This document shows positions 1 to 38,363 of a stretch of DNA of 38,363 bases, in pieces. The DNA is from Bacteroidales bacterium (GTDB taxonomy: Bacteria > Bacteroidota > Bacteroidia > Bacteroidales > Marinilabiliaceae). The stretch spans positions 1-38,363 of the forward strand of contig DUOK01000028.1 of NCBI GenBank assembly GCA_012838865.1. The letters are read 5' to 3'. A program made the translations under genes and the position numbers. How positions within the stretch are numbered: position 1 is the stretch's first letter; every line of letters begins with the position of its first letter. The notes below the pieces were generated by a model, which was not told where the DNA came from, searched no databases, and was given only the letters and a program-made list of their open reading frames with translations.

Positions 1-169
1 AAGTAAAGCCAAATTTCAACCGCTTCCAAACGAATAAAGCAAGTAAATTTAGGCTCTAAAGCTAAAGCGCTTAAAAACAAGTGCAAGACTTTTCACTTTT
101 AACACCCTTTCACAAAAGGTGAGAACAATAAAGATACAAAACAGCCATTAAAAATACAAGAAAAAAGAT
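1..169. other. Non-coding leader region at window edge
   Basis: This AT-rich stretch holds no open reading frame that resembles a protein. It contains an imperfect hairpin at 103-121, with CACCCTTT pairing to AAAAGGTG around a CAC loop and one mismatch. No T-run follows on either strand, so I do not call it a terminator. It probably carries the upstream regulatory region of the mannosyltransferase gene that follows, but I see no convincing promoter pair here. Confidence 0.4.
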
Positions 170-199
170 TTGCTGTCTGCAAAATTATTTTCGTTGTTG

Positions 200-207
200 T
201 ATCTTCG
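200..207 (+). promoter_or_regulatory. Possible Bacteroidota -7 element before the mannosyltransferase
   Basis: TATCTTCG matches the Bacteroidota -7 consensus TAnnTTTG at all but one position. If used, transcription would begin near 212, downstream of the TTG at 170. That would favour the GTG at 233 as the translation start. No -33 TTG lies at the usual 19-21 base spacing (the nearest is 27 bases away), so the call is weak. Confidence 0.35.
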
Positions 208-232
208 CAACAAACCAATTAAATCACTTCAA

Positions 233-973
233 GTGTCAAAAAGCATAGTTCTCATCCCTACCTATAACGAGTGTGAAAACATTGAAGCCATCACCAGGGC
301 AGTATTGAACCAACCCATTACCAACCTGCACCTTCTGATTATCGACGACAACTCGCCGGACGGCACGGCGACCCTGGTGAAAAAAATGCAAAAGGAATTT
401 CCCCGGCAGCTACATCTACTAGAACGTGCCGGCAAGCAGGGTTTGGGAACGGCCTATATTGCCGGATTCAAATGGGCGCTGGGAAAAGCTTACGACTACA
501 TTTTTGAAATGGATGCGGACTTTTCGCACCCCCCGGAAGATCTGCTTCGCTTGTATGAGGCCTGTACTCTGGAAGGGGCCGACCTGGCCATTGGTTCACG
601 CTACAAATCGGGGGTTAATGTGGTCAACTGGCCTATGGGGCGTGTATTGATGTCGTACTTTGCTTCGGTGTATGTGCGACTGGTAACGCGCATGCCCATC
701 ATGGATACCACAGCAGGCTTTAAGTGCTACCACCGCAGGGTGCTGGAGACCATCAATCTGGACAAGATTCGCTTTAAGGGCTATGCTTTCCAAATAGAAA
801 TGAAGTTTACAGCCTGGAAATATGGCTTTCACCTTATTGAAGTGCCCATAGTATTTACCGACCGGAAACAAGGCAGCTCTAAAATGAGCGGAGGCATCTT
901 TAGCGAGGCGGTTCTGGGCGTATTAAAAATGAAGTTGAGCAGTTTTTTTAAATCTTATAAACAACAAGTATGA
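233..973 (+). CDS. Polyprenol monophosphomannose synthase (GT2 family)
   Basis: The predicted enzyme transfers a sugar, probably mannose from GDP-mannose, to a polyprenyl phosphate carrier at the cytoplasmic face of the membrane, making a lipid-linked donor for glycan or protein glycosylation. The GT-A fold signature is clear: IPTYNE near the N terminus, IIDDNSPDGT, then the metal-binding region FEMDADFSHPP, and the distal GSRY and FKCYHR motifs typical of the DPM1-like subfamily. There is no C-terminal membrane domain, as in short bacterial Ppm/DPM1 proteins. The frame is open from a TTG at 170, but the family normally begins a few residues before IPTYNE. The GTG at 233 gives that length (246 residues) and lies below a possible promoter, so I prefer it. 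The stop overlaps the dihydroorotase start (ATGA), which indicates translational coupling. The acceptor and the exact sugar cannot be told from sequence. Confidence 0.85.
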   Translation: MSKSIVLIPTYNECENIEAITRAVLNQPITNLHLLIIDDNSPDGTATLVKKMQKEFPRQLHLLERAGKQGLGTAYIAGFKWALGKAYDYIFEMDADFSHPPEDLLRLYEACTLEGADLAIGSRYKSGVNVVNWPMGRVLMSYFASVYVRLVTRMPIMDTTAGFKCYHRRVLETINLDKIRFKGYAFQIEMKFTAWKYGFHLIEVPIVFTDRKQGSSKMSGGIFSEAVLGVLKMKLSSFFKSYKQQV

Positions 974-2310
974 GCAGCACACTGATTAAAAATGCCTTGA
1001 TTATCAACGAAGGCAAAAGTTTTAAGGGCAGTCTGCTTATAAAGGAGGGACTGATTGCCGGGATTTTTCCGGAAGGGGAGGTTTTACCGAAAGCCGATGT
1101 ACTGGTGGATGCGGAGGGCAAATGGTTGCTGCCGGGTGCCATCGACGATCAGGTACACTTTCGGGAGCCGGGCCTCACCCACAAGGCCGACATCGCCAGT
1201 GAATCCGCTGCAGCTGTAGCCGGTGGCATCACTTCTTTCATGGAGATGCCCAACACCCATCCGCAAACCACCACCCTGGAAGCCCTGGAAGCCAAATACG
1301 GTTTGGGCGCTGAAAAATCCCTGGCCAACTACTCCTTTTATATGGGGGCTACCAACGACAACCTTCAGGAGGTCCTGAAGGTTAATCCGGAAGAAGTGTG
1401 CGGCATCAAAGTCTTCATGGGCTCATCCACAGGAAACATGCTGGTCGACAACAAGGAAACCCTGAAACTCTTGTTCAGCGAGATTCCCATGCTCATTGCC
1501 ACCCACTGTGAAGACGAGGCGACCATCCGGCATAATACGGCCCTCTTCCGTGAAAAGTATGGGGAACAAATGCCCTTCCGTTACCATCCCGACATCCGCA
1601 GCACCGAGGCTTGTTACCGCTCTTCGTCGGTAGCGGTAGACCTGGCTACCCGCTACAACAGCCGCCTGCACATCCTGCACCTGAGCACCGAAAAAGAACT
1701 CTCCCTGTTGAGCAATCGCCTGCCTCTGACCGAAAAAAGAATTACGGGAGAGGTCTGCGTTCACCACCTGTGGTTCAGTCGCGCCGATTACGACCGGCTG
1801 AGCGCGCGCATCAAATGGAATCCGGCGGTAAAGGAAGAAAGCGACCGGGAGGCCCTGCGTGAGGGACTGAAAAACAACCTCCTGGATGTAGTGGCTACCG
1901 ACCATGCCCCCCACACCCTGGAAGAAAAAAATCAGGCCTATTTTGCTGCGCCATCAGGAGGGCCGCTGGTAGAGCACGCCCTCCTGGCCATGCTGGCCTT
2001 GGTAGAGCAAGGTGTTTTTACCCTGGAAACCGTGGTGGAAAAAATGTGTCACGCACCGGCTACCCTGTTTCGCATCGAAAAACGAGGCTACCTTAGAGCC
2101 GGCTACCATGCCGACCTGGTGCTGGTCGACCCCAAAGCTGCACAAACCATCAGCGATGCAGGCGTGCACTACAAATGCAAGTGGAGTCCCTTTAGCGGAC
2201 AAAGCTTTGCGCACAGTGTGGAAAGCACCTGGGTCAACGGGCAAAGGGTTTTTCATAAAGGCAGTATTGATGCATCGGTACGTGGGCAACGCCTGCGCTT
2301 TGTCAAATAA
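970..2310 (+). CDS. pyrC: Dihydroorotase (pyrimidine biosynthesis)
   Basis: This 446-residue cytoplasmic amidohydrolase is predicted to interconvert N-carbamoyl-L-aspartate and L-dihydroorotate in UMP synthesis. It is the longer type I form. Landmarks are VHFREPG at residues 62-68, GIKVFMGSSTGN with the lysine expected to be carbamylated, the metal-ligand stretches ATHCED and LHILHLST, and VATDHAPH with the catalytic Asp. The usual HxH metal motif after strand 1 reads QVH (Gln61, His63), so the first His is Gln; all other ligands are present. The start overlaps the previous gene by 4 bases (ATGA). The pairing of a polyprenol-phosphate mannosyltransferase with this dihydroorotase recurs in Bacteroidota, to my recollection. 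The alternatives, allantoinase or hydantoinase, are less likely because of the LTHKADI and MEMPNT blocks typical of Bacteroidota PyrC. Confidence 0.93.
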   Translation: MSSTLIKNALIINEGKSFKGSLLIKEGLIAGIFPEGEVLPKADVLVDAEGKWLLPGAIDDQVHFREPGLTHKADIASESAAAVAGGITSFMEMPNTHPQTTTLEALEAKYGLGAEKSLANYSFYMGATNDNLQEVLKVNPEEVCGIKVFMGSSTGNMLVDNKETLKLLFSEIPMLIATHCEDEATIRHNTALFREKYGEQMPFRYHPDIRSTEACYRSSSVAVDLATRYNSRLHILHLSTEKELSLLSNRLPLTEKRITGEVCVHHLWFSRADYDRLSARIKWNPAVKEESDREALREGLKNNLLDVVATDHAPHTLEEKNQAYFAAPSGGPLVEHALLAMLALVEQGVFTLETVVEKMCHAPATLFRIEKRGYLRAGYHADLVLVDPKAAQTISDAGVHYKCKWSPFSGQSFAHSVESTWVNGQRVFHKGSIDASVRGQRLRFVK

Positions 2311-2324
2311 AAACAAGGAAAAGA

Positions 2325-2852
2325 ATGAGCAGCTTTAAACCAAAAAGAATGCTTATTGGCCTGGCGGGACTGCTGTTAATGGCATTGGGGGCTTGTGAGC
2401 CAAGACAGGAGCAAAGTCGCCCACCCATCCTTACTCACTTGCCCGAAGGCGCCGTTTTGCTGAGCGACACCCTGGTCTACAGTGTTGATTTGGTGGCCAC
2501 CGACAGTCTGGATACCTGGTCGGCCTGGCGTCTGCGCCATGTGGCGCCGCGACCTATGGCGGACTTCCTGCTCAATGAAGTTTATGAAGGGAGATTGCAG
2601 GCCTACGACTATTTCAGCAATGAACCGCTGAGCATCGAGGAGGTGCGTCGGCGCGAACAGGCCGACGACTACCATAGGGACCTGGTGGAAGAGTTTCAGT
2701 TTGAAGAAAGCTGGTACTATCTGCCCGGAGAGCAACGCTTCCACAAGGAGGTCCACGCCCTGGTACTGGCCTACAGTCTCTATGCCAGCGACGGCAGTCT
2801 CCGTGGTCGCAAACCGGTACTGAGAATAAGACTCAACACCCCTGCCGACTAG
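2325..2852 (+). CDS. Small lipoprotein, weak GldN-like resemblance
   Basis: This 175-residue protein has a basic N terminus, a hydrophobic stretch and a good lipobox ending LGAC, with Cys24 as the lipidation site, so it should be exported and anchored in a membrane. I do not recognise it firmly. The core has a GldN/PorN flavour: a helix followed by GRLQAYDYFSNEPLS, an IEEVRRRE segment, then FQFEESWYYLPGEQRF and a strand pair with a conserved-looking arginine-rich end. GldN proteins, part of the type IX secretion/gliding ring, show a comparable order: a short helix, a G-I-T-AY segment, an LTPEEV-like segment, and a Y-I-K-E-DWFFD strand. It is much shorter than GldN. It follows pyrC by 14 bases, behind an AAGGAAAAG purine run, in a slot where other Bacteroidota often have a small lipoprotein. 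The last 4 bases overlap the oppositely oriented aspartate kinase. Confidence 0.6.
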   Translation: MSSFKPKRMLIGLAGLLLMALGACEPRQEQSRPPILTHLPEGAVLLSDTLVYSVDLVATDSLDTWSAWRLRHVAPRPMADFLLNEVYEGRLQAYDYFSNEPLSIEEVRRREQADDYHRDLVEEFQFEESWYYLPGEQRFHKEVHALVLAYSLYASDGSLRGRKPVLRIRLNTPAD

Positions 2853-4096
2853 CGCAACACAAAACGGGCTACTTTACGGGTAATTTGCGAATCAATGACT
2901 TCCCGTCCCCGCGTCATGGCATCAATGGCGGCAGGGTTGTATTGTCTGATGGTCAAAAGTTGTACCCCCTCATTGTAGCGCACTACAAAGTTGCTGTTTA
3001 AAGCTTCGAGCAGTGCATCGGTGGCGCCGTTGTGATCAAAACAGGCACTGAAGTTCAATGCCGAATTCTGCATCAGGTTCATTTTTATGCGAAAGCGTGA
3101 GAAATAAGAAATCAATTCCACCAGTTTTTCTTCCATGATGAAAGAGAAATCCCTGGGGGAGGCGGTCAGAAACACCTGCTTATCCTTAAGGATATAAATG
3201 GGCTGGCGGGCATCCCCTTCCCGGCCATCTGCAATCACGGTTCCGGGATCGTCCGGAGCAATAAACGACTTCACATACAAGGGAATTCCCTTGTTCTGAA
3301 GGGGCTTCAATGTTTTGGGATGAATGACCTGCGCCCCGTAAAAGGCCAGTTCTATGGCCTCATTGTACGAGAGTTCATCCAGCTTTACAGCATCCGTGTA
3401 CCAACGCGGATCGGCATTAAGCACGCCCGGAACATCCTTCCAGATGGCCACAGACGCCGCGCCCGTGCTGTGCGCGATGATGGCTGCCGTGTAATCAGAG
3501 CCTTCACGACCCAGCGTGGTACTCAGGTTGCTGCGTGTGCCTCCCAGAAAGCCCTGGGTAAGCCACAACTTTCCTCGGGCCTCATCAAAGGTTGTCTGCA
3601 TCATCTTTTGCGTCAGCGTCCAATCCACATTGGCATCGCGGTACAAATCGTCGGTTTTAAGCACTGTTCTTACATCTACCCATTGATGCTGCAGCGCTAC
3701 CTTCTGCCAGTAATCGCTGATGATGCTGGTAGAAAACAACTCCCCAAAGGACACCAGTTGATCGTATTCAAAATCGTAATGCAGCGAAGGGGCTTGCTGC
3801 AGACGCTGCGCCAAATGCTCCTGAAGTCGGTTAAATCCTTCACTCTCGTTTTCCCCACCCAGCAAATCGGCTATGATACCATGGTGAAAACCGACAATCT
3901 GAGCAAACTTTTCCCAAAGCTGCTCCGGCTTCCCATCATAATAAAAGCGCGTAAGCTCTTCAAAAGCATTGGTCATTTTACCCATGGCCGAAACCACCAC
4001 CACCAAGGGCTGCCCGGCTGAGCGAACAATGGAGCTGATGTTGCGCACGCCATCGGCATGCTGTACCGAAGCGCCACCGAATTTATATACCTGCAT
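2849..4096 (-). CDS. lysC: Aspartate kinase (aspartokinase)
   Basis: This 415-residue enzyme is predicted to phosphorylate L-aspartate, the first step to lysine, diaminopimelate, threonine and methionine. The amino-acid kinase domain fills about residues 1-280: KFGGASV at the N terminus binds substrate, TTLGREGSDYTAA is the aspartokinase nucleotide signature, and IWKDVPGVLNADPRW follows. The last ~115 residues look like a compact ACT regulatory region, shorter than in E. coli LysC. It is monofunctional, with no homoserine dehydrogenase domain. It sits alone on this strand between two plus-strand units and shares a CTAG overlap with the lipoprotein gene at its 3' end. In this organism it would also feed the meso-diaminopimelate used by MurE. 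No lysine or threonine attenuator is evident in the short upstream gap. Confidence 0.93.
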   Translation of the reverse strand: MQVYKFGGASVQHADGVRNISSIVRSAGQPLVVVVSAMGKMTNAFEELTRFYYDGKPEQLWEKFAQIVGFHHGIIADLLGGENESEGFNRLQEHLAQRLQQAPSLHYDFEYDQLVSFGELFSTSIISDYWQKVALQHQWVDVRTVLKTDDLYRDANVDWTLTQKMMQTTFDEARGKLWLTQGFLGGTRSNLSTTLGREGSDYTAAIIAHSTGAASVAIWKDVPGVLNADPRWYTDAVKLDELSYNEAIELAFYGAQVIHPKTLKPLQNKGIPLYVKSFIAPDDPGTVIADGREGDARQPIYILKDKQVFLTASPRDFSFIMEEKLVELISYFSRFRIKMNLMQNSALNFSACFDHNGATDALLEALNSNFVVRYNEGVQLLTIRQYNPAAIDAMTRGREVIDSQITRKVARFVLR

Positions 4097-4174
4097 TAAT
4101 GCTTAAATCTTAAGGTCTTGTTCTATTATAAAAGTTGACTGGGCCAAAATAAAAGTAAATACTTTCAAAAACCT

Positions 4175-4182
4175 TACTTTTG
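4175..4182 (+). promoter_or_regulatory. -7 promoter element of mfd
   Basis: TACTTTTG is an exact match to the Bacteroidota -7 consensus TAnnTTTG and lies 17 bases before the mfd ATG, so the leader would be only about 10 bases. No TTG at the ideal -33 spacing is visible; the nearest, at 4135-4137, is too far. Confidence 0.5.
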
Positions 4183-4198
4183 TGCAAAAATTTAGCGC

Positions 4199-7100
4199 AT
4201 GAGTTCCGTTCCTACGCCGGCAGAGCGTTATCTGCAACACCCCCAGGTCGAAACACTCCAACGTTGGTTGCAAAACGCCGGGCAGCCCCTGTTGCTTAAG
4301 GGACTTGCCGGCTCGTCCACCGCCCTGGTGGCAGGGGCCCTCGGGGACCAGCACCCGCAGTTGTTGGTGCTGAGCGACAAGGAGGCTGCGGCCTATTTGT
4401 ACCACGACCTGGTGCAGTTACATGGCGAGGAAAGCGTCTTTTTCTTACCCTCTACCTACAAACGCTCCCCCGAATTTGGGCAGCCCGACAGCAGTCAACT
4501 CATTCTGCGCACCGAGGCCCTGCAGCAACTGCGACGGGCTAAGGCGGGACAGTTTTGTGTCAGCTACACCGAGGCCCTGCTCGAGAAAGTGCCGGGCAGT
4601 CGGGTTATCGAGCAACAAACCCTCACCCTGCAACGTGGCGAACAAATCGATTTGTTCTTTATCGTGGATTTTCTGAAGGAGCTGGGTTTCAAAAAAGCCG
4701 ACTTTGTTTACGAACCAGGCTACTATTCGGTACGCGGCTCCATTTTAGATGTTTACAGCTATTCTTACGAAGAGCCCTTCCGCATCGATTTTTTTGGTGA
4801 CGAGGTCGAAAGCATCCGCTCCTTCGACATCGAAACCCAGCTTTCACAAAGCAGCTTTGACGAAATCACCCTCATTCCCGAGTTGGGGGCCGGTGAAGAC
4901 GGCAAAGACTTCACCTCCCTGGCCCAGGCCCTTCCTGCGGAAGTGCTGGTATGGATAGACAGCCCCGACCTGATTCGCGAGCGCATGAATCAGGTTATGG
5001 AGAAGGTGGTAGAAAAGCAAGGGCAACTTGTGGAAGCAGAAAGTCGCGACCAGAAAATCCCCGCCCCCACCCAACTGGTCGACGGCGACCAGTTGTTCCA
5101 CGACCTCAGCGGCCGTCCCCTGCTCCTGCTGAACCAGGCCGGCAGCTTCCGCCCCGAACAAACCCTGCGCTTTAAAACACAGGCCCAGCCCCTCTTCCAC
5201 AAAAATTTTGATTTGGTAGAGGAAGACATCCGCAAAAATCAGGATGCCGGTTACCAGGTCTTTATTCTATCCGACAATCCGCGCCAGCACGAACGCCTGC
5301 GCGCCATATTCAAGGACCGGGGTGCCAAAATTCACTACGAAGAACTGGGCCACGCCCTGCATGAGGGCTTTACCGACCACGACCTGAAGCTCTGTTGCTA
5401 CACCGACCATCAGCTTTTCGACCGCTTTCATAAATACACCTTACGTACAGATAAGAGTCGCACCGCCCGCCAGAGCATTTCCATGAAGGAGCTGACGCGA
5501 CTGAATCCGGGCGATTATGTGGTACACATCGACCATGGTATCGGACGCTTTGGGGGACTCGTCACCATGGAGGAGAACGGGGTTCGCCAGGAGGCCATCC
5601 AGCTCGTTTACCGCGACAACGATGTGCTGCTGGTCAACATCCATTCGCTGCACCGCATCAGCAAGTACAAGGGTTCGGAGGGCGAGCCACCCAAAGTACA
5701 CAAACTGGGCCACGCCGCCTGGTCCAAAATGAAAGAAAAGACCAAGAAAAAGGTCAAAGACATTGCCCGCGAGCTCATTGCCCTTTATGCCCGGCGAAAG
5801 GCCGAGCCCGGCTATGCCTTTTCGGGCGACTCTTACCTGCAAACCGAACTGGAAGCCTCCTTTATTTATGAAGACACCCCCGACCAACATAAGGCCACAC
5901 AGGCCGTCAAGGCCGATATGGAAGAGCCCACACCGATGGACCGCCTGGTATGTGGAGATGTGGGCTTTGGCAAGACCGAAATAGCCATCCGCGCCGCCTT
6001 TAAGGCAGCCGGTGACAACAAGCAGGTGGCGGTTTTGGTGCCCACCACCATTCTGGCCTTTCAACACTTCCACACCTTTCGCGAGCGCCTGTCAGATTTC
6101 CCGGTACGCATTGAATACGTCAGTCGCCTGCGAAAGCCTGCAGAGGTACGCCAGACCCTTAAAGACACCAGCGAAGGGAAGGTCGACATTCTTATTGGCA
6201 CCCACCGCCTGATTGGAAAGGATGTGCAGTTTAAAGACCTGGGACTACTCATCGTTGATGAAGAGCAACGCTTTGGCGTTGCCGTAAAGGAAAAACTGAA
6301 AAGACTAAAAATCAACGTCGACACCCTCACCCTCACCGCCACCCCCATCCCGCGCACCTTGCAGTTCTCGCTCATGGGTGCCCGCGACTTAAGCATTCTC
6401 AACACCCCTCCGGCCAACCGCCATCCCATTTTTACCGAACTGCACGGTTTCAACGAAGACATCATCAAAGAAGCCATCCTTTACGAAGTGGAGCGCAACG
6501 GTCAGGTATTCTTCATCAACAACCGCGTTCAAAACATTCAGGAAATTCAGGACCTGATTAAGCGAATACTTCCCGACATCAAGACCGTAGTGGCACACGG
6601 ACAAATGGACGGCACCACGCTCGAGAAAATCATGCTCGATTTTATTGATGGCACCTACGACGTACTCATAGCCACCACCATTATCGAATCGGGACTGGAC
6701 ATTCCCAATGCCAACACCATCATCATCAACAACGCCCATCAGTTTGGTCTGAGTGAGCTGCACCAGCTGCGCGGACGGGTGGGACGTTCCAACAAAAAAG
6801 CCTTCTGCTACCTGCTGGCACCCCCCGTGAGTACCCTCACCAACGATGCCCGTCGTCGCCTGACCATCCTCGAAGAGTTCTCCGACCTGGGCAGCGGTTT
6901 TCAAATCGCTATGCAGGATCTCGACATACGTGGAGCCGGGAACCTGCTGGGTGGCGAGCAAAGTGGCTTCATCAGCGACATTGGCTACGAAACCTACCAA
7001 CGGATATTGGAAGAGGCCTTGTTGGAGCTGCGCGAGACCGAATTCCCCGACCTGGAGGTGCGTCCCCAACAGGCCGCCAAGGTGCCGGAAGACCTGCGCT

Positions 7101-7591
7101 TCGTAAGCGACTGCCTGATCGACACCGACCTGGATGTACGTTTCCCGGAAACCTACATCGCCAATACCGCCGAGCGCATGGAACTCTACCGCGAACTCGA
7201 CAACATAAAGGAAAAAGAAGAATTGGAAACCTTTGAAAAGAACCTGATCGATCGTTTCGGGCCTCTGCCCGAAAAAGCAGCGCAACTGCTGGCCCTTGTG
7301 AGCATCCGCATTACAGCACTTACTCTGGGCATTGAAAAAATCAGCTACAAAAGAAATCATGTTCGCCTGTCCTTTGTCTCCAATCAGGAATCCCCCTTCT
7401 ACCGCTCGTCGGTATTTCAGAACATCCTGCAGTGGGTGCAGCGCAATCATAAATTGGCGCGTATGGAAGAAAAACAAGACAAACTCTGGTTGTTGGTACC
7501 CAAGATTACTCAGGTAACTCAGTTGGAGACGCTTTTGCAACAATTAAAAACCCCTGTTGGAGTTGGAGAAGGATCGGCAAACAGCGCTTAG
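4199..7591 (+). CDS. mfd: Transcription-repair coupling factor Mfd
   Basis: This 1130-residue, full-length Mfd (E. coli is slightly longer) is a DNA translocase that removes RNA polymerase stalled at lesions and recruits UvrA. Domains in order are an N-terminal UvrB-like region (about 1-330), the RNA-polymerase-interacting CarD-like module around 434-495 (LNPGDYVVHIDHGIGRF), and the RecG-like superfamily 2 translocase. The translocase has GDVGFGKTE near 585-592, a DEEQRFG box near 687, TATPIPRTL, IIESGLDIP and QLRGRVGRS. The C-terminal UvrA-inhibitory TRCF domain covers about 980-1110. It stands alone with its own promoter. Its stop overlaps the convergent response regulator gene by 4 bases. 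No truncation or missing motif is seen. Confidence 0.97.
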   Translation: MSSVPTPAERYLQHPQVETLQRWLQNAGQPLLLKGLAGSSTALVAGALGDQHPQLLVLSDKEAAAYLYHDLVQLHGEESVFFLPSTYKRSPEFGQPDSSQLILRTEALQQLRRAKAGQFCVSYTEALLEKVPGSRVIEQQTLTLQRGEQIDLFFIVDFLKELGFKKADFVYEPGYYSVRGSILDVYSYSYEEPFRIDFFGDEVESIRSFDIETQLSQSSFDEITLIPELGAGEDGKDFTSLAQALPAEVLVWIDSPDLIRERMNQVMEKVVEKQGQLVEAESRDQKIPAPTQLVDGDQLFHDLSGRPLLLLNQAGSFRPEQTLRFKTQAQPLFHKNFDLVEEDIRKNQDAGYQVFILSDNPRQHERLRAIFKDRGAKIHYEELGHALHEGFTDHDLKLCCYTDHQLFDRFHKYTLRTDKSRTARQSISMKELTRLNPGDYVVHIDHGIGRFGGLVTMEENGVRQEAIQLVYRDNDVLLVNIHSLHRISKYKGSEGEPPKVHKLGHAAWSKMKEKTKKKVKDIARELIALYARRKAEPGYAFSGDSYLQTELEASFIYEDTPDQHKATQAVKADMEEPTPMDRLVCGDVGFGKTEIAIRAAFKAAGDNKQVAVLVPTTILAFQHFHTFRERLSDFPVRIEYVSRLRKPAEVRQTLKDTSEGKVDILIGTHRLIGKDVQFKDLGLLIVDEEQRFGVAVKEKLKRLKINVDTLTLTATPIPRTLQFSLMGARDLSILNTPPANRHPIFTELHGFNEDIIKEAILYEVERNGQVFFINNRVQNIQEIQDLIKRILPDIKTVVAHGQMDGTTLEKIMLDFIDGTYDVLIATTIIESGLDIPNANTIIINNAHQFGLSELHQLRGRVGRSNKKAFCYLLAPPVSTLTNDARRRLTILEEFSDLGSGFQIAMQDLDIRGAGNLLGGEQSGFISDIGYETYQRILEEALLELRETEFPDLEVRPQQAAKVPEDLRFVSDCLIDTDLDVRFPETYIANTAERMELYRELDNIKEKEELETFEKNLIDRFGPLPEKAAQLLALVSIRITALTLGIEKISYKRNHVRLSFVSNQESPFYRSSVFQNILQWVQRNHKLARMEEKQDKLWLLVPKITQVTQLETLLQQLKTPVGVGEGSANSA

Positions 7592-8643
7592 GACAACAAA
7601 CGCAAAAGAATTTCCCGGTTGCCCAAAAAGTTACGCCCAATGGCGGTGGCTTCGCAAGGATAAGTCTTCTGTTCAACCAGCAGCTCCACCTGAGTCGTTC
7701 CCCCTTCTTCCCCTTCAATCAACTTTTGAATGGGCGCAAAGTCGGCCAGCCAGGCAGCCAGACTCCCTCCCTCGGCCATTTGTGGCAAAACAGTTTTGAA
7801 CCCGGGACTCTGTCCCACGATTTGTCCCTTATGATTGACCACCACAATGCCACCCGACTCACCAAAAATGGCCGAACGAAAATGATTACAGGCACGAACA
7901 GCCACCCGCTCTGCGGTAATGTCGTTTAAAACCAACTGCAAAGCCTGCTTCCCGTTAAAACTTATCCAACAAGCACTTATGGCCACATCCAGTGGTTTGC
8001 CATGTAAGCCGCACACCTGTATGCCCAAACGCTTGGGCACTTTTCCTGAAATGGCCTCCTGGGCGATATAGCCTGCAAAATCATTCCTGAAATCTTCAGC
8101 TACAAAATTCAGGAAAGGCAGGCCAATCATATCTTCAATATAGTGCGAATGAAACAAATTCAGTGCCTCCATATTTAAATATTGGATTTTCCCCTGCTCC
8201 AGGATGACAACCGGGACGGGTGCATCCGATAAGAATTTGCGAAAACGCTCCTCTCTCCGCTTTTGATCCAGCACAGCCTTGTGCTTGTAGTAGGCCAAAT
8301 CAATGGTAATGGCCAATTCCTTCTTCTGCACCGGCTTTACCAGATAACCATAGGAATTACTCACAATGGCTCTTTCAACCACCCCGGAGCTGGTGTCGCT
8401 CGAAACAAAAATTACCGGAAGCTCCAATTCCCTTTGAATCTTCTCAGCAGTTTGAATGCCATCCAGCTCTCCATCCAAATGGATGTCCATCAACACCACA
8501 TCGGGTCGCTCCCGCGCACAAAGCTCCAAAGCCTCTGTCCCCGATCCACAACGCCCCGTTAACTCATAACCCATGTCCTTAATAAACAGCGCAAAAATCG
8601 CCGAAAGAAACTTATCGTCCTCAACTATCAAAATTCTGCGCAT
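7588..8643 (-). CDS. Response regulator: receiver plus PAS, no output domain
   Basis: This 351-residue cytoplasmic signalling protein has an N-terminal receiver domain (about 1-125) with acidic Glu8, Asp9 and Asp10, the phospho-acceptor Asp53 in VLMDIHLDG, Ser81/Ser82 at the switch position and Lys103 in the YLVKPVQ loop. A PAS domain follows (about 140-245), starting EERFRKFLSDAPVPVVILE. A second, weaker PAS-like segment runs from about 255 (ESGGIVVVNHKGQIVG). There is no DNA-binding, diguanylate cyclase or kinase domain, so the output is probably through protein-protein contact or a partner histidine kinase. No kinase gene is adjacent. It is transcribed alone, divergent from coaX, and its 3' end overlaps mfd. 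The phosphorylation chemistry is inferred from family residues; its pathway is unknown. Confidence 0.82.
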   Translation of the reverse strand: MRRILIVEDDKFLSAIFALFIKDMGYELTGRCGSGTEALELCARERPDVVLMDIHLDGELDGIQTAEKIQRELELPVIFVSSDTSSGVVERAIVSNSYGYLVKPVQKKELAITIDLAYYKHKAVLDQKRREERFRKFLSDAPVPVVILEQGKIQYLNMEALNLFHSHYIEDMIGLPFLNFVAEDFRNDFAGYIAQEAISGKVPKRLGIQVCGLHGKPLDVAISACWISFNGKQALQLVLNDITAERVAVRACNHFRSAIFGESGGIVVVNHKGQIVGQSPGFKTVLPQMAEGGSLAAWLADFAPIQKLIEGEEGGTTQVELLVEQKTYPCEATAIGRNFLGNREILLRLLS

Positions 8644-8711
8644 ATTCTCAGGTACTTATTTACAATTTGAAATAAAGAAGACTCAAGTGCGGATATTAAA
8701 ACACTTAAGAC

Positions 8712-8719
8712 TAAATTTG
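8712..8719 (+). promoter_or_regulatory. -7 promoter element of the coaX operon
   Basis: TAAATTTG matches TAnnTTTG exactly, about 33 bases before the coaX start, giving a leader of roughly 27 bases. No standard -33 TTG is seen. It lies in the 109-base divergent gap with the response regulator gene. Confidence 0.5.
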
Positions 8720-8752
8720 CCGGCATAAAACGCTCAACCGTGTTCAAAAATA

Positions 8753-9472
8753 ATGATTAAGATAGTAATAGACCAAGGCAACAGCGCTATTAAATACGGC
8801 ATTTTTGACAAAGACAAGTTAATTTTAGCCGAGACGGCAGATGGGCCTGACCAAAACCGGTTGAGAGAAGTGATCAGCGACTACCAACCGGAAGCTGCCA
8901 TCATTTCTTCGGTAAGGGAACCCCTTGATCTCTCCAGCTTGCCGGCGTTTTCGGGTCGCCTTATTGTACTGGACAACAACACCCCCCTTCCTTTTTCAAT
9001 TGGGTACAAAACGCCAACAACCCTTGGAAGGGACCGCCTTGCCGCTGTGGCCGGAGCGCAGTTCCAGTTTCCGGAAGCTTCCTTGTTAATTATTGACGCC
9101 GGAACCGCCCTGACCTACGAAGTGCTGTTGGATGGCCATCAATACTATGGTGGAAATATATCCCCCGGCTTAAACATGCGTTTTAAAGCACTTAACAGCT
9201 TCACCAGCAGATTGCCGCTGGTCGACAAACAGGAAAACTGTCCCCTTGCGGGGCAAAACACCAAAGAAGCCATTGCCTCCGGAGTAATAAATGGAATGGT
9301 TTTTGAAATGGAGGGCTACCGCACCGCCTGTCTGGACAAATGGGGTATCGATAAGACAATAATAACCGGCGGAGACTCATATTTTTTTGCCAGAAAACTA
9401 AAAAACCCCATCTTTGTAAATCAAAATTTAGTACTGGTAGGACTAAACCGAATATTGGAATACAATGTGTAA
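8753..9472 (+). CDS. coaX: Type III pantothenate kinase
   Basis: This 239-residue cytoplasmic enzyme is predicted to phosphorylate pantothenate, the first committed step to coenzyme A. It belongs to the ASKHA-fold CoaX group rather than the CoaA or CoaB-type kinases. The family blocks are all visible: DQGNSAIKYG for the phosphate loop, TLGRDRLAAVAGA (the GxDR motif), IIDAGTALTYEV (the DxGTA motif) and GGNISPGLNMRFKAL. It is the first gene of the plus-strand run up to the prolyl isomerase, and it overlaps the following barrel gene by 8 bases, so the two are almost certainly co-transcribed and coupled. Confidence 0.95.
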   Translation: MIKIVIDQGNSAIKYGIFDKDKLILAETADGPDQNRLREVISDYQPEAAIISSVREPLDLSSLPAFSGRLIVLDNNTPLPFSIGYKTPTTLGRDRLAAVAGAQFQFPEASLLIIDAGTALTYEVLLDGHQYYGGNISPGLNMRFKALNSFTSRLPLVDKQENCPLAGQNTKEAIASGVINGMVFEMEGYRTACLDKWGIDKTIITGGDSYFFARKLKNPIFVNQNLVLVGLNRILEYNV

Positions 9473-10754
9473 AACGCTAAAGCTGCTGCTTTCTGGACTG
9501 ATGATAGTTATACCGGTCAGCCTTCTTCAATCTCAAAATCGCACCTCTTCCCCTTTTTCACGCTACGGCATGGGCGAGTTGAATCCCCAGGGCTTCAGCA
9601 GAAACCAGGCCATGGGAGGAACAGGGATTGGCCTGCGATCGGCCGGCTACCTCAACAACATGAATCCGGCCTCCTACTCGGCGCTTGATTCCATGTCCTT
9701 TTTCTTTGAAACCGGACTGCAGTCGCTCACCCAAAACATTTCAGAAAACGGAGCCAGTGAGTCCTTCTCAGAAATGAATTTCGATTATTTTGCCCTCGGA
9801 TTTGCCGTTGGACCCAAGATGGGCATATCGCTGGGGTTCAGACCGGCCACGCAGGCGGGCTATGACTTTCAATCCCTGCAAACGGCCAATAACGACTCCC
9901 ATCTCCTTCAGATCAAGGGCGAAGGTAACTTCACAGACCTTTATGCCAGCGTAGCCTACAGCATCAGCCCCTCGCTGTCGGCCGGAATTAATGCCTCCTA
10001 TTGGTTTGGAGACATCAAACACACCTCTTTTCAGGATTTCGTAAGTGACCCCAACGCCTATATTTATGGCAGTCGTACCGAGCACCACATCGGAACCCTA
10101 CTCTTCGACCTTGGCTTACAATACACCACCTTGCTGGACGAGAACCGCAGCCTTACGCTGGGCCTGGTATTTCGACCGCAAACAGCAGTTAGCGGAAGAA
10201 GCAGTCACCTGGTGGCCCGTGGCACAGGCTATGACGTTCAGGGCGACCTGTTTACCAACAACGACACCCTCTCCTTCTCCTCGGACAGCTGGCGCAGCAG
10301 GAGCTTCGAGATGCCCTTAAAGCTGGGGGTCGGAGCGTCCTACACCATCCAAAACAAACTCATTTTGGCTGCCGACTATTCGACCGAGCGTTGGGCCGAT
10401 GTACAATTTCCGGACTTCAATACACAAACCGCCAACACCAATTATTTTGCATTGGGTGCGGAATTTATCCCCAACGAAAGAACCGGCAACCGTTACCATC
10501 AACGCATACGCTACAGAGCCGGCTTACATTACGCACAGGACTATATCAAAATCAACAACAACCAGCTTAGAGACTTTGGCATGGCTTTTGGGCTGGGTTT
10601 ACCACTTGGAAGAAGCAACACTTCCATCAACCTGGGTTTTGAATACGGAAACATAGGAACCGGGCAAAGCAGTGAGATGAAAGAAACCTACAGTAAGTTT
10701 ACCCTGGGTTTCACCCTGCATGAATACTGGTTCTTTAAACGAAAATTTGATTAA
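9465..10754 (+). CDS. Outer-membrane beta-barrel protein (FadL/PorV-like style)
   Basis: This 429-residue protein has a signal peptide, with cleavage likely after LLQSQ near residue 25. The mature start SRYGMGELNPQG is followed by AMGGTGIGLRS and an NNMNPASY motif of the type seen in FadL-related and PorV-like barrels of Bacteroidota. The rest alternates polar and hydrophobic residues as in transmembrane strands and ends in an aromatic strand, HEYWFFKRKFD, consistent with BAM-dependent insertion. It overlaps coaX by 8 bases and precedes a secreted TPR protein and LptC. Its substrate is unknown. Its position beside LptC allows a role in lipid or LPS traffic, but this is inference from context only. 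Confidence 0.75.
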   Translation: MCKTLKLLLSGLMIVIPVSLLQSQNRTSSPFSRYGMGELNPQGFSRNQAMGGTGIGLRSAGYLNNMNPASYSALDSMSFFFETGLQSLTQNISENGASESFSEMNFDYFALGFAVGPKMGISLGFRPATQAGYDFQSLQTANNDSHLLQIKGEGNFTDLYASVAYSISPSLSAGINASYWFGDIKHTSFQDFVSDPNAYIYGSRTEHHIGTLLFDLGLQYTTLLDENRSLTLGLVFRPQTAVSGRSSHLVARGTGYDVQGDLFTNNDTLSFSSDSWRSRSFEMPLKLGVGASYTIQNKLILAADYSTERWADVQFPDFNTQTANTNYFALGAEFIPNERTGNRYHQRIRYRAGLHYAQDYIKINNNQLRDFGMAFGLGLPLGRSNTSINLGFEYGNIGTGQSSEMKETYSKFTLGFTLHEYWFFKRKFD

Positions 10755-10784
10755 GCAATACACTAACTATCAAAAACTAGAGAC

Positions 10785-12140
10785 ATGAAAGCCATAAAAT
10801 TAATCGTACTGGGGTGGTTGATGACCATGACTTATGCCGCCGCACAAACGGGACTGGAGTCGGGCACCAGATACGGGGTGGGCGAAGACAGTATCCGTTG
10901 TGTAAAGCACCTTTCTCTTTATTCCGAAGATTTCAGAAACAAAAACTTTGAAGCTGCTTTTCCCGCGTGGGAGGTGGTTTTCAAAGAGTGTCCTGCAGCC
11001 ACCGTCAACATCTATCTGGATGGAGCGAAAATGCTCAGCGACAAAATTGAAGCCAATAAAGACGCTGCAAAATTTGAGGAGCTTTATGCCTACCTCATGA
11101 AGGTATACGACCAGCGTATGGAGTATTTTGGCGATCACCCGCGCTATCCAACCCCTGCCATAAAAGGGAGTAAGGCACTGGATATGCTCAAATACAAGCG
11201 CAACGACCCCGCCGTGGTAGAAGAGGCCTACAGCCTGCTGAACGACGCCGTTACGCAACTTAAAAGAGCCGCCCAACCTGCATTTTTGGCCACTTTTATG
11301 AGTACCGCAGTGAGTATGTACGGCGCAGGGAAGATTGATGCCGCCACCCTTGTGAACAACTATACCTTAATCAGCGACCTGACCGATCAAGTTCTTACGG
11401 ATAAGGCGCGCGCGTCGCACCACCCTGTTTACGAGCAGGTAAAAAGCGGTGTGGAAAGTCTCTTTGCCAACAGTGGCGCAGCGACTTGCGATGTCATCAT
11501 CGGTATTTATGAGCCCCAACTGGAGGACAACAAATTTGACCTGGCCTGGCTGAAACGCGTCAGCCAACTGTTGGCACGGGGTCTGTGTGAGGACGCTGAA
11601 TTGCTGTACAAAGTATCGGAATACCAGCATAACATTGAACCTTCCGGAGCTTCAGCTTTTGGCCTGGCCAGAATGTATCTGAAGGCAGGAGATATTGAGC
11701 GTGCCCTGGAATTCTTCAACCAGGCTGTTGAGCTTACCGACGACAACCGACAAAAAGGAGAGTATCTCCATCAGATGGCACTGATTCTCCTTTCGCAAAA
11801 CCGCTATTCTCAGGCTCGCGCCCATGCCCTAAGGGCCATAGAGGCGCGTCCCGACTGGGGGGTACCTTATCTTACCATCGGTCGTGCCTATGCGCTTTCA
11901 GCCAACAGCATTGGCGAAAAAGAAATTGAGAAAAAAGCAGCCTACTGGGCAGCCGTGGATAAATTCATGAAGGCCAAATCGGTAGACAGCAACGTGGCAG
12001 ATGAAGCCAACGGCCAAATCGCCACATTCTCAGCCCACTTTCCGGCCACCGATGAGATTTTCTTCGAAGGTTTGGAAGTAGGTGCCACCTACACCGTAGG
12101 AGGATGGATCAATGAAAGAACGACCATACGCAGTCGCTAA
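10785..12140 (+). CDS. Secreted tetratricopeptide repeat protein
   Basis: This 451-residue protein has a signal peptide (cleavage likely in AAAQ near residue 20), so it is periplasmic or surface exposed. TPR units are clearest at residues ~285-375: SAFGLARMYLKAGDIERALEFFNQAV, then GEYLHQMALILLSQNRYSQARAHALRAIEARPDWGVPYLTIGRAYA, interrupted here only for description. The N-terminal half is helical, with weaker repeats around EAAFPAWEVVFKECP. The C-terminal end ATYTVGGWINERTTIRSR is typical of a Bacteroidota TPR family encoded next to LptC. It lies 30 bases after the barrel gene and 2 bases before lptC, consistent with one transcript. It probably acts as a scaffold in the envelope; no enzymatic motif is present. 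Confidence 0.8.
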   Translation: MKAIKLIVLGWLMTMTYAAAQTGLESGTRYGVGEDSIRCVKHLSLYSEDFRNKNFEAAFPAWEVVFKECPAATVNIYLDGAKMLSDKIEANKDAAKFEELYAYLMKVYDQRMEYFGDHPRYPTPAIKGSKALDMLKYKRNDPAVVEEAYSLLNDAVTQLKRAAQPAFLATFMSTAVSMYGAGKIDAATLVNNYTLISDLTDQVLTDKARASHHPVYEQVKSGVESLFANSGAATCDVIIGIYEPQLEDNKFDLAWLKRVSQLLARGLCEDAELLYKVSEYQHNIEPSGASAFGLARMYLKAGDIERALEFFNQAVELTDDNRQKGEYLHQMALILLSQNRYSQARAHALRAIEARPDWGVPYLTIGRAYALSANSIGEKEIEKKAAYWAAVDKFMKAKSVDSNVADEANGQIATFSAHFPATDEIFFEGLEVGATYTVGGWINERTTIRSR

Positions 12141-12142
12141 AC

Positions 12143-12760
12143 ATGTCTTCTGAACGAAAAAACAAACTGCATCTGATAAGCACCGTGGCAGGCAGCATTT
12201 TGCTGCTTGCCACCGTGCTTTTTTTTCCTTCCTGTGCACCCAACAAGCCCGAAGAAATCAAGGAGCTGACCAATAGGGAAGAACTTCCAACTATTACTTA
12301 CAGGGATTTGCACAGCACCATTACCGATTCCGGGAAAATTCGCTACCGTTTCACCACTCCTGTAATGCAACAGTTCGATCAACGGAAGGAAGCCACCGTT
12401 GAGTTTCCGGAAGGTTTGCATCTGTATGTGTACAACAGTCTCGAAGAAATCGATGCCCAAATCAAATGCAAACAGGCCACCTATCACCAAACCAAAGACT
12501 TGTGGGAGTTGCGAAAGGACGTTGAGGCCGTTAATCTGGACGGTGAGGTGATCAACACCGAGCTGATGTATTGGGACATGTCTGCCAAGACACTGTATTC
12601 GGACCAGTTTATTAAGATCAGTACAGATACCGAGATCATTACGGGTACTGGGTTTGAATCAGACGAAAGAATGGAAAATTATAAAATAAAGAACATCAGT
12701 GGCATCCTTCAGGTTGAGGAAGCGCCTGCATCTTCTGCTTCAGAACCTACAGCACCATAA
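12143..12760 (+). CDS. lptC: LPS export protein LptC
   Basis: This 205-residue periplasmic protein has one N-terminal hydrophobic helix (about 13-28) followed by Cys31 in a FPSC sequence. It could be a bitopic inner-membrane anchor as in E. coli or a lipoprotein in the looser Bacteroidota style. The remainder is a beta-jellyroll OstA/LptC-like domain: strand-rich text such as GKIRYRFTTPVMQQF, EFPEGLHLYVYNS, INTELMYWDMSAKTLYS and TGTGFESDERMENYKI, where the GxGFESD turn is characteristic. LptC bridges the LptB2FG transporter to LptA in moving LPS across the periplasm. It starts 2 bases after the TPR gene. lptA, lptB and lptD are not in this window. Confidence 0.85.
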   Translation: MSSERKNKLHLISTVAGSILLLATVLFFPSCAPNKPEEIKELTNREELPTITYRDLHSTITDSGKIRYRFTTPVMQQFDQRKEATVEFPEGLHLYVYNSLEEIDAQIKCKQATYHQTKDLWELRKDVEAVNLDGEVINTELMYWDMSAKTLYSDQFIKISTDTEIITGTGFESDERMENYKIKNISGILQVEEAPASSASEPTAP

Positions 12761-12797
12761 ATCATCTATGGCCGATCGCCGATGGGGAATTATTTAT

Positions 12798-12805
12798 TAC
12801 CTTTA
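12798..12805 (+). promoter_or_regulatory. Possible -7 element before the CNNM/CorC gene
   Basis: TACCTTTA differs from TAnnTTTG only in the last base. A start near 12812 would place a short stem (GTGGCTT at 815-821 with AAGCCAC at 838-844, i.e. 12815-12844) at the very 5' end of the transcript. No -33 TTG is visible. The 111-base gap after lptC makes a separate promoter reasonable. Confidence 0.35.
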
Positions 12806-12871
12806 GCGAACCAGGTGGCTTATAGGAGCAAAGGACAAAGCCACAGCCTACTGTGATCAGAAAAAAACAAA

Positions 12872-14131
12872 ATGGATACCCTTTCAGTTCTTCTTGTCAC
12901 CCTGCTGTTCTCCGCCGTATTCTCCGGCAGTGAAATGGCATTTCTGTCCACCAACAAACTGATGATCGAACTCAACCGGAAGAAACATCCCTCCCTGAGT
13001 AAAATCACCGACCGTTTCCACCGGAACCCCGGACTTTTTATATCGACCATACTCATAGGCAACAACATTGCACTGGTGATTTATGGAATGTTTATGGCCA
13101 GTCTGCTTGAACCTTATCTGACCCGCTTCATCGATTCTGAATTCGGCATCCTCTTTATTCAAACACTGGCTGGAACGCTGCTGATCCTGATCAGTGCTGA
13201 ATTTCTTCCCAAAATCATCTTCCGTCTCAATCCTACCGCCTCCCTCAACTTTATGGCCTTCCCTTTGTGGATCGTCTATACCCTCTTCTACCCCCTGTCA
13301 AAACTGACGCTGTCCACATCTAACTTTTTGATAAAAAAAGTAATAAAATCGCCCGGGCACCCGCAACGGGAGAATATCGTAATAGGCCGGATAGACCTGG
13401 ACCACTTAATTATGGAGCAGGAAAAGGGCAGCGACGACGATGAAGTGCCGGAAGAAATGAAGTTTTTTAAAAACGCACTGGATTTTTCCACGGTCAAGGT
13501 CAGAGAATGCTCTGTCCCGAGAACCGAGATCGAAGCCGTGGACATCGATGAGGAACTGGAGGTGCTCCGCGAGCGTTTTACGGAAACCGGCTTTTCCAAA
13601 ATTCTGATTTACCGTGAAAGTATCGACAACATAGTGGGCTACGTACACGTATCCGCTCTTTTCCGTAATCCCAAAAAATTACGCAATGTAATCAGCCCCA
13701 TTTCTATTGTGCCCGAGTCGATGCCCGCCAGCAAACTGCTGGAGACCTTCACCAAGGAACACAAAAGTATTGTATTGGTGGTGGATGAGTTCGGCGGAAC
13801 CTCGGGGATTGTTACCCTGGAAGATATTCTGGAAGAGATTTTCGGTGAAATTGACGACGAACACGACACCTCTGACCTTACCGAAATACAAATCAGCCAA
13901 AACAGCTACAGCTTTTCAGGTCGATTTGAAATTGACTATCTGAATGAGAAATACAATCTCAACTTACCCGTTTCCGATGAATATGAAACCCTGGCAGGCC
14001 TCATACTTTATCACAACGAGGCCATTCCTGAAAAAGGGCAGGAGATTATCATTGACCAATTCTCCCTTAAAATTCTTGATGCTTCCAAATCAAAAATAGA
14101 ACAGGTACAAATAACCCTGCCTACGGCTTAA
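12872..14131 (+). CDS. CNNM/CorC-family transporter-like protein (hemolysin C type)
   Basis: This 419-residue inner-membrane protein has a DUF21/CNNM transmembrane domain in the first ~170 residues, with the start signature FSGSEMAFLSTNKL and the loop LIGNNIALVIYG, followed by three or four hydrophobic helices. A cytosolic CBS-domain pair (about 190-310) contains VPRTEIEAVD and VVDEFGGTSGIVTLEDILEEIFGEIDDE; the latter is the family hallmark. A C-terminal CorC/HlyC domain (about 335-415) follows, with FSGRFEIDYLN and YETLAGLIL. CNNM/CorC proteins are linked to magnesium or other divalent cation export, and the old name hemolysin does not imply toxicity. The gene stands between lptC and the prolyl isomerase, an order I recall in other Bacteroidota. 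Confidence 0.88.
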   Translation: MDTLSVLLVTLLFSAVFSGSEMAFLSTNKLMIELNRKKHPSLSKITDRFHRNPGLFISTILIGNNIALVIYGMFMASLLEPYLTRFIDSEFGILFIQTLAGTLLILISAEFLPKIIFRLNPTASLNFMAFPLWIVYTLFYPLSKLTLSTSNFLIKKVIKSPGHPQRENIVIGRIDLDHLIMEQEKGSDDDEVPEEMKFFKNALDFSTVKVRECSVPRTEIEAVDIDEELEVLRERFTETGFSKILIYRESIDNIVGYVHVSALFRNPKKLRNVISPISIVPESMPASKLLETFTKEHKSIVLVVDEFGGTSGIVTLEDILEEIFGEIDDEHDTSDLTEIQISQNSYSFSGRFEIDYLNEKYNLNLPVSDEYETLAGLILYHNEAIPEKGQEIIIDQFSLKILDASKSKIEQVQITLPTA

Positions 14132-14200
14132 ACCGCCCACACGCCCCCATAAATAAAGCAATCAAAACGATCGGCAACAAGGTGGTAAAACATTTTTTTG

Positions 14201-14208
14201 TATATTCG
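14201..14208 (+). promoter_or_regulatory. Possible -7 element before the prolyl isomerase
   Basis: TATATTCG resembles TAnnTTTG with one difference, 42 bases before the ATG and inside the 118-base gap after the CNNM gene. No clear -33 partner is seen. Confidence 0.35.
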
Positions 14209-14249
14209 TACCCTGTTTTAAAACGCTAAAAATTAAATCTGTATTTCGA

Positions 14250-16343
14250 ATGGCAACTTTAGAAAAAATACGAAGTAAAGGAGGAATTCTTGTGGCCATC
14301 TTCGTTGGCTTCGCGCTTTTTGCTTTCATCATGATGGACTTCATGAGTTCCGGAGGGTCGATGTTTTCGGGCAGCCAAATGGAGGTAGCCAACATCAATG
14401 GCACTTCGGTAAGCATCCAGGAATTTCAGAATAAAGTTTCTGAAATGGAAGAGTTCAACAAAATGAACCAGGGTGTGAACACACTGTCGGAAGAGGACGT
14501 CTACCGCCTCCGCGAACAAACCTGGAACCAAATGGTCAATCAGCTTTTGCTGGATGAGCAATACCAACAACTGGGCATCACCGTTGGTCCTGAAGAATTG
14601 ATGGATATGGTAGCCGGTCGTAACATTCACCCCGCCATTCGACAGCATCCACTTTTTGCCAACCAGCAAACCGGTGTTTTCGACCAAAACCAGGTACTTA
14701 ACTTCTTACAGATTAAGAATCAAGACCCCAGCGCCCATTTCTATTGGATGATGATGGAAGAACAGCTGATTAATGAGCGCCTTTACACCAAATATGCCGC
14801 CCTCCTTCGCAATGGCATGTACATCCCCGCCATTTGGAAGGACAGCGAACTGGCCAGCCGTTCTAAACAAGCAGACATCGATTTTGTGGTGGCCCGTTAC
14901 AGTGCGGTTCCCGACAGCAGCATAAGCATTGCCAGCAAGGAAATCAGAGATTATTACAACCGCAATCAAAATGATTTCAAGCAAGAGGCTGCCAGAGACA
15001 TCGAATACATCACCTTCCCCATCGAAGCAACAGAGGAGGACCGTCAAGCCACCCTCGACTGGGTGACAGAGCGTATGGCCGACTTTTCACGTCCGGAGAC
15101 CGACCCTGTTCAGTACGTTAACCTCAATTCTGATGAACCTTTCAGTGCGCGTAACCACAGGTCGGCCGAGTTTTCATCACGCATTGAGGACTTTGTGCGC
15201 ACAGCACAAGTCGGAGAAGTTTATGGCCCCTACCTCGAAAACGAAAGTTACAAAGCCGTTCGCCTGGTAGCCATCAACAATTTGCCCGACTCGGTTAGGG
15301 CCCGTCACATTTTGTTGCGTGAAGCCTCTCCTGAGGCCACACATCAACTGGCAGACAGCTTACTGAACCTGGCGCGTAGTGGCGGCAACTTTGCTGATTT
15401 GGCGCGTCGTCACTCTCAGGATCAGGGTTCGGCCATCAACGGGGGCGACCTGGGATGGTTTACCGAAGGGATCATGGTGCAACCTTTTAACGATGCAGTC
15501 TTTAACGGAAAAGCCGGTGATATTGTAAAAGTAGAAAGCCAGTTTGGTGTGCACATCGTGCACATTCAGCAGCAAGGCGCTGCCTCTCCCAAGTACCAGA
15601 TCGCGACCCTGGCCCGTGAAATCTCCTACAGTTCTAAAACCTATCAGGAAGTTTACAGCAAGGCCAATCGTTTTGCTGCCCAAAACAACAGTGCGGAAAA
15701 ATTCAGCACCGCCGCTGAAGAAGAAGGACTAACCAAGCGCTTCGGCCGATCCATTGGCGCCAACGATCGCGGAGTAAGCGGATTGGAAGCCTCAAGAGAG
15801 CTGGTACGCTGGACCTATGAGGCTAAAAAAGGGGACCTTTCTCCTGTTTATGAATTCGGCGACCGCTTTGTAATTGCGCATCTGACGGAGGTGCGTGAAG
15901 AAGGTGTTCGCGCCTTTGAGCAAGTTCGCACACAAATTGAGCGCCAACTTATTGCCGATAAAAAAGCAGACCAATTGCTGGCCCAAATGCAGGAAAAACT
16001 GGAAGCTGGTGCCGACTTGGAAACACTTGCTGCAGCCTTCAACAGCAGTGTTCAGAGTGCCGACAACATTGGTTTTGCCGCCTTCCAGGTCCCCGGAGCA
16101 GGCGTAGAACCAGCCCTGGCTGCCGCTGCAGTTACGGTTCCGGCCGGCCAGGTTTCTCAACCTTTTAAAGGAAACAATGGCGTATATGTTGTTAAAGTGA
16201 AGCAGCTCGAGGATATAACTGTTAATGCCGACAACATCGGTCGCGAACTGGACCAGAACCTCAGTATGAAGGTTGATTACCAATTGCTGGAGGCCATTCG
16301 TGAGAAAGCAGAAATCACCGATAACAGAGCCAATTTCTATTAA
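14250..16343 (+). CDS. Periplasmic peptidyl-prolyl isomerase, PpiD/SurA type
   Basis: This 697-residue membrane-anchored chaperone has a single N-terminal helix (about residues 11-30, GILVAIFVGFALFAFIMMDF), which places the bulk in the periplasm as in PpiD. A SurA_N-like helical region (about 35-230) includes EEDVYRLREQTWNQMVNQLLLDEQY. A parvulin domain occupies about 348-437: RARHILLRE, then SGGNFADLARRHSQDQGSA, GGDLGWFTEG and QFGVHIVHI. It is followed by a second, less conserved parvulin-like and helical segment. Predicted role: folding of outer-membrane and secreted proteins as they leave the translocon. It closes the coaX-to-ppiD run and is followed by a strong terminator. The catalytic activity is inferred; some family members have inactive parvulin copies. 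Confidence 0.9.
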   Translation: MATLEKIRSKGGILVAIFVGFALFAFIMMDFMSSGGSMFSGSQMEVANINGTSVSIQEFQNKVSEMEEFNKMNQGVNTLSEEDVYRLREQTWNQMVNQLLLDEQYQQLGITVGPEELMDMVAGRNIHPAIRQHPLFANQQTGVFDQNQVLNFLQIKNQDPSAHFYWMMMEEQLINERLYTKYAALLRNGMYIPAIWKDSELASRSKQADIDFVVARYSAVPDSSISIASKEIRDYYNRNQNDFKQEAARDIEYITFPIEATEEDRQATLDWVTERMADFSRPETDPVQYVNLNSDEPFSARNHRSAEFSSRIEDFVRTAQVGEVYGPYLENESYKAVRLVAINNLPDSVRARHILLREASPEATHQLADSLLNLARSGGNFADLARRHSQDQGSAINGGDLGWFTEGIMVQPFNDAVFNGKAGDIVKVESQFGVHIVHIQQQGAASPKYQIATLAREISYSSKTYQEVYSKANRFAAQNNSAEKFSTAAEEEGLTKRFGRSIGANDRGVSGLEASRELVRWTYEAKKGDLSPVYEFGDRFVIAHLTEVREEGVRAFEQVRTQIERQLIADKKADQLLAQMQEKLEAGADLETLAAAFNSSVQSADNIGFAAFQVPGAGVEPALAAAAVTVPAGQVSQPFKGNNGVYVVKVKQLEDITVNADNIGRELDQNLSMKVDYQLLEAIREKAEITDNRANFY

Positions 16344-16364
16344 ACGGAAACAAGCTTAAAATAC

Positions 16365-16395
16365 AAAGGCCGGTTGCGATGCGCAACCGGCCTTT
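16365..16395. terminator. Bidirectional stem-loop terminator between ppiD and yqeY
   Basis: A perfect 14-base-pair stem (AAAGGCCGGTTGCG, 16365-16378, with CGCAACCGGCCTTT, 16382-16395) surrounds a three-base loop. T residues at 16393-16396 follow on the plus strand and A residues precede, so the structure can serve both converging genes. The stem is GC-rich at its core and A/T at its base, typical of an intrinsic terminator. Confidence 0.85.
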
Positions 16396-16432
16396 TGTGT
16401 TTAAAGAAACAGCCTGCTGTTTAAGCATGGAT

Positions 16433-16882
16433 CTACGCCAACAACTTGCGCACCAAAGATGAAATGGCCTTACCTTCTGCCCGCCCGGAAAAACGGCGGC
16501 TGGCTTCGCCCATAACTTTTCCCATGTCGGCCATACTCTGAGCCCCCAACTCCTTGACTAAAGCGGCGATACCGGCTTCCAGTTCTTCGGGCGACATCTG
16601 CGCCGGAAGATAGGCTGCTATAATTTCTGCTTCCTTCAACTCATTATCGGCCAGTTCAACCCTCCCCTGACTCACAAAAATATCGGCTGCATCCTTGCGC
16701 TGCTTCACCATCTTCTGCAATAATTTCAGCTCCGCGTCGGCATCCAAAGTTCCTCCCGCATCCTTAGCTGTGCGGGCCTCCAAAAACTCCTTTTTAACAG
16801 CCCTGAGCGCGTTCAAACGCAGTGCATCCCGCGCCTTCATAGCTTGCTTTATATCTTCGCTTACCTGATCAAAAAGTAGCAT
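16433..16882 (-). CDS. GatB/YqeY domain protein
   Basis: This 149-residue cytoplasmic protein starts LFDQVSEDIKQAMKARD and contains the family segments LNALRAVKKEFLEAR, EAEIIAAYLPAQMSPEEL and MGKVMGEASRRFSGRAEGKAIS. This is the YqeY fold, related to the tail domain of the GatB/GatE amidotransferase subunits that contact tRNA. Its function is not settled; involvement in tRNA-linked amidation is inferred from homology alone. It begins 16 bases after the ftsZ stop and is the last gene of the cell-division transcript, ending at the convergent terminator. Length and motifs are complete. Confidence 0.9.
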   Translation of the reverse strand: MLLFDQVSEDIKQAMKARDALRLNALRAVKKEFLEARTAKDAGGTLDADAELKLLQKMVKQRKDAADIFVSQGRVELADNELKEAEIIAAYLPAQMSPEELEAGIAALVKELGAQSMADMGKVMGEASRRFSGRAEGKAISSLVRKLLA

Positions 16883-16898
16883 AATACTCCGGTTTAAG

Positions 16899-18380
16899 TT
16901 AATCTACATTATCGTGCAAAAATCGATTGTTGTTTCCAAGCGTGGTCCGTCCTTTTCCATCGTCATCGAGACTAAAACGCGATACCTGGGGTGCCTGGGT
17001 ACCATGGCCCTTTTCTGCCTGATCAACCGGCCTGCGCTTGTATGCCGGCTCCCGCTCCAACTGATCAAGCCGACTGTCGTCCAACAGTTCATCCGGATCG
17101 GCCAAGACCCGGGAGCCATCGGGGCGACGAATAAAAACACGAGGTTCGTGACTGCCTGTTTCTGAGTCGCCACTACTCACCACCGCCGCCTCTTCCTTGT
17201 CGCTGCCATACAACAACTCAATCTTTCGCTGCTTCTCCTCGTCTTCCTGCTTAAAGGTAACTACACGAGGTGCCTCCTCGGTAAAATCAATCTCCTCCTC
17301 AAAAGTGTCGCCCACCGGTGCTTCTGCCTTATACAAGTTGCCCTCGGCATCCATTTCCAAACGGGTAACCTTTTTCCCGGGCTGCCTGGGTTCGGGCTCC
17401 ACCATATTGCTGTAAGCAAAACCTGTTGCAATAATGGTCACCACCACCTCATCATCGAGGGTTTCATCATTACCCGTACCCCAGATAATAGAGGCAGAAT
17501 GCCCCACCACGTCCTGAACGTAGTCGGTTATTTTACCTACCTCATCCATGGTGATCTCGTCCTTACCGGAGGTGATGTTCAGAAGAATATTACCTGCCCC
17601 TGAGATGTTGTTGTTGTTGAGCAGGGGCGACTCCAGAGCAGCCTGAATGGCATCAATGGCGCGGAATTCCCCCACCCCGCTGCCCGAGCCCATAATGGCC
17701 ACACCACTGTCCTTCATTACCGTTTCCACATCGGCAAAGTCCACGTTAATGTAACCATGCACCGTTATTATTTCGGCAATTCCCTTAGCCGCTGTAGTCA
17801 ATACATTATCGGCCTTGGCAAAGGCATTGCTCAGTTTAAGGTCACCGTACATATCGCGCAGCTTCTCGTTGTTGATGATCAACAAGGAGTCTACGTTCTT
17901 CTCCATTTCTGAAATTCCGTCAATGGCCTGATTGATACGCACCTTCCCCTCAAACTTAAAAGGAATAGTCACAATGCCCACCGTCAGAATACCCATTTCT
18001 TTGGCGGTTTTGGCGATTACAGGAGCAGCTCCTGTTCCTGTGCCTCCTCCCATACCGGCAGTAATGAACACCATCTTGGTATTGTCCTGCAACACACGAC
18101 TTAACTCTTCGGTACTCTCAATAGCCGCCTGTCGTCCCCGGTCGGGCTTGTTGCCGGCCCCGCGCCCCTCGGTAAGGGTCTGCCCCAACTGCACCTTCAA
18201 GGGAATGGGACTATTGGCCAGGGCCTGGGCATCGGTATTGCAAATAACAAAACTAACATCTCGTATGCCCTGACTGTACATAAAGTTGACGGCATTGCTG
18301 CCGCCTCCTCCAACACCAATAACCTTAATGATGGACGTGCTTTTTCCGGGTATTTCAAAATTAATCAAATCGTCGTTCAT
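16899..18380 (-). CDS. ftsZ: Cell division GTPase FtsZ
   Basis: This 493-residue tubulin-like GTPase forms the cytokinetic ring. The GTP-binding N domain has IGVGGGGSNAV (residues 21-31) and the tubulin signature GGGTGTG (111-117). The T7 loop region NVDFADVETVM supplies the catalytic aspartates, and the globular core ends near residue 330. A long charged linker of about 150 residues follows, rich in E, D, K and R, and then a terminal peptide NNRFLHDNVD. That ending is the Bacteroidota version of the FtsA/partner-binding tail. It lies 44 bases after ftsA, with no promoter visible in between, and upstream of the yqeY-like gene. Confidence 0.98.
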   Translation of the reverse strand: MNDDLINFEIPGKSTSIIKVIGVGGGGSNAVNFMYSQGIRDVSFVICNTDAQALANSPIPLKVQLGQTLTEGRGAGNKPDRGRQAAIESTEELSRVLQDNTKMVFITAGMGGGTGTGAAPVIAKTAKEMGILTVGIVTIPFKFEGKVRINQAIDGISEMEKNVDSLLIINNEKLRDMYGDLKLSNAFAKADNVLTTAAKGIAEIITVHGYINVDFADVETVMKDSGVAIMGSGSGVGEFRAIDAIQAALESPLLNNNNISGAGNILLNITSGKDEITMDEVGKITDYVQDVVGHSASIIWGTGNDETLDDEVVVTIIATGFAYSNMVEPEPRQPGKKVTRLEMDAEGNLYKAEAPVGDTFEEEIDFTEEAPRVVTFKQEDEEKQRKIELLYGSDKEEAAVVSSGDSETGSHEPRVFIRRPDGSRVLADPDELLDDSRLDQLEREPAYKRRPVDQAEKGHGTQAPQVSRFSLDDDGKGRTTLGNNNRFLHDNVD

Positions 18381-18424
18381 AATATTTCCTCTTTATACCG
18401 CCATCCCTAATAACTACCGACCGA

Positions 18425-19798
18425 CTACATCTCTACATCGTCGTCGTCGAACATTCCCGCAAAAGTGTTTCCAATCTTGCTTTTCAGACTGCCAAACAAA
18501 TCACCAGGCATCGCTTCTCTGTTGAGACGACTTTTCTTTGGTTTGGCCTTGGCAACTTTACGGGCAGTCGTTTCAACGGACTCCACCGGGGTCTCGAGCT
18601 TCTCCTCCTCAAACAAGGATTGCTGACGCCCTCCCTTAGGCGATGCGTACACGGCAGATGCTGTAAGCAGGCCCACAGCGGTTGCATAAGGTTCACCTGC
18701 AAGTTCTTCCTCTGCGTAAGACGTATCCTGAAAAAGCAGGGGTTGGCCCATGCGCACATCCAGTCCGGTTTTCAAACGGATGAGTTGAGGCAGATGCTTG
18801 AGCAAAGCGCCTCCGCCGGTTAAAACAATCCCTGCACCCAATTTGTCGTAATAACCCGAACGCTCAATATGACGGGCCACATACTCAACAATTTCTTCCA
18901 TGCGGGCCTGAATGATGCAGGAGAGACTGCGCAAGGAGATCTCCCTGGGCTCCCAACCCGGCATGCCAGGAATGGCAATAACCATGTCCTCACGGGCCAG
19001 ACTGCTCATGGCAGAACCAAAACGCACCTTCAGCGACTCCGCCTGCTTAAACAAAACAGAACAGCCCTCCTTGATGTCGCTCGTCACCACATTCCCCCCA
19101 AAAGGAATAACTGCCGTATGCCGAAGGATGCCATCATAAAACAGGGCCATATCGGTGGTGCCCCCACCGATATCTACCAAAACCACTCCAGCCTCCTTCT
19201 CTTCTTCGGTAAGCACGCCTTCTGCAGAAGCCAGAGACTCCAACACCACACCGTTCATCTTTAAGCCTGCCCGTTGAATACACTTTTCTATATTGCTCAG
19301 GGCCGTTTCCTTTCCGGTGACTACGTGAAAATAGGCATCCAGGCGCTGACCCGACATCCCAACAGGATTCTTCTCGCTGTGTTCCTTATCTACCGAATAC
19401 TCCTGGGGAATAACGTGGATGATCTTTTCCCCAGGCTCCAGCGACAAGCGATGACTGTCGCGTAAAAGCTGATCCAAATCAAAGGTGCTGATCTCACTTT
19501 CCTTGTTGATGAAACGGTAACAAGAATTGGTAAAACTCCGCATAGAATAACCAGCCATCCCGGCAAACACTTCGCTGATCTTTACATCCAGGCGCTCTTC
19601 CAAAGCCCCTACTGCCTGCTTAATGGCCGTAACGGTTTCTTCAATATTCAGGATAACACCCCGCTTCACACCGGTAGAAACGGCCTTTTCTACGCCCAGC
19701 ACTTCCATTCGCCCATCACTGTGCTTTTGGCCTGCGGCGGCCACTACCGTGGTGGTTCCAATATCCACCGTTGCAATTATTTTTCGTTCCTGGTTCAT
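18425..19798 (-). CDS. ftsA: Cell division protein FtsA
   Basis: This actin-like ATPase tethers FtsZ filaments to the membrane and recruits later division proteins. From the second ATG it reads NQERKIIATVDIGTTTVVAAAG (phosphate 1 loop), then the SHS2/1C region (KISEVFAGMAGYSMRSF), VLVDIGGGTTDMALF (phosphate 2) and IVLTGGGALLKHL (adenosine motif). The C-terminal end, after a variable ~60-residue basic linker, is GDLFGSLKSKIGNTFAGMFDDDD, a short amphipathic segment likely to be the membrane-targeting helix. The frame is open seven codons further upstream (19819), but the ATG at 19798 matches the family start and leaves a 30-base gap from ftsQ. It is followed by ftsZ, as is universal in these clusters. 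Confidence 0.96.
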   Translation of the reverse strand: MNQERKIIATVDIGTTTVVAAAGQKHSDGRMEVLGVEKAVSTGVKRGVILNIEETVTAIKQAVGALEERLDVKISEVFAGMAGYSMRSFTNSCYRFINKESEISTFDLDQLLRDSHRLSLEPGEKIIHVIPQEYSVDKEHSEKNPVGMSGQRLDAYFHVVTGKETALSNIEKCIQRAGLKMNGVVLESLASAEGVLTEEEKEAGVVLVDIGGGTTDMALFYDGILRHTAVIPFGGNVVTSDIKEGCSVLFKQAESLKVRFGSAMSSLAREDMVIAIPGMPGWEPREISLRSLSCIIQARMEEIVEYVARHIERSGYYDKLGAGIVLTGGGALLKHLPQLIRLKTGLDVRMGQPLLFQDTSYAEEELAGEPYATAVGLLTASAVYASPKGGRQQSLFEEEKLETPVESVETTARKVAKAKPKKSRLNREAMPGDLFGSLKSKIGNTFAGMFDDDDVEM

Positions 19799-19828
19799 AT
19801 CATTCCGGGTTAAATACATTCTATTTGC

Positions 19829-20563
19829 TTACCATTCGCGTCTGCGCGAACACAAAATCTGATTCTTATATTTGAGGTTAATGGTACGGTACTCGTTCCA
19901 TTCCCTGGGATTGAGCCCCTCTGTATACAACAAACGCAAATTGCGAAGCTTAAGTGCAAGGTCTTCGGGTTGCCCCAATAAAATAAGGTGGTCGCCCACC
20001 CTGGGCACCAAAACAAAATCATTGTTGCGACGCACATAGAGCTGCTCCATCTGCGCCTTTAAAAATTCATCGGCCTCCACCATACGCGCCAGCTTTAAAA
20101 GCGGCTCCAAATCTTTGGAAATGGCCCCGCTGGCAACCAGAACCCGGGCCGAAAAATGGTCCGAAACCGGGATACGCCGCCCCTCAGCATCGAGGTAGAA
20201 AGTCCCCTCCGGAGCAAAAACACGCAAAATGGGCGCATGCTGACTGACCTCAACATGCACGACCCCCGAACCACTGTTGAAAACTTCTACCGAGCGGATG
20301 GCACTGTGCTGCCCAATATGCGCTTCCAGCTCCTCAAAATTGAGCGATGAAAGCGGTGCCCCTAAAAGATCGGGAAAGGATTTCAACAACTCAAGCCGAA
20401 CATTCTCCGCACTTACGAAGCGCGCCTCCATGCTGTCACGCACAGCTACCCGTACCTCTGAACAAACCATGCTGCGCTGACTGGAAGCAACAAAGGCCAA
20501 GATCACCGGGAAATATCCCAGCAACAATACCCACTTCAACAGTCCCAAAAACTTACGCATCAT
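19829..20563 (-). CDS. ftsQ: Cell division protein FtsQ
   Basis: This 244-residue bitopic membrane protein has a single N-terminal helix (MMRKFLGLLKWVLLLGYFPVILAFVASS) and then a periplasmic POTRA-like and beta domain: VRVAVRDSMEARFVSAENVRLELLKSF, broken up by SIRSVEVFNSGSGVVHVEVSQHAPILRV. FtsQ links FtsL and the divisome core to the septal wall enzymes. The open frame begins at a TTG at 20575, but GGAGG at 20569-20573 lies 5 bases before ATG 20563, so I take that ATG. A TATATTTA element (20592-20599, read on this strand) could be a weak internal promoter for ftsQAZ in the 95-base gap after murC; the -33 partner is not visible. Confidence 0.9.
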   Translation of the reverse strand: MMRKFLGLLKWVLLLGYFPVILAFVASSQRSMVCSEVRVAVRDSMEARFVSAENVRLELLKSFPDLLGAPLSSLNFEELEAHIGQHSAIRSVEVFNSGSGVVHVEVSQHAPILRVFAPEGTFYLDAEGRRIPVSDHFSARVLVASGAISKDLEPLLKLARMVEADEFLKAQMEQLYVRRNNDFVLVPRVGDHLILLGQPEDLALKLRNLRLLYTEGLNPREWNEYRTINLKYKNQILCSRRREW

Positions 20564-20568
20564 AGCTT

Positions 20569-20573
20569 CCTCC
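20569..20573 (-). promoter_or_regulatory. Shine-Dalgarno site deciding the ftsQ start
   Basis: GGAGG on the minus strand, followed by AAGCT and ATG 20563, is a full anti-16S match. Such sites are uncommon in Bacteroidota. It excludes the in-frame TTG at 20575, which overlaps it. Confidence 0.6.
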
Positions 20574-20670
20574 AAAATCCAATTAACCGCTTAAATATAA
20601 TGTTTTTAAAAGCTGGTCCTCTTTAGAGCATCCAATTATTTATCAACAACTTCCGGCCTTCTTTGAACAA

Positions 20671-22068
20671 CTACTTCAAGCTGACCAAACGAGACAGATG
20701 CTTTGCTATCCGGGGTACCAGGCGATCGATATCGCCTGCCCCCATCGTCAAAACTACCGTAGGCTGCGCTCCGGGCTGAAGGGCTTCGGGCAAATCCTCA
20801 GGTCCTACATAGCCAACCGGCACCTCTCTGATAAGTTCACCAATGGTCTGTGCGCTCACCCCGGGCAGGGGGAGCTCCCTGGCCGGATAAATATCCATCA
20901 AAAACAGCTCATCAAGCAAGGCCAAACTCTCCGCAAAGCCCTCGGCAAAATCACGTGTCCGCGTGTACAAATGAGGCTGAAATACCCCACACAGCCTAAA
21001 ACCAGGGTACAGCGCGCGAACGCTGCTCAGAGTTGCCCGAATCTCTTCGGGGTGGTGAGCATAGTCGTCGATATACACCAGACCGGGGGAGCTTACATGC
21101 AAATCGAAACGTCGGGCAATCCCCTTAAAATCCGACAAGGCAGCCCGGATTTCTTCGGCTTCCACACCGGCATTTAAAGCCAGGGCCATAGCCCCTATGG
21201 CATTCTCTACATTCAGCAAACCGGGAATCCCCATTTTCAAATCAGGAATTAGTCCACCGGGGGTTTGCAAACTAAAACAGTAAAGCCCATCCTCCAAGCT
21301 CAGCTCAACGGCATAGTAATCTGCACTTGCATCTTCAAGGGCATAAGTAAGCACTTTTACATCGGTCTTCCCTCCGTCCTGCACCCGAAGGCCCTGCTTC
21401 ATAACCAGCACCCCATTAGGTTTAACCCGCCGGGCAAAGGCAGCAAAGGCCTTTTCCACCTCCTGATGCGAACCGTAAATATCCAAATGATCGGCATCCA
21501 CAGCTGAGATAAGCGCAAGGGAGGGACTCAGCCACAAAAAGGAGCGGTCAAACTCATCGGCCTCCAGCACCACATAAGGCGATTGCTCGTCCCATAAAAA
21601 GTTGCTGCGGTAATTCTTCGAAATGCCTCCCAAAAAGGCCGTACATCCCACTTTGCTCTGGCGAAACAGATGGGCCGTAAGTGTAGAAATGGTCGTTTTA
21701 CCATGGGTGCCGGCAATACAAACCGCCTCCTTGCGAGCACTAAGCATGCCCAGCACCTGCGCACGCTTCAGCACCTCAAACCCTTGTTTCCTGAACCACA
21801 CCAGCTGATCCTGCTCCTGTTCAACAGCAGGGGTATAAATGACCAGGGTATGTCGCGGCGCTCTAAAAACCGGTGCAATACAATCCGGGGACGAATCGAA
21901 AAACACCGAAATACCCTCGCTCTCCAGGGCTTCGGTCACCCCGGAAGGCCTTCGGTCGTAACCCGCCACGGGCTTTCCCTCACGATGAAAATAACGGGCC
22001 AGGGCACTCATTCCAATGCCGCCTATTCCCACCAGCCATACCTGTTTAACTTCCTCCACCTGCATCAT
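20671..22068 (-). CDS. murC: UDP-N-acetylmuramate-L-alanine ligase MurC
   Basis: This 465-residue cytoplasmic Mur ligase adds L-alanine to UDP-MurNAc. The Rossmann-like UDP-binding start is VWLVGIGGIGMSALARYF. The ATP loop is GTHGKTTIS (residues 120-128), with central domain motifs LEADEFDRSFL and DADHLDIYG. The C-terminal domain has IDDYAHHPEEIRATL, which is specific to MurC, and FQPHLYTRTRDF. Two adjacent ATGs start the gene; either gives a normal length. It lies 7 bases after the murG stop. It comes after murG rather than before the other ligases, the standard order in Bacteroidota clusters. Confidence 0.97.
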   Translation of the reverse strand: MMQVEEVKQVWLVGIGGIGMSALARYFHREGKPVAGYDRRPSGVTEALESEGISVFFDSSPDCIAPVFRAPRHTLVIYTPAVEQEQDQLVWFRKQGFEVLKRAQVLGMLSARKEAVCIAGTHGKTTISTLTAHLFRQSKVGCTAFLGGISKNYRSNFLWDEQSPYVVLEADEFDRSFLWLSPSLALISAVDADHLDIYGSHQEVEKAFAAFARRVKPNGVLVMKQGLRVQDGGKTDVKVLTYALEDASADYYAVELSLEDGLYCFSLQTPGGLIPDLKMGIPGLLNVENAIGAMALALNAGVEAEEIRAALSDFKGIARRFDLHVSSPGLVYIDDYAHHPEEIRATLSSVRALYPGFRLCGVFQPHLYTRTRDFAEGFAESLALLDELFLMDIYPARELPLPGVSAQTIGELIREVPVGYVGPEDLPEALQPGAQPTVVLTMGAGDIDRLVPRIAKHLSRLVSLK

Positions 22069-22075
22069 TTCTGTT

Positions 22076-23194
22076 CTATTTCTGTTTACCCCCTATCAAA
22101 TTCAAAACCTCCAGCGCGATATCGTCTGCCGCACGGGGGCGAGCAAATGCCGAAATGGCCTTCGAAAGCTTTGTCAAACGCTCCTTATCATTAAGTAAAA
22201 CAAGACTCTCCTGTACCAAGGCTTCCTTTGTTTGGGCATCCTTCACCATAACTGCAGCCCCGTGCTCTACCAGGGCCATAGCATTCTTGGTCTGATGATC
22301 TTCCGCCACATTGGGAGAAGGCACCAAAACAACCGCTTTCCCCAAAGCAGACAACTCACTAATGGTCCCGGCACCTGCACGGGAAACCACCACATCGGCC
22401 AAGGCATAGGCCTTGGCCATATCCCCAATAAAGGGCTGCATCACCATCTGCTCAGTGAGTTCCCCCTTAAGTTCCTCCGCCAGGGCTTCGTAATAAAGCT
22501 TTCCGGTTTGCCACAGCACTTGCACGCCACTCTCCTTCAACAGCGCTGAACCCGCTACAATCCCCTCATTAATGCTGCGGGCACCCAGACTACCCCCCAC
22601 TACCAACAAAGTGGGTCGATTGGGGTCGAGGCCGAAGGCCGCTGCAGCGGCCTTTCGGTCCTGCTCCTGCAACAAGGCCTCCCGCAAGGGATTGCCCGTA
22701 AAGACCAGCCGGGTCGACGGAAAAAAACGTTCCATTTTCGGATAAGCCACGCAAACCAAGGCCGCTTTCCGGGCCAGAATCCGGTTGGTAACACCCGGGT
22801 AGGAGTTCTGCTCCTGCAGCACCGTGGGAACTCCCCGCGCCGCTGCTGCACGTAAAACGGGGCCGCTGGCATAGCCCCCCACCCCAATGGCCACCTGAGG
22901 CTTAAAAGATTTCACCAGTCGACGTGCCTTCAGCATACTTGCCGCCAGCTTAAAGAAAAAAGTCACATTCTTCCAGCTCAAACTGCGCTGAAACCCAGCC
23001 ACCGGCAAACCCACAATGGAGTAACCGGCCGCAGGCACCCGTTCCATCTCCATACGTCCCAAAGCCCCAACAAACAACAACTCACAATCGGGCCGCTGTC
23101 GACGCAGCGCATCGGCAATAGCTATCGCCGGAAAGATATGTCCACCCGTTCCTCCGCCACTGATGACGATGCGCAATCCCTCTTTCTTTTCCAT
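22076..23194 (-). CDS. murG: Lipid II synthase MurG
   Basis: This 372-residue GT28 glycosyltransferase adds GlcNAc from UDP-GlcNAc to lipid I on the cytoplasmic face of the membrane. Family motifs are GGGTGGHIFPAIAIADAL at the N terminus (glycine loop 1), GVGGYASGPVLRAAA, QEQNSYPGVTNR, the second loop LVVGGSLGARSIN, and the UDP-GlcNAc-binding block SRAGAGTISELSALGK with VPSPNVAEDHQTKNA. It sits between ftsW and murC with spacings of 57 and 7 bases. Nothing is missing. Confidence 0.97.
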   Translation of the reverse strand: MEKKEGLRIVISGGGTGGHIFPAIAIADALRRQRPDCELLFVGALGRMEMERVPAAGYSIVGLPVAGFQRSLSWKNVTFFFKLAASMLKARRLVKSFKPQVAIGVGGYASGPVLRAAAARGVPTVLQEQNSYPGVTNRILARKAALVCVAYPKMERFFPSTRLVFTGNPLREALLQEQDRKAAAAAFGLDPNRPTLLVVGGSLGARSINEGIVAGSALLKESGVQVLWQTGKLYYEALAEELKGELTEQMVMQPFIGDMAKAYALADVVVSRAGAGTISELSALGKAVVLVPSPNVAEDHQTKNAMALVEHGAAVMVKDAQTKEALVQESLVLLNDKERLTKLSKAISAFARPRAADDIALEVLNLIGGKQK

Positions 23195-23251
23195 GCCTTT
23201 TTGTATCTAAATATTGTACGCTAAAACTCGCTCAACCAACAACCAGTCCGC

Positions 23252-24451
23252 CTAACTCCCTTCCTGTTCTTCCGTTTTTACACCTTGGACCGCACGCTCC
23301 TGAGCGGCCTGCAGCATATTTTGTCGACTCACACCCAGAATTATCCCAAAGGCCAGACAGGTAAACAAAACCGAAGTGGTTCCCAGGCTCACCAGGGGCA
23401 AGGGTTGTCCCGTTACCGGAAAAATACCAACCGCCACCCCCATATTAATAAAAGCCTGCGACACCAACATCAAGCCCAGTCCCAGCACCAAAAAGGCCGG
23501 GAAGGTCCTTTTGCTGGCATAAACAATAACCCCCACCCGATAAAACAGCATCAGGTAGCAAAACAGAATGAGCGAAGCCCCGGCCAAACCATACTCCTCA
23601 GCTATAATGGCATAAATAAAATCGCTGTAAGGATGCGGAATAAAATTCCTTTGCACACTGTTGCCAGGCCCTTTACCAAAAAAGCCACTCGAAGCAATGG
23701 CTATTTTACTCTGATCAACCTGGTAAGAAGAAGCATCATCGGCCTCCTCCGGATGAAAATACTGCTCCACCCTGGCTGCCCAGGTCTGCGCCCTGGGCAG
23801 AAAACTCACCTGTGAAGCCAGCAACAGCAGCAGCGCCACCAACGCTATGGCCGCAGCGCCTGTTCCAAACAGGTACTTCAAAGGAACCCGCCCCACAAAC
23901 ATCATGGCCATACTCACTATGACCACCAACGCCGCTGTTGAGAGGTTCTCCCTGAAAATCAAGCCCGCCACCATCCCAACATAAATCATCACCGGCTTAA
24001 AAGCCCCGCGGGCGGGCTCATCTTCCTTCTGGTGCTGTGCCAGCACCTTAGCCACATAAACAATCAAGGCCAGCTTAGCCAACTCAGAAGGCTGAAAAGT
24101 AATGCCGATACCCGGAATGGTCAGCCAACGCGAAGCCATATTCAAATTCACCCCCGACACCAAAGTAATCAGCAACAGCACAATGGCCCCGTAAAGCGCC
24201 ATCAGACTAAAGCGCGCAATCCACTTGTAATGGATGCGGTGTACCACAATCATGATTAAAATCCCAAAACTCAGGGAAAACAATTGCTTAAACATATAGT
24301 ACGACGTATTGCCGCCCTGATGCTTGTAAGCCAAAAAACCCGTTGCACTGTAGACCGAAAGCAGAGATGCCACCGACAACAGGACAATGATTAACCAAAT
24401 AACCTTATCCCCACCTACATATTTTCTCAGCAAAGTGCTCATTCCATCCAT
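23252..24451 (-). CDS. ftsW: Septal peptidoglycan polymerase FtsW
   Basis: This SEDS-family membrane protein of about 399 residues has roughly ten hydrophobic helices. It polymerises lipid II together with the FtsI-type transpeptidase. Recognisable parts are YYMFKQLFSLSFG, GIGITFQPSELAKLALIVYVA, FRENLSTAALVV, the large extracytoplasmic loop with NSVQRNFIPHPYSDFIYAIIAEEYG, and GQPLPLVSLGTTS near the end. The open frame starts at 24451, overlapping murD by 13 bases. An alternative ATG at 24442 makes a classic ATGA junction with the murD stop and may be the real start. RodA is the closest alternative, but the position between murD and murG decides for FtsW. Confidence 0.94.
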   Translation of the reverse strand: MDGMSTLLRKYVGGDKVIWLIIVLLSVASLLSVYSATGFLAYKHQGGNTSYYMFKQLFSLSFGILIMIVVHRIHYKWIARFSLMALYGAIVLLLITLVSGVNLNMASRWLTIPGIGITFQPSELAKLALIVYVAKVLAQHQKEDEPARGAFKPVMIYVGMVAGLIFRENLSTAALVVIVSMAMMFVGRVPLKYLFGTGAAAIALVALLLLLASQVSFLPRAQTWAARVEQYFHPEEADDASSYQVDQSKIAIASSGFFGKGPGNSVQRNFIPHPYSDFIYAIIAEEYGLAGASLILFCYLMLFYRVGVIVYASKRTFPAFLVLGLGLMLVSQAFINMGVAVGIFPVTGQPLPLVSLGTTSVLFTCLAFGIILGVSRQNMLQAAQERAVQGVKTEEQEGS

Positions 24452-25776
24452 TTTTTTACCATTGCTCTAAACAGCTCACCCCGATGCTCGTAATTCCTAA
24501 ATAAATCGAAACTGGCACAGGCCGGGGACAGCAACACTGCATCGCCACTGCGGGCAAATTCTCGGGCTGCAGACAAGGCCCCCTCCATGCTGTGGGTACT
24601 GAGCACACGAGGCACCACAGCCTCAAAATCCTTTTCAAGCTTACGGTTGTCCACCCCCATGCAAACCAGGGTATGCACTTTAGCAGCCACCAACTCCTTC
24701 AGCTCAGCATAATCATTGCCTTTATCCGTTCCACCCGCTATCCACACCACCGGACGGGTCATACTCTCCAGGGCGTACCAAACCGAATTCACATTGGTGG
24801 CCTTGGAATCGTTGATGTAACGCACGCCGTCCACTTCCCCACAATCCTCCAGTCGGTGCGGCACCCCCTTAAATGAAGTCAGTCCCCCCACCACCTGAGC
24901 CACCGGAACCTTCAGTTCCAATGCAGCCAAGGCCACCGCCATGGCATTGTACAAATTGTGCTTGCCTTTTAACGGGAGTTGCGCCAAAGGCAAACGCAAA
25001 ACAAGCCCATTATTTTCCACCACCAGCTCATTTCCTTCCACCCGGCCAGGCGTAGTGTCCTCCAAACCAAAAGGAAGCGAGCGGGCAGCCGTTGAAAACT
25101 GCTCATTCGCAGCACGCAAAACCGCATCGTCGCTGCACCAAAGGTAGGCATCCTCCCCCGTCTGATTTTGCAGGATACGGTATTTCGCCGCCACATACTC
25201 CTCAAAACGATGGTGATAACGGTCGAGGTGATCGGGTGTAATGTTGGTAATGACCGCTGTGTTTACACGGTAACGGTACATTCGGTCGAGCTGAAAACTG
25301 CTTAACTCGGTAACAAAAACAGCCGGATCACGCTGCAACAGGGTGCGACAGGGACTCACCCCCACATTTCCAGCCAATACGGCATCCACTCCGGCGGACT
25401 GCAAAACATGCTGCAACCAAAGCGTCGTGGTGGTTTTTCCGTTACTTCCGGTAATGCCCACCACATGGGCCTTGCTGTAACGACCCGCCAGTTCAATATC
25501 AGAAATCACCGGAATTCCTGCAGCATCCAGCTGACTTATCAGCGGCAGCTCATCGGGGATACCGGGACTCTTGACCACTTCTGCAGCTGCCAAAATCCGA
25601 GACCTACTGTGTCCGCCTGCTTCATAAGGAATGCCGGCCTGCTCCAGCTCCGCCAAAAAATAAGCAGAGGGCAGCCCCCGATCCGATACGAAGACAGGAA
25701 TTCCCCTTGCCTTCAACAACAAGGCTGCAGCAACGCCGCTTTCTCCGGCCCCTAAAACCACCACCTCCTTTTGCAT
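24439..25776 (-). CDS. murD: UDP-MurNAc-L-Ala-D-glutamate ligase MurD
   Basis: This 445-residue Mur ligase adds D-glutamate. The N-terminal domain begins VVLGAGESGVAAALLLK. The ATP loop is GITGSNGKTTTTLW, with the central motif ELSSFQLD and NITPDHLDRY. The C-terminal domain has GVPHRLEDCGEVDGVRYINDSKATN (broken here at 20), IAGGTDKG and LLSPACASFDLFRNYEHRGE, all MurD-specific. It starts 2 bases after the mraY stop and overlaps ftsW at its end, so the three are tightly coupled. Confidence 0.97.
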   Translation of the reverse strand: MQKEVVVLGAGESGVAAALLLKARGIPVFVSDRGLPSAYFLAELEQAGIPYEAGGHSRSRILAAAEVVKSPGIPDELPLISQLDAAGIPVISDIELAGRYSKAHVVGITGSNGKTTTTLWLQHVLQSAGVDAVLAGNVGVSPCRTLLQRDPAVFVTELSSFQLDRMYRYRVNTAVITNITPDHLDRYHHRFEEYVAAKYRILQNQTGEDAYLWCSDDAVLRAANEQFSTAARSLPFGLEDTTPGRVEGNELVVENNGLVLRLPLAQLPLKGKHNLYNAMAVALAALELKVPVAQVVGGLTSFKGVPHRLEDCGEVDGVRYINDSKATNVNSVWYALESMTRPVVWIAGGTDKGNDYAELKELVAAKVHTLVCMGVDNRKLEKDFEAVVPRVLSTHSMEGALSAAREFARSGDAVLLSPACASFDLFRNYEHRGELFRAMVKKWME

Positions 25777-25778
25777 AC

Positions 25779-27032
25779 CTACCTGATTTTTAGCGTAACC
25801 ACTGCCAACACCGCCATAATAATGCTCACAATCCAGAAACGCACCACGATCTTCGATTCGGGATAGCCCTTCATCTGATAATGATGGTGCAGGGGCGCCA
25901 TCCTAAACACCCTTCGTCCTTCCCCGTACTTCCGTTTCGTATATTTAAACCACCCCACCTGTATCATCACCGATAGGTTCTCGACCAAGAACACCCCACA
26001 CAAAATGGGAATAAGCAATTCAATACGTACCAAAATGGCAAAGACCGCAATGATGCCCCCCAGGGTGAGACTGCCCGTATCGCCCATAAAGACCTGAGCC
26101 GGAAAAGAATTGTACCACAGGAATCCGATGGTGGCACCAATAAAGGCACTCATAAACACAACCAATTCCTGAGAATGCGGAATAAACATGATGTTGAGGT
26201 AATCGGCATACACCGTGTGACCCGAAAGATAGGCAAACACGCCCAGGGTGACCCCAATAATGGCCGACACCCCCGTCGCCAGACCATCCAGTCCATCGGT
26301 CATATTGGCCCCGTTAGACACGGCTGTAATGATAAAAATAACCACAAGAACAAAGAGCACCCAGCCCCAGGGCTTGGCCTTATCGCCTAAAAAGTCGAGC
26401 AAAGACGAATAATCAATGCGATTGTTCTTGAAAAAGGGCACGTTGGTCACCGGCGCCTTAATGGTCTCCACCTGCACCATGGTACCACTTCCTTCAGGCC
26501 CCTCCTGAACCACCACATCTGCAGCGACCTCCTGACCAACAGGCAGCGGAGTTTTAAGGCGTGCCACTACATCATCGTTAAAATAAAGCGTCAGCCCCAC
26601 AATAATGCCCAAGCCAACCTGACCAACGATTTTAAACCTTCCGGCCAGGCCCTCCTTATTCTTTTTAAATACCTTAATGTAATCGTCCAAAAAGCCAATA
26701 GCACCCAACCAAACCGTGCTTACCAGCATCAACAGCACATACACATTATTGAGTCGGCCAAACAAAAGCACCGGCACCAATATGGACGCGATGATGATCA
26801 ATCCGCCCATGGTCGGCGTACCCTTTTTTTGGTACTGCCCTTCGAGTCCCAGATCCCTGACCACCTCGCCGATTTGCTGCCGCTGCAGCAAACGAATAAC
26901 GTACTTCCCAATGAAAGTGGCCATCAGCAGAGAAAAGATAACCGCCATGCCCGAACGAAAGGAAATGTATGGAAACATTCCCACCCCGGGGAAGTTTATC
27001 GACTGCAAATACTCGTACAAATAAAACAGCAT
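25779..27032 (-). CDS. mraY: Phospho-MurNAc-pentapeptide transferase MraY
   Basis: This 417-residue polytopic membrane enzyme makes lipid I from UDP-MurNAc-pentapeptide and undecaprenyl phosphate. Catalytic landmarks are GTPTMGG (71-77), FLDDYIK with Asp116/Asp117, [10 protein letters not shown] (243-252) and [12 protein letters not shown], and [11 protein letters not shown] near the C terminus. It is about 55 residues longer than E. coli MraY. The extra sequence lies at about residues 151-222, between helix 4 ([18 protein letters not shown]) and helix 5 ([16 protein letters not shown]), which by known topology is periplasmic. It contains a hydrophilic block with [19 protein letters not shown]. 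It sits 9 bases after murE. Confidence 0.97.
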
Positions 27033-27041
27033 AATACCTTA

Positions 27042-28511
27042 TTAAAGATTGTTAGATCCTTCATCAAAAAAATCCCTGATCACCTCCCTGTCGTCAAAGT
27101 GCGCACGAACCCCCTTAATCTCCTGATACGTCTCATGCCCCTTACCGGCTACCAAAACCACATCGCCCTTTTGGGCCAGGGCACAGGCAGTGCGTATGGC
27201 TTCTCGTCGATTGGTAATGGAAAGCACTTTAGAGCGCTCGGAAGAAGCGACCCCTTCCAGCATCTGGGCGATAATATGCTCCGGATCCTCACTTCGGGGA
27301 TTATCGGAAGTTAAAATTACCCGGGTACTGGCCATTACAGCCTCAGCTGCCATAATGGGCCGCTTGTACGGATCCCGGTCGCCCCCCGCGCCCACCACCG
27401 TAATTAAGGCATGGCCTGCCCCGCGAATCTGATTGAGGGCCTCCAATACATTTTTCAAAGCATCCGGGGTGTGCGCGTAATCCACCACCGCGGTAACGCC
27501 AGCGGCCGAACGCAAAGTTTCAAAACGTCCGTCCACAGGCTGAAGTCGACTCAAAGCAGTCAGCACCTCTGCCTCCTTCCAGCCCAGCAAAACGCCTGCC
27601 CCATAAACAGCCACCAGGTTGGCCGCATTAAAGCGGCCGATGAAGGGGGTCCACAGCTCCTGCCCGTTCAGCTCTAAATGCATCCCCTCAAAAAGACTCT
27701 CCAAAACCTTCACCCTAAAATCAGCCAACTCGCGCAGCGAGAAAAACTTAGCCCTTGCTTTGCAATTTTGCAACATAACGGGTCCGTTTTTGTCATCCGC
27801 ATTAACCAGCGCAAAAGACGCTGCAGGGAGACTGTCGAAAAAGCCCTTCTTAGCTTTTAAATAGGCGTCAAAAGTGCCGTGGTAATCGAGGTGATCGTGC
27901 GTTAAGTTGGTAAAAACCCCGCCGGCAAATTGCAGGCCGGCGATGCGTTGCTGTACCACCGAATGCGAACTCACCTCCATAAAACAATAATCGCAGCCGG
28001 CATCCACCATCTGACGCAAGAGGCCCTGCAAAGTGAGGGCGTCGGGGGTGGTATGGGTAGCTGGCAGACTGCTGCCACCAATATAGTTGGCTACCGTTGA
28101 ACACAGACCGGCCTTCCAGCCCAGCTCCATAGCCAGGCGGTACAACAGCGTAGCCACGGTTGTTTTCCCATTGGTACCTGTGACGCCCACCAGCTTGAGC
28201 TCCCGGGAAGGATGCCCAAAATGCACAGCAGCCAACTGTCCCAGCGCCTCGGAAGAGTCGGCCACTTGTAGGTAAACCACTCCGGGCTGACATTGCGCAG
28301 GGATTTTTTCACATACAATGGCCGGACAACCGGCAGCAATGGCCTGGTCGATGAAGTCGTGCCCATCGACACGACTCCCTTTTTGGGCGACAAACAAAAC
28401 ACCCCTTCCGGCCTGCCTCGAATCAAAAGCAATGTTTTCAATTTCCGGATCTTCCTTCCCTTGACGTTCCAACAACGACAAGGTTTCCAAATAATTACTC
28501 AATGGCTTCAT
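27042..28511 (-). CDS. murE: UDP-MurNAc-tripeptide synthetase MurE (meso-DAP type)
   Basis: This 489-residue Mur ligase adds the third amino acid of the stem peptide. The N-terminal domain has the UDP-binding IAFDSRQAGRGVLFVA. The ATP loop is TGTNGKTT (111-118), followed by MEVSSHSVVQQRIAG and FTNLTHDHLDYHGTF with the carbamylated-lysine region. The C-terminal domain includes VVDYAHTPDALKNVL, VGAGGDRDPYKRPIM and TSDNPRSEDP. The DNPR motif is the signature of meso-diaminopimelate specificity, so the peptidoglycan should be of the A1-gamma type common in Bacteroidota. It lies 34 bases after the ftsI stop and 9 bases before mraY. Confidence 0.97.
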   Translation of the reverse strand: MKPLSNYLETLSLLERQGKEDPEIENIAFDSRQAGRGVLFVAQKGSRVDGHDFIDQAIAAGCPAIVCEKIPAQCQPGVVYLQVADSSEALGQLAAVHFGHPSRELKLVGVTGTNGKTTVATLLYRLAMELGWKAGLCSTVANYIGGSSLPATHTTPDALTLQGLLRQMVDAGCDYCFMEVSSHSVVQQRIAGLQFAGGVFTNLTHDHLDYHGTFDAYLKAKKGFFDSLPAASFALVNADDKNGPVMLQNCKARAKFFSLRELADFRVKVLESLFEGMHLELNGQELWTPFIGRFNAANLVAVYGAGVLLGWKEAEVLTALSRLQPVDGRFETLRSAAGVTAVVDYAHTPDALKNVLEALNQIRGAGHALITVVGAGGDRDPYKRPIMAAEAVMASTRVILTSDNPRSEDPEHIIAQMLEGVASSERSKVLSITNRREAIRTACALAQKGDVVLVAGKGHETYQEIKGVRAHFDDREVIRDFFDEGSNNL

Positions 28512-28545
28512 AGACGCTTATTTCATTTGCCCGTTTTGGGCGACA

Positions 28546-30657
28546 TCATTCCAATTTAATAAATATGGTGCTGCCTTTGCGTATCGGCCCCCCTGCCTGT
28601 ATCGACTGGGAAACGACTCTTCCAACTCCCTGAAGATGTACCTTCAGACCAGCATTCTCAAGCAAAGCCACCGCATCTTTGGCCCCCATTCCAATCACGC
28701 CGGGAACGGTCCCCCCGGGCATGGGCTTTGGTCTGAACACCACCCCACTGTCTACCGCCAAGGTGGACACCCAGTCGTGAATCTCCTGTTGTTGGTAGGC
28801 CGGCATTCGCAGTTCCCTGAAAATAGTGTGCAACTCTGTTATGGTCCCCCCCTTGGCATAGGGATAAACCCGATCCTCAGCAGGCGGATTCCAGCCGGCG
28901 GTCTGCACAAAATCAAAGCCGGTGGCGTAAACCCGGTCGGCAATCTCCCGAAACACCGTACCAGCCACCACATTTCCGTAATAAACGTTGTTGGAGGGAC
29001 TGGCCACGACAACGATACACGAATACCGAGGGCGTTCGGCCGGAAAATAACCTACAAAGGAGGCCTGGTGCTCTACCCCTCCGGCCTGATAACCCTGGGC
29101 CCCTTTCGCCACCTGAGCGGTTCCGGTCTTCCCGGCAATGGAATAGTTATTGTTTCGTATGTTCGTAGCCGTACCCCGCTCCACGACCCCAAGCAGCAGC
29201 CGGTGTGCCGCTTCGACCGTCTCGCGACTGGCAATGGAAGGATTCAGCACCTCTGGTGAAAAACGCTCCACCATCCTGCCGTGGCGACTCAATCCACTCA
29301 CAAACATCGGCTTAACCATTTTCCCCTTATTGGCTACGGCATTGTAAAGTGCCAATATTTGAAGCGGCGTCATCTTAACCTCATAACCGATGGCCATCCA
29401 AGGCAAAGTGGTGCCCGACCACATGGTGTCGCCGGGGTATTTTATTTCGGGCCGCCCCTCCCCGTCAATCTCAATACCTAAGGGTTTGTTAAGTCCCATT
29501 TGGTACAAACGATCCACAAAACGACGTGGGTTGTCTTTGTACTGTTCAAAAATCAGGCGCGAAATGCCAATATTCGAAGATTTTTCAAAGACCTCCTGCA
29601 TACTCATTCGACCGTAGCCACCCTGACGACTGTCGCGCATCACCTGATCGTAAAAGCGATAAGCCCCATTTCCGGTATCGATGGAATCGCTCAAACGCAC
29701 CACCCGGTCTTCCAGCGCCGCCATCATAGCCGCCAACTTAAAAGTTGAACCAGGCTCTGAGGCCTCTCCGATGGCATAATTAAAATAATCTTCGGTATAA
29801 ACACCAGGCCGCTGCCGGTATAAGTTAACCATGGCCCGAATGGCTCCGGTTTCCACCTCCATTAATATGGCCACTCCGTGGCGGGCGTTGTGCCTTTGCA
29901 ATTGCGTACGCAGAGCGTGTTCAGCAACATCCTGAATGCCTATATCCAGTGTGGTCACCACATCCAGTCCGTCAACCGGAGGGCTTACCACTTCAGGCAC
30001 CCACCGACCCGAAATGCGCTTCTGCACACTGGTCCCCGAAGTCCCCCGCAACACCTCATTGTAAGCTCTTTCCAGTCCTACCCGTCCCCCTTTGGAACTT
30101 TCTCCGTAAAGCTTGCCAATGGTACGCGATGCCAGGGAACCAAAAGGCTGCTTACGCTGGTCGTATTGTTCCGGTATAAAGCCTCCACGGTTACGCCCTT
30201 CTCTAAACAGGGGGAAGCGACTCACCACCTGTAACTCGGTATAGGAAATACGTCGGGGGTGCACCAGGTAGTAACGGCGTCCCTGTTGACGCGCCCGTTG
30301 CAGCTCACGCCGATACACAGACGCCCCCTTATCCCTAAAAAAGCGCGACAACTCCAGCGCAAGAGAATCCACCGCCCCATTAAACTTAGCATCGGTCAAT
30401 CCCTCCGCCAGCAAATCCATATACAAACGATAACTGGGCACCGAGCAGGCAATCTTCATTCCGTTTACGTCCAGAATGTCGCCCCGCTTAGGTGCCACCT
30501 CATTTTCATTTCGCTCAATCTGCCGGGCTTTGGACTTCCACTCCTCGGCATTCAAATATTTTAACGAGACCAATTGAAAAAACAACCAGATGGCCAACAA
30601 CGCAAACAATGCGAAGATGAACCCAAATCTGATAATTATGTCTCTCTTAATGGTCAT
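28546..30657 (-). CDS. ftsI: Septal transpeptidase FtsI/PBP with C-terminal PASTA domain
   Basis: This 703-residue class B penicillin-binding protein cross-links septal peptidoglycan with FtsW. One N-terminal helix (IIIRFGFIFALFALLAIWLFFQL, described in part) anchors it. A dimerisation/pedestal domain follows (about 45-250), with PKRGDILDVNG and FGSLASRTIGKLYG. The transpeptidase domain has S304-T-F-K (SxxK), S360-S-N362 (SxN) and K510-T-G-T. A single PASTA domain ends the protein (about 640-703), TVPGVIGMGAKDAVALLENAGL, which may sense muropeptide or lipid II. It is SpoVD-like rather than E. coli-like in carrying PASTA, as is usual for Bacteroidota. It starts 10 bases after the ftsL stop. 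Confidence 0.95.
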   Translation of the reverse strand: MTIKRDIIIRFGFIFALFALLAIWLFFQLVSLKYLNAEEWKSKARQIERNENEVAPKRGDILDVNGMKIACSVPSYRLYMDLLAEGLTDAKFNGAVDSLALELSRFFRDKGASVYRRELQRARQQGRRYYLVHPRRISYTELQVVSRFPLFREGRNRGGFIPEQYDQRKQPFGSLASRTIGKLYGESSKGGRVGLERAYNEVLRGTSGTSVQKRISGRWVPEVVSPPVDGLDVVTTLDIGIQDVAEHALRTQLQRHNARHGVAILMEVETGAIRAMVNLYRQRPGVYTEDYFNYAIGEASEPGSTFKLAAMMAALEDRVVRLSDSIDTGNGAYRFYDQVMRDSRQGGYGRMSMQEVFEKSSNIGISRLIFEQYKDNPRRFVDRLYQMGLNKPLGIEIDGEGRPEIKYPGDTMWSGTTLPWMAIGYEVKMTPLQILALYNAVANKGKMVKPMFVSGLSRHGRMVERFSPEVLNPSIASRETVEAAHRLLLGVVERGTATNIRNNNYSIAGKTGTAQVAKGAQGYQAGGVEHQASFVGYFPAERPRYSCIVVVASPSNNVYYGNVVAGTVFREIADRVYATGFDFVQTAGWNPPAEDRVYPYAKGGTITELHTIFRELRMPAYQQQEIHDWVSTLAVDSGVVFRPKPMPGGTVPGVIGMGAKDAVALLENAGLKVHLQGVGRVVSQSIQAGGPIRKGSTIFIKLE

Positions 30658-30667
30658 ACTCCCTGCT

Positions 30668-31048
30668 CTAGTCCGCTTTTATTATTCTGGGTGGTGTTTT
30701 CAGCACCTCCAGCTCCAATCCGGCCGCCTCCACCCGACGAATCACTTCCGACTGGCGACTCATTTGCATCAATTCCGAGGAAGTGGTAATGGCTTCATAC
30801 TGCAATTCCTGCACCTCCTTATTAAGGGCAACCTGCCGCTTCAACAGTTTTTCGAGCGCATAATGATTGTTGATGTAAATAAAAGCCAACAACACCAAAA
30901 ACAAGAAATATGGGCCTTGCGCAGTAAAGGAAGTCCGTGTAAAAACCTTGCCGCTCACCAAATCCTTCAGCGAATAGCCCTTCAAGTCCTGCAGCACCTC
31001 ATTGCCCGACTCAAATTCCTTACTGTTCTTTATACGCTTCCAAAACAT
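30668..31048 (-). CDS. ftsL: FtsL-like division protein
   Basis: This 126-residue bitopic protein has a cytoplasmic N-terminal part of about 45 residues, one transmembrane helix (YFLFLVLLAFIYINNHYAL, about 47-65) and a periplasmic coiled coil with leucine/valine heptads (LEKLLKRQVALNKEVQELQ). It ends in a short tail, LELEVLKTPPRIIKAD. Sequence conservation is too low to identify FtsL by motif. The assignment rests on topology, size and its place between rsmH and ftsI, where Bacteroidota encode FtsL. It would act with FtsB/FtsQ to activate FtsW-FtsI. The cytoplasmic tail is longer than in E. coli. Confidence 0.85.
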   Translation of the reverse strand: MFWKRIKNSKEFESGNEVLQDLKGYSLKDLVSGKVFTRTSFTAQGPYFLFLVLLAFIYINNHYALEKLLKRQVALNKEVQELQYEAITTSSELMQMSRQSEVIRRVEAAGLELEVLKTPPRIIKAD

Positions 31049-31063
31049 AGCTTCACCTTTTGG

Positions 31064-31972
31064 TTAAATCTTTTGGCCCACCCGCAAACGCGCGCTGCGC
31101 GCTCTTGGATTATTTGCTATTTCCGTCTCATCGGGCACCACCACTTTTCGGTTCACCAGCTCAAAAGGAAGCGAGCGGTGTCCGAATAAATCACTCTCCA
31201 CCTGCGCCCGATCCATATCACCCGACCTCAAAAAATTCTTCACCAAACGATCTTCCAGAGAGTGGTACGACATAACGACCAAGCGACCACCGGGTGCCAA
31301 CACCTCCACCGTCTGCTGCAACATCTCACGAAGCACCTCCATTTCCCCATTAACCTCAATACGCAAGGCCTGAAAAACCTGCGATAAAAAACGGGCAGCA
31401 TCCTTTCGTGGCGCCAACTTCGACGCCACATCACGCAGCTGGGTGGTGCTGACAAAGGGCTGCTGCGCTCTAAAGGCAAGGACCTCCCTCACCAAACGAC
31501 GCGCCTCTTTCAACTCACCATACAACTTAAAAATACGCAACAGCTCCTCCTCCGTAGCGGTATTCAACACATCGGCAGCACTTCGCCCGGCACCCTGATT
31601 CATACGCATATCCAAGGCCCCGTCGAAGCGAAAAGAAAAACCCCGCTCAGCTACATCAAAATGATGTGACGAAACACCCAAATCGGCCAGTATCCCATCC
31701 ACCGGAAGACAGTCGAGATAACTTAAGAAATGATACAGATAGCGAAAATTGTGGCGTACAAAAGTGACGCGCTGGTCGTCAATCCGATTCTCCCAGGCAT
31801 CCGGATCCTGATCAAAAACCACCAACCGCCCCTCCGGACCCAGGCGCTCTAAAATGGCACGACTGTGTCCGCCTCCGCCAAAGGTTAAATCCACATACCG
31901 TCCCTCCGGCTTAATGTCGAGGCCATCGATACAGGCCTGTAACAAAACCGGAATATGATAGGTCGTACTCAT
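31064..31972 (-). CDS. rsmH: 16S rRNA (cytosine(1402)-N4)-methyltransferase RsmH
   Basis: This 302-residue SAM-dependent methyltransferase (MraW) modifies N4 of cytidine 1402 in the decoding centre of 16S rRNA. The SAM loop is YVDLTFGGGGHSRAIL, preceded by the start YHIPVLLQACIDGL. Further family blocks are VDGILADLGVSSHHFD, DGALDMRMNQ and GGRLVVMSYHSLEDRLVKNFL. It lies 38 bases after mraZ, as in nearly all dcw clusters, and 15 bases before ftsL. No deviation from the family is evident. Confidence 0.97.
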   Translation of the reverse strand: MSTTYHIPVLLQACIDGLDIKPEGRYVDLTFGGGGHSRAILERLGPEGRLVVFDQDPDAWENRIDDQRVTFVRHNFRYLYHFLSYLDCLPVDGILADLGVSSHHFDVAERGFSFRFDGALDMRMNQGAGRSAADVLNTATEEELLRIFKLYGELKEARRLVREVLAFRAQQPFVSTTQLRDVASKLAPRKDAARFLSQVFQALRIEVNGEMEVLREMLQQTVEVLAPGGRLVVMSYHSLEDRLVKNFLRSGDMDRAQVESDLFGHRSLPFELVNRKVVVPDETEIANNPRARSARLRVGQKI

Positions 31973-32010
31973 AACAATTCGCTTAAAAATGACAGACCAT
32001 CCAGGTCTCT

Positions 32011-32472
32011 TTACTCACTGTCAGCGGACGCACCGCCCAATAGCAACTCGGCTTGTCCGGCCAGTGAAACGGCATTATCGCTCATCGCCGAATAAATGGG
32101 CTTCGCCCACAATTCGATGTAACGATCTACCCCCACCAAAACCACTTCCCGATCGGCAGCGACCTGCTCCATCAAACGACGGGGAATCAAAAACCGACCG
32201 CCCGAATCAAGCTGAACCTCAGCCGAAGCCCTAAAGAAATCGCGTAAAAACTGCTTGTGCTCACGCTTATAAGGATTTAATCGTTGTCGCAGGCGCAACA
32301 ACTCTTCCTCCCAGTAAGCATAGGGGTACAAAACCAGGCAAGTTTCAAACAAATCTTTCCGCACCACAAAGCGCTGCTCATCCTGCCCCACCGCCTTTTT
32401 AAAGGCAGCGGGCAGCACAATGCGCCCCTTGGCATCGGCTTTACATTCAAAATCGCCTATAAATGTGACCAT
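32011..32472 (-). CDS. mraZ: Transcriptional regulator MraZ
   Basis: This 153-residue member of the AbrB/SpoVT-like double-fold family forms rings and represses its own promoter at the head of the division cluster. The two MraZ repeats are visible: FIGDFECKADAKGRIVLPAAFKK and the second, LDSGGRFLIPRRLMEQV, each with the DxxGR core. The frame is open to 32550, but the family begins exactly at the ATG at 32472 (MVTFIGDF). The longer version would run through the operator repeats and promoter, so I chose the shorter. An array of TGGG repeats lies directly upstream, consistent with autoregulation. Confidence 0.95.
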   Translation of the reverse strand: MVTFIGDFECKADAKGRIVLPAAFKKAVGQDEQRFVVRKDLFETCLVLYPYAYWEEELLRLRQRLNPYKREHKQFLRDFFRASAEVQLDSGGRFLIPRRLMEQVAADREVVLVGVDRYIELWAKPIYSAMSDNAVSLAGQAELLLGGASADSE

Positions 32473-32494
32473 TACAAAACACCTCTTTGGAGGG

Positions 32495-32525
32495 TAAAGG
32501 TAATATATTTTTACCCCACAATCAA
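32495..32525 (-). promoter_or_regulatory. Promoter of the mraZ division operon
   Basis: On the minus strand, TTG (32525-32523) and TACCTTTA (32502-32495) are separated by 20 bases, matching the Bacteroidota -33 TTG and -7 TAnnTTTG spacing with one deviation. Transcription would start near 32488, giving a leader of about 16 bases. The MraZ repeats overlap the -33 and spacer. Confidence 0.65.
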
Positions 32526-32571
32526 CCACTTTATCCCACTTTATTCCCAAATAGCTGCTTTTTTTACCCCA
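32515..32571 (-). promoter_or_regulatory. MraZ operator (TGGG direct repeats)
   Basis: Read on the minus strand, TGGG occurs at 32571-32568, 32549-32546, 32538-32535 and 32518-32515, with a degenerate copy TGGT at 32528-32525. Steps are 22, 11, 10 and 10 bases, close to one helical turn or two. Known MraZ operators are TGGGN repeats at about 10-base spacing just upstream of mraZ. The array covers the -33 element and spacer, so bound MraZ would block polymerase. Confidence 0.8.
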
Positions 32572-32623
32572 CCGAAACAGCCTGCCCTTATTGTCGTTCC
32601 GAAACCATTTTCTTTTTTTTTCG

Positions 32624-32631
32624 TACCTTGT
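32624..32631 (+). promoter_or_regulatory. Possible -7 element before the gls acyltransferase genes
   Basis: TACCTTGT keeps TAnnTT of the consensus but not the last two bases, and no -33 partner sits at normal spacing. It is 25 bases before the ATG in the 183-base divergent gap shared with mraZ. Confidence 0.25.
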
Positions 32632-32655
32632 GCCATCTAAAACAAATCTTTTTCA

Positions 32656-33522
32656 ATGCAGGAGAAAGAAAACAAGAGTGTGCAGCCGAACCTTCAGCAA
32701 AAAGAAGAACTGCTCATTGACATAGAGCAGGTAATAAGCAGCAAAAACCCGGCACTGCTGAAATGGATTCCCCGCTTCATTATTCGGTATCTGAAGCGCA
32801 TCACCCATCAAGACGACGTCAATCGCATCATCATCAGCAACACCCACCTCAAGGGACTCCCTTTTGCTCAGGCCATTCTCGACGACTTTGGGGTAAAATT
32901 TAAAGTGAGCGGCCTGGACCAACTGCCTACCGATAAGCGCTACTTGTTTGCTGCCAACCATCCCTTAGGCGGCATGGACGGCATCGCATTTTTAAGCGCA
33001 ATAGGGCAGCGCTTTCCCAATCTTAAATTCCCGGTGAACGACATCCTTATGAACATTAAGGGCCTCAACAATGTTTTTCTGCCGGTAAATAAGCATGGAG
33101 GGCATTCGCGCGAAGCAGCCCGAAAGCTCGAAGACACTTACCGCTCCGATGCCCAGGTATTGTTCTTTCCGGCGGGACTGGTCAGTCGCATGCAAAAAGG
33201 CGGTGTAATTAAGGACCTGGAATGGAAGCGCAACTTTGTAAAAAAAGCCATCGAGCATCAGCGCGATATTGTCCCGGTGCATATTTCGGGCGAAAACACC
33301 CTCTTTTTTTACCGCCTGGCCAAATGGCGCAAGCGCCTGGGGATTAAAGCCAACATTGAAATGCTTTACCTGCCCGACGAGATGTTTAAGCAAAAGGGGC
33401 AGCGCCTGTACATTCGTATTGGCACGCCCATTCCCTGGCAAAAACTTCAGGAGACCAATGATGCACAGGCCTTAGCGCAAAAAATAAAGGAAAGCGTATA
33501 CGCCCTGGCCAAAAACGACTAA
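32656..33522 (+). CDS. glsA: PlsC-like O-acyltransferase, GlsA type
   Basis: This 288-residue acyltransferase of the PlsC/OlsA superfamily is predicted to O-acylate the hydroxy fatty acid of an N-acyl amino acid, completing glycine-type (or serine/glycine, ornithine) lipids at the inner membrane. The acceptor motif is AANHPLGGMDG (His102, Asp108), an HX5D variant of the usual HX4D. A FPAGLVSRMQKG block corresponds to the FPEGTRS phosphate-binding motif. C-terminal basic segments (FYRLAKWRKRLGIKAN) look membrane-facing. It precedes a GNAT enzyme of the GlsB type by 33 bases. In Bacteroides thetaiotaomicron adjacent glsB and glsA genes make glycine lipids; I use that symbol by resemblance and neighbourhood, and the amino acid head group is not proven here. 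Confidence 0.75.
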   Translation: MQEKENKSVQPNLQQKEELLIDIEQVISSKNPALLKWIPRFIIRYLKRITHQDDVNRIIISNTHLKGLPFAQAILDDFGVKFKVSGLDQLPTDKRYLFAANHPLGGMDGIAFLSAIGQRFPNLKFPVNDILMNIKGLNNVFLPVNKHGGHSREAARKLEDTYRSDAQVLFFPAGLVSRMQKGGVIKDLEWKRNFVKKAIEHQRDIVPVHISGENTLFFYRLAKWRKRLGIKANIEMLYLPDEMFKQKGQRLYIRIGTPIPWQKLQETNDAQALAQKIKESVYALAKND

Positions 33523-33555
33523 TTTTGTAATTCAACACCGAAATTTAATATCAGA

Positions 33556-34506
33556 ATGGAAGCCAATAAAGCATTGATTCCCCCAGTCCCCACAGACCTG
33601 CTCGAAGCAGAACTGACCAAGGAGATTTTTGTGCGCAAGACCAACAAGGGGGACAACCGAATCTATGATTTCTCGGCCCATGAAGCACCCAACCTCCTCA
33701 GGGAGGTGGGACGCCTGCGCGAACTCAGTTTCAGATCTGCTGGCGGAGGGACGGGAAAAGAACTGGACCTGGACGACTACGATACCAGCGAGGTGCCGTA
33801 TCGCCAGTTGATCGTTTGGGATCCTTCAGAAAAGGAAATCCTGGGAGGTTACCGTTACATCATGGGCAATAAGGTAAAAAAGAATGCCAAAGGGGAAATA
33901 GAAATTGCCACCGCAAAAATGTTTCATTTTTCGGAAACGTTCATTAACGATTACCTGCCCTACACTATTGAGCTGGGACGCTCTTTTGTGCAACCCAACT
34001 ACCAAAGCAGTAAAATGGGCGCCAAAAGCCTCTTTGCCCTCGATAATTTATGGGACGGACTGGGCTCCCTGATGGTAAACCATCCCTTCATGAAGTATTT
34101 CTTCGGGAAAGTGACCATGTACACCCAGTCGAACCAGGAAGCGCGGGATTTAATCCGCTCCTTCATGGGCTTGTATTTCAGAGATAAAAACAAGCTGGTT
34201 TATCCCAAAAACCCGGTAGAATCGACCATTCCGGACGAGGTGGTAAAAGCACTTTTCAGCGGCCAGTCGTACACCGACGACTACAAAATATTGAGTAAGA
34301 AAGTGCGGGAGCTGGGCGAAAACATTCCGCCCCTGATCAATGCCTATATGAACCTTTCTCCCTCCATGAAATCCTTCGGCACGGCAGTCAACGATGGCTT
34401 TGGAGATGTTGAAGAAACAGGCATCATCATCACCATTAAGGAATTGTACGAGGCCAAAATCAACCGTCACGTAAACTCCTACAACCCCAACGACCCGCAC
34501 GATTAA
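33556..34506 (+). CDS. glsB: N-acyltransferase, GlsB/OlsB type (putative hemolysin family)
   Basis: This 316-residue GNAT-fold protein of the COG3176 putative hemolysin group is predicted to transfer a 3-hydroxy fatty acyl group from acyl-ACP to the amino group of glycine or a similar amino acid, making the lyso-aminolipid. Characteristic blocks are VGRLRELSFRSAGGGTGKELDLDDYD, described in parts, YRQLIVWDPSEKEILGGYRYIMG and the ELGRSFVQPNYQSSK segment, where the GNAT core ends. FALDNLWDGLGSLMVNHP follows. It lies 33 bases downstream of the O-acyltransferase and 8 before the oxidoreductase gene, so the three likely share a transcript. In some Flavobacteriia the two acyltransferases are fused; here they are separate. 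Confidence 0.78.
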   Translation: MEANKALIPPVPTDLLEAELTKEIFVRKTNKGDNRIYDFSAHEAPNLLREVGRLRELSFRSAGGGTGKELDLDDYDTSEVPYRQLIVWDPSEKEILGGYRYIMGNKVKKNAKGEIEIATAKMFHFSETFINDYLPYTIELGRSFVQPNYQSSKMGAKSLFALDNLWDGLGSLMVNHPFMKYFFGKVTMYTQSNQEARDLIRSFMGLYFRDKNKLVYPKNPVESTIPDEVVKALFSGQSYTDDYKILSKKVRELGENIPPLINAYMNLSPSMKSFGTAVNDGFGDVEETGIIITIKELYEAKINRHVNSYNPNDPHD

Positions 34507-34514
34507 ACAATGGT

Positions 34515-35999
34515 ATGAAGCATTACGACCTGGTTATAATAGGCAGTGGACCCGCCGGCTTTTCAGCCGCAGTTCGGGGAGTGGACTTTGGCATGAATGT
34601 TTGTCTCATAGAAGGGGGGCACTTAGGTGGGGCCGGCATTATGCATGGTGCCCTGACCTCCAAAACCATGTACGAACTTTCCCTGGACTATTCCATTGCT
34701 GCACGGGTCGACCGCGGCTACCGGGCCGGGGCCTTGACGGTAGACTACCACCAGGTACGTAACACCGTAATTCAGGCAGCCAAGGAAAAGCAATACCAGA
34801 TGCGGAGTCAGATCGAAACCTTTGCCCGCACCAAGCCTCAGAAGGGGGGCATCACCCTGATGCAGGGCTGGGCCTCCTTTATCAACGACCGAAGCATGCG
34901 GGTAGCCACTCAGGATGGTGAAGAAGTAGTTACCGGCACCAACTTTTTGATTGCTACAGGCTCCAAACCCCGTGAATACCCGGGATTGGAACCCGACGGG
35001 GTGCGCATCATCGACTCCAACGGCATTCTGTCTCTAAAAGACTTCCCCGAGCGCATTCTCATCATCGGCTCCGGCATCATCGGCTGTGAATTCGCCACCA
35101 TCTTTTCCAATTTCAAGCAGACGGAAGTGCACCTGCTCGACCGTGCCAACCGGGTGCTCCCTTACGAAGACGACGACGTCAGCGATTACGTGGCCGAAAA
35201 CCTCACCGGCAACGGGGTGACCATTCACCATACCGCCCAATTACGCACCATTCGAAAACTTCCGGACTACCTGGAAGTGATTCTCGATTATGCCGACGGA
35301 CACAGCAAGGTGTTGGAAGTGGATGTAGCGCTGATTTCCATTGGCAGGGTATCGACCATCGAAGCCTTAAAACCAGAAAATGCGGGTCTGATACCCACAG
35401 AGCGAGGCACCCTCACCATCAACGACAACTGCCAGGTACTTAAAAACGGTAAGCCCTCCCACATTTATGCTGCCGGTGATGTGAGCGGGCACTCCCAGCT
35501 CTACAGTGTAGCCGAATTGCAGGGACGCAAGGCGGTGGAGAAAATGGTGGGGAAGGCTGGTTATCCGCTGGACTATTCCCACATGAGCACCCTCATGTTT
35601 TTCAAACCCGAGGTGGCCGCTGTTGGCGCCAACGAAAAAATGCTGCAAAAAAAAGGCATCGCCTACAAAGCAGCTTATTACTCCAACAAGCTCATCAACC
35701 GGGCCATTGCCATGCGCAGCACGGTCGGCTTCATCAAGATATTGGTAAGCAACGACGACAATCAGCGGATTTTGGGCATGCGTGCCTCCGGCCCCCAGGC
35801 CTCGGCCTACATCGTATCGGTGGCCCACCTCATCAATCAGGGCGACAGTCTCCGCGAGGTGCTGAAAATATTCTACCCCCATCCCAGTGTGGCCGAAGGC
35901 ATCCAGGAGTGCCTCCGAACCATTGGTGAACGCTCCATTTACAAACCCCAGGCCTTCCCCGACGACATTTACATCAGAGCGTGGAAGCCCGAAGAATAA
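34515..35999 (+). CDS. Pyridine nucleotide-disulfide oxidoreductase-like enzyme without redox cysteines
   Basis: This 494-residue flavoprotein has the lipoamide dehydrogenase/SthA fold. The FAD-binding start is DLVIIGSGPAGFSAAVRG (GSGPAG at 10-15). The NAD(P)-binding Rossmann segment is ILIIGSGIIGCEFATIF, a second FAD motif is HIYAAGDVSG, and the dimerisation domain ends with YPHPSVAEG (His456 and Glu in the usual base positions). The motif normally reading GGTCLNVGCIPSK is GGAGIMHGALTSK (38-50), so the two cysteines are Gly41 and Ala46 and the enzyme cannot do dithiol/disulfide chemistry there. Soluble transhydrogenase SthA also lacks a full pair. It could be an NAD(P)H oxidoreductase or transhydrogenase; the function is open. 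It follows glsB by 8 bases. Confidence 0.72.
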   Translation: MKHYDLVIIGSGPAGFSAAVRGVDFGMNVCLIEGGHLGGAGIMHGALTSKTMYELSLDYSIAARVDRGYRAGALTVDYHQVRNTVIQAAKEKQYQMRSQIETFARTKPQKGGITLMQGWASFINDRSMRVATQDGEEVVTGTNFLIATGSKPREYPGLEPDGVRIIDSNGILSLKDFPERILIIGSGIIGCEFATIFSNFKQTEVHLLDRANRVLPYEDDDVSDYVAENLTGNGVTIHHTAQLRTIRKLPDYLEVILDYADGHSKVLEVDVALISIGRVSTIEALKPENAGLIPTERGTLTINDNCQVLKNGKPSHIYAAGDVSGHSQLYSVAELQGRKAVEKMVGKAGYPLDYSHMSTLMFFKPEVAAVGANEKMLQKKGIAYKAAYYSNKLINRAIAMRSTVGFIKILVSNDDNQRILGMRASGPQASAYIVSVAHLINQGDSLREVLKIFYPHPSVAEGIQECLRTIGERSIYKPQAFPDDIYIRAWKPEE

Positions 36000-36013
36000 A
36001 AAACCCAGGCTCC

Positions 36014-37156
36014 ATGAAACGTTCGGCAAAATTTATCCTGGGCATACTGGTTGCCCTGTTTGTCTTATGGCTGGTCCTGCCTGCCTATCTGCGTCAGGCA
36101 CTGATTCACCAACAACCGGGCATCTACGATTACCAGATATTTAACAACCGAACAGTAGGCACCGGGCTGTCCCAGCCCTGGGAACTGTCCGCAGCCTACA
36201 ATCAAATGCAACCTTCACCGGCACTGCGCGACTCCTTACTAAGCATGGAGACCACTGCCTTTCTGGTGATCCAAAACGATTCCATTCTTTATGAGTATTA
36301 TCCGGAGGGTTTGGACCCCGAAGCCCCCGGCAACTCCTTCTCCATGGCCAAAAGCATTGTGAGCCTGCTGATTGGATGCGCCCTTGCCGATGGCAATATA
36401 GAAAGCACCCAACAGGGGGTGGAGGAACTTTTGCCCGACCTGCCCAAACTGCATGGGAAGGGTCTGCGTTTGGACCACTTGCTGACCATGAGCTCCGGCT
36501 CCAGTTGGGACGAATCCTACAGTTCGCCCTTCTCCATTACTACGGAGGCCTACTACGGAAATGATTTACAAAAGCTGCTGCAGCGCCTTCAAATCGAAGA
36601 AAAACCGGGTAATACCTTCAGTTACCGCAGTGGTGATACCCAGCTTTTGGCACAAATTCTGCTCAATGCCACCGGTCGGTCCCTGGCCGATTATGCCGCA
36701 GAAAAGCTTTGGCGCCCCCTGGGTGCCGAACAAGCAGCCCTCTGGTCACTCGACCAGGAAAACGGAATGGAGAAAGCCTACTGCTGCTTCAACAGCAACG
36801 CACGCGACTTTGCACGCCTGGGGCAATTACTGCTGAACAAAGGACACTGGAAGGGACAACAACTGCTTCCGGAAGCCTACATCAACGCAGCCCTGAGTCC
36901 GGCCACACACCTTAAAGATGAAGATGGCGACACAGTCAATTACTACGGCTACCAAATCTGGCTGCTGCAACACCAGGGTGAAAGCATTCCCTATCTGCGC
37001 GGCATTCTGGGCCAGTACATATTTGTGCTGCCCGAAACGAATGCCGTGGTAGTACGATTGGGGCATCGCCGCAGCGAAATATACTGCGGGGCGCACACTC
37101 AGGATGCTTACACCTGGCTAAACATAGCGCGACAAGTGCTGAAAAATCAACAATAA
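36014..37156 (+). CDS. Membrane-anchored serine hydrolase, class C beta-lactamase fold
   Basis: This 380-residue protein has an N-terminal signal anchor (FILGILVALFVLWLVLPAYL, about 7-26), so its hydrolase domain is periplasmic. The beta-lactamase/DD-peptidase fold is indicated by NSFSMAKSIVSLLIG with the nucleophile Ser110 and Lys113 (SxxK), the YRS triad member at 204-206 in GNTFSYRSGDTQLLAQ, and HLLTMSSGSSWDE, typical of 6-aminohexanoate-dimer hydrolase/EstB-like proteins. A later RLGHRRSE fits the third motif. The frame extends to 35981, overlapping the previous stop; the ATG at 36014 begins a normal signal anchor and is preferred. The substrate is unknown: peptidoglycan peptides or small esters are both possible. 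Resistance to beta-lactams should not be assumed. Its last 10 bases overlap the convergent gene. Confidence 0.8.
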   Translation: MKRSAKFILGILVALFVLWLVLPAYLRQALIHQQPGIYDYQIFNNRTVGTGLSQPWELSAAYNQMQPSPALRDSLLSMETTAFLVIQNDSILYEYYPEGLDPEAPGNSFSMAKSIVSLLIGCALADGNIESTQQGVEELLPDLPKLHGKGLRLDHLLTMSSGSSWDESYSSPFSITTEAYYGNDLQKLLQRLQIEEKPGNTFSYRSGDTQLLAQILLNATGRSLADYAAEKLWRPLGAEQAALWSLDQENGMEKAYCCFNSNARDFARLGQLLLNKGHWKGQQLLPEAYINAALSPATHLKDEDGDTVNYYGYQIWLLQHQGESIPYLRGILGQYIFVLPETNAVVVRLGHRRSEIYCGAHTQDAYTWLNIARQVLKNQQ

Positions 37157-38363
37157 GCGCGGGTATTGCGACCCTCCATGTAGTTGATAAAAGCATTATT
37201 AACCACCTTCACGCCTCCCGGAGTCGGATAATCGCCCGTAAAATACCAGTCGCCATTATCGTTGGGGCAGGCCCGATGGAGATTGTCCACCGTTTGATAC
37301 AAAATCTCCACCTCCGCATCAATGTCCGGTGGGGTCAGCATTTCTGCAATTTTGGCCGAGACTTCCTCATCACTGAAAGGTCGGTAAATGTCTTTCACGT
37401 AATTCACCATTTCCTCCTTCGGAAGATTGCGCTGCGAGAGACATTTTTGATACACTTCCTCAATGACTCCGGCCCTTCCGGTATCCTTCAGCAATTCAAT
37501 GGCCGCAGTAAAAGCACAAAAATCGCCCATTCGGGCCATATCAATACCATAGCAATCGGGGTATCTGATCTGAGGAGCCGACGAAACAACAATGATCTTC
37601 CTGGGGTGCAGCCGATCCAGTATTTTAAGAATGCTCTTTTTCAGGGTGGTGCCCCGCACAATGGAATCATCAATAATAACCAAGGTATCCACCTTATTCT
37701 TAACAATGCCGTAGGTCACGTCGTAAACGTGGGCCACCATATCGTCACGCGACGAATCTGCAGTAATAAAAGTGCGCATCTTCACATCCTTGATGGCAAT
37801 CTTCTCGACCCGGGGCTCCAGCGACAGCACTTCCTTGATGGCTTCTGTCTTCGGCTCAGACCCCAGAAGGCGTAGCTGCTCCATGCGCCAGTCCACCAAA
37901 TACTCACGCACCCCTTCCATCATACCATAAAAGGCCGTCTCAGCAGTATTGGGAATATAAGAAAAAACAGTATCGCGCAGATTGTAGCCAACCCGCTCAA
38001 GTACCCGGGGCGCCAACAAGCGCCCCAACTCCTTACGCTCCAAATAGATCGTTTTATCGCTCCCTCTCGAAAAATAGATACGTTCGAAAGAACAGGAACG
38101 TCGTTCATGGGGCACATTCACTACCTCTTCGCTGACACGCCCGTCTTTCTTTATAATGAGTGCATTACCGGGCTTCAGCTCCTGCACCTCACAGGCGCGA
38201 ACATTGAGTGCGGTCTGAATAACCGGTCGCTCCGAGGCCACCACCACGATTTCGTCGTCCATATAGTAGGAAGCGGGGCGGATCCCGTTGGGATCACGCA
38301 TAACAAAGGCATCGCCATGCCCAAAAAGTCCCCCAATCACATAGCCCCCATCCCAGCGGCGAC
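37147..38363 (-). CDS. Amidophosphoribosyltransferase-family protein (5' end outside window)
   Basis: This gene enters from the right edge; 405 C-terminal codons are visible, beginning RRWDGGYVIGGLFGHGDAFV, the end of the glutaminase domain. RDPNGIRPASYY follows. The phosphoribosyltransferase part has the PRPP loop VIIDDSIVRGTTLKKSI and APQIRYPDCYGIDM. Compared with E. coli PurF there is an extra stretch before the PRPP loop (RMEQLRLLGSEPKTEAIKEV and the RTFITADSSRDDMVAHVYDV region) and a Bacteroidota-type C terminus GDWYFTGDYPTPGGVKVVNNAF. PurF makes 5-phosphoribosylamine from PRPP and glutamine, the first purine step. This divergent form may be the second paralogue found in many Bacteroidota, so I leave the symbol empty. 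The catalytic N-terminal cysteine cannot be seen. Confidence 0.85.
   Translation of the reverse strand, partial: RRWDGGYVIGGLFGHGDAFVMRDPNGIRPASYYMDDEIVVVASERPVIQTALNVRACEVQELKPGNALIIKKDGRVSEEVVNVPHERRSCSFERIYFSRGSDKTIYLERKELGRLLAPRVLERVGYNLRDTVFSYIPNTAETAFYGMMEGVREYLVDWRMEQLRLLGSEPKTEAIKEVLSLEPRVEKIAIKDVKMRTFITADSSRDDMVAHVYDVTYGIVKNKVDTLVIIDDSIVRGTTLKKSILKILDRLHPRKIIVVSSAPQIRYPDCYGIDMARMGDFCAFTAAIELLKDTGRAGVIEEVYQKCLSQRNLPKEEMVNYVKDIYRPFSDEEVSAKIAEMLTPPDIDAEVEILYQTVDNLHRACPNDNGDWYFTGDYPTPGGVKVVNNAFINYMEGRNTRAYC

Follow-up and report, generated by a model that had tools for sequence, protein, structure and literature searches.

The envelope-biogenesis genes around lptC in the window, by which we mean the whole 38,363-nucleotide stretch of Bacteroidales DNA analyzed here, probably comprise a BAM-extension unit (bamG and the gene of a TPR protein that is a candidate periplasmic partner) and, after an attenuator-like element, a second part made up of lptC, a CNNM gene, and a gene for a peptidyl-prolyl isomerase (PPIase). 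This reading draws on the position of the TPR gene directly beside bamG throughout the phylum and on a terminator-like hairpin that lies within the signal-peptide codons of lptC.

Layout of the locus

The locus reads on one strand (+) as a putative envelope-biogenesis run in two halves, coaX-bamG-TPR and then lptC-CNNM-PpiD-like isomerase. The first opens with coaX (8753-9472), encoding a type III pantothenate kinase (Pan_kinase, 128 bits), and continues with bamG (9465-10754), for a FadL-like barrel subunit of the Bacteroidota BAM complex, and the TPR gene (10785-12140), for a secreted protein of an unnamed, bamG-linked family that is a candidate BAM partner. The second consists of lptC (12143-12760), a gene for a GldE-like membrane protein of CNNM/CorC type (12872-14131; CNNM, CBS, and CorC_HlyC domains, with GldE at 208 bits, below its cut-off of 376), and a gene for a PpiD-like PPIase (14250-16343; SurA_N plus rotamase); a bidirectional, terminator-like hairpin of 14 pairs (16365-16395, both strands) closes the run. 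The open reading frames bear out the order given in the initial annotation, with an 8-base overlap of coaX and the barrel gene (spacing -8) and gaps of 30 bases before and 2 bases after the TPR gene, and the NPAS motif that had been read in the barrel is present (NMNPASYS).

Across the 35 loci of the window's class that have both coaX and lptC, coaX adjoins bamG at a median gap of -8 bases. The closest named genome in a genome scan is that of Geofilum rhodophaeum, with a BamG 92% identical; that first scan gave no more than two relatives. The draft genome of the window has lptB, an OstA-type lptA, and the DUF4270 gene on contigs other than that of lptC, and a promoter scan of the window gave no signal exceeding shuffles. 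Family numbers below (f1-f40) are labels assigned by the search tool; the Rhodothermia-, Ignavibacteria-, and Chlorobiota-like class names are our assumption from gene content and recall, and genus g6 of f5 appears to be 'Flavobacterium-like'.

Identity of the barrel

Judged from its sequence, the barrel is BamG and so belongs to the BAM complex, which inserts outer-membrane proteins. It scores 384.3 bits against the NCBIfam equivalog BamG (NF053685, cut-off 250) over model positions 1-397 of 397, and its top PDB sequence matches are 9hiv_F (5.5e-65), 9hjm_F, and 9n2d_B, chains of BAM complex entries that the data statements of two papers assign to B. thetaiotaomicron (9HIV), P. gingivalis (9HJM), and F. 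johnsoniae (9N2D) (PMC12611786, PMC12578637). A Pfam scan of the barrel returned no match. The N-tail is conserved as well: the window stretch QNRTSSPFSRYG aligns ungapped to QNNTNSPYTRYG of B. thetaiotaomicron BamG. Chains that would speak for a fatty-acid or LPS channel (TbuX, TodX, CymD) match only at 0.0005-0.05, far more weakly than the BamG chains, and that candidate was rejected.

The description of BamG and BamH as subunits of BAM dates from 2025; in these reports, BamG is a 14-strand FadL-like barrel that sits on the back of BamA and carries the surface lipoprotein BamH, with its extended N-tail threading the lateral opening of BamA (PMC12611786, PMC12578637). In relatives, according to the same reports, BamG binds BamA and BamH and is required for insertion of outer-membrane proteins, and its depletion in F. 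johnsoniae resembles loss of BamA (PMC12611786, PMC12578637). Set against that subunit, the window barrel matches over its full length, N-tail included, and no difference was found. As a BamG of BAM it would therefore belong to protein insertion, and the place in LPS transport first proposed for it falls away. A word search of the available text of both papers found no mention of bamG standing beside coaX, a TPR gene, or lptC (PMC12611786, PMC12578637), and a literature search on locus tags near BT4367 returned PMC12578637 alone.

The TPR gene follows bamG across the phylum

Linkage of the TPR gene to bamG is a phylum-wide feature. In a sample of 198 genomes, searched with BamG and with an 83-row TPR alignment, BamG matches occur in 174 and TPR matches at 1e-30 in 87, and in every one of these 87 the TPR gene lies directly 3' of bamG. 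Among the bamG places listed, 85 of the 87 have bamG and then TPR on the same strand, with a median distance of 68 bases between the matches; bamG was absent from the listed places for two genomes (G001, G184), whose adjacency was settled by coordinate search. The phylum bamG loci were drawn, in part, from the places listed for at least 137 genomes and from two further places that hold paralogues, and the 20-kb locus set omits the main bamG copies of three genomes (G021, G174, G084). Among the TPR genomes of this sample none comes from family f17, whose BamG is weak or absent. This family may be Chlorobiota, a group without BamG and BamH according to the Nature paper of the pair (PMC12611786/PMC12578637).

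Orthology of the TPR genes is not circular, since a profile built solely from 23 TPRs of the window's class recovers the 61 TPRs outside it, one of them at 54 bits and the remaining 60 at 102-225. With the same profile a tandem TPR copy (L084) scores 305 bits and every remaining ORF in the loci at most 46. Second TPR copies are found in five f6 genomes and in G171, some of them distant from bamG. The gene is dispensable, being present in only 87/198 phylum and 46/109 class genomes. The F. johnsoniae-like genus mostly does not have it in the phylum sample, and the BAM subunit lists for B. thetaiotaomicron and F. johnsoniae, as given in the available sections, contain no TPR subunit (PMC12611786, PMC12578637).

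The bamG-TPR pair persists while the flanking genes vary between classes. Such changing surroundings could be taken to mean that bamG, TPR, and lptC are mere neighbors, held together by operon inertia with no functional tie, as could the presence of coaX, for which we know of no envelope role. That the pair stays together through the very same changes makes this explanation very improbable.

Outside the class, a gene of the DUF4270-type (BamH-type) cluster stands directly 5' of bamG in 25/25 f23 loci, and either such a gene or a member of a second lipoprotein-like cluster does so in 76 of 91 loci overall; with a DUF4270-type gene in that place, these loci are thus arranged bamH-bamG-TPR. The P. 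gingivalis chain 9hjm_G was deposited under the name DUF4270, and one class member of the cluster (L041) matches it at 3e-8. The BamH label of the outside-class gene draws on the Pfam DUF4270 model, because PDB searches with the DUF4270 profile (A3; nothing at 0.01) and with a single query from the cluster (L168; nothing at 10) came back empty. Pfam finds DUF4270 at E ≤0.01 in five of seven proteins scanned together, four of which exceed the cut-off; in a separate scan L097 lies above it, and L048 (cluster 6) shows no DUF4270.

The TPR protein

The N-terminus of the TPR protein is signal-peptide-like and has no lipobox, and its AlphaFold model (pLDDT 93.1) is all helical except for a C-terminal pair of short strands. 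Pfam and NCBIfam scans detect TPR repeats only, and the fold search returns generic TPR superhelices (OGT, LGN, consensus TPR) with no informative relative. The family is marked by a C-terminal signature resembling CWI.ES[VT]TVR; within 83 TPR rows, Y369, P420, F426, and G433 never vary and W441-I442 almost never does. A pair of cysteines, one at column 376 and the other immediately N-terminal of W441, occurs together in 79 of 84 sequences and is missing altogether from five, with no sequence carrying a single one of them. This joint presence or absence suggests that they form a disulfide. The five that have neither are the window protein, its two closest relatives, L075, and L110, the last cut by a contig end.

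The window protein shares a secreted TPR superhelix with the outer-membrane biogenesis proteins LapB, SprE/PorW, and BamD. It differs from LapB and SprE in its own C-terminal signature and in scores far under the cut-offs of their models, and identification with LapB/YciM (12.7 bits, cut-off 363) or SprE/PorW (18.6 bits, cut-off 250) was rejected.

LptC and its class-specific neighborhood

The third gene of the proposed module is lptC by family model (PF06835, 54 bits, cut-off 21; TIGR04409, 80 bits, cut-off 38) and by predicted fold, for which the best Foldseek matches are 6mit_C (2.7e-8), 6mjp_C, 4b54, and 3my2. These likenesses it shares with the LptC of LptB2FGC. In E. coli, LptC is anchored by a membrane helix; in place of that bitopic helix the window LptC has a lipobox-like cysteine, and its gene is off the contigs of lptB and the OstA-type lptA in the draft genome. 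LptC of this class is probably a lipoprotein, because Cys31, which follows a hydrophobic stretch, is invariant in 34/34 aligned class sequences (alignment A5, which omits five shorter trimmed ORFs).

The class sample holds 109 genomes, 106 of them with a match to BamG, TPR, or LptC. The TPR search matched 72 of the 109 at 1e-10, of which 46 were counted (at least 156 bits) and matches at or below 97 bits, nearly all partial repeats, were dropped; second weak LptC matches of five genomes were omitted, and split BamG matches are represented by one piece. Contiguous bamG-(TPR)-lptC is found in at least 79 of the 106 genomes, too often for a chance order; the count is a lower bound because two (G012, G080) of the 17 scored as TPR-free and non-contiguous have a bamG-adjacent lptC by a profile built for this analysis. 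Where the TPR gene is present, bamG lies directly 5' of it in 41/46 genomes and lptC directly 3' in 41/46; where it is absent, bamG is followed directly by lptC in 43/60. The frequent separation from lptC that would have spoken against the proposed module was thus not found among relatives in the class.

The exceptions run both ways. Four genomes (G213, G216, G220, G287) retain the TPR gene beside bamG and have lptC at another place or give no lptC match; a fifth, G218, reflects a contig break. The TPR gene precedes lptC with no bamG match just upstream in three class genomes (G217, G262, G284), with a very weak bamG before it in G252, and at a contig edge in G261. Family f6 keeps coaX-bamG-TPR, and lptC was not found in any of its five loci, one of which (L067) ends with its contig 515 bases past the TPR gene. 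Outside the class, lptC falls within 30 kb of bamG in none of 40 genomes, among the matches listed for both. From these counts the lptC link is a class feature and the TPR link a phylum feature.

The initial annotation suggested that the barrel and the TPR protein assist LptC in transporting lipid or LPS, or in the quality control of that transport. Their contiguity with lptC in the class fits the idea, as do the presence of lptB (25/25 f23 loci) or an LptD gene (13 loci) a few genes past bamG outside the class and an LPS lipid reported at the BamA-BamG interface in the F. johnsoniae structure (PMC12611786/PMC12578637). Against it stand the identity of the barrel as BamG, the genomes just named and those outside the class, in which TPR stays with bamG when lptC is elsewhere, and a hairpin at the TPR/lptC joint. 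We consider joint action in LPS transport improbable, since across the phylum the TPR gene follows bamG and not lptC; barrel and TPR do form a conserved pair (87/87).

A hairpin in the signal-peptide codons of lptC

The 2-base gap between TPR and lptC conceals a terminator-like hairpin (12178-12220, + strand, z -5.27), a G+C-containing stem of 19 pairs with a 3-base loop, and then a run of eight T (12219-12226), the whole element (12178-12226) lying within the lptC signal-peptide codons and its T run encoding Phe-Phe ahead of the lipobox. Tight packing, which had been read as a sign of joint action, therefore does not prove one equal transcript here. An Rfam scan of the hairpin gave no match at the gathering score.

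Such elements are concentrated at the starts of lptC genes, with 17 terminator-like hairpins at or below -9 kcal/mol in 5.7 kb of lptC starts vs. 7 in 196 kb of other operon coding sequence. Counted over the first 150 bases, they occur in 17/38 lptC genes, as compared with bamG 1/143, TPR 1/87, coaX 0/41, CNNM 1/23, PPIase 1/28, and other genes 33/1491; BamH-type genes also have them (10/51). Broken down by joint over the class loci that have coaX as well as lptC, they are found at TPR/lptC in 17/18 and at bamG/lptC in 6/17, at coaX/bamG in 1/35, bamG/TPR in 0/18, lptC/CNNM in 1/21, and CNNM/PPIase in 0/22, and at lptC/PPIase in 2/5 and the run end in 20/27; the TPR/lptC rate was compared by Fisher test with that of four other internal joints (2/96). 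Of the 25 hairpins at 39 lptC joints, 19 start within lptC as placed and 6 upstream, mainly in f9 (lptC starts are uncertain in loci L150, L161, and L163). The 14 joints that are hairpin-free by the T-run rule include all of f2, f4, f7, and f10.

From its covariation, and from folding beyond what codon choice gives, the hairpin is kept as RNA. For each of 17 genes, between 0 and 13 of 1000 synonymous draws that hold the protein and the locus codon usage match the observed stability, and the 54 bases 5' of the cysteine fold at z < -2 in 22/38 lptC vs. 14/169 control genes. In f5, where the stem region (15 sequences) has a mean identity of 49%, a helix of 16 pairs forms in 81% of cells, with both-side changes at 9 pairs, and its covariation of 0.435 compares with 0.236 +/- 0.024 for shuffles (0/500 reach it) and 0.086-0.167 for the slid helix. 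Related sequences can beat shuffles without structure, and the slides preserve relatedness yet score far lower; the helix was picked from the scored sequences themselves, a bias in its favor. One further gene (L149) and two f4 genes fold strongly despite failing the strict T-run rule. An RNA model of the f5 element, run on 54 class sources, finds its own 15 training genes, three antisense copies, and one weak match, and on 31 outside loci it found nothing. The window hairpin thus resembles those of f5 in place and not in sequence, since the model recovers essentially its own training genes.

Like intrinsic terminators and ORF-internal attenuators, the window element joins a stable hairpin to a T run early in a reading frame; it differs in that it occupies the signal-peptide codons of a probable lipoprotein, that its T run doubles as Phe codons, and that it is kept by covariation. 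The hairpin might instead control translation or stability of the lptC mRNA, or protect the 3' end of a bamG-TPR mRNA, and not terminate at all. Its position 26-42 bases past the lptC start in the window and most f5 loci would suit such a role, and strong folding at this place is seen in some f2 genes and in the f3 gene L046, which fail the T-run rule. In f1, f5, and f9, however, the T run directly follows the stem, and the TPR/lptC rate of 17/18 resembles that of the run end and is unlike that of the other internal joints, on which grounds we regard this alternative as unlikely, if less so than joint action in LPS transport.

Proposed mechanism and significance

In the BAM-extension reading, BamG is the integral outer-membrane subunit that, as shown for relatives in 2025, keeps the canopy of extracellular lipoproteins on BamA. 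Its periplasmic partner is most likely the TPR protein, because the TPR gene directly follows bamG phylum-wide whether or not lptC is near, and this protein may act as a BAM accessory or as an assembly factor for BamG/BamH. The hairpin at the TPR/lptC joint would most likely terminate some transcripts, and with partial termination there lptC and the downstream genes would need read-through and so be made at a different level. A ribosome close behind on lptC would block the stem, a natural means of release that would make expression of lptC depend on the start of its own translation, and because the hairpin is within lptC, any promoter 5' of lptC could not escape it. BAM and LptC may still be linked through their expression.

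More tentatively, somewhat short of an even chance, we entertain an unrecognized periplasmic TPR factor of BAM together with a conserved attenuator in the signal-peptide codons of lptC, with which the cell splits one transcript between BamG for protein insertion and LptC for LPS transport. Read-through would then be set by the promptness of lptC signal-peptide translation, and the TPR factor would have gone unnoticed because the gene is mostly lost from the F. johnsoniae lineage. BamG is already known; for the TPR family and for the lptC hairpin, no literature was found among open-licence PMC papers, which is not proof of absence in print, and word searches of the available text of three transcriptome papers (PMC7366714, PMC10994844, PMC9723704) found no mention of lptC.

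Beside bamG in every TPR-bearing genome of the phylum sample, the TPR gene is a direct and testable candidate for a BAM helper. If the attenuator reading is true, a hairpin kept by covariation in signal-peptide codons would be a coding stretch that doubles as a switch, and it would open a way to study the balance that Bacteroidota strike between protein insertion and LPS transport.

Lpt genes near bamG and relatives of the TPR protein

Outside the window's class, further Lpt genes recur in the neighbourhood of bamG, which encodes the FadL-like barrel subunit of the Bacteroidota BAM complex. They are found a few genes downstream of the pair that bamG forms with the gene for the secreted TPR protein. 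The Lpt gene is lptB in all loci of family f23 (25/25) and LptD in 13 loci belonging to other families; examples are found at 13767-14528 (-) in locus L090 and at 2560-5289 (-) in locus L076.

The TPR gene (10785-12140 (+) in the window) has a second copy in all five genomes of family f6, scoring 260-276 bits. In G162 the two copies form a tandem; in G037, G064, G158 and G178 the second one is located elsewhere. A further pair of cysteines, at window residues 235 and 268, co-occurs in part of the family: both are present in 23 of 84 TPR sequences, and neither in the remaining 61. On contig C88 (L166) of the window's own genome, ~3 kb separates a weak BamG-like barrel match (11573-12085 (-); 44.9 bits) from a weak TPR-like match on the opposite strand (14845-15210 (+)).

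LptC cysteine and the terminator-like hairpin

The lipobox-like cysteine of LptC (12143-12760 in the window) is invariant (34/34 aligned), and a lipid-anchored LptC is possible in the class. The terminator-like hairpin that falls within the lptC signal-peptide codons (12178-12226) has counterparts in 10 of 51 DUF4270-type genes, placed before the lipobox codon (first 110 bases of the ORF). All ten are bamH-type genes, directly before bamG, from family f23 (L081, L087, L089, L090, L097, L107, L123, L128, L131 and L132). The element may not be specific to lptC, and may instead recur in envelope lipoprotein genes that lie downstream of another gene.
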